Assembly (NCBI RefSeq): GCF_007830055.1
Contig: NZ_VLLE01000004.1
Span: 277,248 to 341,247, forward strand
Length of the DNA: 64,000 nt
Reading direction: 5' to 3'
From: Lacibacter cauensis
GTDB lineage: Bacteria > Bacteroidota > Bacteroidia > Chitinophagales > Chitinophagaceae
A program made the position numbers and the translations under genes. Each line of letters starts with the position of its first letter. Positions within the stretch are counted from its first letter, which is position 1. Below are positions 1-64,000 of the stretch, one piece after another. A model generated the notes under the pieces. That model made no database searches, was not told where the DNA came from, and was given only the letters and a program-made list of their open reading frames with translations.

Positions 1-234
1 GTTGTTCGTTTACGCCAAATGGCCGTACAGAATAATTTGCAGGGTAAAGGTATTGGAGCTTCGCTCATGAATTTTGCCGAGAATATTGCACGTGACCGTG
101 GTTATAAAACCATGATGATGCATTCAAGAAAAACAACCTGCCATTTTTTTGAAAAACAGGGTTACAAAATAGAAGGCGAAGAATTTTTGCAACTTACTAT
201 ACCGCATTATAAAATGGTAAAGAAGTTGCGGTAA
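1..234 (+). CDS. GNAT family N-acetyltransferase, C-terminal part
   Basis: The reading frame is open from base 1, so the true start lies outside the window and only about 77 residues are seen. The segment RLRQMAV followed by QGKGIG is motif A of the GNAT fold (Q/R-x-x-G-x-G/A), which binds the pyrophosphate of acetyl-CoA. The later part, with FFEKQGYK, is the usual beta-alpha end of the fold (motif B). Members transfer an acetyl group from acetyl-CoA to an amine. The substrate cannot be told from this fragment. It converges on the LytTR regulator gene, with a hairpin between them. Confidence 0.85.
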   Translation, partial: VVRLRQMAVQNNLQGKGIGASLMNFAENIARDRGYKTMMMHSRKTTCHFFEKQGYKIEGEEFLQLTIPHYKMVKKLR

Positions 235-266
235 TTCAACTCATCTGCTCTTCTTTTATATAAACA

Positions 267-294
267 GTTACAAGCATGTTATCTTGCTTGTAAC
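267..294. terminator. Hairpin between convergent genes
   Basis: A perfect 10-bp stem (GTTACAAGCA pairing with TGCTTGTAAC) and an 8-base loop lie between the GNAT stop and the LytTR stop, overlapping the last codons of the latter. There is only a weak T-rich tract on either side (TTTT on the plus strand after the stem). It probably ends transcription of both genes. Confidence 0.5.
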
Positions 295-989
295 TTTTCG
301 AGTACGGTTTGTTTGTATAGCCGGCCTATGGGAATTTCTTTTTCGGCTAACTGAACAGACAGGCCGTTGTACCCGGCTATTTTACTTAATGAAACAATGT
401 ACGAGCGGTGCACCCGCATAAATTTATGTTCCGATAACAAATTCTCCATCGCTGTAATGGATTGCTTCACCAGGAAATGCTTGCCTCCGGCAAGGAAAAC
501 CATCACATAATCTTTCCAGCTCTCGATAAACTCAATCTCGTTTACAAAAATCTTCTTCATATCCTTATCCACTTTCAGGTAAACAAAAGCAGCCGGGTTC
601 ATTGTTTCGCCGGTTACCGTTGTGGTCTCCTGCCCCGTTAAACGATTCAACTTTGTGATAGCTTTAAAAAAACGTTCGAACGAAACCGGCTTAACAAGGT
701 AATCAACAGCATCCAGCTCAAAACCATCAACTGCATATTCACGATAGGCTGTAACAAATATTACTTTCGGCGGGTGCGCCAGATTGCGTAAAAACTCTGT
801 ACCAATGATGCGGGGCATTTTAATATCAAGAAAAATAACATCTACTGTTTTGTGTTTCAATACATCCAATGCCTCAATAGCATTTCTGCATTGCCCAACT
901 ATTTCAAGTCCGCTGATGGAGGCAATATAATTGGCTAATACTTTTAATGCAGGTGGCTCATCATCGATAAGCAGGCAACGAAGTTTCAT
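279..989 (-). CDS. LytTR family response regulator
   Basis: A two-component response regulator of about 236 residues. Residues 3-120 form a receiver domain with the acidic pair in LLIDDEP, the phospho-acceptor Asp55 in IFLDIKMP, and a KPVSFERF segment holding the conserved Lys. Residues 130-236 form a LytTR DNA-binding domain (VNEIEFIESWKDYV, FMRVHRSYIVSL). The ATG at 989 is chosen because it opens straight into the receiver; an in-frame start 20 codons upstream adds only unrelated residues. The gene overlaps the 3' end of the upstream sensor kinase by 29 bp, so the two are translationally coupled partners. The signal and the targets are unknown. Confidence 0.93.
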   Translation of the reverse strand: MKLRCLLIDDEPPALKVLANYIASISGLEIVGQCRNAIEALDVLKHKTVDVIFLDIKMPRIIGTEFLRNLAHPPKVIFVTAYREYAVDGFELDAVDYLVKPVSFERFFKAITKLNRLTGQETTTVTGETMNPAAFVYLKVDKDMKKIFVNEIEFIESWKDYVMVFLAGGKHFLVKQSITAMENLLSEHKFMRVHRSYIVSLSKIAGYNGLSVQLAEKEIPIGRLYKQTVLEKLQAR

Positions 990-2100
990 GCTGTATTGAT
1001 TGAGGGATATACAATTCAGCAGACGGTTGTACTGCCACTTCCATTTCATCCGTTAAAACCAGCATCATTGACACTACAAAAAAACTACCCTCATCGTTAA
1101 TCTTTAACTCATGTTTTCCGGGATAAATCAACGACAGGCGTTTTTTCACATTATCAATTCCAATACCCTGTTTGCTTTGGGGTACATGCTCGTTTTTGCT
1201 GTTCGCAATTTTGCAACGCAGTGTTCCATGCTTTACAGATATATCTACTCCCAGCCACGGTTTTTCCAGTTGTTCCGAAACACCATGCTTAAACGCATTT
1301 TCCAAAAAGGGTAACAACAGCAAAGGAGCTATCAGTTTATCTTTTATTTCGCCTTCCACACTCCACGATATTTCAATTTTATTTCCATACCGCTCTCTTT
1401 CAAGATCAATGTAGTTTTTCATGATGTCGATTTCTTTTTCAAGACGTACTTCATCCGTTTTACAATCGTACAACATGTAACTGAGCAACGATGATAACTT
1501 TAAAATAAGACCGGGCGTCTTAGGTGAGTTATCAAGTGAAAAGGAATAAATATTATTGAGTGTGTTGAATAGAAAATGCGGATGCACCTGCGCCTTCAAC
1601 AACTGCAACTCGGCTGTTGCTTTTTCCTGTTGAGCACGCACCCAATCTCTTTGTTTAGTCGTCCATAATTTGAAAAACTTGATGATCATCGGGCTTGCTG
1701 CAGAAGTAGTCATACACAAGTAGCAGAAAGCAAGTGGTCCTCTCGGCAAAATATTATCTAAGCCCATTGCCTCCTGCGCCGGAATTAATACATAGCCTCT
1801 GTACCCCGCATCAATATATAACCCAACAACTCCCCAAAACAAAACAAACAGCAAGAACTGCCACACTCTTCCTTTTAATAAAAGATGCGGAATAGCTCCA
1901 TACACCAATGGATAACCAAACAAGATAAATGCAGGCACCCACATCACCATATTGATCAGCTGTCGTCCATACGAAAGCGGAACGCCCATCACTACCCAAA
2001 ATGCAGCCCATATTGAAACATGAAATGTCCAATACAATAAATGCCGCCATAACCGATAGCGGGAAGAGAAAATAAAATCGTTGTAAAGGAAGTCGTTCAT
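961..2100 (-). CDS. LytS-type sensor histidine kinase (His_kinase family)
   Basis: A membrane sensor kinase of the LytS/YehU type. Four hydrophobic segments in the first 140 residues make a short integral-membrane sensor. A brief coiled coil follows, then the His_kinase motif VHPHFLFNTLNN with the likely phospho-histidine at about residue 175, and a HATPase_c domain (LPFLENAFKHG, GIGIDNVKKRL). The ATG at 2100 gives the N-terminus MNDFLYND typical of Bacteroidota members. Upstream in-frame starts at 2154 (ATG) and 2157 (TTG) are possible and would add 18-19 residues. It would phosphorylate the overlapping LytTR regulator. Confidence 0.9.
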   Translation of the reverse strand: MNDFLYNDFIFSSRYRLWRHLLYWTFHVSIWAAFWVVMGVPLSYGRQLINMVMWVPAFILFGYPLVYGAIPHLLLKGRVWQFLLFVLFWGVVGLYIDAGYRGYVLIPAQEAMGLDNILPRGPLAFCYLCMTTSAASPMIIKFFKLWTTKQRDWVRAQQEKATAELQLLKAQVHPHFLFNTLNNIYSFSLDNSPKTPGLILKLSSLLSYMLYDCKTDEVRLEKEIDIMKNYIDLERERYGNKIEISWSVEGEIKDKLIAPLLLLPFLENAFKHGVSEQLEKPWLGVDISVKHGTLRCKIANSKNEHVPQSKQGIGIDNVKKRLSLIYPGKHELKINDEGSFFVVSMMLVLTDEMEVAVQPSAELYIPQSIQHETSLPAYR

Positions 2101-2325
2101 TTTTTGCATTACCAAGTTAAACAATTGCCTTGGTTCATAATAGTGCGTTGCCATCAATTAGACAAACAGCAGGTATTTACGACAAACAACCTATTCTTTA
2201 GCCAAAAACCATCAGCCTCATCTTTACTGCAGTATTTCTGTGTATGCGTTCGTTTAGCGATTGCAGTTTTTTTTCATGTTGGCCCAACTCTACCTTGTTT
2301 GCGTAAAAAACAGTTCTGAAAATAG

Positions 2326-2457
2326 CCGCATAAACAGGAAGCCGAAGAATTGACTAAAAGGAAAATTGCAGATGCAGCATCTGCCTCTGCAGCATACTTA
2401 GGTTTTACAACAATTCCAGGCTTCCTTTTAGCATTACTTACAAAGGATAAACAGTAA
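2326..2457 (+). pseudogene. Possible gene remnant: short open frame without a good start
   Basis: Between the sensor kinase and the haloperoxidase an open frame of 43 codons follows a TAG. It reads like a protein C-terminus: a charged stretch (QEAEELTKRK), an Ala/Ser-rich segment and a hydrophobic tail ending in LLTKDKQ. The only possible start inside is a TTG at 2350 without a clear ribosome site. It could be a decayed gene or chance. The rest of the 2155-2501 gap shows nothing recognisable. Confidence 0.2.
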
Positions 2458-2501
2458 CTAACCAAAGCACTAACATATACTCATCAACAAAACACTTCAT
2501 T

Positions 2502-3869
2502 ATGAAAAAGAACTTTGCTTTTCTCTCTGCTTTTGTTTCGCTCGCTTTTCTTTTTATTGGCTGTCAGAAAGAAATTTCTGCTACAAATGATGCATCAGCC
2601 TTAGCAATTGCTGCAAAAAACGTGCAGCTCAAGGGTCACCTTCAACAAACCAAAACCTTCTCTTCGGATGTTGCTATTCATTGGATGGATATGCAAGTAA
2701 AACAGATGCGGGCTTACCCCGGCATCATTGGTAATGTCGCTTACTCACGCCACTATGCATACAGCGGCATTGCTTTGTACGAAGCAGTTGTTCCGGGCAT
2801 GCCGGCTTACCAATCCATTGCATCGCAGTTAAACGGATTGAGCGGTTTACCAAAAACAAAACCAGGCCTTGCGTATCATTGGGCGGCAAGTGCCAACGCC
2901 GCATTAGCTTTTATGAACAAAAAGCTCTTCCCTAATGCAACTGCAGAAAAAAAAGCAGAAATGGACAACCTTGAAGCAACGCTTCTTGTACACTATTCTG
3001 CTGAAGCAGATGCCGCAATCATTGAACGCTCAGTGGCATTTGGCAAAGCGGTTGCAGAAGCTGTATTTAACTGGTCGGAAACAGACGGGTATCAAAATGT
3101 AAACAACGCCTACACTTCGCCTGTTGGAAAATCGGGTGGCATTTACTGGACAGCGCCCAACCCAATGCCTGTGCACAGCCTGCCTTACATTGGAAACTTA
3201 CGTCGCATGGTTGCCACAAGTGGAGAAGATGCCGCACTTCCCCCACCTCCATACGAAGAACTTGCAAGCATGACGCTCGAAGTAATTCATGCAAAACCGG
3301 CACCCGGAACAAATGAGTACAACATGGCTTTTTGGTGGAGAGATTTTCCAGGCACCAGTACACCGGGTCATTATGTAAGTATTTTAAAACAGGTTTTACA
3401 AAAAGAACAACCGAGTCTTGATGTGGCAGCACTTGCGTATGCATTAGGTGGTATTATTGATGTTGATATCACCATCAGTACATGGCAAGACAAATACAAA
3501 TACTTGCTTGCACGTCCGTTCAATTATGATGATGTGATCGGTCAACCATTTACTTCTTTGCTGGGAGCTCCTCATCCTGAATATCCTGCAGGACATGCTA
3601 CTTTATCTGCAGCCAATGCAGAAGCTATGACTGCTATTTTTGGCGATAATCATGCATTCACCGACAGTACATTTTACAATATGGTTCTGCCTGATGGTTC
3701 CAAGCTTCAGCCACGTCAGTTCAACTCTTTTCGTGAAGCAGGTGAAGAAGCAGGATGGTCAAGATTATATGGCGGCATTCACTACCGCATCTCCATTGAA
3801 AGAGGTTTTTGGCAGGGCAGAAAAGTTGCCAACAACATCATCTCGACTTTGAAATTTTTAAAAGACTAA
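2502..3869 (+). CDS. Vanadium-dependent haloperoxidase / PAP2-family lipoprotein
   Basis: A secreted lipoprotein of 455 residues. The signal peptide ends in a lipobox (LFIGC, Cys21). The C-terminal half holds the vanadate/phosphate pocket of the vanadium-chloroperoxidase and acid-phosphatase (PAP2) superfamily: K-x4-RP (Lys333, Arg338), PAGH with His365 in place of PSGH, and SRxYGGIHY with His427. Family members either oxidise halides with hydrogen peroxide using bound vanadate, or hydrolyse phosphate esters. Bacteroidota lipoproteins of this group are usually annotated as haloperoxidases without biochemical proof. The gene stands alone, with its own upstream region and a terminator shared with atpA. 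Confidence 0.9.
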   Translation: MKKNFAFLSAFVSLAFLFIGCQKEISATNDASALAIAAKNVQLKGHLQQTKTFSSDVAIHWMDMQVKQMRAYPGIIGNVAYSRHYAYSGIALYEAVVPGMPAYQSIASQLNGLSGLPKTKPGLAYHWAASANAALAFMNKKLFPNATAEKKAEMDNLEATLLVHYSAEADAAIIERSVAFGKAVAEAVFNWSETDGYQNVNNAYTSPVGKSGGIYWTAPNPMPVHSLPYIGNLRRMVATSGEDAALPPPPYEELASMTLEVIHAKPAPGTNEYNMAFWWRDFPGTSTPGHYVSILKQVLQKEQPSLDVAALAYALGGIIDVDITISTWQDKYKYLLARPFNYDDVIGQPFTSLLGAPHPEYPAGHATLSAANAEAMTAIFGDNHAFTDSTFYNMVLPDGSKLQPRQFNSFREAGEEAGWSRLYGGIHYRISIERGFWQGRKVANNIISTLKFLKD

Positions 3870-3923
3870 ACTGGCTGTTGCTAACAAACATATTCATTGT
3901 AAAACGCTGGTCCATGAAAAGTA

Positions 3924-3947
3924 AAAGGGAGCCAATAGGCTCCCTTT
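3924..3947. terminator. Bidirectional terminator between haloperoxidase and atpA
   Basis: A perfect 10-bp stem AAAGGGAGCC / GGCTCCCTTT with loop AATA lies between two convergent stop codons. It is flanked by T-rich tracts on both strands, so it should end both the haloperoxidase and the ATP synthase transcripts. Its position shows that no further atp gene follows atpA. Confidence 0.85.
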
Positions 3948-3967
3948 CAGTTTTATAAAGCGTTTTA

Positions 3968-5548
3968 TTAAGCTTTGTATTGAGGAATTAATGTGTTGGC
4001 AAGTTCCACCATTTTCTTAATTCCATCTTCAGGTAAACCACCTTTCTTAAACTCAGCCAGTACTTCCGGTAGTTTGTTTTCCATTTCCAGTAAGAAATGT
4101 TCTTCAAATTCTTTCACCTTACGTACAGGAACAGTGTTCAACAAACCGTTTGTACCGAGGTAGATGATTGCAATTTGCTTTTCTACTGTATACGGAGTGT
4201 ACTGCGGTTGTTTCAGAATTTCCACGTTACGTGCACCTTTATCAATTACCGCTTTAGTAGCAGCATCCATATCACCACCAAACTTAGAGAATGCTTCCAA
4301 CTCACGGTAAAGAGCCTGGTCAAGTTTCAATGTACCGGCAACTTTCTTCATTGATTTGATCTGTGCGTTACCACCCACACGGCTTACAGAAATACCCACG
4401 TTAATCGCCGGACGGATACCTGCGTTGAACAAGTTTGATTCAAGGAAGATCTGACCGTCTGTGATAGAGATTACGTTTGTAGGAATGTATGCAGATACGT
4501 CACCAGCCTGAGTTTCGATGATTGGCAATGCAGTTAACGAACCACCACCTTTCACCAAATGCTTGATGCTGTCTGGTACGTCGTTCATGTTCTTCGCTAC
4601 ATTATCATCGTTGATCACTTTCGCAGCACGCTCGAGCAAACGGCTGTGGAGATAGAATACGTCACCAGGATAAGCTTCACGACCAGGAGGACGTTTCAAC
4701 AGAAGAGATACCTCACGGTAAGCTACCGCCTGTTTTGAAAGATCATCATAAATGATCAATGCAGGACGTCCGGTATCACGGAAGTACTCACCCAATGCAG
4801 CACCCGCATAAGGAGCGTAGAACTGCTGAGGAGCAGGATCACTTGCAGAAGCTGCAACGATGGTAGTGTACTTCATAGCACCATTATCTTCCAATGTTTT
4901 CATTACACCGGCAATGGTAGAAGCTTTCTGACCGATCGCTACATAAATACAGTATACTGGTTTTCCAGCATCAAAGAATTCTTTCTGGTTAATAATGGTA
5001 TCGATCGCAATAGCAGTTTTACCTGTCTGGCGGTCGCCGATGATCAACTCACGCTGACCACGACCGATAGGAATCATGGCGTCGATGGCTTTGATACCGG
5101 TTTGTAATGGTTCCTTTACCGGCTCACGGAAAATTACACCAGGAGCTTTACGCTCTAAAGGCATTTCGTACAAATCGCCGGTGATTGGACCTTTACCATC
5201 GATTGGTTCGCCCAATACGTTGATAACACGGCCGCTCATACCTTCGCCCACTTTAATAGAAGCGATTTGTGAAGTACGACGCACTTTTGAACCTTCTTTG
5301 ATGTCTTTGCCTTCACCCATCAATACCACACCTACGTTGTCTTCTTCAAGGTTAAGGGCAATGGCACGTACGCCGTTTTCAAATTCAACAAGCTCACCGT
5401 AGCGAACGTTGTTCAATCCATAAACACGGGCAATACCGTCGCCCGCCTGTAATACTGTGCCTACTTCTTCCAGGTCAGCACCTATGTTGAAGTTGCTTAA
5501 CTGCTGGCGAAGTATCGCCGAAATTTCATCTGGTTTAATATCTGCCAT
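3968..5548 (-). CDS. atpA: F1F0 ATP synthase subunit alpha
   Basis: Regulatory nucleotide-binding alpha subunit of the F1 head, 526 residues, normal length. It has the N-terminal beta-barrel, the Walker A loop GDRQTGKT (171-178), the [20 protein letters not shown] segment and the SVSRVGG segment with the arginine that reaches into the neighbouring beta catalytic site. It is the last gene of the leftward atpB-E-F-H-A cluster, 24 bp after atpH. In most Bacteroidota atpG follows directly; here a terminator and a convergent haloperoxidase gene follow instead, so gamma must be encoded elsewhere. Confidence 0.98.
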
Positions 5549-5572
5549 GACGCTTTATTTTAAAAAGTTTTA

Positions 5573-6136
5573 TTATCGGATGTTTTGTACGTAAATGTTT
5601 TTTTGAAACTGCTTCTGAATATCACGCAGATCACGAGCAATACTTGCATCAATAAGGTTGCCTTTGTATTCGAGCTGGAAACCGCCGATGATACCATCGT
5701 TAACTACAGTTTCCAATTCAACATTCTGCAAGGCAGCATCTGCTTTTACTTTGCTGATGATGGCTTGCTTTAACTCTTCACTTGCAGCGGTTGCAGTTGT
5801 GAGTTTTACAAGGTGAATGTTTTTGATTTCGTTGTACTGCTCAATTACTGCAGCAGCAATTTCAGGCAGGTTGCTTTCACGTCCTTTCTGAATAAGCAGG
5901 TTGATGAATGCAGCCGATAAAGCACATACTTTATCACCCACTACTTCTTTCACAATACTGCTCTTCTTATCGCTTTTAATAACAGGGCTGCGCAACAAAT
6001 TCGTTAACTCACGGCTTTGTTTGCATGCATCCTTCAGGAACTTCATGTCTGCATGTACAGCATCGAGCTGGTTTTGCTCCTGTGCGAGCACTACCAGTGA
6101 CTTTGCATAGCGGGTTGCGAGACGGGGATTCTGCAT
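5573..6136 (-). CDS. atpH: F1F0 ATP synthase subunit delta
   Basis: The stator subunit (OSCP homologue) of 187 residues that ties the peripheral stalk (b) to the top of the alpha3beta3 head. The N-terminal helical domain starts RLATRYAKSLV, the usual start of the family (ARRYAxAL), and the C-terminal domain has the ending IGGFQLEYKGNLIDASIARDL typical of delta. It lies between atpF and atpA in the standard order. The 76-bp gap to atpF holds no gene. Confidence 0.96.
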   Translation of the reverse strand: MQNPRLATRYAKSLVVLAQEQNQLDAVHADMKFLKDACKQSRELTNLLRSPVIKSDKKSSIVKEVVGDKVCALSAAFINLLIQKGRESNLPEIAAAVIEQYNEIKNIHLVKLTTATAASEELKQAIISKVKADAALQNVELETVVNDGIIGGFQLEYKGNLIDASIARDLRDIQKQFQKNIYVQNIR

Positions 6137-6212
6137 AATTAATATGGTTGAAGCTATAAGGAGAAAGGTGTAAGGTCGTAAACCCTAAACCCTCTGCCTT
6201 TTACCTTTTTTC

Positions 6213-6725
6213 TTAGTTTAACTTAATTTCTTTTGCCAGGTTGTTGATGTATGCTTCCTGATCGCCCTTGTTGGCTAACTCACGACGCAACACCTTTTCA
6301 CTTACTTCAATTACAAGGTTACCTACCTGGTTCTTCACCTCTGTAATAGCAGCCATCTTCTGTTGTGTAATCGCCAACTGTGCATCAGTAATGATTTTAT
6401 TGGCTTCTACTTTCGCCTGCTCTTTCGCTTCGTTGATGATCTTATCTTTTGTTTCACGGGCTTCTTTCAGCAACTGTGCTCTTTCTTCACGGGCTTTCGC
6501 CAGTAACACTTCGTTTTCGTTTTTCAGCTGCGCCATTTCAGATTTTACTTTTTCGGCCATTGCCAGCGATTCATCAATAGAATCTTCCCTTTCACGAATT
6601 GATTTCATGATCGGTTTCCAGGCGAATTTGCTCAGAACAAATAATACAATTGAAAATGCCAATGTGCTCCATACAACAAGCCCGATATCGGGTAACACCA
6701 GCGGATTTACTTCGAGAAAAAACAT
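6213..6725 (-). CDS. atpF: F1F0 ATP synthase subunit b
   Basis: Peripheral-stalk subunit. One N-terminal membrane helix (LVVWSTLAFSIVLFVLSKF) is followed by a long charged helix that dimerises and reaches to subunit delta. The ATG at 6725 gives the usual short N-terminus MFFLEVNPLVLPD; an in-frame TTG at 6746 would add seven residues and is less likely. The product has 170 residues, the usual length. It lies between atpE and atpH. Confidence 0.95.
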   Translation of the reverse strand: MFFLEVNPLVLPDIGLVVWSTLAFSIVLFVLSKFAWKPIMKSIREREDSIDESLAMAEKVKSEMAQLKNENEVLLAKAREERAQLLKEARETKDKIINEAKEQAKVEANKIITDAQLAITQQKMAAITEVKNQVGNLVIEVSEKVLRRELANKGDQEAYINNLAKEIKLN

Positions 6726-6802
6726 ATTGTGAAACGATTTAGTCAATTTAAAAATTTACAGGTCTCTCGCCCTGTGCTCAAGACCTGTAATGAATTTTGC
6801 AA

Positions 6803-7051
<249 letters not shown>

Positions 7052-8131
7052 TTAATGATGCGCTTCGTGATGATGTTCTTCTGTAGCCATACCAATGTAC
7101 AAAGCACTGAGCATGGTAAAGATGAACGCCTGTAAAAACGCTACCAGCAGTTCAATAACGTTAATAAATACCGCAAAAGGAACAGCCATTGCCGATGCCC
7201 AAACAGATTTAAAAATGAATATTAAACAGATTAAGCTGAGTACAAGAATGTGGCCCGCTGTGATGTTTGCAAACAAACGAATCATCAGTGAAATGGGCTT
7301 GGTAAATACGCCGAGTAATTCAATGGGCATCAGGAAGATTTTCATTGGAACCGGTACGCCGGGCATCCAGAAAATGTGCTTCCAGTAATCTTTGTTGCCT
7401 TTAAAGTTCACCAGAACAAACGTAAACAACGCCAATGTCATGGTAAACGCAATGTTACCGCTGAGGTTGGCACCGAAGGGGAAGAAAGGAATCAGTCCCA
7501 TCATGTTGTTGATCCAGATAAAGAAAAACACCGTTAACAGGAAAGGCATGTACTTCGCATAGTGCTTGCCAATGTTTGGCTTTGCTACTTCGTCACGCAC
7601 AAACAGAATCAATGGTTCAAGAAAACTCTGTAAACCTTTAGGGGCTGTTTTAACACCACGCTTTTTGTACGATGCGGCCACACTTAAGAAGATAACGAGG
7701 ATCAATGTTACGCTGAGGAACATGGAAGCTACGTTCTTGGTAATGGAGAAATCCCAAACTTTAGCAGTTGCCTCTTCATTGATTGCGCCAGCCTCATCTA
7801 CCACTTTAATCTTTCCTTCGAAGGTTTTGTAAGCGTAGTTGCCGTTGTAAACTGCAGGTTCGTGGTGTTCATCTACCAGGTTGGTTGATGAAAATACTTC
7901 CAACCCTTTATCAGAATAAAGAATAACAGGTAAAGGAATAGAGGTGTGGCCCCACAGGTGCCAGCTATGATCGTCACGGATATGTTCCAGGATAACCTTG
8001 GTAACATCTACGTTGGCCTCTTTGCCTTCCTCGCCATGGCCGGGTTCGCCCGCCACAACCGAAGTTGCCGTTAAAAGAAAAAATCCGCTGAAAACCGCTA
8101 CCAGTAAGGATTTGAAGCTCATAAGACGCAT
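7052..8131 (-). CDS. atpB: F1F0 ATP synthase subunit a
   Basis: Integral-membrane stator channel, 359 residues. This is longer than the roughly 270 of proteobacterial forms because, as in other Bacteroidota, it has a signal-peptide-like start and about 100 extra residues (EPGHGEEGKEANVD onward) before the first core helix. The core includes the helix with the essential arginine (KPISLMIRLFANITAGH) and the last helix (ELLVAFLQAFIFTMLSALYI). The C-terminus is His-rich (EEHHHEAHH). It is the first gene of the cluster. No atpI/atpZ gene is visible upstream. Confidence 0.95.
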   Translation of the reverse strand: MRLMSFKSLLVAVFSGFFLLTATSVVAGEPGHGEEGKEANVDVTKVILEHIRDDHSWHLWGHTSIPLPVILYSDKGLEVFSSTNLVDEHHEPAVYNGNYAYKTFEGKIKVVDEAGAINEEATAKVWDFSITKNVASMFLSVTLILVIFLSVAASYKKRGVKTAPKGLQSFLEPLILFVRDEVAKPNIGKHYAKYMPFLLTVFFFIWINNMMGLIPFFPFGANLSGNIAFTMTLALFTFVLVNFKGNKDYWKHIFWMPGVPVPMKIFLMPIELLGVFTKPISLMIRLFANITAGHILVLSLICLIFIFKSVWASAMAVPFAVFINVIELLVAFLQAFIFTMLSALYIGMATEEHHHEAHH

Positions 8132-8151
8132 AGCCTATCTAAAATTTGGCG

Positions 8152-8159
8152 CAAAGATA
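8152..8159 (-). promoter_or_regulatory. Candidate -7 element of the atp operon promoter
   Basis: On the minus strand the octamer TATCTTTG matches the Bacteroidota -7 consensus TAnnTTTG, 20 bases ahead of the atpB ATG. No clear TTG is seen at the -33 position, so the call rests on one element and on its location. Confidence 0.45.
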
Positions 8160-8210
8160 AGGAGTGGCGGGTGAAATTGGGGGTTCTGGTGAAAGGAATA
8201 CAGAAAAAAG

Positions 8211-8357
8211 TTATTCAGGCTGGTCGAGGCCCATTTTGATGCGTTCAGCCTTGATTTTTTCGAGTTCCGGAATATCCAGCCTGTCTTTTGGACGAGAGAC
8301 TGTTTTTTTGTTTGCTAACAATTGGTTGAGCTGTAAAAAAGGGCCCAAGATTCCATA
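8211..8357 (-). pseudogene. Short open frame, possible decayed gene
   Basis: In the 455-bp gap between atpB and the next gene the minus strand has a 48-codon open frame with strongly protein-like content. It ends in a charged helix (DIPELEKIKAERIKMGL) and DQPE, then TAA at 8211. There is no ATG: a TGA closes the frame at 8358, and a TTG is the only possible start. In another frame an ATG lies just upstream and runs into the same region through a run of six T at 8335-8340. A frameshifted small gene is one explanation, a real TTG-start microprotein another. I do not recognise the product. Confidence 0.3.
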
Positions 8358-8586
8358 TCAGCGTCCTTTGATGTCCGAATATGTCTTTGGCTGTCCAAGA
8401 CATAAGGAACTGCCATTGCAAATGAATTCGGTACCAATTGAGCGATGGTCTAAAATGGCTGGCATCCGTTTTTAACTCGCTTATCGGCCGAAAATTCCTG
8501 TTCAGTACATTTCGGTTGTTCCCTGCTCAGCAGGCATCTAGTTTTACCCTGTTCTTTCATTCATCATTCAAAAAAAATCAACGATC

Positions 8587-8889
8587 ATGAAACAGCTCCT
8601 GCTTGCAATTCTTGTATTTCTAACCGTCAGCTCCTGTACACAAGTAAACGATCTAGTGCCTTCTACCGACGACTCTCTTTCAGCAAAAGGCGCCACAATT
8701 TCTGCAGCGAGTGTGCCTGCAACGGTAATGAATGCTTTTACAACAAAATACCCGACTGCCGGCGGCGAAATTGAGTGGCAAAAGGAAGATGGGAATACCT
8801 ATAAGGTAAAATTTTGGTTGGGTGCAGAACGCTGGCAGGCTATTTTCTCCAGCACAGGCAGCTTCCTCTCAGAAAAAAGATTGAAATAA
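8587..8889 (+). CDS. Small PepSY-like lipoprotein
   Basis: A 100-residue exported protein with a signal peptide ending in a lipobox (TVSSC, about Cys17). After a 25-residue linker comes one PepSY-like fold of the type common in Bacteroidota (VPATVMNAFTTKYP, then EIEWQKEDGNTYKVKFW, then AIFSSTGSFLSEK). Such proteins sit in the periplasm or on membranes; their exact job is mostly unknown. It is a single gene with its own terminator. The family assignment rests on pattern, not on a search. Confidence 0.75.
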   Translation: MKQLLLAILVFLTVSSCTQVNDLVPSTDDSLSAKGATISAASVPATVMNAFTTKYPTAGGEIEWQKEDGNTYKVKFWLGAERWQAIFSSTGSFLSEKRLK

Positions 8890-8912
8890 AGCACCCTTGC
8901 TCATAAGCGTTC

Positions 8913-8934
8913 AACCGCCGGTTCTCCGGCGGTT
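8913..8934. terminator. Terminator between PepSY lipoprotein and ABC transporter
   Basis: A 9-bp GC-rich perfect stem AACCGCCGG / CCGGCGGTT with loop TTCT is followed by ATTTTA on the plus strand. It lies between two convergent genes, overlapping none of the coding sequence. Confidence 0.85.
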
Positions 8935-8937
8935 ATT

Positions 8938-10725
8938 TTATACAATTGCTTTTGAGAACTGCATTTCGTGCAGTTTGGCGTAGTACCCGCCCATTTTCAA
9001 CAACTCTTCATGCGTACCCATTTCTTTTATTTCACCTTTATCGAGTACGATAATTTTATCGGCCTTGCGGATGGTTGAAAGACGGTGGGCAATAACAATG
9101 GAAGTGCGTCCTTCAATAAGTTTATCAATCGCATGCTGGATCATCTGTTCGGTTTCGGTATCTACAGCCGAAGTGGCTTCATCCAAAATCAAAACAGAAG
9201 GATTGAACAAGATCGCCCTGATGAAACTGAGCAACTGCCGTTGCCCCTGGCTCATGGTCGCACCACGTTCCATTACATTAAAATCGTAATTGCCGGGCAA
9301 GCGCATAATAAAATCGTGCAGACCAATGAGCTTTGCGGCTTCCACTACTTTTTCTCTGCTGATGTTTTCGTTACGGAGCGTTACATTTTCGGTAATGGTT
9401 CCGGCAAACAAAAACACATCCTGCAACACCACGCCAATTTTGCTCCGCAAAGCATCCAGATCGTAAGTTTCAATTTCAACATCATCGAGCTGAATACTTC
9501 CTTTCTGTATATGGTAAAGTCTGTTTAATAAACTGATGATGGATGTTTTGCCACTGCCCGTATGCCCAACAATAGCAACCGTTTCGCCGGGGTTTACGTT
9601 GAAGGAAATATCTTTCAATACCCAGTTCTCATCGTTATACGCAAACCAAACGTTATCGAAGCTGAGTTTACCGGGTACGGCTCCAGCCGGTTTAAACGCA
9701 TCGGGAGCAGAAGGCGCAATTTCATCGGTATTATCCAGCACTTTAAATACCCGATCGCTTGCCACCATGCCCATTTGCAGCACGTTAAACTTATCGGCAA
9801 TAAAACGCAGCGGACGAAACAACATGTTCAATAGAATAATAAACGCCATGATCTCTCCCGCCATTTTCGCCGCTTGTGCACTGTCGGCCGATACTGCCTG
9901 TCTTGCGCCAAACCACACCAACAGTCCCAACGAAACTGCAAGAATAATCTCTACCACAGGAAAGAATACTGAGTATGCAAAGATGGCTTTGATGTTAGCG
10001 TTGCGGTGTTCTGTATTGATCTTATTAAACTTTTTAAACTCCTTTTGTTCTACGGCAAAGGCCTGCACCACCTGCATACCCTGAATATGTTCCTGCACAA
10101 ATGCATTTAATGCAGCAATGGCATTACGCACACGATGAAAACTTTTGTTTACACTTTCTTTAAAATAAAAGGTTGCCAGTATTAAAAACGGGAAAGGAAT
10201 TAAACAAACCAATGTTAACTGCCAGTTGATGTAAAACATGGTGAACAACACGGCAATGATGGTGAGGAAGTCGGCGAGGATAGGAATAAACCCTTCTGCA
10301 AAAATATCGCTGATGGTTTCAATATCGTTGATGCTGCGGGTTGTGAGTGTACCAATGGGTGTTTTATCGAACTGACGCAGGTTAAGGCCGATGATCTTTT
10401 TAAACACGTTCACCCGCAGATCACGCACCACTGTTTGCCCGAGCCATGCCGTATAGTACGAAAAGAAAAAACGCAGAACAGTTTCAATAACAATGAGCGC
10501 AACCTGGAACAACGTGATACGTATAACCATCTCTGCCATGTTGTGCTGGATATAATCGTTCACCGTTTTATTAATGAGCCATGGCCTCACCGGACCCATC
10601 ACAGCCAGAACAAGTGCTAAAACAATAGAGGCGTTTAAGCGGCTTCTGTAAGGCGAGGCGTAGCGAATAACTCTTCCCAGCAATTTAAAATCGAATAACT
10701 TCTTTTTCCCTGCGTTCTGTTCCAA
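8938..10725 (-). CDS. ABC exporter, MsbA/multidrug type (fused TMD-NBD)
   Basis: A half-transporter of 595 residues that works as a dimer in the inner membrane. Residues 15-330 are a type-I exporter domain with six helices. The nucleotide-binding domain has Walker A GHTGSGKT (387-394), a signature MSQGQ (491-495) in place of LSGGQ, Walker B LILDEA (Asp515, Glu516) and the switch His in IAHRLST. The substrate may be lipid or drug; the sequence alone does not decide. It stands alone between a terminator and a 94-bp gap. Confidence 0.93.
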   Translation of the reverse strand: MEQNAGKKKLFDFKLLGRVIRYASPYRSRLNASIVLALVLAVMGPVRPWLINKTVNDYIQHNMAEMVIRITLFQVALIVIETVLRFFFSYYTAWLGQTVVRDLRVNVFKKIIGLNLRQFDKTPIGTLTTRSINDIETISDIFAEGFIPILADFLTIIAVLFTMFYINWQLTLVCLIPFPFLILATFYFKESVNKSFHRVRNAIAALNAFVQEHIQGMQVVQAFAVEQKEFKKFNKINTEHRNANIKAIFAYSVFFPVVEIILAVSLGLLVWFGARQAVSADSAQAAKMAGEIMAFIILLNMLFRPLRFIADKFNVLQMGMVASDRVFKVLDNTDEIAPSAPDAFKPAGAVPGKLSFDNVWFAYNDENWVLKDISFNVNPGETVAIVGHTGSGKTSIISLLNRLYHIQKGSIQLDDVEIETYDLDALRSKIGVVLQDVFLFAGTITENVTLRNENISREKVVEAAKLIGLHDFIMRLPGNYDFNVMERGATMSQGQRQLLSFIRAILFNPSVLILDEATSAVDTETEQMIQHAIDKLIEGRTSIVIAHRLSTIRKADKIIVLDKGEIKEMGTHEELLKMGGYYAKLHEMQFSKAIV

Positions 10726-10819
10726 TCCCTAAAAAATTTACGGGCAAAGTTAAACGGTTTCAATCCGTACCAAACAATGCAAAATAAAAACAGCTGCTAA
10801 AAAGGATGAATGGCAGACC

Positions 10820-12094
10820 TCAACGGCCTTTGTACTTGTTTGTGAAATAGCTGAAAGAAAAGTAACTGGCCGCAATGCCAATAACGGCAAACACAATGAC
10901 CAATAAGGAATAAAACGAAACCCAGTTGAGTTGCAGTTTGAATAACTCTTTCGACAGCATTACCGAAATACTGCCGAGGTAGCCCCAGGCATCGGCCAGG
11001 TAAATTAAAAAGCCCACATTACCTGCAATGCTGAATGTTGCCAGCAAGCGTTCAAAAAACACACTGTTGAATAATACATAAGCAATGTATAAACCAAGCC
11101 CGGTAAACTGCATCCACAAAGCACCATCGAGCATGTTAAAATGAAACAGCAGCGAAGCTACTCCTGCCAGCAAAAAGCCCAGCATCAACAACCAATGAAT
11201 AATGCGAAAGGCTTTCATATTCTTTCGTACAAACACTAAGGTGCCGATCAATGCCAGCACCGCAAGCGATGTAATGGTTTCTGTTTTTGCAAACACAGCA
11301 GCATTTTTTGCATAGCCCAGTTCGTTCCACATATTGGCCATGTAATTATCACGCAGGTCTCGCATAATGGTTAACAACAGATAGATGATTACAAAAGCAA
11401 CAACTCCCCATTTGTATTTTTGTACAAACAAACGTCGTTCTTCGCTGTTCATAGGTTTGCGAACAGTGCGTTCGTTTTCATCGTCTGCATCGGGTGGTGC
11501 CGCTTTTTCCAACAGTACATAAAACACAAACAATGGAATTGCAAAAACAGTTGCAGTTGCAAATGGCATCCAGTATTCACTCATATTCCAATCAAGCAGC
11601 AGCCATTTACCCACGCTCCTGCTGAAACCTCCCGCAAAAATGAAACTCACCGCCAACACCACACCAATAAAATCGGTTGCTCTTCTTCCTTCAACATAAC
11701 TAAATACCACGCCCCACATAAAGCCGAGTGTAAACCCATTCAGCAAAAAACACAACATACCAAACGGTGCAGGTACAACCGCAAACAGCAACAGGCTTAT
11801 CCAGGCAGTACCAACCATCAACAAACTTGTTCGCCAGCGGCCACGCCGTTGCAATTCCGAAATAAAACGGATGCCGTATAACTTGCTGAGCATATAACCG
11901 ATTACCTGGCTGATGATGAGCAATGTTTGATACGAGACTCCCCAAAACTGCAAGCCGTTAAATGTGGCAACTGTAAATGGTTTGCGGAAGGCAAAAATGG
12001 AAGCGTAGGTGCAAAAAACAACAACAGCTAAGTAAACTGCTGTTGCAATCTGCTTAGCTGAAAAAGTTGCTGTAGTATGTTGTTGCTTATTCAA
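10820..12094 (-). CDS. DUF5690 family membrane protein (MFS-like)
   Basis: A polytopic inner-membrane protein of 424 residues with about 12 hydrophobic segments, laid out like a major facilitator. The N-terminal part (YASIFAFRKPFTVATF, YMLSKLYGIRFI) and the central GFMWGVVFSYVEGRRATDF segment are typical of the DUF5690 proteins of Bacteroidota, whose substrate is unknown. It is read in the same direction as the ABC exporter and the downstream secreted protein gene, with gaps of 94 and 48 bp, so a loose transcription unit is possible. Confidence 0.8.
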   Translation of the reverse strand: MNKQQHTTATFSAKQIATAVYLAVVVFCTYASIFAFRKPFTVATFNGLQFWGVSYQTLLIISQVIGYMLSKLYGIRFISELQRRGRWRTSLLMVGTAWISLLLFAVVPAPFGMLCFLLNGFTLGFMWGVVFSYVEGRRATDFIGVVLAVSFIFAGGFSRSVGKWLLLDWNMSEYWMPFATATVFAIPLFVFYVLLEKAAPPDADDENERTVRKPMNSEERRLFVQKYKWGVVAFVIIYLLLTIMRDLRDNYMANMWNELGYAKNAAVFAKTETITSLAVLALIGTLVFVRKNMKAFRIIHWLLMLGFLLAGVASLLFHFNMLDGALWMQFTGLGLYIAYVLFNSVFFERLLATFSIAGNVGFLIYLADAWGYLGSISVMLSKELFKLQLNWVSFYSLLVIVFAVIGIAASYFSFSYFTNKYKGR

Positions 12095-12142
12095 TGCAAC
12101 TGGAAGATAACGGAATTTCCCGGGTGAACCACGAGACTCCGG

Positions 12143-14335
12143 TTACATCTCTCCTGTTGCTTTGCGATAAGCTTTAATAAAAATAGCGCCGAGGTTTTTG
12201 TGCGGTGGCACATAATCTTTCAACAGCTCACTTGCACGGCCATCGCTTTTAACCGAATTGGCAATCTGTTGCCACAACGGAATCCATTCAATGTTTCTTC
12301 CGTTACGGATGTCTTCATTCAGTGCACGAAGAATTGGTTCGTTCACCGAATAACTACCCACCTGCTTGGTAGAAATGATGTGTGCATCTTCGTTTACGTT
12401 GAGGATCTTCGCCAGGTTTTGATAACCACCGCAAGAGCCCAACATAACGATGCGTGATGAAGGCAGCATTTGTTGCAACGTATATTTCAAGTGATAGCTG
12501 TGTCCACGATGTACCACAAACGAAGGATTGATATTGTTTTTATTGAGGTATTCAATCAGATGTGCCTGTGCCTGAGCATCTAAATCCTGTTTGTAATCGA
12601 GCGGCAGGTTGGCATAGATTGTATAAGGCTTTCCTTTGGTGGATGTAATGGTGACCCATTCTTTACCGGTAACCACTTTCCATTCGGGTTTACCATTGAA
12701 CATGCCCATGAAGTTGCGGAAAGAAGTTACACCATCCTCATCGCCATAAAAGAATACATGTTGTACAACACGGCCACTATCATCGGTAATGCTGTTGTAA
12801 TCTACTTTGTACACAGGAGGAATGCCAAGTAATGCAGACAAGTTCATGGATGTATCGGCAGCCGATTTAAACAAGGTGAGCAGAATATTATAGATCACCT
12901 CTCCCCTTCTGTCTTTTACCTGCAAACTCTTTTCATAGTTTTCTTTCACCTGAAGTTTTAAGAAATTCTGCAGATCAACATTGGTAATGCTGCCATAACT
13001 GTCGGCCACATCCACCGCATCTTCTAACGATGATGTTTTTTGCAACCCCTGTACAAATGCATACATCAGTTGGTTGCTTCTGATCTCGGGCATCGACTTC
13101 AGAAAGTCATCGAGTCTGTTATAGTTCGCTGCCATTTTGATAAACTTTTTAAACTTATCAAAATGCACCGACATCAGTAACGAATCGCTTCTGCGGCCGG
13201 GGAAACGGGTCATCATACGATCGTACAGTTTTGTGTATGTACTCGTATAAATTACTTCTTCGGTTGTAACAAGCAGGTAATAAATTTCTTCCGATGTTAA
13301 GGGATCACTTACACGCATACGCACCGCATCAGGTGAATCATGCAGATCGTTCATCACATTCACAAACACATCGGTTGCTTTACGTTCCAGCATTTGAAAC
13401 AACACAGGTGCAAGCACGGGTGTATCGCCTTGTGAAATACGATTATAATATTTGATCTGTGTTTTTACAATGAGCTTGTAATACGCCAGTTCATTTTCCA
13501 CCACTGCTTTTATATCATCAATTGCAAGCTGGTTATTCAGCAACTCATCAAGGAACGGCAGGTACAAGGTGCCATTCATGATACTGCTGAGCTTTGCAAT
13601 GGTTTGTACTTTTGGATTCTTATTTCGGCGGATAACCTGTGCAGCCGGTGTTTTAATGGCCTGCGCATACGTATACACTTCCAAAGGAATTTTATCAGCA
13701 GCTACTTCAATTAAACTATCTGCAAATGGCTGATCGGCAAATGCGGCAATGCCTGATAAAATATTTGAAGGATTGGTTTGTACCTTTTTCAAAAAGGCCA
13801 TGTTTTTGATCTGCTGCGCTTCCTTTAATTGCGTAAAAATGCCCGAAAGAATTTCTGTTCCCTGGTAAGGCAGTTTTTCAAACACTGATAATACTGACTG
13901 ACCACTTCCCTGTCGTTTCATCACTTCTTCATAGCTCGTAAACAACAAAGGAATCATCGGAGGAATTTCTTTTTCTTTTGCACGACCTGCAATTGCTTGC
14001 AACAGTTCACGCAACGAACGCAGCTGACCGATCTTGAAATTATTATCGCCCTCCCCTTTTTCAATGCGGATCTGCATTTCATCCACTTCACGCAAAATCA
14101 CATCGGTAATTTGTATGTTCAGATCTTCATTGCTTGTCAGCTTCAGAAAATTATCAACCTTACCATCTACCTTGTCGGTACGCTTTTGTTCTTTGTCAAT
14201 ATTCTCGTGCCATATCACACGGCTCATCGGAATCTCCACCTTCGAAGTATCGAACGTAATACGGTTTTGGGTCTGTGCCATCAGCACAACCGTACCGTAA
14301 ATCTGAAACAGAATTAAAAGGGCGTATTTTCTCAT
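12143..14335 (-). CDS. Large secreted protein of unknown function, possible His/Cys clan-CD-like tail
   Basis: The ATG at 14335 is chosen because it starts a signal peptide (MRKYALLILFQIYGTVVLMAQ); an upstream in-frame TTG is unlikely. The mature protein of about 710 residues is mostly helical, with a repeated look between residues 100 and 480. The last 170 residues look different: a beta segment SFVVHRGHSYH (His609 and His612) is followed 23-26 residues later by IVMLGSCGGYQ (Cys635). A hydrophobic strand ending in His and another ending in Ser-Cys-Gly is the layout of the clan CD catalytic dyad (caspase, separase, CHAT). I do not recognise the family; the peptidase idea is inference. Confidence 0.7.
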   Translation of the reverse strand: MRKYALLILFQIYGTVVLMAQTQNRITFDTSKVEIPMSRVIWHENIDKEQKRTDKVDGKVDNFLKLTSNEDLNIQITDVILREVDEMQIRIEKGEGDNNFKIGQLRSLRELLQAIAGRAKEKEIPPMIPLLFTSYEEVMKRQGSGQSVLSVFEKLPYQGTEILSGIFTQLKEAQQIKNMAFLKKVQTNPSNILSGIAAFADQPFADSLIEVAADKIPLEVYTYAQAIKTPAAQVIRRNKNPKVQTIAKLSSIMNGTLYLPFLDELLNNQLAIDDIKAVVENELAYYKLIVKTQIKYYNRISQGDTPVLAPVLFQMLERKATDVFVNVMNDLHDSPDAVRMRVSDPLTSEEIYYLLVTTEEVIYTSTYTKLYDRMMTRFPGRRSDSLLMSVHFDKFKKFIKMAANYNRLDDFLKSMPEIRSNQLMYAFVQGLQKTSSLEDAVDVADSYGSITNVDLQNFLKLQVKENYEKSLQVKDRRGEVIYNILLTLFKSAADTSMNLSALLGIPPVYKVDYNSITDDSGRVVQHVFFYGDEDGVTSFRNFMGMFNGKPEWKVVTGKEWVTITSTKGKPYTIYANLPLDYKQDLDAQAQAHLIEYLNKNNINPSFVVHRGHSYHLKYTLQQMLPSSRIVMLGSCGGYQNLAKILNVNEDAHIISTKQVGSYSVNEPILRALNEDIRNGRNIEWIPLWQQIANSVKSDGRASELLKDYVPPHKNLGAIFIKAYRKATGEM

Positions 14336-14491
14336 TGTATGCAAAATTAACCTCAAAATCTTAAACCTATTCAAGCACAGTTTATGCCAAGACGGAGATT
14401 TGTGCGAATAATCACATAAAACTCGTTAACAATTATATAATATTACCTTAGCTGATGCATGGATGGAGCCTTCTAAATTTGCAGCACAGTC

Positions 14492-15178
14492 ATGGAGCCC
14501 AAAGGAAAAAAAATTCTCATTGCCGACGACGAACCGGATATTCTTGAAATACTGGAGTATAACCTTACCGTAGAAGGTTTTACTGTTATCAAGGCAAAAG
14601 ATGGCGATGAAGCACTTCATTTAGCCAAGCAACAACAACCCGATTTAATTATTCTGGATGTAATGATGCCCCGTAAAACGGGCATGGAAGTTTGCCAGAT
14701 CTTACGTTCGCAGCCCGATTTCGCCAATACACTCATCATCATACTTACTGCATTAAACGATGAAGCCAGTCACCTGAAAGGTTTCGAAATGGGTGCAGAT
14801 GATTATGTAAGCAAACCCATCAGCCCCAAGGTGCTCATCAGCCGTGTAAATGCATTATTGCGCCGCAGTTTCCGCAGCGATGATTCCATTATCAAGATTG
14901 GCGATCTGCAGATTGATAAAGAACAGTTTTTGGTGAAGTATCACGGACAGGACATTATTCTTGCCAAAAAAGAATTTGAGCTGTTGGCCTTATTGGCCTC
15001 GAAGCCGGGCCGTGTGTTTCTGCGCCACGAAATTTTAAACCAGGTGTGGGGTGCCGATGTAATTGTGGGCGACCGTACCATTGATGTACACATCCGCAAA
15101 ATCCGCCAGAAACTCAACATCGATTGTATTACCACTGTTAAAGGTGTGGGTTATAAATTTGAACTTGGCACAACTTAA
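14492..15178 (+). CDS. phoB: OmpR/PhoB family response regulator, probable PhoB
   Basis: A response regulator of 228 residues. The receiver has the acidic pair IADDEPD, the phospho-acceptor Asp56 in IILDVMMP and Lys108 in DDYVSKPIS. Residues 130-226 are a winged-helix DNA-binding domain of OmpR/PhoB type (ILAKKEFELLALLASKPGRVFLRHEIL, then DRTIDVHIRKIRQKL). PhoB-class proteins bind direct repeats of 11-bp period. Such repeats lie upstream of the TonB receptor and the phosphate porin a few kilobases away, which supports the name. A PhoR-like kinase follows after 40 bp. The name is inferred from context. Confidence 0.8.
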   Translation: MEPKGKKILIADDEPDILEILEYNLTVEGFTVIKAKDGDEALHLAKQQQPDLIILDVMMPRKTGMEVCQILRSQPDFANTLIIILTALNDEASHLKGFEMGADDYVSKPISPKVLISRVNALLRRSFRSDDSIIKIGDLQIDKEQFLVKYHGQDIILAKKEFELLALLASKPGRVFLRHEILNQVWGADVIVGDRTIDVHIRKIRQKLNIDCITTVKGVGYKFELGTT

Positions 15179-15218
15179 GTAATGTACATTTGTTTGTGCC
15201 GCAACAAGCACAAATAAC

Positions 15219-16280
15219 ATGATCAATTCCCGACAGCTTACTCCTGTTCAGCTTTCTGCTTTTACAGCCTTTACCATTTCATTACTGGTAGGCCTGGCCA
15301 ATTATTTTTTCATCCGCAGCTGGTGGATTGCCCTGCTGAGCTTTGCAGTGCTGTTCATCATCAGTTACCTGCTGATCCGTTATTTTACCGAGCGGTTTAT
15401 TTATCGCCACATTAAACTCATTTACAAATTCATTTCGCAAACCAAGGCTACCAAACGGGAGGAGTTTTACAACAAATCGCTGTTACCCGAAAAAAGTTTG
15501 CAGGAGGTGAGTGCCGAAGTAGAAGCATGGGCCGAACAAAAACGGGAAGAAATTGAAGTACTGAAACAAAACGAGCAATACCGCAAAGAGTTTCTGCAAA
15601 ACCTGAGCCATGAATTGAAGACACCCATTTTTGCAGTGCAGGGTTATATTGATACATTGCTCAGTGGTGCCATGCACAAAGAAGACGTTGCCAAAAAATT
15701 TTTACTCAATACTTCCCGTAACATCGATCGTTTAGTAAACCTTGTTGATGATCTGGATGAAATTTCGAAACTCGAAAGCGGACAGCAGCAATTGTACAAA
15801 CAAAATTTTGTTATACAGGAACTGGTACAGGATGTGTACGAAAGCCTTTTACTGAAAGCGGCAGAGAAAAACATTAAATGCTCCATTAAAAAGAACAGCG
15901 AACTGCCGATTACAGTTTATGCCGATAAAGAAAAGATACGCATGGTGCTGATTAACCTGGTGAGTAATGCCATTAAGTACGGCAAACAAAACGGCAGTAT
16001 AGTTTTCAGTGTATATAAAACACACGGCAACCTGGTGCTTGCAGAAATCAGTGATGATGGCTATGGTATTGCCGAAGAACATCTCACCCGTATTTTTGAA
16101 CGCTTCTACCGTACCGATATGGCCCGCAGTCGTAAAGAAGGCGGCAGTGGTTTAGGTCTTTCTATCTGCAAACATATTATCGAAGCACATGGCCAAACCA
16201 TGCATGTACGCAGCCGTCTTGATGTGGGCAGTACATTCGGCTTTACATTGGAAGGTCGCCGTACCGATGAAGATGAATAA
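15219..16280 (+). CDS. phoR: Sensor histidine kinase, probable PhoR
   Basis: A 353-residue membrane kinase. Two helices (about 13-31 and 35-53) with almost no periplasmic loop are followed by a linker, a HisKA domain with His131 in NLSHELKTPIFAV, and a HATPase_c domain with the N box (INLVSNAIKYG), DDGYGI, FERFYRTD and GSGLGLSICK. The lack of a periplasmic sensor is the PhoR layout, in which the signal comes from the transport machinery through a PhoU protein. It is co-transcribed with the regulator before it and lies beside porin, DUF47 and PiT genes. The role in phosphate sensing is inferred. Confidence 0.8.
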   Translation: MINSRQLTPVQLSAFTAFTISLLVGLANYFFIRSWWIALLSFAVLFIISYLLIRYFTERFIYRHIKLIYKFISQTKATKREEFYNKSLLPEKSLQEVSAEVEAWAEQKREEIEVLKQNEQYRKEFLQNLSHELKTPIFAVQGYIDTLLSGAMHKEDVAKKFLLNTSRNIDRLVNLVDDLDEISKLESGQQQLYKQNFVIQELVQDVYESLLLKAAEKNIKCSIKKNSELPITVYADKEKIRMVLINLVSNAIKYGKQNGSIVFSVYKTHGNLVLAEISDDGYGIAEEHLTRIFERFYRTDMARSRKEGGSGLGLSICKHIIEAHGQTMHVRSRLDVGSTFGFTLEGRRTDEDE

Positions 16281-16304
16281 ACTCCCTTTCACAGAAATAA
16301 AAAG

Positions 16305-16328
16305 ACCGCTCTGAAGAATCGGAGCGGT
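16305..16328. terminator. Hairpin downstream of phoR-like gene
   Basis: A 7-bp stem ACCGCTC / GAGCGGT with a 10-base loop. On the minus strand it is followed by CTTTTTATTT, so it is a better terminator for leftward than for rightward transcription. It is one of two hairpins in the 343-bp gap 16281-16623; the rest of the gap shows no gene. Confidence 0.45.
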
Positions 16329-16545
16329 GTAGTTCCCAGTCAAGTCATGAGAAAAATGAACCCTTGATTGCCACTTGATTGCTGCTGCAAATTTGTACGT
16401 TGTGTTTTACCAAATGATTATGCAGATGTGTTGGAATTGTTATTTCGAAAGCAAGCTGTAAGCTGCCCGCCAATACAGCAAACCTTTATATGCAGTTGCT
16501 TTGCGGGTAGCGATCAGCATGCAGCAAGCAATGCTTAAAACAAAA

Positions 16546-16567
16546 AGCCTCCTGAGAACAGGAGGCT
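16546..16567 (-). terminator. Terminator of the beta-helix lipoprotein gene
   Basis: A 9-bp perfect stem AGCCTCCTG / CAGGAGGCT with a 4-base loop. On the minus strand it is followed by TTTTGTTTT, a good rho-independent terminator for the gene ending at 16624. Confidence 0.8.
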
Positions 16568-16623
16568 GAATAGAGGATACTTGCTTAAGGAAATCCTTCG
16601 TTTACCCTATTGGGAAAATTTAT

Positions 16624-18000
16624 TTAGTAAATATTTGTTTGCGGTGTAAAGCTTGCCCAGCCTTGTGCCCAGTTGGTTGCACCAAATGCGCCAACAAATG
16701 TTCCTGCAGTATTAAAGTATGCACTCATACCACTGAAGTTTGCACCGGTTAAAGCAGGAGAACCAACTTTTGGCAAGAAGTTAGGCGCATTTAAGTTAAA
16801 CGGATCTGTTAACTGTGCTGCATTTCTGTCTGCAAGCAAGGTATTACCCTGACCCAATGCTGCTGTTTGAAAATCAGCATTTGTAAGCAATGTTTGGTTA
16901 TTGGTTGTAAACGCAATTGCAGGTGCGCCTACAGGAAAAGCATTGTAAGAGAATACAAGATTGTTTCTGAAGATGCTTGTACCATTCTTGTAGTCATTGA
17001 TGGTATTATCGCTTTCAAGTACAATGGCATTTCCTTTTGAACCAAGGATGATCGAGTTACGGAATTCGAAACGTGCAGAACGACGCCATCTGTTACCATA
17101 ACGGTGACGTGAGCCATTGTTAGCAGTTCCTGTTGTATCGTATGGTCCTATGAGTGTAAAGTTGCTGAGGATTGGACGTGTTATCGGAGTAGCAGTTGTA
17201 CCTGATGCATCGTTATCGCATTCGATCTGGTTGGCATCATCATCATCAGAATATTTATCACGCAATGAAACAGCATACTGAATCTGGCCATTATAACCAA
17301 AGTCGAAATCAAAATCATCATCACCACTTGCAAAAGAAATCAGGTTCTTACAGTTTACGGTACCACCAAAAAATTCAAAGCCATCATCACCACAATATGA
17401 TGTTTGTACGTTTTCAATAATTGTACCTGCACCAACACCATATAATGTAAGACCGTTTAACTCACTGTTATTCTCTGCAGTAATACCGGCAAACTCAATA
17501 CGCACATAACGGAGAATACCACTGTTATCGCCTGCATCGGTACCACCATAAGGACGGTTACTACCACCTTCGGTAATAGGAGCGGGTGTTAACGGACGGT
17601 TAGTAGGCGCATATCCGCAAATTGAAATACCACCCCAATCAAATTCACGACGCTGACCTGCAGCTTTATCACTTGTAAAAACAATCGGTGCGTCTGCCTT
17701 ACCATCTGCAACAATTTTACCACCTTGTTCAATAATCAATGCAGATTTTACGGATGCATCTGCAAGTATAACTGAACCAGCTGCAATTTCGAGTGTTGCA
17801 CCTTTACCAACATATACAAACCCTGATAATTTATATCTGCCCTTTGGTAAAGAAAGATTGCGATCGATACGGCCGGTTAATGTAGAAGGTACTACTGTTG
17901 TATCGGAACCACCGGTACCACCAACAGTTTCATTGAAGTTAACCTTGATACACGCCGTAAATGTTAAGGCTGTAATTGCTGCAACTAATAACTTTTTCAT
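16624..18000 (-). CDS. Surface lipoprotein with right-handed beta-helix, receptor partner
   Basis: The ATG at 18000 starts a signal peptide with lipobox TFTAC (about Cys17), giving a 458-residue lipoprotein. The body has the turn pattern of a parallel beta-helix: AGSVILADASVKSALIIEQGG, then GKADAPIVFTSDK, then YVRIEFAGI, ENVQTSYCGDDGFEFFGG and an acidic stretch DDDFDFDFG and DDDDANQ that could bind calcium or other cations. It lies 128 bp downstream of a TonB-dependent receptor in the same direction, between phoBR-like genes and a phosphate porin. By analogy with receptor-lipoprotein pairs it probably captures a substrate at the surface, perhaps a phosphorus source. The substrate is unknown. 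Confidence 0.75.
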   Translation of the reverse strand: MKKLLVAAITALTFTACIKVNFNETVGGTGGSDTTVVPSTLTGRIDRNLSLPKGRYKLSGFVYVGKGATLEIAAGSVILADASVKSALIIEQGGKIVADGKADAPIVFTSDKAAGQRREFDWGGISICGYAPTNRPLTPAPITEGGSNRPYGGTDAGDNSGILRYVRIEFAGITAENNSELNGLTLYGVGAGTIIENVQTSYCGDDGFEFFGGTVNCKNLISFASGDDDFDFDFGYNGQIQYAVSLRDKYSDDDDANQIECDNDASGTTATPITRPILSNFTLIGPYDTTGTANNGSRHRYGNRWRRSARFEFRNSIILGSKGNAIVLESDNTINDYKNGTSIFRNNLVFSYNAFPVGAPAIAFTTNNQTLLTNADFQTAALGQGNTLLADRNAAQLTDPFNLNAPNFLPKVGSPALTGANFSGMSAYFNTAGTFVGAFGATNWAQGWASFTPQTNIY

Positions 18001-18128
18001 GTGTTTATTTTTTTCGTTCGCCGCTTGGCGGCTTTTTTTATTGCCACATCGTATGCCTGTCAATCAACACTGTTTGCGGGCATTATTTGTGGGCATTTCA
18101 TGTTATGTTTCTTTGTGAACTTTTAGTT

Positions 18129-20915
18129 TTACTTCGTCAAATCGTATGTAAAGCCAATTGTAAATGTTGTACCCGGTGTGTAGCTGTTCCATAAGCGATC
18201 AGTACCACGGGTAAACTTATTTTTAGCATCGATGTTCTCGTAGAAAAAGAAAGGCTGGTTGAAGATGTCGGATACTGCCAAACGCAACTCGCCTTTGTTC
18301 TTTAATACTTTGGTTGAAATCTGGAAGTCAACCAAATCTCTCGGGCGTTCGTAAATGTCATAGATCAACTGGTCTTTACCACCCGCCAATGCAAGACGTT
18401 GGCCGATTCTGTTATAGAGTAACGAAGCGTTTACTTTTCCTTTCTTATCGTTAAACTGCAAACCAACATTTACGAGGTAAGGCGATTGTCCCTGCAACGG
18501 ACGATTGAATGATTGTGCCTGGCCATTAGCACCTACACCCGATAACTGTACTGCAGAAGAAAGTACGGTTACATTGGTAAAGATGTTGAGCACATCAAGC
18601 TTCGGTGCAATAAAACCTAAACCCTTCCGCACTTCCACTTCAAAACCATAAGTCTTTGCTTCACCTGCATTCTGGAATTGGTAACGACGTACGCTACCTG
18701 CTGCCAACGCTCTCAACTCAATAGGATCAGCAAAGTGTTTATAGAAAACTGCAACCGAAACACCTTCGCTTGCTTTTGGATACCATTCGTAACGCAGATC
18801 TGCATTCCAGATATTGCTTCTGCGTAAAGTAGTATCGCCACTCACTGCATAGTTCTGTTCGTAATCGTAGAAAGAGAACGGAGCAATTTCACGGAACTCC
18901 GGACGGGCTACGGTACGGTAACCAGCCAAGCGTATCTGCTGTTTATCTTTTAAGCTGTAGCTTACGTTAAGTGAAGGAAGGATATCCCATTTGCTGGTGT
19001 TTACAATAACACGCTTTAAATCGGAACGGACTGTGGTTAAAAACTGCTGGAAATTTTCAACACGTGCTCCCCACACCAAACGAATTTTATCGGAGAACTT
19101 ATTATCGAACATCGCATAGCCATTGTTGATAATGCTTACACCAAAATATTTGTCTTCGTTTTGTGTTTCATCAGCATACACAAACTGTCCGTTACCAATG
19201 TACTGTTGCTTAAACACTTCGTTAAAGGGAAGCGTAAGCAAGCTGCTGTTGGTATTATCATCTAAACGGTAACGGAAATTTCTCGACTGGAAATCACGGA
19301 TGCGGATGAGTGTACCACCACCTGCTTTAAAGGTTTGCTTTTCGTCGGCCAGGGTAAATGGCACAGTTAAAGTACCACCACCGCCGTAAGAAAAATCTTT
19401 CAGGTTGCTGAAGAAACGACCTGTTTCGTCTGTAACCAATGAAAACGGATTGTTTGTTCCTGTGCTGCGCAGGTAAGAAACGGTACGCAGGTCGGGTTGT
19501 GCTTTTATATTGTAAGAGAAGTTACCATTTAACTTCAGCTTAATTCCTGATTTAGATAATTGCTGTTCTGCCTCCAGCTGCGAAGAAAGCAATGAACGCT
19601 GATTGAGATAGCTGCTGCGGAAGTTGATATCCTGACCATCCAGCAGGTTCTTACCGCTTCTTACATAGTAATTATCATCGTACAACTGGTTGTAAAGATT
19701 TTTGAAAGCTACTTTCAGTTTGCGGCTTGTAAATGCTACGTTGGCAACAGCACCTACACTTGTTGAAAAACGGTTCTGGTGATCTGTAAAGCTGCGTTCA
19801 ACAGTACCAACAAAGTCGTTGATGTTTCTGTTTACATCGTAAATGTTCTGTGCGTTACGGTAGGTAAGCCCGGTAATAAATCCAAACGAATTACCGTTGC
19901 TGAATTTGTATCCTTTACCGTAGGTAAGATTATAGCTTTGTATAGGTGCTGCTGTTATTTTACGTTCGTTAAATACATCCGAACGGAAAAGTTTTGATTG
20001 CTCAGCTTTTGCATCATCGCCGAGCTTTGCATATTGGTTGCGTGAAAGAAAACCTTCGGGTAAATTTCTTCTGCCATTATCAAAGCCAAACCAATCGCTT
20101 GTTTCACGTTGGTTGGTTACAAAATCTTTGAAGGTAGACTGTGTGTTGTAACCCAGGTTAATACCTATTGAAAGAATATCTTTTGTAGGAACATCTTTTG
20201 TCTGGATCTGCACCAAACCACCTGCAAACTCACCTGTTAAATCGGGTGTTGCTGTTTTGTTGATGATGATGTTATCGATGAGCTGCGAAGGAATTACATC
20301 GAATGAAAAAGCTTTCTTATCAGGTTCAGAAGAAGGCAGCTGTGCACCATTGATGAGTGCCTGGTTGTAACGATCGCTTAAACCACGAACAATTACAAAC
20401 TTATTATCCTGGATAGAGGCACCGCTTACACGCTTTAATACTTCACCGGTGTTTTTATCGGGCGTACGGCGGATGAAATCGGCAGAAAGACCACTTGATA
20501 AAGAAGTATTGTTGCGCTGAAAACTTAATAAACCTGATGTGTTTTCTTTACGGGCTGTACTGCGGATAACGATTTCTGTACCTTCTTTCGCTGCAACAGT
20601 AAGCAAAATGGTAATTACGTTCTCTTCAATATTATTCTTTACTTCTACTTCGTCAACCATTTTGGTTTGGTAACCAACAGCAGTTACAGTAAGTGTATAT
20701 TTTTTTCCCTGTTCGAGATTTACTGAAAAGCGGCCTTCAATATCTGCAGCAATTGATTTGCTTATTTCATTAACTGTAATTGAAGCTCCTGCTACAGGTT
20801 CGTTTTTCTGGTTGAGCACACGGCCATTTAACCTTGAGGTTTGAGCGGTTGCCGAAAAGGCAACAAGTACAAGTGTAAAAAGGGTAAGCAGTAATCCTTT
20901 AAAATTCCTTTGCAT
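18129..20915 (-). CDS. TonB-dependent outer-membrane receptor of the phosphate island
   Basis: The ATG at 20915 opens a signal peptide (MQRNFKGLLLTLFTL) ending in ATAQ; an in-frame start 21 bases upstream falls inside the promoter. The 928-residue protein has a CarboxypepD_reg-like domain (about 25-115), a plug (RTPDKNTGEVLKRVSG, FVIVRGLSDRYNQALING, ending near GGLVQIQTKD) and a long beta-barrel ending in an aromatic TFTIGFTYDLTK. Such receptors import large or scarce substrates with energy from TonB-ExbBD. The promoter carries a six-box Pho-like array, and the lipoprotein gene follows. It probably takes up a phosphorus-containing substrate; inferred from context only. Confidence 0.88.
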   Translation of the reverse strand: MQRNFKGLLLTLFTLVLVAFSATAQTSRLNGRVLNQKNEPVAGASITVNEISKSIAADIEGRFSVNLEQGKKYTLTVTAVGYQTKMVDEVEVKNNIEENVITILLTVAAKEGTEIVIRSTARKENTSGLLSFQRNNTSLSSGLSADFIRRTPDKNTGEVLKRVSGASIQDNKFVIVRGLSDRYNQALINGAQLPSSEPDKKAFSFDVIPSQLIDNIIINKTATPDLTGEFAGGLVQIQTKDVPTKDILSIGINLGYNTQSTFKDFVTNQRETSDWFGFDNGRRNLPEGFLSRNQYAKLGDDAKAEQSKLFRSDVFNERKITAAPIQSYNLTYGKGYKFSNGNSFGFITGLTYRNAQNIYDVNRNINDFVGTVERSFTDHQNRFSTSVGAVANVAFTSRKLKVAFKNLYNQLYDDNYYVRSGKNLLDGQDINFRSSYLNQRSLLSSQLEAEQQLSKSGIKLKLNGNFSYNIKAQPDLRTVSYLRSTGTNNPFSLVTDETGRFFSNLKDFSYGGGGTLTVPFTLADEKQTFKAGGGTLIRIRDFQSRNFRYRLDDNTNSSLLTLPFNEVFKQQYIGNGQFVYADETQNEDKYFGVSIINNGYAMFDNKFSDKIRLVWGARVENFQQFLTTVRSDLKRVIVNTSKWDILPSLNVSYSLKDKQQIRLAGYRTVARPEFREIAPFSFYDYEQNYAVSGDTTLRRSNIWNADLRYEWYPKASEGVSVAVFYKHFADPIELRALAAGSVRRYQFQNAGEAKTYGFEVEVRKGLGFIAPKLDVLNIFTNVTVLSSAVQLSGVGANGQAQSFNRPLQGQSPYLVNVGLQFNDKKGKVNASLLYNRIGQRLALAGGKDQLIYDIYERPRDLVDFQISTKVLKNKGELRLAVSDIFNQPFFFYENIDAKNKFTRGTDRLWNSYTPGTTFTIGFTYDLTK

Positions 20916-20933
20916 AGTATCTATTTGATGCTG

Positions 20934-20961
20934 CAAAAGAACTCCTGCTATGTTATGCCAA
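20934..20961 (-). promoter_or_regulatory. Promoter of the TonB receptor gene
   Basis: On the minus strand a TTG (20959-20961) is separated by exactly 17 bases from TTCTTTTG (20934-20941), which matches the Bacteroidota -33/-7 pattern TTG-N17-TAnnTTTG at all but one fixed base. It overlaps the operator array and lies 19 bases ahead of the chosen ATG. The porin gene has the same spacing. Confidence 0.7.
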
Positions 20962-21010
20962 CGTAAAGCCCATGTTAAGGAACTATTACCTGCATGTTAA
21001 GCCAATATTA
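20949..21010 (-). promoter_or_regulatory. Six-box direct-repeat operator, Pho-box-like
   Basis: Six 7-bp boxes start every 11 bp: on the plus strand TGTTATG (20949), CGTAAAG (20960), TGTTAAG (20971), TATTACC (20982), TGTTAAG (20993) and TATTAAC (21004). In the sense of the receptor gene the core is CTTAACA. A 7-bp box with a 4-bp spacer is the PhoB layout, and TTAACA is the Bacillus PhoP consensus. The boxes run up to and across the -33 TTG, as Pho boxes do in promoters that need an activator. Box matches and period are seen; the binding protein is inferred. Confidence 0.75.
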
Positions 21011-21023
21011 ACAACCCTAACAA

Positions 21024-21058
21024 AAAGGCGTTCTGCATGAGTTATGCAGAACGCCTTT
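21024..21058 (-). terminator. Terminator of the phosphate porin gene
   Basis: A perfect 15-bp stem (AAAGGCGTTCTGCAT / ATGCAGAACGCCTTT) with loop GAGTT. On the minus strand it is followed by TTTGTTA. It lies 24 bp after the porin stop and isolates the porin from the receptor operator that follows at once. Confidence 0.9.
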
Positions 21059-21081
21059 CGATATGCGTAAGCTTGTTTTAT

Positions 21082-22389
21082 TTAAAACCGGAACTGCAGT
21101 CTACAAGTAAGTACATTGTCTTTCAAATCGCCGGTATACCCGTTGATAGCTGTAGTCTCATTCTTTACAAATGCATAATATAAGATCAACTTTACATTTT
21201 CGGTAATATAGTTGGCATAGCCTACACCCAAGGTGTTGTATTTAATATTTGCTGCCGAAAGGTTGGCCCCTGCCGCACCAATTTGTTTACCCTTTACATC
21301 TGTATTCGGATCGTACCAATCGTACTTGAGCAGCAACTGGTGCTTATCGCTGAAGAGATGCTGCAGAAAATAAATATAGGCACCGTTGAACTTACGTACA
21401 TGAAACCCATCCGTACCGGTAACCAGCGCTGCAGGAGTTTCGGAGCTGTTGGCCGAACCGGTTTGTGTACCCTGGATGTATTCGCCCCGCAGCTCAGTAA
21501 AGCCTTTCCTGTTTTTAAATTTCAGCTGTACATCGGCACCATAATAGCGGCGGGGAGAAACGGCCCCGATGTTGGTGAGCGACGAATCGACCTGCATTTT
21601 TTCAATGCCGCCGGTATTTACAACGTTGTATTTGTATTTGGTGTTTTGCAAAAGTCCGCCATGCAACAGGGATATACCGCCCGAGAGGATCATTTTTTTA
21701 CCCAAGGGATAAGGCTTTAATGCCAAACGTGCTATCAGGTCCTTGCTGTTATCAAATTCGCCGGTGGCATTAATACCCTGGCCATTGAATAAACCCAGAT
21801 CCATTTTCAGGTAGCGGAGCTTCGCATCTTTTTTCCGTTGCTCAAAGGTGACCATGGCACCAAGATCACGCTCGCTTTTCATTAAGGTCTGGCTCATGCG
21901 TCCACGCTCAGGTGTTTCACGATCGCTGCTGCTCAGGTTTACTTCGTACCCGAACGGGCGGGCAAACATACCTGTGGTGAAAGCAAAGGACTGGTATTTG
22001 TTTTCGAATATGCGGCCCCACACATCCCGTATGGTAAAGCCACGTTCATTTACATCGAACTGGAAAACGATTTGCACACCGGGTTTGGTTTCTTTGCCAA
22101 AATGAACATAATCAATACGTACACGGCTGCGGCGTAAGGTAAACCGGTTATTAACATTGGTACCAAAATCGGGACCTTCGAAGGTTTTAATCCCTTTACT
22201 TTCAGCAATCTGAAACTGAGGCTGGATGTAACCGGAGAAGCGGAGGTGATCGAACTTTTTGTAAATACCCAACATGCCTTTGCCGGCATCTTTGGTGGTA
22301 TCAATCATGTCCATGAGAAACTGAGCCCTGGCAGCCATGGGCAACGTACATAACAGGAGCAGGAATGCCCTGTACATTGATTTAGTCAT
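21082..22389 (-). CDS. Phosphate-selective porin, OprP/OprO family
   Basis: The ATG at 22389 starts a signal peptide (MTKSMYRAFLLLLCTLPMAARA) and has AAGGA about 7 bases upstream; the longer frame to 22437 crosses the promoter. The 435-residue barrel begins with FSGYIQPQFQ, continues with FTLRRSRVRIDYVHFG and VVFQFDVNERGFTIRDVWGRI, and ends YTGDLKDNVLTCRLQFRF with a terminal Phe. This is the order seen in the OprP/OprO family (Porin_O_P), which let phosphate or polyphosphate through the outer membrane. It is divergent from the DUF47-PiT pair and carries a four-box Pho-like array at its promoter. Confidence 0.88.
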   Translation of the reverse strand: MTKSMYRAFLLLLCTLPMAARAQFLMDMIDTTKDAGKGMLGIYKKFDHLRFSGYIQPQFQIAESKGIKTFEGPDFGTNVNNRFTLRRSRVRIDYVHFGKETKPGVQIVFQFDVNERGFTIRDVWGRIFENKYQSFAFTTGMFARPFGYEVNLSSSDRETPERGRMSQTLMKSERDLGAMVTFEQRKKDAKLRYLKMDLGLFNGQGINATGEFDNSKDLIARLALKPYPLGKKMILSGGISLLHGGLLQNTKYKYNVVNTGGIEKMQVDSSLTNIGAVSPRRYYGADVQLKFKNRKGFTELRGEYIQGTQTGSANSSETPAALVTGTDGFHVRKFNGAYIYFLQHLFSDKHQLLLKYDWYDPNTDVKGKQIGAAGANLSAANIKYNTLGVGYANYITENVKLILYYAFVKNETTAINGYTGDLKDNVLTCRLQFRF

Positions 22390-22409
22390 AATAATTTCCT
22401 TAAGCGCCG

Positions 22410-22437
22410 CAAAGGTATAAAACCGGTTACGGGCCAA
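22410..22437 (-). promoter_or_regulatory. Promoter of the phosphate porin gene
   Basis: On the minus strand TTG (22435-22437), 17 bases, then TACCTTTG (22410-22417), a full match to TTG-N17-TAnnTTTG. The expected start lies about 16 bases before the ATG at 22389. The last operator box abuts the TTG. Confidence 0.75.
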
Positions 22438-22477
22438 TGTTAAGCCTTCGTTACCCCTGTGTTAAGAAATCATTAAC
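22438..22477 (-). promoter_or_regulatory. Four-box direct-repeat operator, Pho-box-like
   Basis: Boxes on the plus strand start every 11 bp: TGTTAAG (22438), CGTTACC (22449), TGTTAAG (22460), CATTAAC (22471). The order of box types (TGTTAAG, xxTTACC, TGTTAAG, xATTAAC) is the same as in boxes 3 to 6 of the array at 20971-21010. In porin sense the array ends in CTTAACA directly against TTGG of the -33 element. It could also serve the divergent DUF47-PiT transcript, whose -7 element lies 37 bp away. Confidence 0.75.
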
Positions 22478-22513
22478 AAAGCCTGCCTACTGTACTGCGG
22501 CGGGCCAAAAAAC

Positions 22514-22521
22514 TACCTTTG
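22514..22521 (+). promoter_or_regulatory. Candidate -7 element of the DUF47-PiT operon
   Basis: TACCTTTG is a full match to TAnnTTTG, 15 bases ahead of the DUF47 ATG. No TTG is found 17 bases upstream (ACT instead), which fits a promoter that depends on an activator. Confidence 0.5.
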
Positions 22522-22536
22522 CGGAAATTTTAAAAC

Positions 22537-23187
22537 ATGTCAGGAATCAATTCTATTCTTAAAATTTTCCTCCCAAAAGACCGTGTATTTTACCAGTTGT
22601 TTGAAGAAGTAGCTACAACTGTTGTTGAAATGTCGCACTTGCTTAAGAAACTCGTTAAAGAACCTTCATTTGAAGAACGTGAAAAAATCATTGCACAAAT
22701 TGAAGACCTCGAACACAAGAACGACGACCTTACGCATAAAATTTTTACTGAATTAAGCCGCAATTTTATTACTCCGTTCGATCGTGAGGATATTCACTAC
22801 CTGGCCAATGCCATGGATGATGTAGCTGATTATATTTTCGCTTCTGCCAAGAAGATCAACTTCTACCGTGTAGATCCTTTACACGAAAGCTTCAGCAAGT
22901 TTGCAGATTTAATTGCACAGGGTTCTGAAAATATTAAGACAGCCATTTTTGAACTGAAAGACATGAAGAACATGCGCCAGATTACAGATGCGCTGGTTCG
23001 TGTAAACAGTATCGAAAACCAGGCTGACGATGTATTTGATATGAGCATTGAGCGTTTGTTTGCAACAGAATCTGATGCGAAAGAAGTGATCAAGAAGAGA
23101 GAGATTTACCAGGTAATGGAAAATGCAACCGATAAGTGCGAAGATGCTGCAAACGTGATTGAAAGCATTATCGTTAAATACGCATAA
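22537..23187 (+). CDS. DUF47 PhoU-like regulator of phosphate transport
   Basis: A cytoplasmic all-helical protein of 216 residues. Repeated acidic helix motifs (EDLEHKNDDLTHKIF, FITPFDREDIHYLANAMDDVADYI, SIENQADDVFD, ATDKCEDAANVIE) are those of the DUF47 branch of the PhoU superfamily, which bind metal clusters with E/D-rich repeats. Members are found next to PiT transporters and are thought to control them. The PiT gene follows after 100 bp in the same direction. Confidence 0.93.
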   Translation: MSGINSILKIFLPKDRVFYQLFEEVATTVVEMSHLLKKLVKEPSFEEREKIIAQIEDLEHKNDDLTHKIFTELSRNFITPFDREDIHYLANAMDDVADYIFASAKKINFYRVDPLHESFSKFADLIAQGSENIKTAIFELKDMKNMRQITDALVRVNSIENQADDVFDMSIERLFATESDAKEVIKKREIYQVMENATDKCEDAANVIESIIVKYA

Positions 23188-23188
23188 C

Positions 23189-23282
23189 CCAATTTGAAAA
23201 TTGGTTAATGTACCAATTTGAAAATGCACATCATTCAGGTGTAATCATTTTCAAATTTTCAAATTCATTCATTTTCAAATTG
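23189..23282. repeat. AT-rich inverted and direct repeats between DUF47 and PiT
   Basis: The 100-bp gap is nearly all repeat. CCAATTTGAAAA occurs at 23189 and 23213, and its complement TTTTCAAATT recurs at 23248, 23256 (overlapping) and 23272. CAATTTGAAAATG (23214-23226) and CATTTTCAAATTG (23270-23282) are a perfect 13-bp inverted pair that would fold the mRNA just before the PiT start. It may be a small palindromic repeat element or an RNA structure controlling PiT. The pairing is seen; the role is not known. Confidence 0.7.
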
Positions 23283-23287
23283 CATTT

Positions 23288-24997
23288 ATGACTCTTCTTA
23301 TCGTAATTATAGCGCTGGCGCTCATCTTCGATTACATCAATGGTTTTCACGATGCAGCCAATTCCATTGCCACCGTTGTATCAACAAAAGTATTAACGCC
23401 TTTCCAGGCGGTTTTATGGGCAGCATTCTTTAATGCCATGGCCTATTTTATTTTTAAAGATCATGCCGTAGCCAACTCTGTTAGTAAAACAGTACAGAAA
23501 GAGTTTATTACACTACCTGTCATTCTTGCCGGTTTAATAGCTGCTATTTTCTGGAACCTGCTTACCTGGTGGTATGGTATTCCTTCTTCATCTTCACACA
23601 CCCTTATTGGTGGTATGGCCGGTTCGGCTATTACGCATGCCATTGTTACCAAAGGCTGGGGTGTTGGCTGGTCGAAAATTGTAGAAACAGATATCATTCT
23701 CGATACCGTTCTGTTCATCTTCTTTGCACCGATTATTGGTATGCTCATTTCCATATTTATCACCATTGTTACGGTGATGCGGAATCTGTGGCTGCGGCTT
23801 GCGGTTATTGCATTGGCAACCACCATTACGGTTGTGCTGTTCGATCGTTTTGAAAGTAACAAAATGGATCAGAACCTGCAGAAGTTTTTAAAAGTTGACA
23901 AGTATAAAAAAGAAGTAAAAACAGCGGAGGAAAAACTGAAGAGTAATCCAAACGACGCTGCTGCGCTTGCTGCTTATACTACCGGCAAAGAAAAACTGGA
24001 TAAAGCATTACCCAACTACAACAAGATACTGGCCCTGGTACACGATTTTGATAAACTGGGTGCCAACGGTATTGCAAAAGCTGCCGCCGATTCGGGTTGG
24101 CTGAAAGATATTGAAGCGAGCCGTTTGAAGGATGATGTACGCAATGCCAACGATTACCTGATTATGGAGGCCCGTTCTACTGAAGATGCGGCTGTTAAAA
24201 AGGAATTCGACATCGCCAAAGAAAAAACAGAGCTGTATAAAGATCCTCTTAAACTGTATTTCAAAAAAGAAATCAGTGCAGACAGTGCAATTGCGCTCAT
24301 GAGTGCAATCTATCCCATTAAAGATGCCAATAAAGAAAAAGTAAAGTCGAAGATTGAAAAGTTCAGTGCAGAAAAAGCGCTGGCAAAAGACATCGACAAA
24401 GCGGATAACAGCACGATTGTGTGGGGTATTATTTTCACGGCTATCTTCTTCGGCCTGGTTTACTTGTATGTGGAAAAAGTACGCACACCAACTGCCTATA
24501 AAGTTGCCAATATGTTTAAGAAGCTGCAGCTCTTCAGTTCGGCAGCCTTCAGTATTGGTCATGGCGGTAACGATGCGCAGAAAGTGATGGGTATTATTGG
24601 CGCTGCTTTAATTGCCAGCGGCAGTATTCAAAACTTCTCCGACTTACCACACTGGGTGCCTGTAGCCTGTTACTTAGCTATTGGTATTGGTACCATGAGT
24701 GGTGGCTGGAAGATTGTAAAAACCATGGGTACCAAAATCACCAAGGTTACACCGCTGGAAGGTGTGGCGGCAGAAACAGCCGGTGCGTTCACCCTTTTCT
24801 TTACAGGGCAAATGGGTATACCGGTTTCAACCACGCATACCATTACCGGCAGTATTATGGGTGTGGGTGCCACCAAACGTTTAAGTGCAGTGCGTTGGGG
24901 CGTTACCGTTAACCTGCTTTGGGCGTGGATTTTAACCATTCCTGTAAGTGCGGTGCTTGCGGCCATTGCCTACCTCATCGTTAATTTATTCCTGTAA
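23288..24997 (+). CDS. pit: PiT family inorganic phosphate transporter
   Basis: An inner-membrane phosphate:cation symporter of 569 residues. The two inverted PiT signature regions are present: GFHDAANSIATVVSTKVL near residue 20 and GHGGNDAQKVMGIIGAAL near 425, with GIPSSSSHTLIGG and GIPVSTTHTITGS. Between helices at about residue 190 and 375 there is a charged, coiled-coil-like cytoplasmic insert of some 180 residues, larger than in most bacterial members. It follows DUF47 in one operon and lies in the phosphate island. A terminator follows its stop. Confidence 0.95.
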   Translation: MTLLIVIIALALIFDYINGFHDAANSIATVVSTKVLTPFQAVLWAAFFNAMAYFIFKDHAVANSVSKTVQKEFITLPVILAGLIAAIFWNLLTWWYGIPSSSSHTLIGGMAGSAITHAIVTKGWGVGWSKIVETDIILDTVLFIFFAPIIGMLISIFITIVTVMRNLWLRLAVIALATTITVVLFDRFESNKMDQNLQKFLKVDKYKKEVKTAEEKLKSNPNDAAALAAYTTGKEKLDKALPNYNKILALVHDFDKLGANGIAKAAADSGWLKDIEASRLKDDVRNANDYLIMEARSTEDAAVKKEFDIAKEKTELYKDPLKLYFKKEISADSAIALMSAIYPIKDANKEKVKSKIEKFSAEKALAKDIDKADNSTIVWGIIFTAIFFGLVYLYVEKVRTPTAYKVANMFKKLQLFSSAAFSIGHGGNDAQKVMGIIGAALIASGSIQNFSDLPHWVPVACYLAIGIGTMSGGWKIVKTMGTKITKVTPLEGVAAETAGAFTLFFTGQMGIPVSTTHTITGSIMGVGATKRLSAVRWGVTVNLLWAWILTIPVSAVLAAIAYLIVNLFL

Positions 24998-25018
24998 TCA
25001 CAACGTCAATAAATAAAG

Positions 25019-25041
25019 AATCCAACCCCCAAGGTTGGATT
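25019..25041 (+). terminator. Terminator of the DUF47-PiT operon
   Basis: A 9-bp perfect stem AATCCAACC / GGTTGGATT with loop CCCAA, followed by TTTTATTTTT. Confidence 0.9.
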
Positions 25042-25090
25042 TTTTATTTTTGGCAGGTAGTTGCATCTTTGCGGCTCAACAAACAACTCC

Positions 25091-25954
25091 ATGAAAGGAA
25101 TCATATTGGCCGGAGGTTCCGGTACAAGATTACACCCGATTACGTTTGCCATCAGCAAACAGATTATGCCGATCTATGACAAACCCATGATCTATTATCC
25201 GCTTTCTGTTTTAATGATGGCGGGTATCCGTGAAATCTTAATCATTTCCACACCACAGGATTTACCCAATTTCAAACGATTGCTCGGCGATGGTAAGAAC
25301 TTAGGTATTAGTTTTACCTATGCGGAGCAGGCAGTGCCCAACGGACTGGCACAGGCCTTTGTTATTGGCGAAGAATTTATCGGCAATGATGATGTGGCAC
25401 TGGTACTGGGCGATAACATTTTCTACGGTGCAGGTTTGGGCAAACTGCTGGCCAATAATACCCAACCCGATGGCGGTATCATTTATGCGTATCATGTAAG
25501 TGATCCGGAACGTTACGGAGTGGTTGATTTTGATGAAAACTTTAATGCGCTGAGTATTGAAGAAAAACCGGAGCATCCGAAAAGCAATTATGCAGTGCCC
25601 GGCTTATACTTCTATGATAACGCTGTTGTGAAGATTGCCAAGGAATTGAAGCCCAGCCCCCGTGGTGAGTACGAGATTACCGATGTAAACAAAGAATACT
25701 TACGCCGTGGTAAACTGAAAGTATCGATCCTCGATCGTGGTACTGCCTGGCTCGATACCGGTACATTTGATTCGTTGATGCAGGCATCGCAGTTTGTACA
25801 GGTTATTGAACAACGCCAAGGTATTAAAATTGCGTGTATCGAAGAAATTGCATGGCGTAAAGGATTTATCAGCACCGAGCAATTAAAAGCATTGGCACAA
25901 CCGCTGCTGAAAAGCGGCTACGGTCAGTACCTCATGAACCTGATTAAAGCATAA
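25091..25954 (+). CDS. rmlA: Glucose-1-phosphate thymidylyltransferase
   Basis: Makes dTDP-glucose from dTTP and glucose-1-phosphate, the first step of dTDP-rhamnose and related sugars. The ATG at 25091 opens directly into [16 protein letters not shown], the nucleotide-binding loop (GG at 8-9, GTR 11-13); upstream in-frame codons have no family match. Further hallmarks are [48 protein letters not shown] and [14 protein letters not shown]. At 287 residues it is of normal length. galE follows 15 bp later. Confidence 0.95.
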
Positions 25955-25969
25955 AGAACACTTTATACA

Positions 25970-27025
25970 ATGAAAAAAATATTAGTTACCGGTGGTTGCG
26001 GTTATATTGGAGCCCACACTATTGTTGACCTTGTTGAAAACGGCTATGATGTAGTATGTGTAGATAACAACTCACGCTCGAACCTGCGTTTACTGGAAGG
26101 TGCCGAAAAGATTCTCGGTAAAAAAATCAAGAACTACAAAGTTGATCTCTGCAATTACGATGAAACCTATGCGGTATTGCAAGAGAACCCCGATATAGAT
26201 GGTGTGATTCACTTTGCTGCTTACAAAGCTGTAGGTGAAAGTGTAGAAAAGCCCTTACTCTATTTTGAGAACAACCTGGTATCGCTGATGAACCTGTTGA
26301 AATGTGTACAGGAATTCCAGATACCGCATTTCGTGTTCTCGTCAAGCTGTACGGTGTATGGCAACCCCGATAAAGTTCCGGTAACAGAAGAAACGCCACC
26401 GAAGCCGGCTGAAAGTCCGTATGGTTATACCAAGCAAATGGGTGAGCAGATCGTGAGCGAAACGGTGAAAAGTTTTTCTACCAATGCCATCCTGTTACGC
26501 TACTTTAACCCGGTAGGTGCACACCCCAGTATTTTGATTGGGGAACTGCCATTGGGCAAGCCGCAGAACTTAGTGCCGGCTATTACGCAAACCGCCATCG
26601 GCAAACTGCCGCAAATGACGGTGTTTGGTAATGATTACGATACCAGAGATGGTTCCTGTGTTCGTGACTTTATTCATGTAAGCGACCTGGCCCATGCGCA
26701 TACGCTGGCCATCAACTACCTCGTTGAAGGCAAAAACGGCAGTCGTTGCGAAGTGTTTAATCTTGGTACCGGTAATGGTGTTACCGTACTGGAAGCCATT
26801 ACTACGTTTGAAAAAGTAAGCGGTCAAAAACTGAATTACAAGATCGGGCCACGTCGTGCGGGCGATGTGATTGCAACCTATGCCAACAACGATAAGGCAA
26901 GAACCAAACTAGGTTGGGAACCCCAGTACAGTCTTGAAGATATGATGGATACTGCCTGGAAATGGGAGCTGAGTGTAAAGCAGGATGAAAGTCTGCACAG
27001 CAGCCAGAACAGTGTATTGAATTAA
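25970..27025 (+). CDS. galE: UDP-glucose 4-epimerase
   Basis: An extended short-chain dehydrogenase of 351 residues that interconverts UDP-glucose and UDP-galactose. NAD-binding loop GGCGYIGAH at 8-16, catalytic Ser in FSSSCTVYG, and the pair Tyr151/Lys155 in PYGYTKQ. The segment LRYFNPVGAHPS is the usual GalE substrate loop. It probably shares a transcript with rmlA and supplies sugars for cell-surface polysaccharide. Confidence 0.93.
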   Translation: MKKILVTGGCGYIGAHTIVDLVENGYDVVCVDNNSRSNLRLLEGAEKILGKKIKNYKVDLCNYDETYAVLQENPDIDGVIHFAAYKAVGESVEKPLLYFENNLVSLMNLLKCVQEFQIPHFVFSSSCTVYGNPDKVPVTEETPPKPAESPYGYTKQMGEQIVSETVKSFSTNAILLRYFNPVGAHPSILIGELPLGKPQNLVPAITQTAIGKLPQMTVFGNDYDTRDGSCVRDFIHVSDLAHAHTLAINYLVEGKNGSRCEVFNLGTGNGVTVLEAITTFEKVSGQKLNYKIGPRRAGDVIATYANNDKARTKLGWEPQYSLEDMMDTAWKWELSVKQDESLHSSQNSVLN

Positions 27026-27053
27026 TTGCAACAATTACAGAAGTTGCAGCAAC

Positions 27054-27090
27054 AAAATCGCTGAGCGACAAGCGTTCGTTCAGCGATTTT
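27054..27090 (+). terminator. Terminator after galE
   Basis: An 11-bp stem AAAATCGCTGA / TCAGCGATTTT with a 15-base loop that itself pairs (GCG/CGT), followed by TTGTTTCGTTTT. Confidence 0.8.
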
Positions 27091-27203
27091 TTGTTTCGTT
27101 TTAAACCAAAACTTTCCCTTTTCTTTGCAGCGAAATTGGGGCAGGAAGTCCACTTCTCCCTCTTGAACAAAACATCACAAACGTCTTTTTTAAATTTCTG
27201 CAA

Positions 27204-28163
27204 ATGGCATTACAGGATATCCAGGTAAGCGGCAACAAAGATACCCGCAGCGGTTTTGGCGATGGTATTTTAGAAGCAGCCCGTAAAAACGAAAATGTAG
27301 TAGCGTTAACTGCCGACTTAGCCGGCTCGATGAAACTCCAGGGCTTCATGAAAGAATTTCCTGAGCGTTTTGTACAGGTAGGTATTGCTGAAGCCAATAT
27401 GATTGGTATTGCTGCCGGTTTAACCATTGGCGGTAAAATTCCTTTCACTACCACCTTTGCCAACTTCAGCACAGGTCGTGTGTACGATCAGATCCGCCAG
27501 AGTGTTGCTTACAGCGATAAAAATGTAAAGATCTGTGCATCGCACGCCGGTTTAACACTGGGCGAAGATGGTGCCACCCACCAGATTTTAGAAGATATCG
27601 GTTTGATGAAGATGTTACCCGGCATGACAGTGATTGTGCCTTGCGATTATAATCAAACCAAACAGGCAACCATGGCTGCCGCTGAATTCCACGGACCATT
27701 GTACCTGCGTTTCGGACGCCCGGTATGGCCCATCTTTACCAAGCCTGAAGATGAGTTTGTGATTGGTAAAGCACAAAAGTTCAGCGATGGTACTGATGTT
27801 ACCATTTTTGCATGCGGCCACATGGTATGGTATGCTATCCAGGCCGGCTTGCAATTACAGGAAAAAGGTATTTCGGTTGAAGTGATCAATATTCACACCA
27901 TTAAGCCATTGGATGAAGAAGCGGTATTGGCTTCCATCAAAAAAACCAAATGTGCAGTTACTGCCGAAGAGCACAACATCATTGGTGGTTTGGGCGATAG
28001 TATTGCACAGGTAGCTGCGAAAAACTTCCCTATTCCGATTGAGATGGTGGGTACCAAAGATACCTTTGGCGAAAGCGGTAAGCCCGTTGAATTGTTGAAG
28101 AAGTATGGTTTGGATGTAGCAGATATTGTGGCTGCTGCAGAAAAAGTGATGAGCAGAAAATAA
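27204..28163 (+). CDS. Transketolase, C-terminal subunit
   Basis: A 319-residue protein equal to the middle (pyrimidine-binding) and C-terminal domains of transketolase. The proton-relay Glu63 sits in VGIAEANMIGIAAG, followed by FTTTFANFSTGRVYDQIRQSVAYS and the GATHQILEDIGLM loop. It is a subunit of a two-chain enzyme that needs a separate N-terminal, thiamine-diphosphate-binding partner. In many genomes that partner is the gene just before; here the preceding gene is galE and a terminator, so the partner must lie elsewhere. It acts in the pentose phosphate pathway. Confidence 0.92.
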   Translation: MALQDIQVSGNKDTRSGFGDGILEAARKNENVVALTADLAGSMKLQGFMKEFPERFVQVGIAEANMIGIAAGLTIGGKIPFTTTFANFSTGRVYDQIRQSVAYSDKNVKICASHAGLTLGEDGATHQILEDIGLMKMLPGMTVIVPCDYNQTKQATMAAAEFHGPLYLRFGRPVWPIFTKPEDEFVIGKAQKFSDGTDVTIFACGHMVWYAIQAGLQLQEKGISVEVINIHTIKPLDEEAVLASIKKTKCAVTAEEHNIIGGLGDSIAQVAAKNFPIPIEMVGTKDTFGESGKPVELLKKYGLDVADIVAAAEKVMSRK

Positions 28164-28186
28164 GAAAACTACTTGCTTAGCATAAG

Positions 28187-28212
28187 AAACCCCGTCAGCG
28201 ATGATGGGGTTT
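28187..28212 (+). terminator. Terminator after the transketolase subunit gene
   Basis: A 7-bp stem AAACCCC / GGGGTTT around a partly paired loop, followed by TGTTTTTTA. Confidence 0.8.
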
Positions 28213-28472
28213 TGTTTTTTACCGCAGAGGTGCAAAGATGCAACGCATCAGAAGGGTTACCACGCAGGCATGGAGGACAAGGAGATTGTTTATGCCGCAA
28301 GTACATGCGTTATTGATCGTGTATTTGTGCAGAGAACGGGTTTTGAGCGCTTTTACCCGGGCGTAAAGTGGCTTTATCGTGGCTTAATCCTGCTTTAGTG
28401 CCCGTGGATCTGTTGCATAAATACCCCATTCAACCGCTGTAGAAACGCCCAAATGCGGCATAAATGGTGCTG

Positions 28473-28500
28473 CTGCGCTAAAGCTTCGGAGGGCGAGCAC
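28473..28500. repeat. Dispersed repeat copy 1
   Basis: CTGCGCTAAAGCTTCGGAGG with the following GGCGAGCAC matches the copy at 38899-38926 in 26 of 28 bases. It lies in the 404-bp gene-free gap 28214-28617, which also has a decayed-looking stretch (ACCGCAGAGGTGCAAAG at 28221). No gene is seen in this gap. Confidence 0.75.
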
Positions 28501-28617
28501 AAATGAACGCAGGCAAAAGAACCAGATCGTATGACCAAGAAAGGAAGTACGAAGAGAAGTGAAACTGCCTGTTGCATTACAGAAATGGCCCTGTAAAAAG
28601 AACCTGAAAATAAAATA

Positions 28618-30369
28618 TTACGCTTCCTCTTTTTCGTCAACCACCGAAGGCAGCGTTATTTCGAATGTACTTCCTTTTCCAAATTCGCTGTTTACTGTGA
28701 TCTGCCCATACTGTGCCTCAATAAATTCTTTACTGATGCTTAAGCCTAAACCCGTGCCTTCTTTTTTTGAACCGGGTATACGGAAGTAACGGTCGAACAC
28801 TTTATGAATGTATTCTGGTGCAATTCCTTGTCCACTGTCTGCTACGGAAAATTTCACGTTGTTTCCTTCAAGTGATACGTGAATTTTAACCGCTGCGCCA
28901 TCATAGCTATAACGTATGGCATTTGAAATAAGATTCGTTAATACCCATGCCGTTTTATCCTTATCTGCCAATACAGGAGGAATCGTACCGGGTATTCTTG
29001 TCTCCAGTTTTATCTGTTTGTTTTCAGCAGCGGTTTTGTTTGCATTCACAGCATAGTCTACCATTTCGTTTACAGATGAAGGCAATATTGCCATTTGAAT
29101 GGATCCTGTTTCTACCTGCGCCATATTCAGCAACTCACCTGTAATTTTTAACAGCCGGCCGGCATCGTCGTTTATGCTTTGCAGCAGCAGTTCCTGTTCG
29201 CTGTTTAAACTTCCCGTCTTTTTATTTTCGAGAAGCTGCAAACTCATTTTAATGGAAGCGATCGGTGTTTTCAGTTCATGTGATACAGTGGCAATAAAAT
29301 TGGTTTTGGCAAAATCAAGTTCCTTGTACGGCGTTACATCCTGCAGCAGAATTACATCGCCCATACGTTTTTCATCCTTTTCGCCTGTTGGAATAATGCT
29401 GATGGGGATGATGTGTTTTTCGAAATAGCTTTCCTTATTATTTGCAAAAATTTTAATGGCAGCTGTTTTGTTTTCATGTTCACTTTCATTGCCGAAAAGT
29501 TCCTGCACCAGTGTACGCAGCAGATCATTCTTTACTGCAATATCCTGCACCGGTTTTCCAATGGTATTTTCTTTTTTTAACCCGGTAATATGTAATGCAA
29601 TATTGTTCATGAAAAGAATCTTCCTATTTTCATCCAAACCAATAACCGGATCGTTGAGGTTATTGATGAGTGTATCGATCCGTTTTTTTTCAACCAGTAG
29701 TTTTTCAATACTGCTTGCCTGGTATTCTTCCAGCTTTTCGGCCATGGTATTAAAGGATGCTGCCAGTTCTCCAAATTCGTTCTGCTTTTCGAAATGGATA
29801 CGTTCACTGTAGTTGCGGTTGGCAATTTCTTTGATGCTTTCTGTTAACGCTTTTACCGGGTTGGCAATATTGCCCGGCAAGTTAAACAGCAGCGTAAGGG
29901 CTATGATAAAACAAATGGTACCCAGTACAGTAATCCAGAAAATTGCAGTTTCAGAAGTATTCTCAGCAAGTTTGCTTTTGCGCTCAATGGCCAGCATATT
30001 CAGCAGCATAATATCGGTAATATCTTTACGTACCATGTGCAGCGCCGTTGAGTCGTTTGGTTGCTGCTGCAGTTTTTGAAAATTAACCTCCAGCCTGTCG
30101 GTCATTTCTTTTTCGCCCGGTTCGGTTACATTTTTTTGTTGCAATGAAAGATTGGTACGGAACAGCTGACTATTTTCAGCAAGAAGAATATTGTTGTTAA
30201 GTGCAATTTCCATTTTCCGTGCATAGTCAAGCGTATTATAGTTGGCTACAAGAATATTTCTTGTTTCGTTCCGCAGTTTGTTAATATAGAGGCCACTGAA
30301 GATGGTGATGAGCAGGATCATTGCGAAAAGCAATCCCAGTCCCAGGTATAATTTTACTTTTATTTTCAT
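28618..30369 (-). CDS. Membrane histidine kinase of the kdp operon (HAMP-PAS-HisKA)
   Basis: A 583-residue sensor kinase. Helix one at 7-29, a periplasmic helical sensor to about 140, helix two at 142-164, HAMP (166-220), a PAS domain (230-345), HisKA with His364 in TVSHELKTPI, and a HATPase_c domain with NLISNAIRYS, DSGQGI, FDRYFR and GTGLGLSISK. It is the last gene of the kdp operon, 7 bp after the KdpD sensor protein. It probably supplies the kinase activity that this KdpD lacks and phosphorylates the NtrC-type regulator beside the operon; that link is inferred from context. Confidence 0.9.
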   Translation of the reverse strand: MKIKVKLYLGLGLLFAMILLITIFSGLYINKLRNETRNILVANYNTLDYARKMEIALNNNILLAENSQLFRTNLSLQQKNVTEPGEKEMTDRLEVNFQKLQQQPNDSTALHMVRKDITDIMLLNMLAIERKSKLAENTSETAIFWITVLGTICFIIALTLLFNLPGNIANPVKALTESIKEIANRNYSERIHFEKQNEFGELAASFNTMAEKLEEYQASSIEKLLVEKKRIDTLINNLNDPVIGLDENRKILFMNNIALHITGLKKENTIGKPVQDIAVKNDLLRTLVQELFGNESEHENKTAAIKIFANNKESYFEKHIIPISIIPTGEKDEKRMGDVILLQDVTPYKELDFAKTNFIATVSHELKTPIASIKMSLQLLENKKTGSLNSEQELLLQSINDDAGRLLKITGELLNMAQVETGSIQMAILPSSVNEMVDYAVNANKTAAENKQIKLETRIPGTIPPVLADKDKTAWVLTNLISNAIRYSYDGAAVKIHVSLEGNNVKFSVADSGQGIAPEYIHKVFDRYFRIPGSKKEGTGLGLSISKEFIEAQYGQITVNSEFGKGSTFEITLPSVVDEKEEA

Positions 30370-30376
30370 TGCTGCA

Positions 30377-31501
30377 TCAACTAAGTATTACAAGATCAAT
30401 ATTGCTTTCGCTTAACTTCTTCAATAGTTCATTGAAGATACTTGTTGCTAAAATTAAACGGAATAAGTTTAAATGCGGTTTGCCAATACAGATGGTCGTA
30501 ATCTTCCGTTCGTCGCACTGTTCAATAATTGCTTTTGCAATATTGCTGTTTTCCACTTTTATAATTTCTGCGCCCAGTTCGGTTGCCAGTTTGAAGTTAT
30601 TGATCAGGTGCCGTTGTTTATCGAGCGGAATTTTTGTGCTGCTTTCATCAGGTGTCTGTACATACAACACATACCAGCTACTGTTATAATAGTTGGCAAG
30701 CCTAGCCGTTTTGCGGATTACTGTTTTGGCTGTATGTTCGTTAGAACTGATGCAGGCGAGGAAACGTTCGTGTTTAACAGCGTTGGTACGAGTTACTTCC
30801 GTTTCTACCTTTCGTTCAACCTGCGATGCCACTTCTTTCAGTGCCAGCTCCCGTAACTGCAGGATGTGTTCGCTTCTAAAGAAGTTCTTTAAAGCCGTTT
30901 CAATTTTTGCGGTGTCGTAAATTTTACCTTCTTTTAAACGGGTAATCAGTTCATCGGCTGTGAGATCAATATTCACCACTTCATCGGCCTGGGCCAATAC
31001 ACTGTCGGGGATCCTTTCTTTTACTTCCACACCGGTAATATCTTTAACTTCTTCATTCAGGCTTTCAATGTGCTGGATGTTGACTGCACTGATCACATTA
31101 ATACCAGCATCGAGTATCTCAATTACATCCTGCCAGCGTTTTTCATTTTTACTTCCTTCAATATTGGTATGCGCCAGTTCATCTATAATTACTACTTCCG
31201 GTCGCAGATTAATGACTGCCTGTACATCCAGTTCGTCCAGTTCTTTTCCTTTGTAAAACAAGGTCCGTCGTGGAATAACCGGCAATCCTTCGAGCAAAGC
31301 ATGTGTTTCTTTGCGGTTGTGCGTTTCAATATAACCGATCTTTACATCAATACCGTTGCGTAACAATGCATGTGCTTCCTGCAGCATACGGTAGGTTTTA
31401 CCTACACCGGCACTCATGCCAATGTAGATCTTAAACTTACCTCTGCGTGATTTTTTAATGAGGTCGAGAAAATGCTGTACTGTTTGTTCTTTGTCCGGCA
31501 T
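30377..31501 (-). CDS. kdpD: KdpD sensor and universal-stress domains, without kinase
   Basis: A 374-residue cytoplasmic protein equal to the N-terminal part of KdpD. The KdpD domain (20-230) has a Walker-A-like GMSAGVGKTYRML (28-40) and VIIDELAHTN. A Usp domain (about 245-374) follows, with the late motif GKPHLNLFRLILATSIFNELLKK. The four helices, GAF and kinase domains of full-length KdpD are absent; a separate kinase gene follows. Its ATG overlaps the TGA of the porin gene by one base (TGATG), so translation is coupled. Confidence 0.92.
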   Translation of the reverse strand: MPDKEQTVQHFLDLIKKSRRGKFKIYIGMSAGVGKTYRMLQEAHALLRNGIDVKIGYIETHNRKETHALLEGLPVIPRRTLFYKGKELDELDVQAVINLRPEVVIIDELAHTNIEGSKNEKRWQDVIEILDAGINVISAVNIQHIESLNEEVKDITGVEVKERIPDSVLAQADEVVNIDLTADELITRLKEGKIYDTAKIETALKNFFRSEHILQLRELALKEVASQVERKVETEVTRTNAVKHERFLACISSNEHTAKTVIRKTARLANYYNSSWYVLYVQTPDESSTKIPLDKQRHLINNFKLATELGAEIIKVENSNIAKAIIEQCDERKITTICIGKPHLNLFRLILATSIFNELLKKLSESNIDLVILS

Positions 31502-32577
31502 CAGAATGCAATTGCAAATGCTGTGGTTAAAAAGAAGTTGTTGGCAGATGGTTGCCCGTCTTTTATAAACGTTTTATCCTTTCCTGTAAAGCCCCTTGCT
31601 TCTATACGCCAAAGCAGGTTGTTGCCAATGCTGCGGTCGTAGTTGAGGGAATAGCCCCAGGTTTTAAAGCCATTCGGAGTACCTGTGCTGATAATTACTC
31701 CATTTGCATCGCTGTAATATTCAACACGTGCAGCCAAACTATTTTTTGCATCGGGACTGAGCTTTACAATGACAACAGGCGAATACCATTTGTTATAACT
31801 GCTGCTGCCTTTTGCTTTTTGTTCGGCGCCAATATCAAAACCTGCTGTAATTGCAAAGAAATCACTCAGTTGAAAAATGCCATAAAAATTATGGAAGTAA
31901 CGCATTTGCTTTACACTATCAGGTTTGTCATTACCAATAAACGAACTGCTGTTAATTGTGATTTTTGAAGTTGGTTTAAATGTTAACTGATGGCCAACCG
32001 CAACCGTACTGTTTGCCGGCACACGTTGTATACGTTGCCAGCCATTTAAAACCAAACCACTGATGAACCATTTTTCATTGGCGGATGTGTACGAAATTTT
32101 TGCACCTGATTCGTAGTAAGGTGTGTTATCTGCCAAAATGCTTCTTGTAAGCGTCCAGCAATCTTTACCGATGGCACTTTCAAAACCAATATGAGATGCA
32201 AACACACCTGCATCGATCCATAGATTATTCTTCTTTGAAATTTTTACACCTGCATTGGCTTCATACATATTTTTTAACACACCCGGTTCTGCTGCAAGGT
32301 TGGCGTTCATGTAAGTGCCTGCTGCCAATGCCAGGTTTGCACGCACATTGTTTTTTTGATAAGCTGCTTTTACCAAACCAAGGTTTACGTTAAACTCGTT
32401 GTGCCTGTTGTGCGAATAAGCAAAGCCCGGTCGGTTACCGTTTGCTGGTTTTGCAAAATCGTAGCTGTAATAGGTTTCAACATACGCCGAAACAGTGAAT
32501 GGATTTGCTGTACTGTCGTTCTGTGCCTTTGCTGTTAATGAACCAATTGATAACAGCAATATGAAACTCTTCTTCAT
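31501..32577 (-). CDS. Outer-membrane porin in the kdp operon
   Basis: A 358-residue protein with a signal peptide (to SLTAKAQ) and alternating beta-strands, such as PFTVSAYVETYYSYDFAKP and NEFNVNLGLVKAAYQ, ending with FFLTTAFAIAF. This is the pattern of the OmpL-like porin-2 family of Bacteroidota. Position between kdpC and kdpD suggests an outer-membrane path for potassium to reach the high-affinity pump. Coupled to kdpD by a TGATG overlap and 8 bp after kdpC. Confidence 0.85.
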   Translation of the reverse strand: MKKSFILLLSIGSLTAKAQNDSTANPFTVSAYVETYYSYDFAKPANGNRPGFAYSHNRHNEFNVNLGLVKAAYQKNNVRANLALAAGTYMNANLAAEPGVLKNMYEANAGVKISKKNNLWIDAGVFASHIGFESAIGKDCWTLTRSILADNTPYYESGAKISYTSANEKWFISGLVLNGWQRIQRVPANSTVAVGHQLTFKPTSKITINSSSFIGNDKPDSVKQMRYFHNFYGIFQLSDFFAITAGFDIGAEQKAKGSSSYNKWYSPVVIVKLSPDAKNSLAARVEYYSDANGVIISTGTPNGFKTWGYSLNYDRSIGNNLLWRIEARGFTGKDKTFIKDGQPSANNFFLTTAFAIAF

Positions 32578-32585
32578 TCGAATGT

Positions 32586-33146
32586 TTATTTTAATTGATC
32601 TAAAGCGATATTCAGTTTTACTACATTGATGCGTTCGGGGCCAAACAAACCAAGCAACGGTTTCTCTGTATAAGTTAAAATTAATTCTTCGAGGTTAGGC
32701 TCTGCAATACCTCTGATTTTTGCGATACGTTTTAACTGCACGTTGGCAGCCAGTACAGAAATGTGCGGATCCAGTCCGCTACCGCTTGCAGTAACAAGAT
32801 CTACCGGTATTGCTGATTTTTTTACGCCCGGGTTGTGTACAAGAAAGGTATCAATGCGTGCCTGTACGGTTGCCAGATAATCGGGATTAGACGGGCCTTT
32901 GTTACTACCGGCCGAACCTGCTGCATTGTAATCAACTGCTGAAGGGCGGCTCCAGAAATATTTATCATCGGTAAACTTTTGTCCAATATTGGCATAGTAT
33001 GTTTTACCGTTTACGGTAATTAACTCGCCCTTCCCTTTTTGCGGAGTGATTGTGGCGATGCCTGAAATGAGTAACACATACACAACGCTGCAAAGCAGCA
33101 TGCTGACAACGGTTAATCTAATTGCGGAAAAAAAATGTTCTTTCAT
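32586..33146 (-). CDS. kdpC: Potassium-transporting ATPase subunit C
   Basis: A 186-residue protein with one N-terminal membrane helix and a periplasmic domain. Family marks are NIGQKFTDDKYFWSRPSAVDYNAAGSAGSNKGPSNPDY cut as FWSRPSA plus SNKGPSNPD, and DLVTASGSGLDPHIS. It stabilises the KdpFABC complex and helps nucleotide binding by KdpB. It follows kdpB after 9 bp. Confidence 0.97.
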   Translation of the reverse strand: MKEHFFSAIRLTVVSMLLCSVVYVLLISGIATITPQKGKGELITVNGKTYYANIGQKFTDDKYFWSRPSAVDYNAAGSAGSNKGPSNPDYLATVQARIDTFLVHNPGVKKSAIPVDLVTASGSGLDPHISVLAANVQLKRIAKIRGIAEPNLEELILTYTEKPLLGLFGPERINVVKLNIALDQLK

Positions 33147-33155
33147 ACAATGTTT

Positions 33156-35219
33156 TTAGAAGAATAAGGAAACAAAAAGATCAATGAGTTTAATACCGAT
33201 GAACGGAATGACAATACCGCCCAATCCATAAATAAACAGATTACGACGTAACAATGCACTTGCACCAATAGGTTTATACGCCACACCTTTCAATGCCAAT
33301 GGAATTAACAACGGAATAATGATGGCGTTGAAAATAACAGCTGAAAGCATAGCACTTTCGGGACTGTGCAGTTGCATAATATTTAAACCTTGCAAAGCAG
33401 GGATAGATGCAACAAAGAGGGCCGGAACAATGGCAAAATATTTTGCCACATCATTGGCAATACTGAATGTGGTGAGTGTTCCTCTTGTCATTAATAACTG
33501 CTTACCAATTTCTACTACTTCAATCAATTTGGTAGGATCATTATCCAGGTCAACCATATTACCTGCTTCTTTTGCCGCCTGTGTTCCGCTGTTCATTGCC
33601 ACACCCACATCGGCTTGTGCAAGGGCCGGGGCATCGTTGGTACCATCGCCCATCATTGCCACCAGTCTTCCTTCGGCTTGTTCTTTACGGATGTAATTCA
33701 TTTTATCTTCCGGTTTTGCTTCGGCAATAAAATCATCCACACCTGCTTTTTCTGCAATGTATTTTGCGGTTAACGGATTATCGCCGGTTACCATTACTGT
33801 TTTAATACCCATTTTGTGTAAGCGTTCAAAACGTTCACGAATGCCGGGTTTAATAATATCCTGCAATTCAATTACGCCAATTACTTTTTCGTTTTCAGCC
33901 ACAACAAGCGGTGTACCACCATTGCTTGAAATGTGTTTAACAATTTCATTTGTTTCATCGGGCATTGGGTTACCTTTCTTTTCGCATAAATTTTTGATTG
34001 CATCTGCAGCACCTTTGCGGATACGCAGATCATCCACATCAATACCCGAGCTTCTTGTTTCTGCTGTGAATTTGATGAAGCGTGGATTGTTGAGTTTGAA
34101 ATTTTTCAGATCAATACCCCCCAGTTCAATAATGGATTTGCCTTCGGGTGTATCATCAGCCATGGAGCTTAATACAACCGATTTAATGAAGTGATCTTCT
34201 TCCACACCCGGCGTCGGGTAAAAATTGGTTGCCTTACGATTACCGATCGTGATCGTTCCTGTTTTATCGAGCAGCAATACATCAATATCACCTGCTGTTT
34301 CAACAGCCTTACCGCTTTTGGTAATTACGTTGGCACGCAATGCCCGATCCATACCGGCAATACCAATGGCCGATAATAAACCGCCGATGGTTGTTGGTAT
34401 CAAACAAACAAACAAGGAAATAAAAGCTGCAATGGTAATAGGTGTTTGTGCAAAATCGCCAAAAGGTTTTAGTGTAACAGTTACAATAATAAAGACCAGT
34501 GTAAAACCTGCAAGCAAAATGGTGAGTGCAATTTCGTTGGGTGTTTTCTGGCGGCTTGCGCCTTCTACCAATGCAATCATTTTATCTAAAAAACTTTCAC
34601 CGGGTTCGGTGGTTACTTTTACTTTAATCTGATCGCTTAATACTTTGGTACCACCTGTTACACTGCTTTTATCGCCACCTGCTTCACGAATAACGGGAGC
34701 ACTTTCGCCGGTAATAGCGCTTTCATCAATGGTGGCAAGTCCTTCAATAATTTCTCCATCAGATGGAATGATATCGCCAGCTTCACATAAAAAAATATCA
34801 CCCTTCTTTAATAAGGAAGAATTGATAATTGAAAATTGATAATGATTATCCTCTTCCATTTTCAATTTTTCATCATCAATTCTTAATTTTCTAGCCGGTG
34901 TTTCTTCTCTTGTTTTGCGTAAGCTGTTGGCTTGCGCTTTACCTCTTGCTTCAGCAATGGCTTCGGCAAAATTGGCAAACAATAATGTGATGAAAAGAAT
35001 GGCGGTTACAATCAGGTTATAGGTAAGATCACCCTGGCCTTTTTCGCCCGTCATCACCCAAATACAAACTCCGGCCATCACCAATGTACCTACCCATACA
35101 GTAAACATAACAGGGTTACGGAACATTTTTGCAGGAGCGAGTTTTATAAACGATTCTCTGAGTGCTTCACGAACCATTGCAGGTTCAAACAATTTCGCCA
35201 CTCTTGTATGCTTTGACAT
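33156..35219 (-). CDS. kdpB: Potassium-transporting P-type ATPase subunit B
   Basis: The ATP-hydrolysing subunit, 687 residues. TGES at 170-173 (its Ser is the inhibitory phosphorylation site in E. coli), the phosphorylated Asp318 in LLLDKTGT, and a hinge [13 protein letters not shown]. The actuator-domain loop between ARKL and LKKGD (residues 112-134) is unusual. In E. coli this loop has about 15 residues; here about 23, encoded by an AT-rich imperfect inverted repeat read in frame (34819-34882). The rest of the protein is normal, so the gene should be functional. Confidence 0.97.
34819..34882. repeat. Inverted repeat read in frame within kdpB
   Basis: Two 27-bp arms (34819-34845 and 34856-34882) match as an inverted repeat in about 22 positions, with a 10-base centre. 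The arms begin with GAATTGAT at each outer end and contain AAAATTGA. The base composition (A/T-rich) differs from the flanking coding sequence and resembles non-coding repeats of the same organism, such as the element at 23189-23282. On the kdpB strand it encodes residues about 112-134 ([12 protein letters not shown] and HYQFSIINS) without a stop. Confidence 0.75.
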
Positions 35220-35272
35220 AATACTTATTTTATTTCCTTATTGGAATGACTGAATGTTAATGAGTGCTTGCG

Positions 35273-36970
35273 TTAACGCAGGTTAAAATATTCTGCAATA
35301 GGACCTAATGCCAGTGCAGGGAAAAATGCTAATGCAGTGATGAGGACGATAACTGCAAAGATCATAATGCCGAATGTGGAGGTATCAGTCTTTAATGTAC
35401 CTGCACTTGCAGGAATATATTTTTTCTGCGCCAGCAAACCCGCAATGGCAACAGGGCCAATGATGGGTAAGAAGCGGCTAAGTATCAATACAAATCCTGT
35501 ACTGATGTTCCACCACAAATTGTTATCGCCCAAACCTTCAAAACCACTGCCGTTATTGGCAGCACTTGATGTGTATTCATACAACATCTCACTAAAGCCA
35601 TGATGACCGGGATTGTTTAACCATGCAGCATTTGCAGGATTGTTTACTACGAGATAACTTGAAAGTGCAGTGCCGGCAAGAATGAGCAGGGGATGCAGCA
35701 ATGCAATGATCATGGCGATTTTGATTTCTCTTGCTTCCACTTTCTTCCCCATAAATTCGGGTGTACGGCCCACCATTAATCCACTGATGAATACAGCAAG
35801 AATAATAAAGATGAAAAAGTTGAGTAAGCCCACACCACAACCACCGTAAAAGGCGTTAATCATCATCGCCAGCAATTCATTCATACCGCTTAAAGGCATC
35901 GTGCTATCATGCATCGCATTAACAGAGCCTGTTGAAATAACTGTTGTAACAATACTCCAGAAACCCGATGCTGCTGCACCAAACCTTACTTCTTTTCCTT
36001 CCATTGCACCAAGGCTGTTATCGATACCCATTGCAGCAATGGCGGGATTGCCTTTTACTTCCATGATGATGTTGGGGATGGCTAACAAAAGAAAACCGAT
36101 TGTCATCACAGCAAAAATCATCCGGCTTAGTTTTCGTTTACGCAGGTAAAAGCCAAACGCAAAGATCATAGCGAACGGAATGATGAGCTGTGCAATCATT
36201 TCAACAATATTGGTAAAGTAGTTGGGGTTTTCGAGCGGGTGTGCGCTGTTGGCACCAAAGAAACCACCGCCGTTTGTACCTAGGTGTTTAATGGGAACGA
36301 AAGCAGCTACGGGCCCTCTTGATACCTGCACAGTATCGCCTTGCAAACTGGTGAAGCTGTCTTTTGCTTCAAAGCCCATCGGCATACCATTCAAAAGAAA
36401 AATAACAGCAATGATCATTGACAAAGGCAATAATACTCTTGTAATTGATTTTAGAAAGAAGTTATAGAAGTTCCCCAACTGTGTAGTTGTTTTTTCTTTT
36501 AATGCCACAAACAAGATTGCTGCAGCTGCCATACCTGTAGCAGCACTTACAAATTGTAAGAACATCAGAAACAGTTGCCCGAGATAGCTAAGCCCTGTTT
36601 CGCCTGAATAGTGTTGCAGGTTACAGTTCACAACAAACGAAATACTTGTGTTAAACGCCAGATCTGAAGACATGTTGGGGTTGCCATCGGGATTTAACGG
36701 TAACCAGCTTTGATTCATTAATACAAACATGCCCAGCAGGAACCAAATCATGTTGATCATGAGCATGGCAACCATGTGTTGTTTCCAGTTCATTTCTTTA
36801 CCTGCATTGATGCCGCTGATGCGGAAGAACAGTTTTTCAACTGGATTCATAACAGGGTCGAGTAAGGTTTTCTCTCCTGCATACACGCGGGCAATGTATT
36901 TTCCTAACGGAATACCAATTGCCAGCGATGCGGCGAACATGAAGAGTATACCTGAAATTTCAGAGTTCAT
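35273..36970 (-). CDS. kdpA: Potassium-transporting ATPase subunit A
   Basis: The potassium-selective channel-like subunit, 565 residues, with ten or more helices. Four filter loops of the SKT superfamily are visible, for example GETGLSYLGQ, LGTNGGGFFGANSAHP and SAANNGSGFEGL. It works with KdpB to pump potassium at very low outside concentration. It follows kdpF after 28 bp and precedes kdpB by 53 bp. Confidence 0.97.
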   Translation of the reverse strand: MNSEISGILFMFAASLAIGIPLGKYIARVYAGEKTLLDPVMNPVEKLFFRISGINAGKEMNWKQHMVAMLMINMIWFLLGMFVLMNQSWLPLNPDGNPNMSSDLAFNTSISFVVNCNLQHYSGETGLSYLGQLFLMFLQFVSAATGMAAAAILFVALKEKTTTQLGNFYNFFLKSITRVLLPLSMIIAVIFLLNGMPMGFEAKDSFTSLQGDTVQVSRGPVAAFVPIKHLGTNGGGFFGANSAHPLENPNYFTNIVEMIAQLIIPFAMIFAFGFYLRKRKLSRMIFAVMTIGFLLLAIPNIIMEVKGNPAIAAMGIDNSLGAMEGKEVRFGAAASGFWSIVTTVISTGSVNAMHDSTMPLSGMNELLAMMINAFYGGCGVGLLNFFIFIILAVFISGLMVGRTPEFMGKKVEAREIKIAMIIALLHPLLILAGTALSSYLVVNNPANAAWLNNPGHHGFSEMLYEYTSSAANNGSGFEGLGDNNLWWNISTGFVLILSRFLPIIGPVAIAGLLAQKKYIPASAGTLKTDTSTFGIMIFAVIVLITALAFFPALALGPIAEYFNLR

Positions 36971-36998
36971 TTTTTAAAAATTAAGCAGAGATGAAGGG

Positions 36999-37076
36999 TT
37001 AAAATTTTTCCGGTTTAATCAGCACAAAACACATGTACAAGAAAAGGGCAATGGCGATCAGGAGCAGTAAGGGCAT
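36999..37076 (-). CDS. kdpF: Potassium-transporting ATPase subunit F
   Basis: A 25-residue one-helix peptide: hydrophobic start MPLLLLIAIALF, then LYMCFVLIKPEKF. The ending (V)LI-x-PE-x-F matches the conserved KdpF tail (E. coli ...LINAEAF), and the gene lies straight before kdpA as usual. KdpF packs against KdpA and stabilises the complex. It is 2 bp after the stop of a second microprotein gene. Confidence 0.88.
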   Translation of the reverse strand: MPLLLLIAIALFLYMCFVLIKPEKF

Positions 37077-37078
37077 AG

Positions 37079-37177
37079 TTAAAATTTTTCGAAGTAATCA
37101 ATGGCTTTGAAAAAGAGCACAAAACAGACAAGGCCTGCGGCTGTGAGTAAAATGGTTGTAAGCATAAGATCAGTCAT
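37079..37177 (-). CDS. One-helix microprotein B of the kdp operon
   Basis: A 32-residue peptide: MTDLMLTTILLTAAGLVCFV followed by LFFKAIDYFEKF. It has one membrane helix and an EKF ending like that of KdpF. Its start overlaps the stop of the preceding microprotein gene by 8 bp, and its stop is 2 bp from the kdpF start, so the three are tightly packed. I do not know a named family. It may be a second KdpF-like subunit or a regulator of the pump. Confidence 0.65.
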   Translation of the reverse strand: MTDLMLTTILLTAAGLVCFVLFFKAIDYFEKF

Positions 37178-37283
37178 GAATGATTCGGTAAATGATTCCT
37201 GTAAGAACAATGAGTGAAAAAAGGCCGAACAGCAAGTGCCAGGATTGCACGTGTTTAAAAAGCCAGTGTCGGAACGGTTTCAT
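37170..37283 (-). CDS. One-helix microprotein A, first gene of the kdp operon
   Basis: A 37-residue peptide with a basic, aromatic start (MKPFRHWLFKHVQSWHLL), one hydrophobic helix (FGLFSLIVLTGIIY) and the tail RIIHD. The positive N-terminus suggests that the N-terminus stays inside. It is the first open frame after the sigma-54-like promoter (ATG about 20 bases after the expected start) and overlaps the next microprotein by 8 bp. The function is unknown. Confidence 0.6.
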   Translation of the reverse strand: MKPFRHWLFKHVQSWHLLFGLFSLIVLTGIIYRIIHD

Positions 37284-37314
37284 ATTTTAACTGATTTGTT
37301 ATGCCAGGATATTG

Positions 37315-37329
37315 GCAAGGCATGGACCA
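37315..37329 (-). promoter_or_regulatory. Sigma-54-type promoter of the kdp operon
   Basis: On the minus strand TGGTCCATGCCTTGC has the -24 TGG and -12 TTGC elements at the exact spacing (GG-N10-GC) of the consensus TGGCACG-N4-TTGC. It lies 31 bases before the ATG of the first kdp gene. The gene on the other side of it encodes a sigma-54-dependent activator, which supports the call. The -24 half is not a perfect match (TGGTCC for TGGCAC). Confidence 0.7.
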
Positions 37330-37399
37330 TTTTGGGCACAAATGCTGAAACCTTTGCCTGTAAAGGATTCTAAAAAAACGGCAGATTGGCAGAAAAGAT

Positions 37400-37424
37400 A
37401 AACCCTTTCAAAATGAAAGGGTTT
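37400..37424 (-). terminator. Terminator of the NtrC-type regulator gene
   Basis: An 11-bp perfect stem AAACCCTTTCA / TGAAAGGGTTT with loop AAA, 22 bp after the regulator stop. On the minus strand it is followed by ATCTTTTCT. It separates the regulator gene from the kdp promoter. Confidence 0.75.
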
Positions 37425-37445
37425 ATACTATTGTTTTGAAAGAGG

Positions 37446-38813
37446 TTAACCGATTTTATACTCCTCAATTTTTCTGTACAAGGTAGTTAATGCAATATTC
37501 AGCAGCTTGGCTGTTTCTGTTTTATTACCGTTTGTATAGTTCAACACTTTTTGAATATGCAGTTTTTCTGCACTGGCAAGATCAAATGCTGAAAGTTGTT
37601 TGTTATTGTTTCCGGTACCGGCATATTGAAAATCGGCTGGCAGCGTGGATGGAAGCAATTCGGAACCGTCTGTTAAAATTACACTGCGTTCAATTACATT
37701 TTTCAATTCACGGATGTTGCCTTTCCAATTATGCAGCTTTAATGCATCGAGGTATTCTTTTGAAAAACCTTTGATTCTTGCATTAGTTTTTGCCGCAAAC
37801 TGTTTGGTGAAAAAAGCAGCCAGCTCTTCAATATCGTTGATACGTTCCCGTAACGGAGGTAATGGAATTGTAAAAACAGAGATACGGTAATACAGGTCTT
37901 CCCTGAAACGACCGGCTTCTATTTCTTTCTGCAGGTCACGATTAGTAGCTGCAACGATGCGCACATTTACTTTCGTTGATTTACTGTCGCCCACTTTTAA
38001 AAATTCACCACTTTCCAATACACGCAACAGTTTTGCCTGTAACTCCAACGGCATCTCACCAATTTCATCTAAAAAAACGGTGCCTTTATCGGCTTCTTCA
38101 AAAATACCTTTGCTGTCTTTTACTGCACCTGTAAAGGCACCTGCTTTATGGCCAAACAATTCATTTTCCAGCAACTCTTTGCTGAAAGCCGCACAGTTTA
38201 CTGCAATAAACGTTTGGTTACTCCGGCTGCTGTTGGTATGAATAGCTTGTGCAAATACTTCTTTACCCGTTCCTGTTTCGCCATTGAGTAAAACAGTTGC
38301 ATCGGTAGACGCTACTTTTGTTGCAGCATCAATGGCTGCCTTGATTTGTTTGGATTGACCGAGTATACTATTGAAAGAATATTTTTTTTCCAGCTGTTGT
38401 TCCAGATGCTGTAAGCGTTTGTTGAGCGTTGCTTTTTCGGCTGCCTTGTACAAAAGCGGAACAACACGGTTGTTATCATCGCCTTTGGTGAGATAGTCAA
38501 ATGCTCCATTTTTAATAGCTGTAACGCCATCAGGTATATTTCCATACGCAGTAAGTAAAATAATTTCAAGAGCAGGATATTTTTCTTTGATCGTTTTTAA
38601 CAGTTCAACACCACTTCCATCGGGTAGTTTTACATCGCAGATCACCACGTCGAATGCCTGCTGATCCAGTTTTTTCAAACCACTTTTACAATCTGCAGCC
38701 TGCACCACTTCAAATCCTTCAAGGCTGATGATCTTTGAAAGAAGCGTTCTGATTTTTTCTTCATCATCGATGACCAGAACTTTTGCCTGAGCTGACTTGT
38801 TGGAATACTGCAA
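37446..38813 (-). CDS. NtrC-family sigma-54-dependent response regulator
   Basis: A 455-residue activator. Receiver with Asp60 in VVICDVKLP; AAA+ domain with Walker A GETGTGKE (178-185), the sigma-54-contacting GAFTGA (225-230) and Walker B TVFLDEIGE (245-253); a C-terminal Fis-type helix-turn-helix (NKTETAKLLNIALTTLYRKIEEY). It would be phosphorylated by a kinase and then drive ATP-dependent opening of a sigma-54 promoter. Such a promoter lies just downstream, ahead of kdp, so this is the probable functional stand-in for KdpE, which is an OmpR-type protein in E. coli. Confidence 0.93.
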   Translation of the reverse strand: MQYSNKSAQAKVLVIDDEEKIRTLLSKIISLEGFEVVQAADCKSGLKKLDQQAFDVVICDVKLPDGSGVELLKTIKEKYPALEIILLTAYGNIPDGVTAIKNGAFDYLTKGDDNNRVVPLLYKAAEKATLNKRLQHLEQQLEKKYSFNSILGQSKQIKAAIDAATKVASTDATVLLNGETGTGKEVFAQAIHTNSSRSNQTFIAVNCAAFSKELLENELFGHKAGAFTGAVKDSKGIFEEADKGTVFLDEIGEMPLELQAKLLRVLESGEFLKVGDSKSTKVNVRIVAATNRDLQKEIEAGRFREDLYYRISVFTIPLPPLRERINDIEELAAFFTKQFAAKTNARIKGFSKEYLDALKLHNWKGNIRELKNVIERSVILTDGSELLPSTLPADFQYAGTGNNNKQLSAFDLASAEKLHIQKVLNYTNGNKTETAKLLNIALTTLYRKIEEYKIG

Positions 38814-38898
38814 TGAAATGAATTTGTGGATAAAGATAGGCCGCTACGGGAAATATGTGTTCAAGATGGACGCAGATTGAAGAAACACGAAAACCCTC

Positions 38899-38926
38899 CT
38901 GCGCTGAAGCTTCGGAGGGCAAGCAC
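38899..38926. repeat. Dispersed repeat copy 2
   Basis: CTGCGCTGAAGCTTCGGAGG followed by GCAAGCAC matches the copy at 28473-28500 in 26 of 28 bases. Preceded by CCCTC, it can fold (CCCTCC pairing with GGAGGG). It lies in the 343-bp gap 38814-39156 together with degenerate CACGAA-type repeats; no gene is seen in this gap. Confidence 0.75.
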
Positions 38927-39156
38927 GAATGGCACGAAAAGCTGAGGCCACGAACTGCACGAAAGGACACAAAAAAGTTCACAGTAATAGATCAGTATCG
39001 AGCAAAAGATTATGGAAAAACCATTTCATAAATAAAGCACTTCAGACCTCTTATCAGAGTGCTCTATTGTTTAACCGGTCTTATACCACAATAGCTTTAC
39101 TCATCTCCGTCATCATCTGTTTTGGTGTACCCGGTTTCAGCCAGAAATTGAAGTAC

Positions 39157-41601
39157 TTACTCCCGCACCCTGTTTTGTTCCTGTTGTGCGCTGTTCTGGT
39201 TATGCTTTCTTGTATCGCTGATGGTTTTTCCAAAGCGCCAGGCCAGTGAGATGGTAAATACACGGGTATCGTTTGCATTACGCCAGTTGGCCTTGGTGTT
39301 GGCGAGGTTGTTAATGATGCCACGGTTTATCTGTGTGTACAGGATATCATTTGCTGTAGCACGAACGGTGAAAGCTGCACCCAGTTTTTTCGACACACCC
39401 GCATTCAATCTTCCACGTTCCAGTAAAATAAATTGATTGGAAGTGATGTTTGTTTGATAAAACCCATCGATCTGCGCACTCCATCCGTTGGTGAATGTAA
39501 AACGGAAGTTGGGTTGTATAAACCAGTACGTGCCTTGTGTATCGAGGTAGCCGGTGTAGAAATTCGTTTGTGAATGGATATTGGTCACTTCTGTATAATA
39601 ACCAAAGCTCAGCCATTTTTTAATGGGCAGATCGCCTTGCAATGATCCGCTGATGTTGGTGATCTTACCAATATTTCCAGGGCGGCTGTAGTAGGTGCCG
39701 TCTTTTATTTCAATTGTTTCGTTGGTATTGTTGAGTGTGGAACTGTAACGCAACGCCACTGTGATCTTGTTTTTATAACTGTACGACAGTTGTACGTTGT
39801 GCGTGTATGCCGGTAATAAAAACGGATTGCCCACATAGTAGGTGAACTTATCCAGTGGTGAAATAAACGGATTGAGATCCTGGTAAAACGGCCGGTTAAT
39901 TCTTCTGCCATAATCGAGTGTGAGGGTGTTGTTGCCGGCGCTGTCTAATTTATAATTGAGGTAAACAGTGGGGAACAAACTTGCATAGGTGCGTTTAAAC
40001 GATGAATCGGGTTTTACGGCATTACCCAACTGCCTGCCATCGGAGATGGTGTACTCGGTGCGTAGGCCTAACTGCATCGACCAACGTTTGCCTTCATGCG
40101 AGCTGTTGATATAGGCAGCATGAATATCTTCTTTGTAAATGAAATGATTTGTTTTGTCGTAGTCGGGTGTTGTTGTATTGTTCTTCGTTAAAAAATAATC
40201 GGCCACATTATCGGTTCTTATCTGGCTCGATTTTGCACCTGCATCAATTTTCCAGCCTTTCTTCAAAGGATGAGTATAGTCTGTTTTTAACGAATAGATA
40301 TCAATGGCAGCAGGCAGATTACCCGTTAAACGTTCCTGTTGTGAAAGTGTATTGTTTGGGAGATAGGTGTAGTTATCAAACAGCTGTTTATTGCCGGTGC
40401 TGTACCGCAGGTAGTCGGCATCTGCTGAAAGTTCGGGGCCGTTTTTACGCATACGTCTTCTGAAATTCAGGTTCACACCTGCGTTGCTGAAGGTGTTGTC
40501 TTGTGTATTGTTGGCCACAATGGTTGAATCAAGTTGAAAAGCAGTATTGATAAAACGGCTGCTGTTATCGTTATCACGTTGTCCTTTTCTTGTAACGCCG
40601 GTGAGTACAATACCGAATGTATTTTTCTCTGTTGCATAATAATCGGCACCCACTTTACCTGAAAAAGCAAGTCCTGATGATTTGATATAAGTGTGTTGCA
40701 GGAAATCGTAATTGCGGCTGCCGTCGGGTTTTATAAAATGACGATTAATGTTGAGATCAGAAAAATTGGTTGCCTGGTTTTGTGTGAGTGTGCCGAATGT
40801 ATTGATCTTACCATTGCGGTAGTTAAAGTTGAAACTGTTGTTTGATTTTGCATACCTGCCCTGTGTATAGGCATTGTTGAGTGAACCGTTGAAACCTTTT
40901 GCCTTTGTCCGTTTCAACCGGATGTTGATGACACCTGCTCCACCTGCTGCATCGTATTTTGCGGGCGGGTTGGTCATAAGTTCAATCTGGTCAACAGAAG
41001 AAGCAGGTAACGAGCGCAGGTAACTTTCCAGGTCGGCACCGCTTAAGTAAGTGGGTTTATCATCAATAAAAATCAGCACGCCATTTTTTCCCTGCAAACT
41101 GATGACGCCATTGTTATCAACAGAAACGCCGGGTGATTTTTCCAGCACTTCCAATGCTGTTGAACCGGCAGCGCTGATCATCTGGTCAACATTGACAACT
41201 GTGCGATCGATTTTTCTTTCAACCGGCGGGCGTTGAGCTGTGATGGTGATGCCCTGCAGATCTTTTGAAAGCGGGATAAGTTTGATGGTGCCCGTATTGA
41301 TCGTATTTTTTTCTGTGGTAAGCGTAATGTTGCTGCTATCTTTTGCGAAGCCACTCATGCTGATGATCAATTGATAGCTGCCTTCTTTTATTTTCTCTAA
41401 GAGAAAGCTTCCGTTGTTATCGGTGAGGGCCGTTTTAACAGCAGTGTTATTTGTGGCGGAGCGTACCAAAATGGTTGCGCCTTCTAAGGGCTGTTGTAAT
41501 GAGTCAACCACTTTACCTGAAATGGAGCCGGTGCCGCTTTGGGCAACTGCATGGAAACAACTGCATACAAGAAAAAGGAGGGCGAATACAGAACGTAGCA
41601 T
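39157..41601 (-). CDS. Outer-membrane beta-barrel receptor (CarboxypepD_reg plus OMP_b-brl_3)
   Basis: An 814-residue outer-membrane protein. Signal peptide to HAVAQ, a CarboxypepD_reg-like domain (25-105: GSISGKVVDSLQQPLEGATI), a plug-like domain (ALEVLEKSPGVSVDNNGVISLQG, FIDDKPTYLSG, IELMTNPPAKYDAAGGAGVINIRLK) and a large barrel. This is the TonB-receptor-like family with an OMP_b-brl_3 barrel that is common in Bacteroidota; substrates are mostly unknown. It stands alone, and 400 bp of gene-free sequence follow its start. Confidence 0.88.
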   Translation of the reverse strand: MLRSVFALLFLVCSCFHAVAQSGTGSISGKVVDSLQQPLEGATILVRSATNNTAVKTALTDNNGSFLLEKIKEGSYQLIISMSGFAKDSSNITLTTEKNTINTGTIKLIPLSKDLQGITITAQRPPVERKIDRTVVNVDQMISAAGSTALEVLEKSPGVSVDNNGVISLQGKNGVLIFIDDKPTYLSGADLESYLRSLPASSVDQIELMTNPPAKYDAAGGAGVINIRLKRTKAKGFNGSLNNAYTQGRYAKSNNSFNFNYRNGKINTFGTLTQNQATNFSDLNINRHFIKPDGSRNYDFLQHTYIKSSGLAFSGKVGADYYATEKNTFGIVLTGVTRKGQRDNDNSSRFINTAFQLDSTIVANNTQDNTFSNAGVNLNFRRRMRKNGPELSADADYLRYSTGNKQLFDNYTYLPNNTLSQQERLTGNLPAAIDIYSLKTDYTHPLKKGWKIDAGAKSSQIRTDNVADYFLTKNNTTTPDYDKTNHFIYKEDIHAAYINSSHEGKRWSMQLGLRTEYTISDGRQLGNAVKPDSSFKRTYASLFPTVYLNYKLDSAGNNTLTLDYGRRINRPFYQDLNPFISPLDKFTYYVGNPFLLPAYTHNVQLSYSYKNKITVALRYSSTLNNTNETIEIKDGTYYSRPGNIGKITNISGSLQGDLPIKKWLSFGYYTEVTNIHSQTNFYTGYLDTQGTYWFIQPNFRFTFTNGWSAQIDGFYQTNITSNQFILLERGRLNAGVSKKLGAAFTVRATANDILYTQINRGIINNLANTKANWRNANDTRVFTISLAWRFGKTISDTRKHNQNSAQQEQNRVRE

Positions 41602-42009
41602 GATAAGGTTTCGTTAAGAACGAAAAATTAAAGGGAATGTGTGGATTGCATTTGCAGATAGTGATAAGTGGCGGGAGGGAGTGCTGTTTTTTACATCATT
41701 ATGCTTTCTTCTATATCCAGCTGGTTGATTAATGGATTTTTGATATTACAGTTGATACTTAACTATTTTCTATCCGGATTTACTGCCTTCTAAAAACGAT
41801 GCTGTTGTTCTTGCCAAACATTCAACAATACAAAACAAGAAAAGGCAGGCACTAAAACAGCTATTGGCTGATACTATTCAACAGACTCTCTATTGAACCA
41901 TTTCCAACGTATACATTTTTTTTCTTTCCGCATTACTTTATTACGCAAAAATATTTATGACTTCGATCAGGTTCATTCCATTTAACCACAACTATATTTG
42001 CAGCATCAA
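41602..42009. other. Gene-free divergent upstream region
   Basis: About 400 bp between the divergent receptor gene and the Cys-rich operon. No protein-like open frame or clear operator was seen. A TATATTTG (41993-42000) matches the -7 consensus but lies only 9 bases before the ATG of the next gene, so it would give a nearly leaderless mRNA; it may be chance. Confidence 0.5.
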
Positions 42010-42384
42010 ATGTTCCGGCAGTTACTCGCTATATTATTTCTTCTTGCATTTGCAATACAAACCTTTCAGCAAAACCTGATCGTTGGCAGTTACTACTTCA
42101 ACAATGCGGCGTATGCAAAGAACTGTGAGAACAAAGCCAAACCATCGTTAGGCTGTAAGGGTAAATGCCAGATGATGAAAAAATTACAGCAGGAAGAACA
42201 GCAAGAAGCCCCTGCTCCCGGTATGAAAGCCGAACAAAAAGGCGAATCCTTTTCATCGCTTGTTAACAACACAATTATCAAAACACCTGAAACTAATGCG
42301 AACCGTTGTTTTGGTTTTGCATTTACAACCGGCACTCCTGCAAACATTGCAGTAAGCATTTTTCATCCGCCTTCTATCGCTTAA
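42010..42384 (+). CDS. Small secreted Cys-rich protein
   Basis: A 124-residue protein. The ATG at 42010 is preferred over an in-frame TTG at 41998. An N-terminal hydrophobic helix (LLAILFLLAFAIQTF) acts as signal or anchor. The next part holds a cluster CENKAKPSLGCKGKCQMMKK, with three cysteines in the pattern C-x9-C-x3-C, then a Gln/Glu-rich linker. Similar short Cys-motif proteins occur before TonB receptors in Bacteroidota. The cysteines could bind a soft metal. It probably is the first gene of an operon with the receptor (103 bp later) and the lipoprotein that follow. Confidence 0.65.
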   Translation: MFRQLLAILFLLAFAIQTFQQNLIVGSYYFNNAAYAKNCENKAKPSLGCKGKCQMMKKLQQEEQQEAPAPGMKAEQKGESFSSLVNNTIIKTPETNANRCFGFAFTTGTPANIAVSIFHPPSIA

Positions 42385-42487
42385 CATCAATCGATGCTGC
42401 AATTTCTGCAGCTCATCCTGTTGTGCTTCCAATGCACGAACAGCGAACTTTTATTTGCATTTCATTTTCTAAACTGAACTCATTACT

Positions 42488-44827
42488 ATGTATTCGTTAT
42501 ACAAGGTATGTGTTGTGCTGTTGTTTGCACTCACTGCTCAGCAGCTATCTGCACAAACCATCATCAAAGGCAAACTCATCGACAGCCTCAGTAAAGAACC
42601 TGTACAGGGAGCAACCATTCGTTGTACCACTGTTAACTGTAACTGCAGCTGCAGCAGTAATGCAGCGGGTGAATTTACGATGCACTGCAAAAGCAATTGC
42701 AGCGAACTGTCTGTAACATCCATTGGTTACAGCAACCGTGTTTTCAAAACTGATCGCAACCAATTACTTCTTACCCTCGCTCCTGCTGTTTCCTTTTTAC
42801 AGGATGTAGTGGTGTCGGCTAACAGAGGCGAAGCTGTTAAACGTTCGCTGGCGCCTGTTGCCATCAGCACACTCAGTAACCGTATGATTCAAGATGCAAA
42901 ACCTGTTACAATTGACCAGGTATTAAACAAGATCAGCGGCGTAAACATGGTGAGTCTTGGCAATGAGCAACACCAGATGAGCATTCGTCAACCGATGACC
43001 ACCAAAAGCTTGTTCCTGTATCTGGAAGATGGTATTCCTGTACGTACAACAGGCTTATTTAATCACAATGCCTTGCTGGAAATGAACATGAGTTCGGTTA
43101 AAAGCATTGAAGTGATCAAAGGACCTTCCTCTTCGTTGTATGGCAGTGAAGCCATTGGCGGCGTGGTGAACTTTATCAGTATTGCGCCAACAGCACTACC
43201 GGTTTTGAAAATATCGTTGCAGGGTAACAATATTGGTTACAAACGAAGCGATCTGATTACTTCGTTTCAACAAGGCAAATGGGGTGTTGCACTCAGCGGC
43301 TATTATGCCGATAAACAAAACGGCTACCTGGAGTATAGCGATTTTCATAAAGGCACGGCTACTGCAAGAATTGATTATCGCTTTTCTGATAAAACTATTT
43401 TGAGCAACAGTGCAACCTGGCTCAACTATTACAGCGATATGTCGGGCGGTATTGACAGTACGATGTTTGCCAATAAAACATTTAAGAACCTGCAAACATT
43501 TACTTATCGCAAGGTGAATGCATTTCGATATCACTCTACTTTAACGCACCAATGGAATGCACAAAGCAAGACCACGGTTACAGTTTTGTACAGGGAAAAC
43601 AGTATTGGTCAAAACCCTGCTTACAGGGTAAAAGATGATTACCGGAAAGTGGGCGCAGTATACAAAGGACAAAAAGATCTTGCGCATGGCGAAATCAATG
43701 AAAGCCGATTTAACAGCTATTCTTTTATAGCACAGCATAAACAAAACTTCAACTGGAAGAAAGCTGTGTTGATTGCCGGTGTAAATACCGATCTCAGTCC
43801 TTCAACTTACAACGCCAACTATATCCGCATACAAAAAGATACGGTTACAAAAAAGTATGTCAGCTATCAAAGCACCGATAGTGTATTAACCAATTACGCA
43901 ACCAAGCTCAACAACTATGCAGCGTTTGCCAGTTTCGAATTCAGTCCGCTGGAGAAGTTGCGCATTGTTGCTTCACTGCGTTACGATCTGTTTCAATACA
44001 AATTCAACAATCACTTAACGCCATCTGCATTCAGCGGTTCGCCCGATACGACGAATGTATTCAAGCGTTTCAGCCCGAAGATTGGTTTTACTTATAACTT
44101 TTCGAACAACATTGGTATTTATGCCAACTACAGCGAAGGTTTTGTACCGCCGCAGGTAACAGAAATGTACACCGGTGTGCAGGTGCCGAAACTTGATGCT
44201 TCTGTTTTTTATAACTATGAAGCCGGTGGATGGATCGCCTTACTGAAAAACAAACTGAGTGCTGATGTGAGCATATACAATCTTACCGGCACCAACGAAA
44301 TCATTTCGGTGAAACTCGATGATGGTTCATTCGCTAATCAGAATGCAGGTAAAACACAGCATCGTGGTGTGGAGTTTGGCATCAATGCAAATCCTGTAAA
44401 GGATGTTACACTGCGTTTCAGCGGTGCGTACAGCAAACACATTTTTATTTACTACACAGAGAAAGGCATCAGCTATAGCAATAATCAGATGAACAATGCG
44501 CCTAACTGGATCTGGAATACCGAGCTCTGGTACAAGCCTTCTTTCGTAAAAGGTTTGCGTATGGGTTTGGAGTGGCAGCATGTAGGCAAGTACTTTGCTG
44601 ACCCCAAAAATACAGCCACTTACAACGGTTATGATGTGTTGCATGCAAGAGCCGGATACCGCATCAGAAATTTTGAAGTGTGGGTGAATGTGATGAATGT
44701 AACCAACCGTTACTACTCCTACATCACAACCAAAAGTGCTTTCGGCTACAGTTACCAGTTAGCAGAACCAAGACATATTAACCTGGGTGTTTCATTTGAT
44801 TTCGCTCAACTAAAAAAACGCAATTAA
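42488..44827 (+). CDS. TonB-dependent receptor with Cys-rich N-terminal domain
   Basis: A 779-residue outer-membrane receptor. Signal peptide to LSAQ (22), then a CarboxypepD_reg-like domain with six cysteines (46, 51, 53, 55, 67, 71) and His66 in about 26 residues, pattern CTTVNCNCSC and HCKSNC. The plug follows (SNRMIQDAKPVTIDQVLNKISG, RQPMTTKSLFLYLEDGIPVR, SSSLYGSEAIGG) and a barrel ending HINLGVSFDF. The Cys-rich domain faces the periplasm. Most receptor domains of this type have no cysteines. The neighbouring small Cys-rich protein and the CCxCC lipoprotein suggest a shared metal or thiol role. Confidence 0.88.
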   Translation: MYSLYKVCVVLLFALTAQQLSAQTIIKGKLIDSLSKEPVQGATIRCTTVNCNCSCSSNAAGEFTMHCKSNCSELSVTSIGYSNRVFKTDRNQLLLTLAPAVSFLQDVVVSANRGEAVKRSLAPVAISTLSNRMIQDAKPVTIDQVLNKISGVNMVSLGNEQHQMSIRQPMTTKSLFLYLEDGIPVRTTGLFNHNALLEMNMSSVKSIEVIKGPSSSLYGSEAIGGVVNFISIAPTALPVLKISLQGNNIGYKRSDLITSFQQGKWGVALSGYYADKQNGYLEYSDFHKGTATARIDYRFSDKTILSNSATWLNYYSDMSGGIDSTMFANKTFKNLQTFTYRKVNAFRYHSTLTHQWNAQSKTTVTVLYRENSIGQNPAYRVKDDYRKVGAVYKGQKDLAHGEINESRFNSYSFIAQHKQNFNWKKAVLIAGVNTDLSPSTYNANYIRIQKDTVTKKYVSYQSTDSVLTNYATKLNNYAAFASFEFSPLEKLRIVASLRYDLFQYKFNNHLTPSAFSGSPDTTNVFKRFSPKIGFTYNFSNNIGIYANYSEGFVPPQVTEMYTGVQVPKLDASVFYNYEAGGWIALLKNKLSADVSIYNLTGTNEIISVKLDDGSFANQNAGKTQHRGVEFGINANPVKDVTLRFSGAYSKHIFIYYTEKGISYSNNQMNNAPNWIWNTELWYKPSFVKGLRMGLEWQHVGKYFADPKNTATYNGYDVLHARAGYRIRNFEVWVNVMNVTNRYYSYITTKSAFGYSYQLAEPRHINLGVSFDFAQLKKRN

Positions 44828-44830
44828 CAC

Positions 44831-46039
44831 ATGAAATACATTTTTATTCTAACAATAGCTGTCGTTGTTTTTACTGCATGTAAAACAGGCAACGGCGAAT
44901 TACAACTTACAACCAGTGAATCTATTTTAGTCGATACCATTCCCGGCTCCTGTCCTTACCTTACAAAGGACAGTAAGGGTAATGTGTTGCTCAGCTGGGT
45001 ACGCAGCATCAATGATTCTTCTTCGATTTTTTGTTATGCTGTATCAACCGATGGGAAAACATTTTCTGCACCGGTTCGTATTCCCACCAGTACCAATATT
45101 CATCCGCATGCAGAAAACTTACCGAAGATCATTGCCAAGCCATCGGGTGAATTGATTGCTTTATGGGGTGCTGCCAATCCCAACCCAAAGAACAAATATT
45201 CCGGTTTGGTTTTTTACAGTCAATCGTTTGACAATGGAACAACATGGAGTACGGCCAAACAATTAACAACAGATACAGCCAGTTTCGATCAACGGTATTA
45301 CGATGTGGCGTTGTTGCCCGATGGTGAAGCGGGCATCATCTGGCTCGACAACCGCAAGGCCACAACCAAAGAAGGTTCGGGTTTATATTTTGCACGCACT
45401 GCAGGTGCCAATGGATTCCAAAACGAGCAACGCATCAGTCAGCTTTGCTGCCAGTGTTGCCGCACACAGTTGTTTATTGATACAAAGGGTGGTATCCATG
45501 CTATTTATCGTGGCATCATCAACGACAGCATCAGGGATATGATGCATATTGTTTCAACTGATAATGGAAAAAGTTTTACCGAACCCATCCGCATCAGTAA
45601 TGATAACTGGGTGCTGAAGGGTTGTCCGCATACCGGCCCATCGATGACAGAAAACAAAACAGGTTTGCATTTTGCCTGGTTTACAGGAGCCGGTAAGAAA
45701 GGTTGTTATTTCACCAGCTCATCCAACAACGGACAAAGCTTTGCAGCAGCAGACAGTGTAAGCAGCAACGGGTCGCATCCGCAGCTTACCCAACTCAGCA
45801 ACGGAACGTTACTGCTTGTATGGGATGAAGCAATACAAGTAAACAGCAAAAGCTATAAACGTATTGCTGCGCAGTTACGGGACGAGCAAGGAAAAAATAT
45901 AGGTAGAACGTTTCTTACGGCAGACAGCACGGTTGCCAGTTATCCTGTTCTTGTGGCTTTACCTTCTAATAAAGTGCTGCTTGCCTATACAGCGAAAAAA
46001 GCTGAAAAGAATTATATCCGTTATACCTCTATTGAGTAA
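44831..46039 (+). CDS. BNR-repeat lipoprotein with a CCxCC motif
   Basis: A 402-residue lipoprotein: lipobox VFTAC (Cys16), then a beta-propeller of the sialidase/BNR type with Asp-box-like turns (SFDNGTTWS, STDNGKSFT, SSNNGQSFA). A cysteine cluster CCQCC lies at 206-210, and CPH (Cys265, His267) in GCPHTGPS further on, which may come together on the propeller top as a metal site. Sialidase catalytic residues were not identified, so annotation as exo-alpha-sialidase would be from repeats only. It is 3 bp after the receptor gene. Confidence 0.8.
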   Translation: MKYIFILTIAVVVFTACKTGNGELQLTTSESILVDTIPGSCPYLTKDSKGNVLLSWVRSINDSSSIFCYAVSTDGKTFSAPVRIPTSTNIHPHAENLPKIIAKPSGELIALWGAANPNPKNKYSGLVFYSQSFDNGTTWSTAKQLTTDTASFDQRYYDVALLPDGEAGIIWLDNRKATTKEGSGLYFARTAGANGFQNEQRISQLCCQCCRTQLFIDTKGGIHAIYRGIINDSIRDMMHIVSTDNGKSFTEPIRISNDNWVLKGCPHTGPSMTENKTGLHFAWFTGAGKKGCYFTSSSNNGQSFAAADSVSSNGSHPQLTQLSNGTLLLVWDEAIQVNSKSYKRIAAQLRDEQGKNIGRTFLTADSTVASYPVLVALPSNKVLLAYTAKKAEKNYIRYTSIE

Positions 46040-46063
46040 GCAACTGCATTAGTTCACAACAAC

Positions 46064-46091
46064 AAAAGCCCATCGCTTGCGATGGGCTTTT
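46064..46091 (+). terminator. Terminator of the Cys-rich operon
   Basis: An 11-bp stem AAAAGCCCATC / GATGGGCTTTT, extendable by GC pairs in the loop, then GTTTG. It ends the three-gene operon. Confidence 0.85.
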
Positions 46092-46177
46092 GTTTGAGCA
46101 GCTTTCCAATGTTAAGTTTTTACGCATCATTGTTTTGCTGCAAAGCATAGCGTACTTTTTAACCAAATACAAGCAGT

Positions 46178-46348
46178 ATGAACTGGCCTGTTCTTATTAT
46201 CGTTGGCATTGCATTACTTCTTCTTATTGTCTTCCTCGTTCGCCGGAATCAAAAAGATGAACAGGAGTTTGAGCAACAGCTTAACAACGATTACCACAAA
46301 ACAAAAGATGAAGAAGGCGATGTGGAAACCGACAACAGCCTGCGTTAA
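46178..46348 (+). CDS. Small one-helix membrane protein
   Basis: A 56-residue open frame not covered by longer ones: MNWPVLIIVGIALLLLIVFL forms a membrane helix, followed by RRNQKDEQEFEQQLNND and an acidic tail ending NSLR. The layout (helix, positive RR stop-transfer, charged tail) is that of short membrane proteins widely predicted in Bacteroidota. The start is ATG. It is 139 bp after the BNR gene and behind its terminator, so it is separately transcribed. The function is unknown. Confidence 0.65.
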   Translation: MNWPVLIIVGIALLLLIVFLVRRNQKDEQEFEQQLNNDYHKTKDEEGDVETDNSLR

Positions 46349-46366
46349 TGCACAACATTCTGTTGC

Positions 46367-47419
46367 TTAATTGGCAACCTGTATGGCCTGTCGTGAAAGA
46401 AACAGGTCAAGATTTTTTTCCAATACCGCCGTGGAAAGTGTAAGGTTGCAGGCGTTCGGCCCTTCAATCAACTTATTGGAATCGGGTTCGCCAAACTGGT
46501 AGTAATAATCCAGCTGCATGGCATCGGCCAGGTGCCAGAAGCATTGGTTTTGATAGATGCCATTCCTCCTGAACTCCATCAGTGCGGCACCGGGTTGCAT
46601 AAAAAATGCATTGGCCAGTCCGGCTCCGTGAATGGAAGCAACAATGGAAGCCGATTGCGCCAGCTGCACCTGTTCTTTAATTGATAATTTTTCAAATCGC
46701 AGAATCTCAAAGCCGTAATCGAAAAACACAGCCTGCACTTCATGTTCATTGAGCAGCCTCCGGTGTGTTGCCTGTTCCCGGCTGATGTAAATACGTTTTG
46801 CGTTGTTTTGCGCATGCAGGGGAAAGGTTTTGTACAACTGTTTCTTCAACTGCAGCATTAACGAATCGTGTATACGACCCGATTGCACAGGCCTTTCAAT
46901 AATGGTAAGACTTTTTATCCTGTGCATGGTATGCTGTTGTATCCACTCAATTGCAGGAGGCAACAGTCCCAGCATCTTCAGTATTTCAATGCCGTTTGTA
47001 TGCACATACGGCGTATCGGGTAACAGAAACACATGCGTACCGAATAAGTGTTTTGCAGCATACAGCCGGGGCAGAAAATCGCAGATGAAGTTGTAATGAT
47101 TACTTGCAGTGCCATCAAAACACAATGCATACGGAACATCGGGCATCTTTTTCTTCGACCAAAAAAGAATCTGTGTCAGATTTTTAAACAAGCCCTTCTG
47201 TCTTGCAGCAAACTTTGAAACAGGTAAGAGTTTTAAAGCCGCATCGAACACAAGTCCTTCATTATTTACAAGTACATTGTGGTAATGATCTGCTGTTATA
47301 TAGTTGGTTTGATAGTGAAATTCATCTTTACAAAAATCAAAATCGCCCTGTTTAAAATTCACGGGCATTTTCCGGTAAACAGCTTCTGCACGGTGTAAAA
47401 TAGGTAAAGATTCTGCCAT
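46367..47419 (-). CDS. Glycosyltransferase family 61 protein
   Basis: A 350-residue cytoplasmic protein. The C-terminal half has the GT61 (DUF563) motif ASIVASIHGAGLANAFFMQPGAALMEF, and upstream NAKRIYISREQATHRRLLNE, typical of the sugar-nucleotide-binding half of this family. Bacterial members attach sugars to capsule or other surface polysaccharides. The acceptor and sugar are unknown. It converges on the small membrane protein gene. Confidence 0.85.
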   Translation of the reverse strand: MAESLPILHRAEAVYRKMPVNFKQGDFDFCKDEFHYQTNYITADHYHNVLVNNEGLVFDAALKLLPVSKFAARQKGLFKNLTQILFWSKKKMPDVPYALCFDGTASNHYNFICDFLPRLYAAKHLFGTHVFLLPDTPYVHTNGIEILKMLGLLPPAIEWIQQHTMHRIKSLTIIERPVQSGRIHDSLMLQLKKQLYKTFPLHAQNNAKRIYISREQATHRRLLNEHEVQAVFFDYGFEILRFEKLSIKEQVQLAQSASIVASIHGAGLANAFFMQPGAALMEFRRNGIYQNQCFWHLADAMQLDYYYQFGEPDSNKLIEGPNACNLTLSTAVLEKNLDLFLSRQAIQVAN

Positions 47420-47455
47420 AGATTAACAATCTGATACGTTGGTAAATAAATGTTC

Positions 47456-47626
47456 TCAGCTAAGCGCAAACAAAATAGGTGATGCAACGAGATAATATTT
47501 CAATTGATTACCAAAACTGAAATTCGATTTAACAGGCGTGAACATAAACCCATAACTGTGTTTCGGGCCGCAACAAGAAGCGGAAAAATTTTCGTGATGT
47601 TTTAAACCTTTGTCGTCTTTATCCAT
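47456..47626 (-). CDS. Possible small protein, unknown
   Basis: A 56-residue open frame on the minus strand upstream of the GT61 gene: MDKDDKGLKHHENFSASCCG, then PKHSYGFMFTPVKSNFSF and a hydrophobic tail YYLVASPILFALS. The content looks protein-like, but codon usage cannot be judged on so short a stretch and there is no clear ribosome site. It might be a real peptide gene or chance. Confidence 0.3.
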   Translation of the reverse strand: MDKDDKGLKHHENFSASCCGPKHSYGFMFTPVKSNFSFGNQLKYYLVASPILFALS

Positions 47627-47692
47627 CTTACCAGCGGTTTTTCTACCTTTAGGGAACAGAAAAATCCAAACCAGAAAACCTCTATTCAAACA

Positions 47693-48241
47693 ATGACCCA
47701 ACCCGACGATAAGGAATTATTGCTGCAATTCCACGACCCCGCCACCAAGGAGCGGGCCTATACCCGTATCATTAAAAAATACCAGGAAAAATTATACTGG
47801 CATATCCGCCGCATGGTTGTTGAGCACGAGGATGCCAATGATGTGCTGCAGAATATGTTTATTAAAGTGTGGAACGGGCTGGAGAACTTTCGGGAAGATG
47901 CCCAGCTGTACACCTGGTTGTACCGCATTGCCACCAACGAGAGCCTTACGTTCCTGGAGCAGCGGAAAAAACGTTCGGCCGTATCCATGAACGAAGCCGA
48001 AGCGGGGTTGAGCAATACCATTAAAGCCGATAAACATTTTGATGCCAACCGGTTAGAGTGGAAATTGCAGCTGGCCATTCAGCAGCTGCCCGAAAAACAA
48101 CGGGCTGTCTTTAACCTGCGGTATTACGATGAGATGCCGTATGAAGAAATGAGCAGAGTGCTGGAAACCAGCGAAGGAGCACTAAAAGCCAGCTATCATC
48201 ATGCCGTTAAAAAAATTGAGGATTTTATCCTGAACCGTTAA
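47693..48241 (+). CDS. ECF-type RNA polymerase sigma factor
   Basis: A 182-residue sigma-70 family factor with region 2 (VVEHEDANDVLQNMFIKVWNGLENF) and region 4 (LPEKQRAVFNLRYYDEMPYEEMSRVLETSEGALKASYHHAVKKIE), and no regions 1 or 3. It is followed by a membrane protein gene and a small periplasmic protein gene in the same direction, the standard layout for a sigma factor, its membrane-bound controller and a target. Confidence 0.92.
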   Translation: MTQPDDKELLLQFHDPATKERAYTRIIKKYQEKLYWHIRRMVVEHEDANDVLQNMFIKVWNGLENFREDAQLYTWLYRIATNESLTFLEQRKKRSAVSMNEAEAGLSNTIKADKHFDANRLEWKLQLAIQQLPEKQRAVFNLRYYDEMPYEEMSRVLETSEGALKASYHHAVKKIEDFILNR

Positions 48242-48275
48242 ACCATCGGCCTCTGTAAACATCTATATAAACGAA

Positions 48276-49019
48276 ATGACACGCAGTACAGACATAGTGA
48301 AAGAATTGGAGGCATTAAGCCCTGTGGTGGCACAGATCAATGCCGTGGTTCCCTACCAGGTGCCCGAAGTGTATTTTGAAACGCTGAGCACCGTTGTGAT
48401 GGCCCGTATCGCCGCAGGCGGCAACGAAGAAAACAGCCTGTTACAGATAGCAGGTAAAGTAATGCCGCAGGATGTACCTGCCGGTTATTTTAATTCGCTG
48501 GCTGATACTATTCTTACCAAACTTAAAGCGAATGGCAATAACGTTGCTGTTACCGATGAATTGCAGGAGTTATCGCCTGTATTAGCCGGCATCAGTAAAG
48601 CCAATGTATACGAAGCTCCGGCCGGTTACTTTGATACCCTTACCACTGCCGTTACCGCAAAACTGCAACCCGAAACAAAAGTTGTATCGCTTTCGGTTGC
48701 ACGCAAATGGATGCGTTATGCAGCAGCTGCAGTTGTACTCAGTATGCTTGCATTTGGCATTAACTACTCTTTACAGAAAAAGAACAATGCTGTTGCGGTA
48801 GCTGCAAAAATTAAAACAGAAGCACAGTTTAATCAGCAACTGGCAAGTGTAAGTGATGATGCTATTATCAATTACCTCCAGCTTACTGCCGATACAAAAG
48901 ATGTTGAATCGATTAAGCAATTAATAGATGGCAATCAATTGCCCGAAGAAGCAGATTATATTGATGAAGAGTTCCTTGATGCGTTTATGAAAGAGCTCGA
49001 AGCAAAGCAAACAAATTAA
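48276..49019 (+). CDS. Membrane protein with YF repeats, possible anti-sigma factor
   Basis: A 247-residue protein. Three related repeats come first: VPEVYFETL (about 29-37), VPAGYFNSLADTILTKL (about 68-84) and APAGYFDTLTTAVTAKL (about 112-128), preceded by ELEALSPVVAQI or ELQELSPVLAGI. One membrane helix (about 147-166) and an acidic C-terminal tail follow. It lies 34 bp after an ECF sigma gene, so a role in holding the sigma factor is likely, although it has no ZAS-type zinc motif. Function inferred from position. Confidence 0.65.
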   Translation: MTRSTDIVKELEALSPVVAQINAVVPYQVPEVYFETLSTVVMARIAAGGNEENSLLQIAGKVMPQDVPAGYFNSLADTILTKLKANGNNVAVTDELQELSPVLAGISKANVYEAPAGYFDTLTTAVTAKLQPETKVVSLSVARKWMRYAAAAVVLSMLAFGINYSLQKKNNAVAVAAKIKTEAQFNQQLASVSDDAIINYLQLTADTKDVESIKQLIDGNQLPEEADYIDEEFLDAFMKELEAKQTN

Positions 49020-49039
49020 AAACACTTGAAGAAAAGGTT

Positions 49040-49465
49040 ATGAAAAAGATAGTTACACTTATGATGGTTGTTCTGTTTAGCGCAGGCAGTGTGTTGTATG
49101 CGCAGGAGCAGCCCGATAATAAAGAGCAGGAAAAAATAAAGGCTCTGGAAATAGCATTCATCAGCCGTAAGCTGAACCTTACCGAAAATGAAGCACAACG
49201 TTTCTGGCCCATTTACAACGAGTATAAACGTGATGTACGGCAGGTAATGCTTACACAACGTAACAACCCCAAACGTGATGTTCTAAACGAAGAACAAATG
49301 ATTATTGATGTACGTAAGAAATATAAAGAACGCTTTGTTGGTGTAATAGGACAGCCCAGAATGAATAAATTCTTTGAAGCTGAAAGAGAGTTTCGTGGTG
49401 TGCTGTTGAATCAGCTTAAAAACCGCCCCAATAAGCCAGTGTTGCAACGTCGAAACATAAATTAA
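49040..49465 (+). CDS. Small periplasmic Spy/CpxP-like protein
   Basis: A 141-residue protein with a signal peptide (to VLYAQ) and long charged helices. The motif LNLTENEAQRFWPIYNEYKRD is like the LTxxQ motif of Spy/CpxP-type chaperones. It is the third gene of the ECF sigma operon (20 bp gap), in the position where an envelope-stress protein would be expected. Confidence 0.7.
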   Translation: MKKIVTLMMVVLFSAGSVLYAQEQPDNKEQEKIKALEIAFISRKLNLTENEAQRFWPIYNEYKRDVRQVMLTQRNNPKRDVLNEEQMIIDVRKKYKERFVGVIGQPRMNKFFEAEREFRGVLLNQLKNRPNKPVLQRRNIN

Positions 49466-49527
49466 TTTGGAAAAATTATTTCTTATGCTATAAATTTGCG
49501 AATAGGTGTTTTTCATAGGTTAGCAAC

Positions 49528-49560
49528 GGCCGACTCTTTTCAGGGTTGGCCTATTTTTTT
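49528..49560 (+). terminator. Terminator of the ECF sigma operon
   Basis: A 7-bp stem GGCCGAC / GTTGGCC (one G-U pair) followed by TATTTTTTT. Confidence 0.8.
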
Positions 49561-49685
49561 GCCCGCAAATGCAGGCTGGCAAAGGGTTTCAGTAGTTTAA
49601 CTTAAAAATAAAAAAGCATAAACCTTAGTTGTATAAAGGTTTATGCCTGTATTGTAACCGATGTATCCGAAGCCTGTTGTGCTAA

Positions 49686-50429
49686 CTAAAAGCTGAACAC
49701 CGGTGTTTTAATATCGTGATAGAAAAGAAACTTCCAGTTTTCTTTTTGTCCTTGCTCCCACCATTTCACACGTAAGTCTGCTGCAAGCTTTCCATCAAAA
49801 TCGTACTTGGTTACAAACTTTGTTTTCATTTGAAACAACTGCGGTGCAACATCGCCACCAAAGAAAACGGTTTCGTTGTTTTCTTTAATCCAGAAAGCCT
49901 GGTGCCAGGGGCTGTGTCCGCCGGTCCATTCGTAAAAGATATAATCATCAATGACACCTTCGCTTTCGATGAGTTGCAGTTTATCTGTTTCTGCAAGCAT
50001 ACTTACATCATCAATGGCATATGACTTTGACAATTTGCTCAATGCAATTTCAAGTTCCTGTTTGTTCACTATGTATGTTGCGTTGGGGAAACTGAGAAAA
50101 CGTTGTTGCAACACTGCATCTTCTTTGCTGATACCGCCTGCATGATCTCTGTGCAAATGACTCATGAGTACCTTGGTTACTTCCATTGGATTGATGCCCG
50201 CCTGCATAAGATTATGATGAATCTGTAATGTACCGTCGGGCATGGTAAAGCCGAGTCCGGTATCGAGCAGCAGAATATCTTTTTCGGTTATAACAACGAA
50301 AGGCTGTACTTCAACAAGTAAACTTCCTGCAGGACGATCTTTCAGATTATCTTTTGCCGGATCGAAAGGAACAAACTTTTTGGTGCCATCAACTGTAAAA
50401 CTGCCTTCGGAAAGTGGAATTATTTTCAT
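49686..50429 (-). CDS. Metallo-beta-lactamase-fold hydrolase
   Basis: A 247-residue MBL-fold enzyme. The metal motif HLHRDHAGG (His91, His93, Asp95, His96) is followed by further ligands in WTGGHSPWHQAFW and FFGGDVAPQ. The N-terminus (VVITEKDILLLDTGLGF) is typical of the fold. The substrate is unknown; close cousins are lactonases and hydroxyacyl-thioester hydrolases. It is a single gene. Confidence 0.88.
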   Translation of the reverse strand: MKIIPLSEGSFTVDGTKKFVPFDPAKDNLKDRPAGSLLVEVQPFVVITEKDILLLDTGLGFTMPDGTLQIHHNLMQAGINPMEVTKVLMSHLHRDHAGGISKEDAVLQQRFLSFPNATYIVNKQELEIALSKLSKSYAIDDVSMLAETDKLQLIESEGVIDDYIFYEWTGGHSPWHQAFWIKENNETVFFGGDVAPQLFQMKTKFVTKYDFDGKLAADLRVKWWEQGQKENWKFLFYHDIKTPVFSF

Positions 50430-50569
50430 GTAACTATTTATCGGTTTGTTGCAGGCTAAACCTGCAAGATGTGCATGTTACAGCAACTGTTGTGTACTTG
50501 CTTCTTTAAAACAGAAACAATGCTGCAGTGCTGTGTAAAGCGCTGCAAAGATACAGGCAGGAAAATTAA

Positions 50570-50863
50570 TCAGTTTAATACCAGCTTGGGAGCACCAATC
50601 ATGGAGTCGAAGATAAACAGCTCATCTATTTCGTAACGTACAAACGGGCGGATCGGAAACTCTTCAACAATTGCAATTGCTTCTTCTTCCGAGTTGGCAT
50701 TCAACACCACCCAGCCTTTGCTGCGCACTTCGTTTACAGCGTAGGTTACAATGGTTTCATCACGCATTAATTCATTCACATGCTGACGGTGGGATGGAAT
50801 AATTGCCCAAAAATTTTCTTCGAGCATTGCGGGTAAATAGAAGGTGCAGAGATACTTTTTCAT
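50570..50863 (-). CDS. YciI-like / muconolactone-isomerase-like small protein
   Basis: A 97-residue ferredoxin-like fold protein. The ATG at 50863 (MKKYLCTFYLP) is chosen over one five codons upstream. The layout YLCTFYLP, then IPSHRQHVNELM and GWVVLNANSEEEAIAIVEEFP, then FVRYEIDEL resembles YciI domains, in which the His-Asp pair in the second segment may be catalytic. Here the His is in RQHVNEL. It lies 50 bp downstream of rodA in the same direction; no functional link is evident. Confidence 0.7.
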   Translation of the reverse strand: MKKYLCTFYLPAMLEENFWAIIPSHRQHVNELMRDETIVTYAVNEVRSKGWVVLNANSEEEAIAIVEEFPIRPFVRYEIDELFIFDSMIGAPKLVLN

Positions 50864-50913
50864 ACAATACAAATTCACAGTTCAGGAACATCGAAAAAGA
50901 AATTGTGGCTGTT

Positions 50914-52257
50914 TTACCGGAGAACCATGTTTCTGTCTGCATCAAGACGAAGCATAATGAAGATAAGAATGGTGAATGTTACCAGCGACGAGCCACCATA
51001 ACTCAGTAAAGGTAGTGTAATACCAATTACAGGCATCAGGCCAATTGTCATGCTGATGTTAATCATGATGTGAAACAGGAGGATGCAGGCCACGCTGTAG
51101 GCATATACACGTGAGAAGGTACTTCGCTGCCGTTCGGCTATGCTGATGATGCGGTACAACAGGAAGAAGTATAAACCAAGCAGCAACGCACTGCCCCAAA
51201 AGCCAAAACTTTCGGCAATGGCAGTGAAGATAAAGTCGGTATGCTGTTCAGGTACAAAATCGCCTTGTGTTGTTACACCTTTCAAAAATCCTTTACCGGC
51301 AAAACCGCCCGAACCAATGGCGATTTTCGATTGCTTTACGTTGTAGGTGTAATCTTTTTTCTTACCACTGGCTTGTTCCTTTTCGAACAATGCAATCCGT
51401 TCGGGACTTTTAGGAACATAGCTTTTGCCAAACATGTTCAATACACGTTCGGCCTGGTAAGGTTTCAGCACTTTATCAAACACCACATTATCTACAAACC
51501 ATTTAAACCCGATCACCGCAAAATAAACCAGCAGCAGTGCCGCCAGTAAAACGAAGTTGCGTTTTATCTGTCGCCAGAAATAGTAGATCACGATCAACAC
51601 GATAAAGGCTAATGCACCTGCATACACATAAAACGACAAAACAATTGAGGAGATGAACAACACTACAAATGAAAACCCTACAATGAGATAAATGGCAGGT
51701 AAGCCCTCTCTGTACATCACCAGAAAGAAAGAGAAATACACCAATGCCAACCCGGTTTCTTTTTGTGCAATGGAAAGCACTGCAGGGCCCAGCGTTAGTG
51801 CAAATGCAATTAAATGCGATCGCAAGGTTTTAAACTCTGTTTCGGGCCTGCTTAAATATTTTGCAAGCGCCAATGCGGTGAACACTTTACACAACTCAGC
51901 TGGTTGCAGGTTAAACCCGCCACCTAATGCAATCCACGATTTAGAACCACTGATGTCTTTACCAATCACAAACGTAAGCAGCATCAACAGTATACCACCC
52001 ATGTACAGCAGGTTGGCAATAGCTGTAAAAAATTTGCTGTCGGTCAACAATACAAACACCGCAACAAGCGAACTGATGCCGATGAACAACACTTGCTTCG
52101 AATAGTTTTTCTTCAGCTCCAGCAGCGATTGCACAAACGAATCGCCCATGCGGAACTCAACGGAGAAAATAGCAATAAACCCTACCATCACCAATGCATA
52201 GTACAGCAGTACGGTTACTGTATCAACACCTTTTCCTATGGTTGCCTGTTTTTCCAT
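50914..52257 (-). CDS. rodA: Rod-shape peptidoglycan glycosyltransferase RodA
   Basis: A 447-residue SEDS protein with about ten helices that polymerises glycan strands with PBP2. Marks are ALGGGFNLQPAELCKVFTALALAKYLS, a long periplasmic loop, GKGFLKGVTTQGDFVPEQHTDFIFTAIAESFG and the C-terminal GLMPVIGITLPLLSYGGSS. Its start codon overlaps the mrdA stop by one base (TAATG), coupling the two partners. Confidence 0.96.
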   Translation of the reverse strand: MEKQATIGKGVDTVTVLLYYALVMVGFIAIFSVEFRMGDSFVQSLLELKKNYSKQVLFIGISSLVAVFVLLTDSKFFTAIANLLYMGGILLMLLTFVIGKDISGSKSWIALGGGFNLQPAELCKVFTALALAKYLSRPETEFKTLRSHLIAFALTLGPAVLSIAQKETGLALVYFSFFLVMYREGLPAIYLIVGFSFVVLFISSIVLSFYVYAGALAFIVLIVIYYFWRQIKRNFVLLAALLLVYFAVIGFKWFVDNVVFDKVLKPYQAERVLNMFGKSYVPKSPERIALFEKEQASGKKKDYTYNVKQSKIAIGSGGFAGKGFLKGVTTQGDFVPEQHTDFIFTAIAESFGFWGSALLLGLYFFLLYRIISIAERQRSTFSRVYAYSVACILLFHIMINISMTIGLMPVIGITLPLLSYGGSSLVTFTILIFIMLRLDADRNMVLR

Positions 52258-54347
52258 TAAGCTGTTCGTTGCTGTGGTTGTGTGTATGTATAGAAGTTAA
52301 ACCTGTCTGCCGGCAAAATTGCAAACCAGTTGACCCGTTGCGGCAGTTCTCTTTTCGGTTGTTGTGGAGGCAATGTAGTTGCCGAACGCACAAAGCCAAT
52401 GGCTGTAGAGTCGAGCCGTATGCGTTTGCGCTGTACCGAATCTTTCGCCTGCCTGATGGAATCACGGCGATGCATCTCGTACCTGATCCTTGCCGGAGTG
52501 ATAACCACATTGCTGATACGATCAATCTCGGCTTTACGTCTGTCGCCTGCAATAGAATCGTTCAGGAATTTTTCCATCAGCAATGATGCAATCGGCGCAG
52601 CCCATGTTGAACCAAAACCTGCATTTTCCACCACTACACAAATGGCGATCTTAGGATCGTCTTTCGGTGCAAAGGCTACAAAGAAAGAGTGGTTCTGCTG
52701 TTTCTTTCCTTTGAAATAATTTTCTACTGTTCCTGTTTTTGCACAAACCGCATATCCGTCAATAGCAGCATTACGTGCAGTACCATTGGTTACCACCATT
52801 TCCATACCATCAATTACCGCCTGGTAATAATCGTTGGGAATATGCAAAGGCGCTATCTTCTGCCGGTATTTATTGAGGATGGTATCTTCTTTGGTTTCAC
52901 CTTCAATATCTTTTACAAAGTGCGGCGTGTAATACCAGCCACGGTTGGCAATTAAGCACATGGCATTGGCCATTTGCATAGGTGTGGCCTGTATTTCGCC
53001 CTGGCCAATACCCAGCGAAGCAATGGTACAGCTGCTCCAGCCACCTTTGCGGAATACCTTATTGTAGCGGGATGTATCGGGAATATAACCGGAGTATTCG
53101 CCCGGCAAATCAATACCCAGCCGGTGACCCAAACCAAAACCCGACATGTATTCTTTCCATTTCATTAACCCGCCTTCGATATTACCGTACTTTTTATTAT
53201 CGAGTGCCATGCGCAATACATGTGCGTAGTACGAGTTACAAGAGTTGGCGATCGATAAACTTAAATTGGCTGCGTGTCCTGCATTGCTGTGTGTACATGC
53301 CGGTCGGCCACAAGGACCATAACGGCCAAAACAGGGATAACCAAACGAAGGTGTAATCAATCCTTCATCCAATGCCACCAATGCACCCAATGGTTTAAAG
53401 GTTGAACCGGGAGGATACACCCCCTGCATGCCACGGTTGAGTAAAGGCGATGCCGGATCAACAAACAAGCGGCTGAAATTCTTTCTTGATTCGGAGCCTG
53501 TTAATTCGTTTGGATCGTAAGTAGGGCCTGAAGTCATGGCGATGATACCGCCAGTCTTAGGTTCAATTGCCACTACGCTGCCCACTTTACCATGCATTAA
53601 TTTTTCGGCCAGTTGCTGTACTTCAATGTCAATGTAGGTATTGAGATGGCGGCCTGCAACAGAAGGCGTATCAAAATCACCATTTTCATACGGACCAATC
53701 GGACGGTTGAAATTATCACGCAGGATGTACTGTATACCCCGCTGTCCCATCAATACTTTCTCATAATAGCTTTCCAACCCACTTCTTCCGGCAAAATCGC
53801 CCATCTGGTAAAAGAAGTTCGAACGTTTCAACATGCCCGAATCCACTTCGCCCACATAACCTAACAAATGCGCTGCTGCTTTAAACGGATAACTACGGAT
53901 GGGACGTTCCTGTAAAAAGAAAGCGGGTTGAAAGCGGAAAAGGTTTTCGTTTATTTTAGCGTACTTGGCTGGCGAAAGCAATGCTTCAAATACCGAAGGA
54001 CGGTTTCGTGAATTTTTGATGATGGCTGTTAATACACGCTGTTTAAATTCAGCGGTATCAATTTCAAGAATGCGGCAGAGCGCAAATGTATCAACTCCTT
54101 TAACCTGCGATGGTGTCACCATCAGATCGTACATGGTAACATTATCCAGAATGGCTTTGCCTTTACGGTCGAAAATAATACCACGGCTGGGGTACACAAT
54201 TTTACGGAGAATGGCCTGGTCGTTGGCCAGCTTGGCATACTTCGAAGTAAACAACTGCAGCGTCATTAACCGCACAAGAATAATTGCAAATACAATTGCA
54301 ATGATGAGTCGGATGGTGATTTGTCTTGACTGATTAAATTCGGCCAT
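52257..54347 (-). CDS. mrdA: Penicillin-binding protein 2 (transpeptidase)
   Basis: A 696-residue class-B PBP with an N-terminal membrane anchor (11-32). The active Ser315 lies in STFK, the SxN motif is Ser369-Cys-Asn371, and KTG is at 537-539. After the catalytic domain there is a 110-residue charged tail with many Arg that is longer than usual. It cross-links the wall laid down by RodA during elongation. It follows mreD by 32 bp. Confidence 0.96.
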   Translation of the reverse strand: MAEFNQSRQITIRLIIAIVFAIILVRLMTLQLFTSKYAKLANDQAILRKIVYPSRGIIFDRKGKAILDNVTMYDLMVTPSQVKGVDTFALCRILEIDTAEFKQRVLTAIIKNSRNRPSVFEALLSPAKYAKINENLFRFQPAFFLQERPIRSYPFKAAAHLLGYVGEVDSGMLKRSNFFYQMGDFAGRSGLESYYEKVLMGQRGIQYILRDNFNRPIGPYENGDFDTPSVAGRHLNTYIDIEVQQLAEKLMHGKVGSVVAIEPKTGGIIAMTSGPTYDPNELTGSESRKNFSRLFVDPASPLLNRGMQGVYPPGSTFKPLGALVALDEGLITPSFGYPCFGRYGPCGRPACTHSNAGHAANLSLSIANSCNSYYAHVLRMALDNKKYGNIEGGLMKWKEYMSGFGLGHRLGIDLPGEYSGYIPDTSRYNKVFRKGGWSSCTIASLGIGQGEIQATPMQMANAMCLIANRGWYYTPHFVKDIEGETKEDTILNKYRQKIAPLHIPNDYYQAVIDGMEMVVTNGTARNAAIDGYAVCAKTGTVENYFKGKKQQNHSFFVAFAPKDDPKIAICVVVENAGFGSTWAAPIASLLMEKFLNDSIAGDRRKAEIDRISNVVITPARIRYEMHRRDSIRQAKDSVQRKRIRLDSTAIGFVRSATTLPPQQPKRELPQRVNWFAILPADRFNFYTYTQPQQRTA

Positions 54348-54379
54348 GGCCTGTACTGAGGTTTTTCAAAGATGAATGA

Positions 54380-54910
54380 TCAGGTATTGGTTAAAAATTT
54401 CTGTTTGCGGATAAAGATAATTTCAATCACAATGATTAATAACAGACTCACAATAGTTGAGCCCAGTATCTTCAGCAATACATACAACATATTGCCCCAT
54501 TGAAACGATTGAATAAGAAACAACCATGTATGGTGAAAGAGTGTAAGCACAGCTGCATAGGTTGCATACTGCGAAAACCCGAGACTACTTACAGATGGTT
54601 CACGGTAATTAAATTCCACGCCTTGCTGTGGCATTAACAGGTTAATGAGGAACGGACGGATATAACCGATGAGCACACAGGCAGCAGCATGCAAGCCCGG
54701 TGTTTTAGTAAAGAAATCAACACAAAGTCCTGTAATGAACGACAACAGCAGTAATCCGCTGCGGCTGATGCTGAATGGCAGCCAGAGAATGAACAGAAAA
54801 TAAATATAGGGCGTGATGTACTGGTGCAGCGGCGGCACTTTGTTGAGCACAAATACCTGCAACAGCACAAACAAAATCAAACGGATGATATTGCGTAAAA
54901 GATTACTCAT
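54380..54910 (-). CDS. mreD: Rod shape-determining protein MreD
   Basis: A 176-residue inner-membrane protein with five to six helices, poorly conserved as is usual. Its place between mreC and mrdA and its length identify it. Its ATG overlaps the mreC stop by 4 bp. It is part of the elongasome with MreB, MreC, PBP2 and RodA. Confidence 0.88.
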   Translation of the reverse strand: MSNLLRNIIRLILFVLLQVFVLNKVPPLHQYITPYIYFLFILWLPFSISRSGLLLLSFITGLCVDFFTKTPGLHAAACVLIGYIRPFLINLLMPQQGVEFNYREPSVSSLGFSQYATYAAVLTLFHHTWLFLIQSFQWGNMLYVLLKILGSTIVSLLLIIVIEIIFIRKQKFLTNT

Positions 54911-55755
54911 TTTTTCTGTTTGCTTCGTTTTTCAAGTTCCAGTTGTTCTGCCCGCTGCAGGTTGGCAACTACAAATACATTTTGCAAACGGCTGAAATCG
55001 TTCGATGGCTCAACCTGTAAGAGATAATTATTGGTACTCTGCTCAAGAATAATTTTTTGTATCCGGCCAATCATGATGCCTGCAGGAAAATCGGAATACC
55101 GGCTGGTTAACACCGTATCGCCCACTTTCAGTTTAACACTCTTTGGAATATCCCGCAACTGCACTCTCCTTGGGTTGGAACCATCCCATTCAATACGTCC
55201 GCTTTCGCCTGTTTTCTTTAAGCTTGCACTGATGCGGCTCTGCTTGTTGAGCATGCTCATTACTGTAGCAAAGTTTTCACTCACATCCATTACCACACCT
55301 GCTACACCATTGGGCGATATAACCACCATACCCGGTTCCACACCCTGCTTACTGCCCCTGTGAATGGTAAAATAGTTATTGGGTTGGATAACCGAATTGT
55401 TCACCACTTCAGCATCCATGTACAAATATTTGCGGATGGTGCCTGTGGTATCAACCGGTATCGAATCGGCCACAACCCGTTGTGTTGTATCCGGACTTTG
55501 AAAATTTTCGCTGAGCTTGTTTTGTAAGTCGTTTAACCTGCGACGGAGATCTTCGTTTTCCTTTTTCAGGTGAAAGTACCCATCCACTTTACTGTACTGA
55601 ACTTCCATAGCGCCGGTTATTTCACCAGCCGTATCCATATAGGCTGCCTGGTGAAATTTGTTGTACCGGAACAGCAATGTAAAGCTCGCTGCCTGTAAAA
55701 GCAGAAAAAACAGTAAAACGGAAAAGCGCCTGATAAAAGCAAAAAGATTCCGCAC
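54907..55755 (-). CDS. mreC: Rod shape-determining protein MreC
   Basis: A 282-residue periplasmic scaffold. One N-terminal membrane helix, a coiled coil (about 70-95: KKENEDLRRRLNDLQNKL) and a double beta-barrel with GVEPGMVVISPNGVAGVVMDVSENFATV and SRYSDFPAGIMIGRIQKI. It binds PBP2 and activates the RodA-PBP2 pair. It follows mreB after 44 bp. Confidence 0.95.
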   Translation of the reverse strand: MRNLFAFIRRFSVLLFFLLLQAASFTLLFRYNKFHQAAYMDTAGEITGAMEVQYSKVDGYFHLKKENEDLRRRLNDLQNKLSENFQSPDTTQRVVADSIPVDTTGTIRKYLYMDAEVVNNSVIQPNNYFTIHRGSKQGVEPGMVVISPNGVAGVVMDVSENFATVMSMLNKQSRISASLKKTGESGRIEWDGSNPRRVQLRDIPKSVKLKVGDTVLTSRYSDFPAGIMIGRIQKIILEQSTNNYLLQVEPSNDFSRLQNVFVVANLQRAEQLELEKRSKQKK

Positions 55756-55799
55756 AAAAAGGTGGATTTAATTCGTTCCGATGTTGGTAAACGCACTCA

Positions 55800-56828
55800 T
55801 CAGTTGCGCATGACAAACGGATAGCGATTGTAATTTTTCAATGCAATACCAGTACCTCTTACCACGCTCTTTAACGGATCGTCGGCAATATGAACGGGTA
55901 ATTTAATTTTTTGGTTGAGTCGCTTATCCAGTCCACGAAGCAATGCACCACCACCGGTGATGTAAATACCTCTGCGGTAAATATCTGCAGCCAACTCGGG
56001 AGGAGTCATTTCCAGCGCTTTCAGAATCGCTTCTTCAATTTTGAAGATGCTCTTATCGAGTGCTTCGGCTATTTCCTGGTAGCTCACCATAATTTGCTTG
56101 GGAATACCTGTTACAAGGTCACGGCCATTTACAGGAATATCATCCGGGGGATTATCCAGGTCTTTCATGGCTGCGCCAATCTGGATCTTGATTTGTTCGG
56201 CAGTACGCTCACCAATCAATAAGCTATGATAACGGCGTAAAGCCTCCATAATATCAGCTGTAAATTCATCGCCCGCAATACGGATACTCTGGTCGCACAC
56301 AATACCAGCCAGCGCAATAACGGTAATACCGGTTGTACCACCACCAATATCAACGATCATGTTACCAACGGGTTCTTCCACATCAATACCAATACCCAGT
56401 GCAGCTGCCATTGGTTCGTGCAGGAGATAAACCTCTTGTGCACCAGCCTGTTCGGCACTGTCACGCACGGCTCTTTTTTCTACTTCGGTAATGCTTGATG
56501 GTATACAGATCATCATCCGCCATTTGGGGGCGAACAATGGCTTTTTAGTCAATACCAATTTGATGAGCTCACGGATCATCAACTCAGCGGCGTTAAAGTC
56601 GGCAATTACACCATCCTTTAAGGGGCGCACTGTACGGATGCTTTCATGGGTTTTTTCGTGCATCATCAATGCCTTTTTACCAACTGCCAGCACGTTCTTT
56701 GGATTGTTACGATCCAGCGCCACAATTGAAGGCTCGTTTACCACAATTTCGTCGTTATGTATAATGAGGGTATTAGCAGTACCCAGGTCCATTGCTATTT
56801 CCTGAATAAAAAAGTTGAAAAGGCCCAT
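55800..56828 (-). CDS. mreB: Rod shape-determining actin MreB
   Basis: A 342-residue bacterial actin. Phosphate loop 1 MDLGTANTLI, phosphate loop 2 IVDIGGGTTGITVIAL, and the adenosine motif GIYITGGGALLRGLD. It forms membrane filaments that steer cell-wall synthesis. It is the first gene of the leftward mreB-mreC-mreD-mrdA-rodA operon, with 203 bp of upstream sequence shared with the end of purD, in which no other gene is seen. Confidence 0.96.
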   Translation of the reverse strand: MGLFNFFIQEIAMDLGTANTLIIHNDEIVVNEPSIVALDRNNPKNVLAVGKKALMMHEKTHESIRTVRPLKDGVIADFNAAELMIRELIKLVLTKKPLFAPKWRMMICIPSSITEVEKRAVRDSAEQAGAQEVYLLHEPMAAALGIGIDVEEPVGNMIVDIGGGTTGITVIALAGIVCDQSIRIAGDEFTADIMEALRRYHSLLIGERTAEQIKIQIGAAMKDLDNPPDDIPVNGRDLVTGIPKQIMVSYQEIAEALDKSIFKIEEAILKALEMTPPELAADIYRRGIYITGGGALLRGLDKRLNQKIKLPVHIADDPLKSVVRGTGIALKNYNRYPFVMRN

Positions 56829-57031
56829 ATTATTAAATGGAAATTATTTGTTCCGGTGATTGCAAATTTGAGAGAAAAATTTGGAATAACAACGCTAAAA
56901 CCGTGCCCGTAAGTGTTTTTTCAGAAAAAAAATGAGGCGCCGTTTTTCCCTTTGTTTACGGGCATTTCAGCAACATTGAAATACCCGCAACATGCGAACA
57001 AAAATATCTTCGGCTATCCGTTTCAGTTAGT

Positions 57032-58327
57032 TTACACAAACTCGTAACCGATATCGGAACGGTAGTACATTTTCATGAAACGGATACCTGTAAGTAAACT
57101 CTTAGATTTAGCCACTGCATCACTTACATCTGCACCAAAGCTGGTAACAGCCAATACCCTTCCGCCATTGGAAACCACCTTCTCGTTTTCGGTTTTTGTA
57201 CCTGCATGAAAGATAATAGAATCGGCGTTCGACTGATCGAGCCCTGTTATCTCGTAGCCTTTTACATAATCGCCGGGATAACCGCCGCTTACAGCCACCA
57301 TGGTAACAGCAAAACGAGGATCCTGTTGAATGGTCACCTTGTCCACTTCGCCTTTGGCTGTAGCAGTGAGTAGCTCAACCAGGTCGTTCTGTAAACGGGG
57401 AATCACCACTTCTGTTTCAGGATCGCCCATACGGCAGTTGTATTCAATTACATAGGGCTCATTATCTACTTTAATTAAACCTACAAACACAAATCCTTTG
57501 TACAGCATGCCTTCGCTGTGGAAACCGTTGATGGTAGGCTTTACGATGCGCTCTTCTACCTTTTGCATAAACTCTGCATCGGCAAAAGGTACCGGGCTCA
57601 CAGCACCCATTCCACCTGTATTGAGGCCTGTATCGCCTTCGCCAATACGTTTATAATCCTTTGCTTCGGGCAATATGCAATAGTTTTTACCATCTGTAAG
57701 AACGAAAAGGCTCATTTCAATACCGTTGAGAAACTGTTCGATGACCACCCGCTTGCCTGCATCACCAAATTTGTGCTGGTGGATCATCATATCAAACTCA
57801 GCTACAGCTTCGAGGTGGTTGTTGCAGATGATGACGCCTTTTCCTGCAGCCAACCCATCGGCTTTCAGCACAACGGGTAAGGCATGGTTCATTAAGTATT
57901 CCCGGCCTTCATCAAAATTGGCATCGGTAAATTCTTTGTACGAAGCAGTGGGGATATTGTGGCGTTCCATAAACGCTTTGGCGAAAGACTTACTGCCTTC
58001 AAGCTGGGCAGCATATTTCGATGGGCCGATTACACCCACCCATCCTTCGGCAAACGGATTTTTTGTATGCGTTTCTTCAAAATAATCGTACACTCCTTTT
58101 ACCAATGGATCTTCGGGTCCAACAATAATCATATGTACAGCATGGTCTCTGCAAAACTGTTCCATGGCCTCAAAGTCGCCATCAATACGCATAGGAATGT
58201 TTACACCGCATTCGCTGGTGCCCGCATTACCGGGAGCGATGTACAGTTTTTCGCATAAAGGACTTTGCTTCAATTTCCAGGACAGTGCATGTTCACGACC
58301 GCCCGATCCGAGTAATAAGATGTTCAT
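57032..58327 (-). CDS. purD: Phosphoribosylamine-glycine ligase
   Basis: Second enzyme of purine synthesis: joins glycine to phosphoribosylamine with ATP. The ATP-grasp protein of 431 residues has the N-domain MNILLLGSGGREHALSWKL, the loop VVLKADGLAAGKGVIIC, then GDTGLNTGGMGAVSPVP and VIEYNCRMGDPETEVVIPRL. Normal length. It is divergent from the peptide transporter gene, with a 144-bp region between them. Confidence 0.97.
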   Translation of the reverse strand: MNILLLGSGGREHALSWKLKQSPLCEKLYIAPGNAGTSECGVNIPMRIDGDFEAMEQFCRDHAVHMIIVGPEDPLVKGVYDYFEETHTKNPFAEGWVGVIGPSKYAAQLEGSKSFAKAFMERHNIPTASYKEFTDANFDEGREYLMNHALPVVLKADGLAAGKGVIICNNHLEAVAEFDMMIHQHKFGDAGKRVVIEQFLNGIEMSLFVLTDGKNYCILPEAKDYKRIGEGDTGLNTGGMGAVSPVPFADAEFMQKVEERIVKPTINGFHSEGMLYKGFVFVGLIKVDNEPYVIEYNCRMGDPETEVVIPRLQNDLVELLTATAKGEVDKVTIQQDPRFAVTMVAVSGGYPGDYVKGYEITGLDQSNADSIIFHAGTKTENEKVVSNGGRVLAVTSFGADVSDAVAKSKSLLTGIRFMKMYYRSDIGYEFV

Positions 58328-58471
58328 TGCGTGTTTTCTCCGGCCCGAAATTAAATGTTCGCTAAGGAACTTCCTAAAAGCATTCTGTTTTCGTCGGTAT
58401 TTTCTGCAAAATTGCCGTTTCCATTATTTGCTTATTTTCGGCACTTACTACTATTCATTTAAACCAATTGT

Positions 58472-59986
58472 ATGACTGAAACGACCGCACAAAAAGGCCA
58501 CCCGAAAGGTCTTTGGGTTTTATTCGGAACTGAAATGTGGGAGCGATTTAACTACTACGGTATGCGTGCCGTACTCGTTCTCTTTATGACCAAGGCTTTG
58601 CTTTTCGACAAAGTATTCGCTTCGAACTTATATGGCAGCTATACAAGTCTGGTGTACTTAACGCCGTTGATTGGTGGTTATATTGCCGACAGGTATTGGG
58701 GTAACCAGCGTTCTATTATTGCAGGTGGTTTGGTAATGGCGATTGGTGAATTTATTCTTTTCTTTTGCGGATCTACCTATGCTTCCTCACCCGATCTTTC
58801 TACTTTGCTATTCTTTTCCGGCTTAGGCTTGATGATTGCCGGCAATGGCTTTTTTAAACCCAACATTTCTTCGCTTGTTGGGCAGCTGTATCCTAAAAAC
58901 GACCGACGTATTGACCCCGCCTATACCATTTTCTATATGGGTATTAATGTGGGTGGTGCACTTGGTCCGTTCGTGTGCGGACTTGTTGGCGATACCGGCG
59001 ATCCTGCAGATTTTAAATGGGCCTTTTTGGCTGGCGGCATTGCCATGTTGCTGAGTGTTGTTGTACAGTTGGTTTTCCATAAAAAATACGTTGTTGACCC
59101 GGATAATAAAGTACTCGGCTTAACACCCGAAGGTTCATCTGCTGTATGGATCAAACCCATTGCTATCATCCTTGGTTTGGCTGCGTTTTCGAGTCTTGCT
59201 ATTGGTATGTTATATATTGATGCAAAAGTGGTAAGCTACTTAACCTACCTGCTTGCGGGTGCTGCCATTTTTATTTTTGCAATGGTAATGGGCGACAAAA
59301 CCCTGAATAAATTTGAAAAAGAAAGAGTAATTGTACTGTTTGCAGTAGTGTTCTTTGTAATCTTTTTCTGGAGTGCATTTGAACAAGCCGGCGCATCGCT
59401 TACCTTCTTTGCAGAAGAGCAGACACAAAGAGACTTAGGCTTTTTTGTTGTACCTGCAAGCTGGTTTCAATCTTTAAACTCAGCTTTTGTGGTGTCTTTT
59501 GCACCTGTGTTTGCGTGGCTGTGGTTGAAGCTTGGTAAAAAAGATCCTTCGGCTCCTACAAAAATGGCCATAGGCTTAATGCTCTTGGCAATTGGTTATT
59601 TATGGATTGCCTTTGGTGTTAAAAATGTTGGAACGGGCATTAAAGTAAGCATGATCTGGTTAACAGGTATGTACATGCTGCACACATGGGGCGAACTTTG
59701 TTTATCGCCTATTGGTTTATCGCTTGCCAATAAACTTGCGCCTTTCAAATATGCATCGCTGTTAATGGCTGTGTGGTTTTTAGGTAATGCTTTTGCCAAT
59801 AAACTGGCAGGTGTATTGAGTGCGTTGTATCCAGAGAATGGAAAAACCACACAGTTCTTAGGTTATCAAATGACGAACCTGTACGATTTCTTTATGTTGT
59901 TTGTTGCCATGGCAGGTGTTGCCTCGCTCATCCTTTTCCTGCTTACCAAAAAGCTGCAGAAGATGATGCATACCAACCAGGAATAA
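58472..59986 (+). CDS. POT family proton-coupled peptide transporter
   Basis: A 504-residue major-facilitator protein of 12-14 helices. The POT motif E21-x-x-E24-R25-F26-x-Y28-Y29-G30 in EMWERFNYYG and a second family block GKGFFKPN-like (GNGFFKPNISSLVGQLYP) with FYMGINVGGALGPFVCG identify it. It imports di- and tripeptides with protons. It is a single gene with a strong terminator. Confidence 0.95.
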   Translation: MTETTAQKGHPKGLWVLFGTEMWERFNYYGMRAVLVLFMTKALLFDKVFASNLYGSYTSLVYLTPLIGGYIADRYWGNQRSIIAGGLVMAIGEFILFFCGSTYASSPDLSTLLFFSGLGLMIAGNGFFKPNISSLVGQLYPKNDRRIDPAYTIFYMGINVGGALGPFVCGLVGDTGDPADFKWAFLAGGIAMLLSVVVQLVFHKKYVVDPDNKVLGLTPEGSSAVWIKPIAIILGLAAFSSLAIGMLYIDAKVVSYLTYLLAGAAIFIFAMVMGDKTLNKFEKERVIVLFAVVFFVIFFWSAFEQAGASLTFFAEEQTQRDLGFFVVPASWFQSLNSAFVVSFAPVFAWLWLKLGKKDPSAPTKMAIGLMLLAIGYLWIAFGVKNVGTGIKVSMIWLTGMYMLHTWGELCLSPIGLSLANKLAPFKYASLLMAVWFLGNAFANKLAGVLSALYPENGKTTQFLGYQMTNLYDFFMLFVAMAGVASLILFLLTKKLQKMMHTNQE

Positions 59987-60001
59987 TGGTTGATTTATTA
60001 T

Positions 60002-60043
60002 AAAAGAAGAGGGCGGTCGCATAAGCGACCGCCCTCTTCTTTT
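60002..60043. terminator. Strong bidirectional terminator
   Basis: A perfect 19-bp stem (60002-60020 with 60025-60043; ends AAAAGAAGAGGG and CCCTCTTCTTTT) and a four-base loop ATAA. It lies between the convergent peptide transporter and the PsbP-like gene. Confidence 0.95.
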
Positions 60044-60057
60044 ATACCTAAAGCCGG

Positions 60058-60678
60058 TTACAGTTTAAAGGAGTTGAAAATTTTATTCGCTGTTGTTTCA
60101 AATGCATCCCGCTCGCCCTCTTTGCTGATGTAGGTAAGCACATAGCCTTTGCTGTTGGCAACTATAAACAATTGCTTGATCTGAATATCGTACGTAATAT
60201 CACCATACTTGCCTTTGTAAACAATCTGGTAGGCACGTGATCCGTTACGGTTAAAGAACATGGATGATACTTCTTTGTATCCTTTCATCATCTCCTTCAC
60301 TCCATCCACATTGATCTTTACATATTCCTCAATCGTCATAGTGCTCTTCAACTCTTCAATTTGCAGGTTGAGATTTTGTTTAAACTGGTCGTTGCTGCCT
60401 TCGGATGGTGAAGTGATTTTTACAACAGCTCCTTCTGAGGAATTGTCAAATGTCCAATCAGAAGGATAGCCAATGGAAAAGCGGCCGTTGGGATCACTGT
60501 ATTTTTTCAGCTCACCACTGCTGGTAGTTGTTGTATTGTTGTTTTCGGTTTTGGGTGTTGTGTTATTGGGTTTTGTATTTGAATTGGTATTTAAGTCATT
60601 AACAGGTATACGGGCGGGCTGTGCCCAGGCAGCCAAACCGGTTAACAGGAAAGAAAGGGCTACGACTATTTTTTTCAT
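60058..60678 (-). CDS. Secreted PsbP/DcrB-like protein
   Basis: A 206-residue protein. Signal peptide to AWAQ (about 19), a low-complexity Asn/Thr linker (about 28-56) and a C-terminal domain starting KYSDPNGRFSIGYPSDWTF, which is the opening of PsbP-like folds, and closing YVLTYISKEGERDAFETTANKIFNSFKL. The role is unknown; related proteins are periplasmic and of unclear function. It ends at the shared terminator. Confidence 0.75.
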   Translation of the reverse strand: MKKIVVALSFLLTGLAAWAQPARIPVNDLNTNSNTKPNNTTPKTENNNTTTTSSGELKKYSDPNGRFSIGYPSDWTFDNSSEGAVVKITSPSEGSNDQFKQNLNLQIEELKSTMTIEEYVKINVDGVKEMMKGYKEVSSMFFNRNGSRAYQIVYKGKYGDITYDIQIKQLFIVANSKGYVLTYISKEGERDAFETTANKIFNSFKL

Positions 60679-60953
60679 TGCGCAGAGTTATGGAGCTAAA
60701 AGTACAAACTTGTTTTGCTTTCTCATAAAAAAACGGGTAAGCCCATTCAAAAATACCGTCTCACACGGATGCAGCCCTTTTATCCCAAAGCCACTTTCTC
60801 ATTCAAGAATAAAAATTGTAAGTTTGTTCTCCTTACAGATTAGCATATGAAGTTCTAATTCGTCTTCGCTTACGAAGACAACTCTCCCGACAAGTTTTGC
60901 AGCTGAAATTTTCAGCCACTATTCCTATTTCATCATTTAACCTATTTGTTTCA

Positions 60954-62378
60954 ATGACAACCAATCATCAACAGCCAAAAGGGCTATCCTATATCTATCA
61001 GATTATCAAACAATCGCTCAGCGGAGAAGAGCAGGATTATACGCAAGGCAGCATCCGCAAAGCAGTGGTATTGCTGGCGATACCGATGATTCTTGAATTG
61101 GGCTTTGAATCGGTATTTGCCGTTGTAGACATGTATTTCGTAAGTCATTTGCCCAACAGCAAAAACGCCATTGCCACTGTTGGACTTACCGAGTCGGTTA
61201 TTTCGCTCGTGTACACTATTGCCATTGGCCTTAGCACAGCTGCCACGGCAGTTGTTGCACGACGCATCGGCGAAAAAAATGCAGAGGCAGCAACGCATGC
61301 GGGCGCACAGGCCATGCTTATCTCACTGCTTGTTGCGGTGGTGTTAAGTATAACAGGCGTTGTTTTTGCCGCCGATATTCTGCGGCTGATGGGCGCTGCA
61401 CCCGCTGTAATTGCAGAAGGCACTTCGTTTACACAGATCATGATGGGTGGCTCTACTGTCATCATCCTGTTATTCCTCATCAACGGTATTTTCCGTGGTG
61501 CAGGCGATGCAGCTATGGCCATGCGCAGCTTATGGATAGCCAGCATCTTCAATATTGTTCTTTGTCCATTGTTGATTTATGGCTACGGACCATTTCCCGA
61601 ACTGGGTTTAAAAGGTGCAGCGATTGCCACAACCATCGGCCGAGGTGCAGGTGTACTTTACCAATGTTATTACCTGTTTGGAGGTAAACGATCGATCAAA
61701 ATGAGTCTGCCCCATTTTAAGTGGGATACACCGGTGGTTAAAACCTTGGTTGAAGTAGCATGGCCTGCAACAATGCAATTCTTTATTCAAAGCGGAAGCT
61801 GGATTGTACTGGCATGGCTGGTATCGGTAACCGGTGGTACCGAAGCAAGTGCAGGTTACCAAATCGCCATCCGCAATGTTGTTTTCTTTATACTTCCAGC
61901 ATGGGGATTGAGTAATGCGGCAGCAACATTGGTAGGACAAAACCTGGGCGCTAAACAACCTTTACGTGCCGAGCAAAGCGTATTGCTTACAACCAAATAC
62001 AATGCAGTATTTATGGCGTTTGTAATGCTGTTGTTTATATTCTTTGCCTCACCCATCATCAGCATTTTTACCAAAGAACCGGAAGTGCACCGCTTTGGTG
62101 CACTGTCGTTACAAATCATCGGCAGCGGTTATGTTTTTTATGGTATTGGTATGATTATGATACAGGCGTTGAATGGCGCAGGCGATACCAAAACACCCAC
62201 GTGGATCAATTTTATTTGTTTCTGGCTGTTCCAGATACCATTGGGTTATTTACTGGCGAAAACATTTCACCTCGGACCATTGGGTGCGTTCCTGGCAATA
62301 CCAATTGCGGAAACACTGATTGCCTTAGTTGCCTGGTATTATTTTAAGCGGGGCAAGTGGAAACTGGTGGAAGTATAA
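60954..62378 (+). CDS. MATE family efflux transporter
   Basis: A 474-residue inner-membrane protein of 12 helices. The ATG at 60954 is chosen over an in-frame TTG at 60897. Marks of the MATE family are ILELGFESVFAVVDMYFVSHL near the start, ALNGAGDTKTPTWINFICFW and GNGIFRGAGDAAMAMRSLW-like halves (NGIFRGAGDAA). It would export drugs or toxic organic cations using sodium or protons. The substrate is unknown. Confidence 0.93.
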   Translation: MTTNHQQPKGLSYIYQIIKQSLSGEEQDYTQGSIRKAVVLLAIPMILELGFESVFAVVDMYFVSHLPNSKNAIATVGLTESVISLVYTIAIGLSTAATAVVARRIGEKNAEAATHAGAQAMLISLLVAVVLSITGVVFAADILRLMGAAPAVIAEGTSFTQIMMGGSTVIILLFLINGIFRGAGDAAMAMRSLWIASIFNIVLCPLLIYGYGPFPELGLKGAAIATTIGRGAGVLYQCYYLFGGKRSIKMSLPHFKWDTPVVKTLVEVAWPATMQFFIQSGSWIVLAWLVSVTGGTEASAGYQIAIRNVVFFILPAWGLSNAAATLVGQNLGAKQPLRAEQSVLLTTKYNAVFMAFVMLLFIFFASPIISIFTKEPEVHRFGALSLQIIGSGYVFYGIGMIMIQALNGAGDTKTPTWINFICFWLFQIPLGYLLAKTFHLGPLGAFLAIPIAETLIALVAWYYFKRGKWKLVEV

Positions 62379-62381
62379 ACC

Positions 62382-62410
62382 AAAAGCCCGAAGCAGTACT
62401 TCGGGCTTTT
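62382..62410. terminator. Bidirectional terminator after the MATE gene
   Basis: A 12-bp perfect stem AAAAGCCCGAAG / CTTCGGGCTTTT with loop CAGTA. It serves the MATE gene and the convergent kinase gene. Confidence 0.9.
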
Positions 62411-62431
62411 TCATTTGTTTTAATGATTGCT

Positions 62432-63526
62432 TTATGAGCAGACTTTTTCGACGATATGGTGCAATGCCTTTTCGTGCTGCAACAGTTGTTGTAATAAAAC
62501 AAGCTGATTGCCTGCACGCACCAGGTTGTGCTTGGGATAACGGGCACCATAATACACATCATCGTTAATGTAATCGGTGAGGAACCGAATAGCCTGCATA
62601 TAGATCATAAACTTACCGGCGTATACAAACAATTTGATCTCTTCTGCAGAAAGATCGGTTTTCATCTGTTCAAAATAGCCATGTACAATGGCTTCAAAAA
62701 TATCGGTACGTATAACAATCTTACTGTAATCACTTTCTTCTTCACTAACCGGCGAAAGATAAGTCCGCATCATATCGCCCACATCGCTGATGAAATAACC
62801 GGGCATCACCGTATCTAAATCAATCACACACAAGCCTTTTCCCTGTTCATCAAATAACACATTGCTGATTTTGGTATCGTGGTGTGTAACACGGAGTTTA
62901 CAACCGGGGTTGGAGCGGATGGCTTCGAACTGCTGTACAATAGATACCCTTTGTTCAACCTGCTCAATCTGCTCTTTCACTTCAGCAATTCTTGCTGTAT
63001 TACCGTTTTGCAATGCCTGCAGAAACTGCCTGTACCGCAACGACAGATCGTGAAACGAAGGAATGGTGATGTACAACTGTGCTGCATCGAAGCCGCTGAG
63101 TAAATGGGTAAACTTTCCAAATTGCAATGCTGCTTCGTATGCTTCTGCTGCAGTTGCCACAACATCCTTGGTAACCGAACCTTTTATAAAGGGAAACATA
63201 CGGAAACAACCTGTTTCTTCAATATTAACCAACGTTGTACCGTTTAAAGCCTCTACAGGTGCGGCAAATAAATAGCCCGGTGCATGTTGTTGCAGATACG
63301 CTGCTATCTGCTGTATATTGGCTGCAATAGAACCGGGGTCTGTAAACACCTGCATATTGAGCTTTTGCAAAATAAATTCCTCGCCGGTTACTGCTGTAAT
63401 CTTCCAGGTACTGTTGATTAACCCACTGCCAAATTGTTCGATGGATAGTGCCGGCTGTTGCCAACCGAAAAGCGGCAAGACTGTTTCTGCAACAGACGGT
63501 GGGGCTGTGTAAATACTATTCGTCAT
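62432..63526 (-). CDS. Aminoglycoside-phosphotransferase-fold kinase, N-acetylhexosamine kinase-like
   Basis: A 364-residue APH-fold kinase. FGSGLINSTWKI is the nucleotide loop, VTHHDTKISNVLF the catalytic loop (HD), and VIDLDTVMPGYFISDVGDM the metal loop. The layout and length are those of bacterial N-acetylhexosamine 1-kinase-like enzymes. It lies 64 bp after a gene for a GH109-type protein; such an enzyme releases N-acetylgalactosamine, which a kinase of this type could phosphorylate. The substrate is inferred. Confidence 0.78.
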   Translation of the reverse strand: MTNSIYTAPPSVAETVLPLFGWQQPALSIEQFGSGLINSTWKITAVTGEEFILQKLNMQVFTDPGSIAANIQQIAAYLQQHAPGYLFAAPVEALNGTTLVNIEETGCFRMFPFIKGSVTKDVVATAAEAYEAALQFGKFTHLLSGFDAAQLYITIPSFHDLSLRYRQFLQALQNGNTARIAEVKEQIEQVEQRVSIVQQFEAIRSNPGCKLRVTHHDTKISNVLFDEQGKGLCVIDLDTVMPGYFISDVGDMMRTYLSPVSEEESDYSKIVIRTDIFEAIVHGYFEQMKTDLSAEEIKLFVYAGKFMIYMQAIRFLTDYINDDVYYGARYPKHNLVRAGNQLVLLQQLLQHEKALHHIVEKVCS

Positions 63527-63590
63527 GTGATTTATTAGTCAGGTAGTACAGCTGAAATATATCTGATTGTACTACCGGGTGCTTCGTCTG

Positions 63591-64000
63591 TTAATAATCG
63601 TCGTTTAATGCAAAAACAGGTTTGCGGTACATCCATTTTCCACCGGTAAAATCGGGGAACTCAATGGTTTCATTTCCTTTTTCAATTGATATTTCGCTCA
63701 ACGGAGTAATGGCACTCCATGCAGCTGCATCATATACATCCATCGGTGTTGGCTTTTTGCGTTTCATACTTTCAACAAATGAATGAATAACGAAAAAGTC
63801 CATACCACCATGCCCTGCGCCTTCCGTTTCTTTACTCCAGCGTGTCCACAACGGATGATCGTATTTATCGAACCAATCTTTCGCAGCATCCCACTGGTGT
63901 GGTTTCGAAACGCCTTCAACATGCACGCTTTTCGCCACATCCATCCACAAACCATTTGTGCCCTGCACACGAAAGCCTAACGAATAAGGACGTGGAAGGT
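63591..64000 (-). CDS. GH109 / Gfo-Idh-MocA-type protein, C-terminal part
   Basis: The frame runs past the right edge; about 136 C-terminal residues are seen. Motifs RPYSLGFRVQGTNGLWMDV, HPLWTRWSKETEGAGHGGMDFFVIHSFVE and AWSAITPLSEISI are those of the NAD-dependent Gfo/Idh/MocA family whose GH109 members remove alpha-linked N-acetylgalactosamine. The GHGGMDF segment lies near the active site. The N-terminal NAD-binding domain is outside the window. It is read leftwards into the kinase gene. Confidence 0.8.
   Translation of the reverse strand, partial: LPRPYSLGFRVQGTNGLWMDVAKSVHVEGVSKPHQWDAAKDWFDKYDHPLWTRWSKETEGAGHGGMDFFVIHSFVESMKRKKPTPMDVYDAAAWSAITPLSEISIEKGNETIEFPDFTGGKWMYRKPVFALNDDY

Follow-up and report, generated by a model that had tools for sequence, protein, structure and literature searches.

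Does a PhoB-like regulator of the Bacteroidota, which are important phosphorus recyclers, recognise a Pho box of its own, and what would such an operator look like? In E. coli, the Pho box keeps a constant position with respect to the core promoter, and the gene of the regulator itself carries boxes too. No paper defining a corresponding operator for Bacteroidota was found in those parts of the open-licence literature that were searched. The question arises from one region of a Lacibacter cauensis window (by which we mean the whole 64-kb stretch of DNA that was analysed), where genes for a two-component system stand next to genes for outer-membrane proteins and a phosphate transporter:

14492..15178, plus strand: PhoB-like response regulator (Response_reg and Trans_reg_C; Pfam, NCBIfam), the proposed binder
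15219..16280, plus strand: PhoR-like histidine kinase (Pfam; below the NCBIfam cut-offs)
16624..18000, minus strand: lipoprotein-like protein with a predicted beta-helix (structure model), the next gene past the receptor; relatives' genes carry arrays of their own
18129..20915, minus strand: TonB-dependent receptor (CarboxypepD_reg, Plug and OMP_b-brl_3 by Pfam; ORF 18129-20936, ATG at 20915)
21082..22389, minus strand: Porin_O_P-like outer membrane protein (ATG at 22389; PF07396 with 19.8 bits against a gathering cut-off of 20.9)
22537..23187, plus strand: PhoU_div (DUF47) protein (Pfam)
23288..24997, plus strand: PiT phosphate transporter (PHO4; Pfam)

The window porin is 80% identical to that of Lacibacter luteus, and identities of 94% and 99%, respectively, were obtained for the receptor and PhoU_div proteins. 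The protein encoded at 16624-18000 has no Pfam family; its predicted model (mean pLDDT 74.5) finds weak PDB matches that include several beta-helix proteins, none of them at E<=0.001.

Two tandem arrays of short boxes are found in this region, one at the receptor promoter and one between the porin gene and the divergent phoU_div-pit genes, each close to recognisable promoter elements:

20946..21011, minus strand: six-box array with an 11-bp period at the TonB receptor promoter (sequence; in-phase boxes in 16 relatives)
20959..20961, minus strand: TTG of the proposed -33 element of the receptor promoter, within the box 5 spacer and N17 from TTCTTTTG
20934..20941, minus strand: -7 element TTCTTTTG of the receptor promoter; the last box starts 19 nt before its TTTG
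22433..22476, minus strand: four-box array between the porin (minus strand) and phoU_div-pit (plus strand) genes
22410..22417, minus strand: -7 element TACCTTTG of the porin promoter, with boxes starting 63, 52, 41 and 30 nt before TTTG
22514..22521, plus strand: -7 element TACCTTTG of the divergent phoU_div-pit promoter

Read directly in gene sense, the receptor array runs from 21011 down to 20946 as TTAATATTGGC TTAACATGCAG GTAATAGTTCC TTAACATGGGC TTTACGTTGGC ATAACATAGCA and the porin array from 22476 down to 22433 as TTAATGATTTC TTAACACAGGG GTAACGAAGGC TTAACATTGGC. The first-pass annotation had reported six and four boxes with an 11-bp period, and both arrays are indeed there on the minus strand, though a few bases away from the positions it had given (20949-21010 and 22438-22477). 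The CTTAACA that it took as the common core occurs in some boxes but not in all, and the repeat unit shared by both arrays is more generally NTAAY every 11 bp, with TTTAC in box 5 of the receptor array. The proposed TTG-N17-TAnnTTTG form fits both promoters, with one mismatch in the -7 element of the receptor promoter and with the TTG sitting inside a box spacer. TAnnTTTG is described as the flavobacterial -7 box in PMC9723704. All period-11 starts of the 64-kb window (two four-box and four three-box starts) lie within the two arrays, compared with 0.005 and 0.14, respectively, expected by chance per 64 kb in a first-order simulation, and no three-box start was found in the window at periods 8-10 or 12-15. 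A 43-nt pattern drawn from both arrays has these two places as its only matches without mismatch in the 4.95-Mb genome; with up to three mismatches it is found at six places (two being the same arrays on the other strand) and its reversed control at one. Between the porin and receptor genes, at 21022-21059, an inverted repeat AAAGGCGTTCTGCAT / ATGCAGAACGCCTTT with a minus-strand T run can be read by eye; it is terminator-like, so that the receptor promoter would stand alone.

The phase of the boxes was followed at the receptor promoter of 16 relatives, i.e., at those loci where the receptor homologue comes after the porin. An earlier choice of TTTG by best score had been biased, and we therefore counted from the TTTG[CT] closest to the start codon, which is a predicted and not a mapped element. 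Perfect NTAAY boxes were found 19+11n nt before this TTTG in 45/64 cases across the 16 promoters, whereas unrelated phases gave 0-2; a start at 30 nt, which is the same register one box upstream, gave 39, and starting at 19 nt with another period left 12-13, about as many as the first box alone. Three or four perfect in-phase boxes are present in 14 of the 16 promoters, two in one and a single one in the remaining locus (L052). Relatives that retain the receptor gene have mostly kept the array, as the initial interpretation implied, and tandem direct half-sites at an 11-bp period stand in a fixed phase to the predicted core promoter, 19+11n nt from TTTG.

For the second array the picture is less simple. 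In the 350 nt before the porin match, two half-sites exactly 11 bp apart are present at 43 of 78 porin loci but the strict pair is absent from the other 35. Other periods yield 0-2 of these 78 upstream regions except for period 8 (16/78), which we read as the overlap ATAATTTCTTAAC within the core. The reverse strand also has period 11 at 12/78 porin loci and, at the regulator promoter, in 13/30 genera; TTAA is a palindrome. The array next to the porin may serve the divergent phoU_div-pit genes more than the porin itself. We consider it possible, if somewhat doubtful, that the boxes at 22433-22476 mainly control phoU_div-pit, perhaps by repression in low phosphate, with the porin as a bystander; this alternative concerns the second array only and is compatible with the Pho-box reading. 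PhoB represses orfA-pit in Sinorhizobium. In 26/29 loci, 56 or 57 nt separate a phoU_div-side TTTG (the second TTTG in two of them) from where the conserved two-box core starts, while the porin-side spacing of this core varies among loci. Furthermore, OprP of Flavobacterium johnsoniae (Fjoh_0542) is reported without induction under phosphate depletion (-1.3, not significant; PMC8115612). Against a bystander role, the four-box form of the window stands in porin phase (63, 52, 41 and 30 nt), arrays also precede other porin genes, and in another family (f5) the PhoU_div boxes run in direct orientation.

Three profiles were used to look beyond the locus. R1 combines 18 promoters (the 16 relatives' receptor promoters and the two window arrays) from sequence only; R2 is a control in which the columns of R1 were reset to a 10-bp period, applied to family genomes only; and R3 rests on out-of-family sites, of which 87 matches were fetched, 50 aligned and 45 retained. 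R3 leans towards good arrays because sites were kept only with TAA in the first two boxes, and it is not wholly independent because its sites came from R1, which had been trained with both window arrays. Match counts of the genome searches are lower bounds because first-look candidates were scored in part. At E<=0.01, R1 has at least 99 matches in at least 50 of 60 family genomes (own genome included, each from another genus), none of them deep within an ORF of >=200 aa by the test applied, compared to eight for R2 in the same 60 genomes, six of which are R1 arrays. Ten of these genomes lack an R1 match at E<=0.01 although the regulator is present, and three of the ten assemblies are <90% complete. 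Across the phylum, R1 matches occur in at least 70 of 198 genomes, 65 of which belong to other families. R1 scores the receptor and porin arrays, both training members, at 40.5 and 27.8 bits. In the own genome, R3 ranks the porin/pit array first (27.1 bits, E=2e-5) and the receptor array second (22.3 bits), followed by two sites with E=0.003, one preceding the gene of a choice-of-anchor I lipoprotein (20.5 bits; R1 E=0.012) and the other a SusC-SusD-DUF5689-metallophosphatase operon (20.2 bits; R1 E=0.18). After these come the receptor array once more, with its second half (16.4 bits), and weak sites. The latter operon (L159, 6102-13966) lies behind a four-box array and resembles the Pus systems of F. 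johnsoniae. The out-of-family consensus is TTAACAATTTCTTAACATTGnCTTAACATT, not a CTGTCAT half-site of the E. coli type. As genome searches, a 17-nt core with three mismatches (170 places versus 182 for its control) and a three-box plus CAAA pattern (47 versus 73) were rejected; loose patterns alone are useless for finding sites.

What kinds of genes follow the arrays was judged from Pfam matches of representatives and, for the others, from BLAST clusters. In the family, all 97 non-own matches of the 99 were taken, two of them lacking a callable ORF; in the phylum, 89 of 117 were taken, leaving out nine own or family duplicates, two further family rows and the 17 weakest. Two matches precede the same gene, which is thus counted twice, in the pairs h12/h92 and h54/h78 of the family and p04/p56 and p07/p44 of the phylum. 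Receptors dominate the family set (44/97), with 34 in the cluster that has the window receptor as its best reference, i.e., the training class, and ten in a second cluster of which one was scanned (PF13620, PF25183). Lipoproteins resembling 16624-18000 (10/97) and a PF12850/PF00149 metallophosphatase cluster (PlcP-like; 9/97) come next, followed by eight porins or porin-like proteins, comprising two porins and six members of a barrel-like group in which the one scanned has no Pfam match while a related phylum protein matches Porin_O_P. The family set further contains three DnaB, two members of a PhoX cluster, one of them matched by Pfam, two sulfatase/phosphodiesterase-type proteins and one each of choice-of-anchor I, purple acid phosphatase, MauG and Glyco_trans_1_3, plus 15 unlabelled rows including the two without ORF. 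The 89 phylum rows comprise 29 receptors, 14 porins or porin-like proteins (eight porins and six barrel-like, the latter four distinct; 12 distinct genes), four PstS-like (PF12849), two PstC-like (PF00528), one PhoU and four PhoU_div proteins, two regulator-like genes (one 54% identical to the window regulator), four lipoproteins like 16624-18000, two choice-of-anchor I proteins, three metallophosphatases, one each of PhoX, DUF5690 and glycosyltransferase, and 21 unlabelled. Judged by gene class, arrays are thus enriched before phosphate-type genes in the own genome, the family and the phylum (R1 and R3 matches), as had been anticipated for phosphate-starvation genes genome-wide. As background, the 59 loose-pattern loci of the own genome minus the three true-array loci left 56, at which 79 ORFs on either strand included six matches to the regulon protein set: one PF12850-type phosphatase, dnaB, three SusC-like proteins and one response regulator. 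The PF12850-type gene among these six (PlcP-like by BLAST; own genome, L127, ~1501-1544) has a degenerate in-phase three-box promoter that R3 did not report. A DUF5690 gene lies near the regulator at 10820-12094 and the copy in another family (L299, 398-1711) directly behind an array; DUF5690 is a candidate member of the phosphate regulon.

Which protein would bind these boxes? The two best of 102 families for the window regulator are the NCBIfam PhoB families TIGR02154 and NF053854, both below their cut-offs (228.7 of 296.2 and 216.9 of 270 bits). Each of the 60 family genomes has exactly one orthologue at E<=1e-60 (54-100% identity, own included), with a second, weaker match near 1e-42 in two of them, and the recognition-helix residues 195-200, RTIDVH, are invariant in 30 genomes. 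R1 matches lie within 12.5 kb of the regulator gene in 14/99 cases compared to 0.59 expected, and its own promoter carries boxes:

14426..14447, plus strand: two boxes TTAACAATTAT ATAATATTACC in the regulator promoter, phased like the arrays (52 nt from TTTG; R3 9.4 bits, E=0.11 in the window)
14474..14481, plus strand: -7 element TAAATTTG of the regulator promoter (sequence)

Taken alone, these putative window boxes are weak at E=0.11. The pair is present at 43/43 loci, window included and mostly from closely related Chitinophaga, and two boxes at 11 bp are found in 20/30 genera, compared with 1-5 at other periods. A period-17 signal at 35/43 regulator loci we read as a third unit.

OmpR/PhoB-type proteins generally use 11-bp direct repeats, and receptors are the commonest class among the matches. 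Another OmpR-family regulator (e.g., of envelope or iron stress) could hence be the one that binds, with phosphate genes only part of its targets, but we regard this as improbable in view of arrays before PstS-, PstC-, PhoU-, PhoX-, PF12850- and PhoU_div-type genes, the boxes at the regulator's own promoter and the linkage of arrays to its gene. That the arrays are chance or AT-rich repeats without function would agree with loose patterns being no commoner than their reversed control in the own genome, but this is barely conceivable given the 10-bp control (8 versus 99), the phase lock, the R3 ranking and the window simulation.

The arrays with their 11-bp period and phase lock to the -7 element, their conservation, the phosphate-type genes downstream and the linkage to the regulator gene agree with the PhoB-type architecture proposed at first pass, and it is very probable that they are PhoB-type operators, i.e., a Bacteroidota Pho box, under the neighbouring PhoB-like regulator. 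Its phosphorylation, its binding and the sign of its action we infer as follows. Upon phosphate shortage, the PhoR-like kinase would phosphorylate the regulator, which would bind head to tail with one monomer per 11-bp half-site of about CTTAACATTG. The row of monomers would reach as far as the -33 region, with its last box 19 nt from the TTTG of the -7 element, and recruit sigma-A polymerase. Outer-membrane scavenging by the receptor and probably the porin would thus be turned on, together with several phosphatases and the gene of the regulator itself. The porin-side array would also act on the divergent phoU_div-pit promoter.

A low-phosphate response of the window genes is suggested by analogy with F. 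johnsoniae only. Its phosphate-depletion stimulon is alike in comprising a PF14905 receptor that is encoded next to phoBR and shares the Pfam domains of the window receptor (8.0-fold), PusCD (8.9- to 10.7-fold), PhoX (12.5-fold), PlcP (8.6-fold), MauG and several lipoproteins, with PhoB itself at 3.1-fold (PMC8115612). The main text of PMC8115612 has no occurrence of pho box, motif or promoter and names no operator. PhoB of B. fragilis shifts a 512-bp pstC promoter, with no motif given in the available parts of that paper (PMC3547664), and one paper describes putative Pho boxes for the plcP clusters of marine bacteria, flavobacteria possibly among them (PMC4796936). The E. coli PhoB Pho box likewise consists of direct 11-bp half-sites upstream of phosphate genes (PMC4415409), whereas the arrays described here have a CTTAACATTG-like half-site instead of CTGTCAT, up to six units and a -7 TAnnTTTG instead of a -10 element. 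Close in sequence is the cyanobacterial SphR box, CTTAACCT, with nearly the same half-site, an 11-bp period (8+3 bp) and at least three tandem copies (PMC1906773). It belongs to another phylum and promoter type, and most targets in the present case are genes for TonB receptors, porins and lipoproteins.

A further possible parallel is the PhoP box of the Gram-positive Bacillus, TT(A/C/T)ACA, with a TTAACA-like core and an 11-bp period.

Boxes were also seen at a gene outside phosphate metabolism. Two boxes at 11 bp are found upstream of dnaB in 13/30 genera (1-6 at other periods) and three in a row in 4/30 (0-1 at other periods). Such dnaB-promoter arrays are present in the own genome (L157, 2192-2308) and at L392, L394 and L396; in several sequences the array was seen, uncounted, downstream of a TATATTCG-type -7 element. 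We tentatively suggest that the phylum's phosphate regulator might also hold back DNA replication via the promoter of this replicative helicase gene in part of the family, since a regulator bound downstream of the TATATTCG-type promoter would block transcription. If true, phosphate starvation would directly lower helicase supply.

With a profile that performs well within one family and less strongly in the phylum at large, regulon maps can be drawn from genomes. Among proteins of unknown function, a role in phosphate metabolism is suggested for receptors, lipoproteins with a beta-helix, choice-of-anchor I proteins and DUF5690 proteins. PhoB binding in Bacteroidota thereby becomes directly testable, and the response of these bacteria to phosphate shortage can be mapped.
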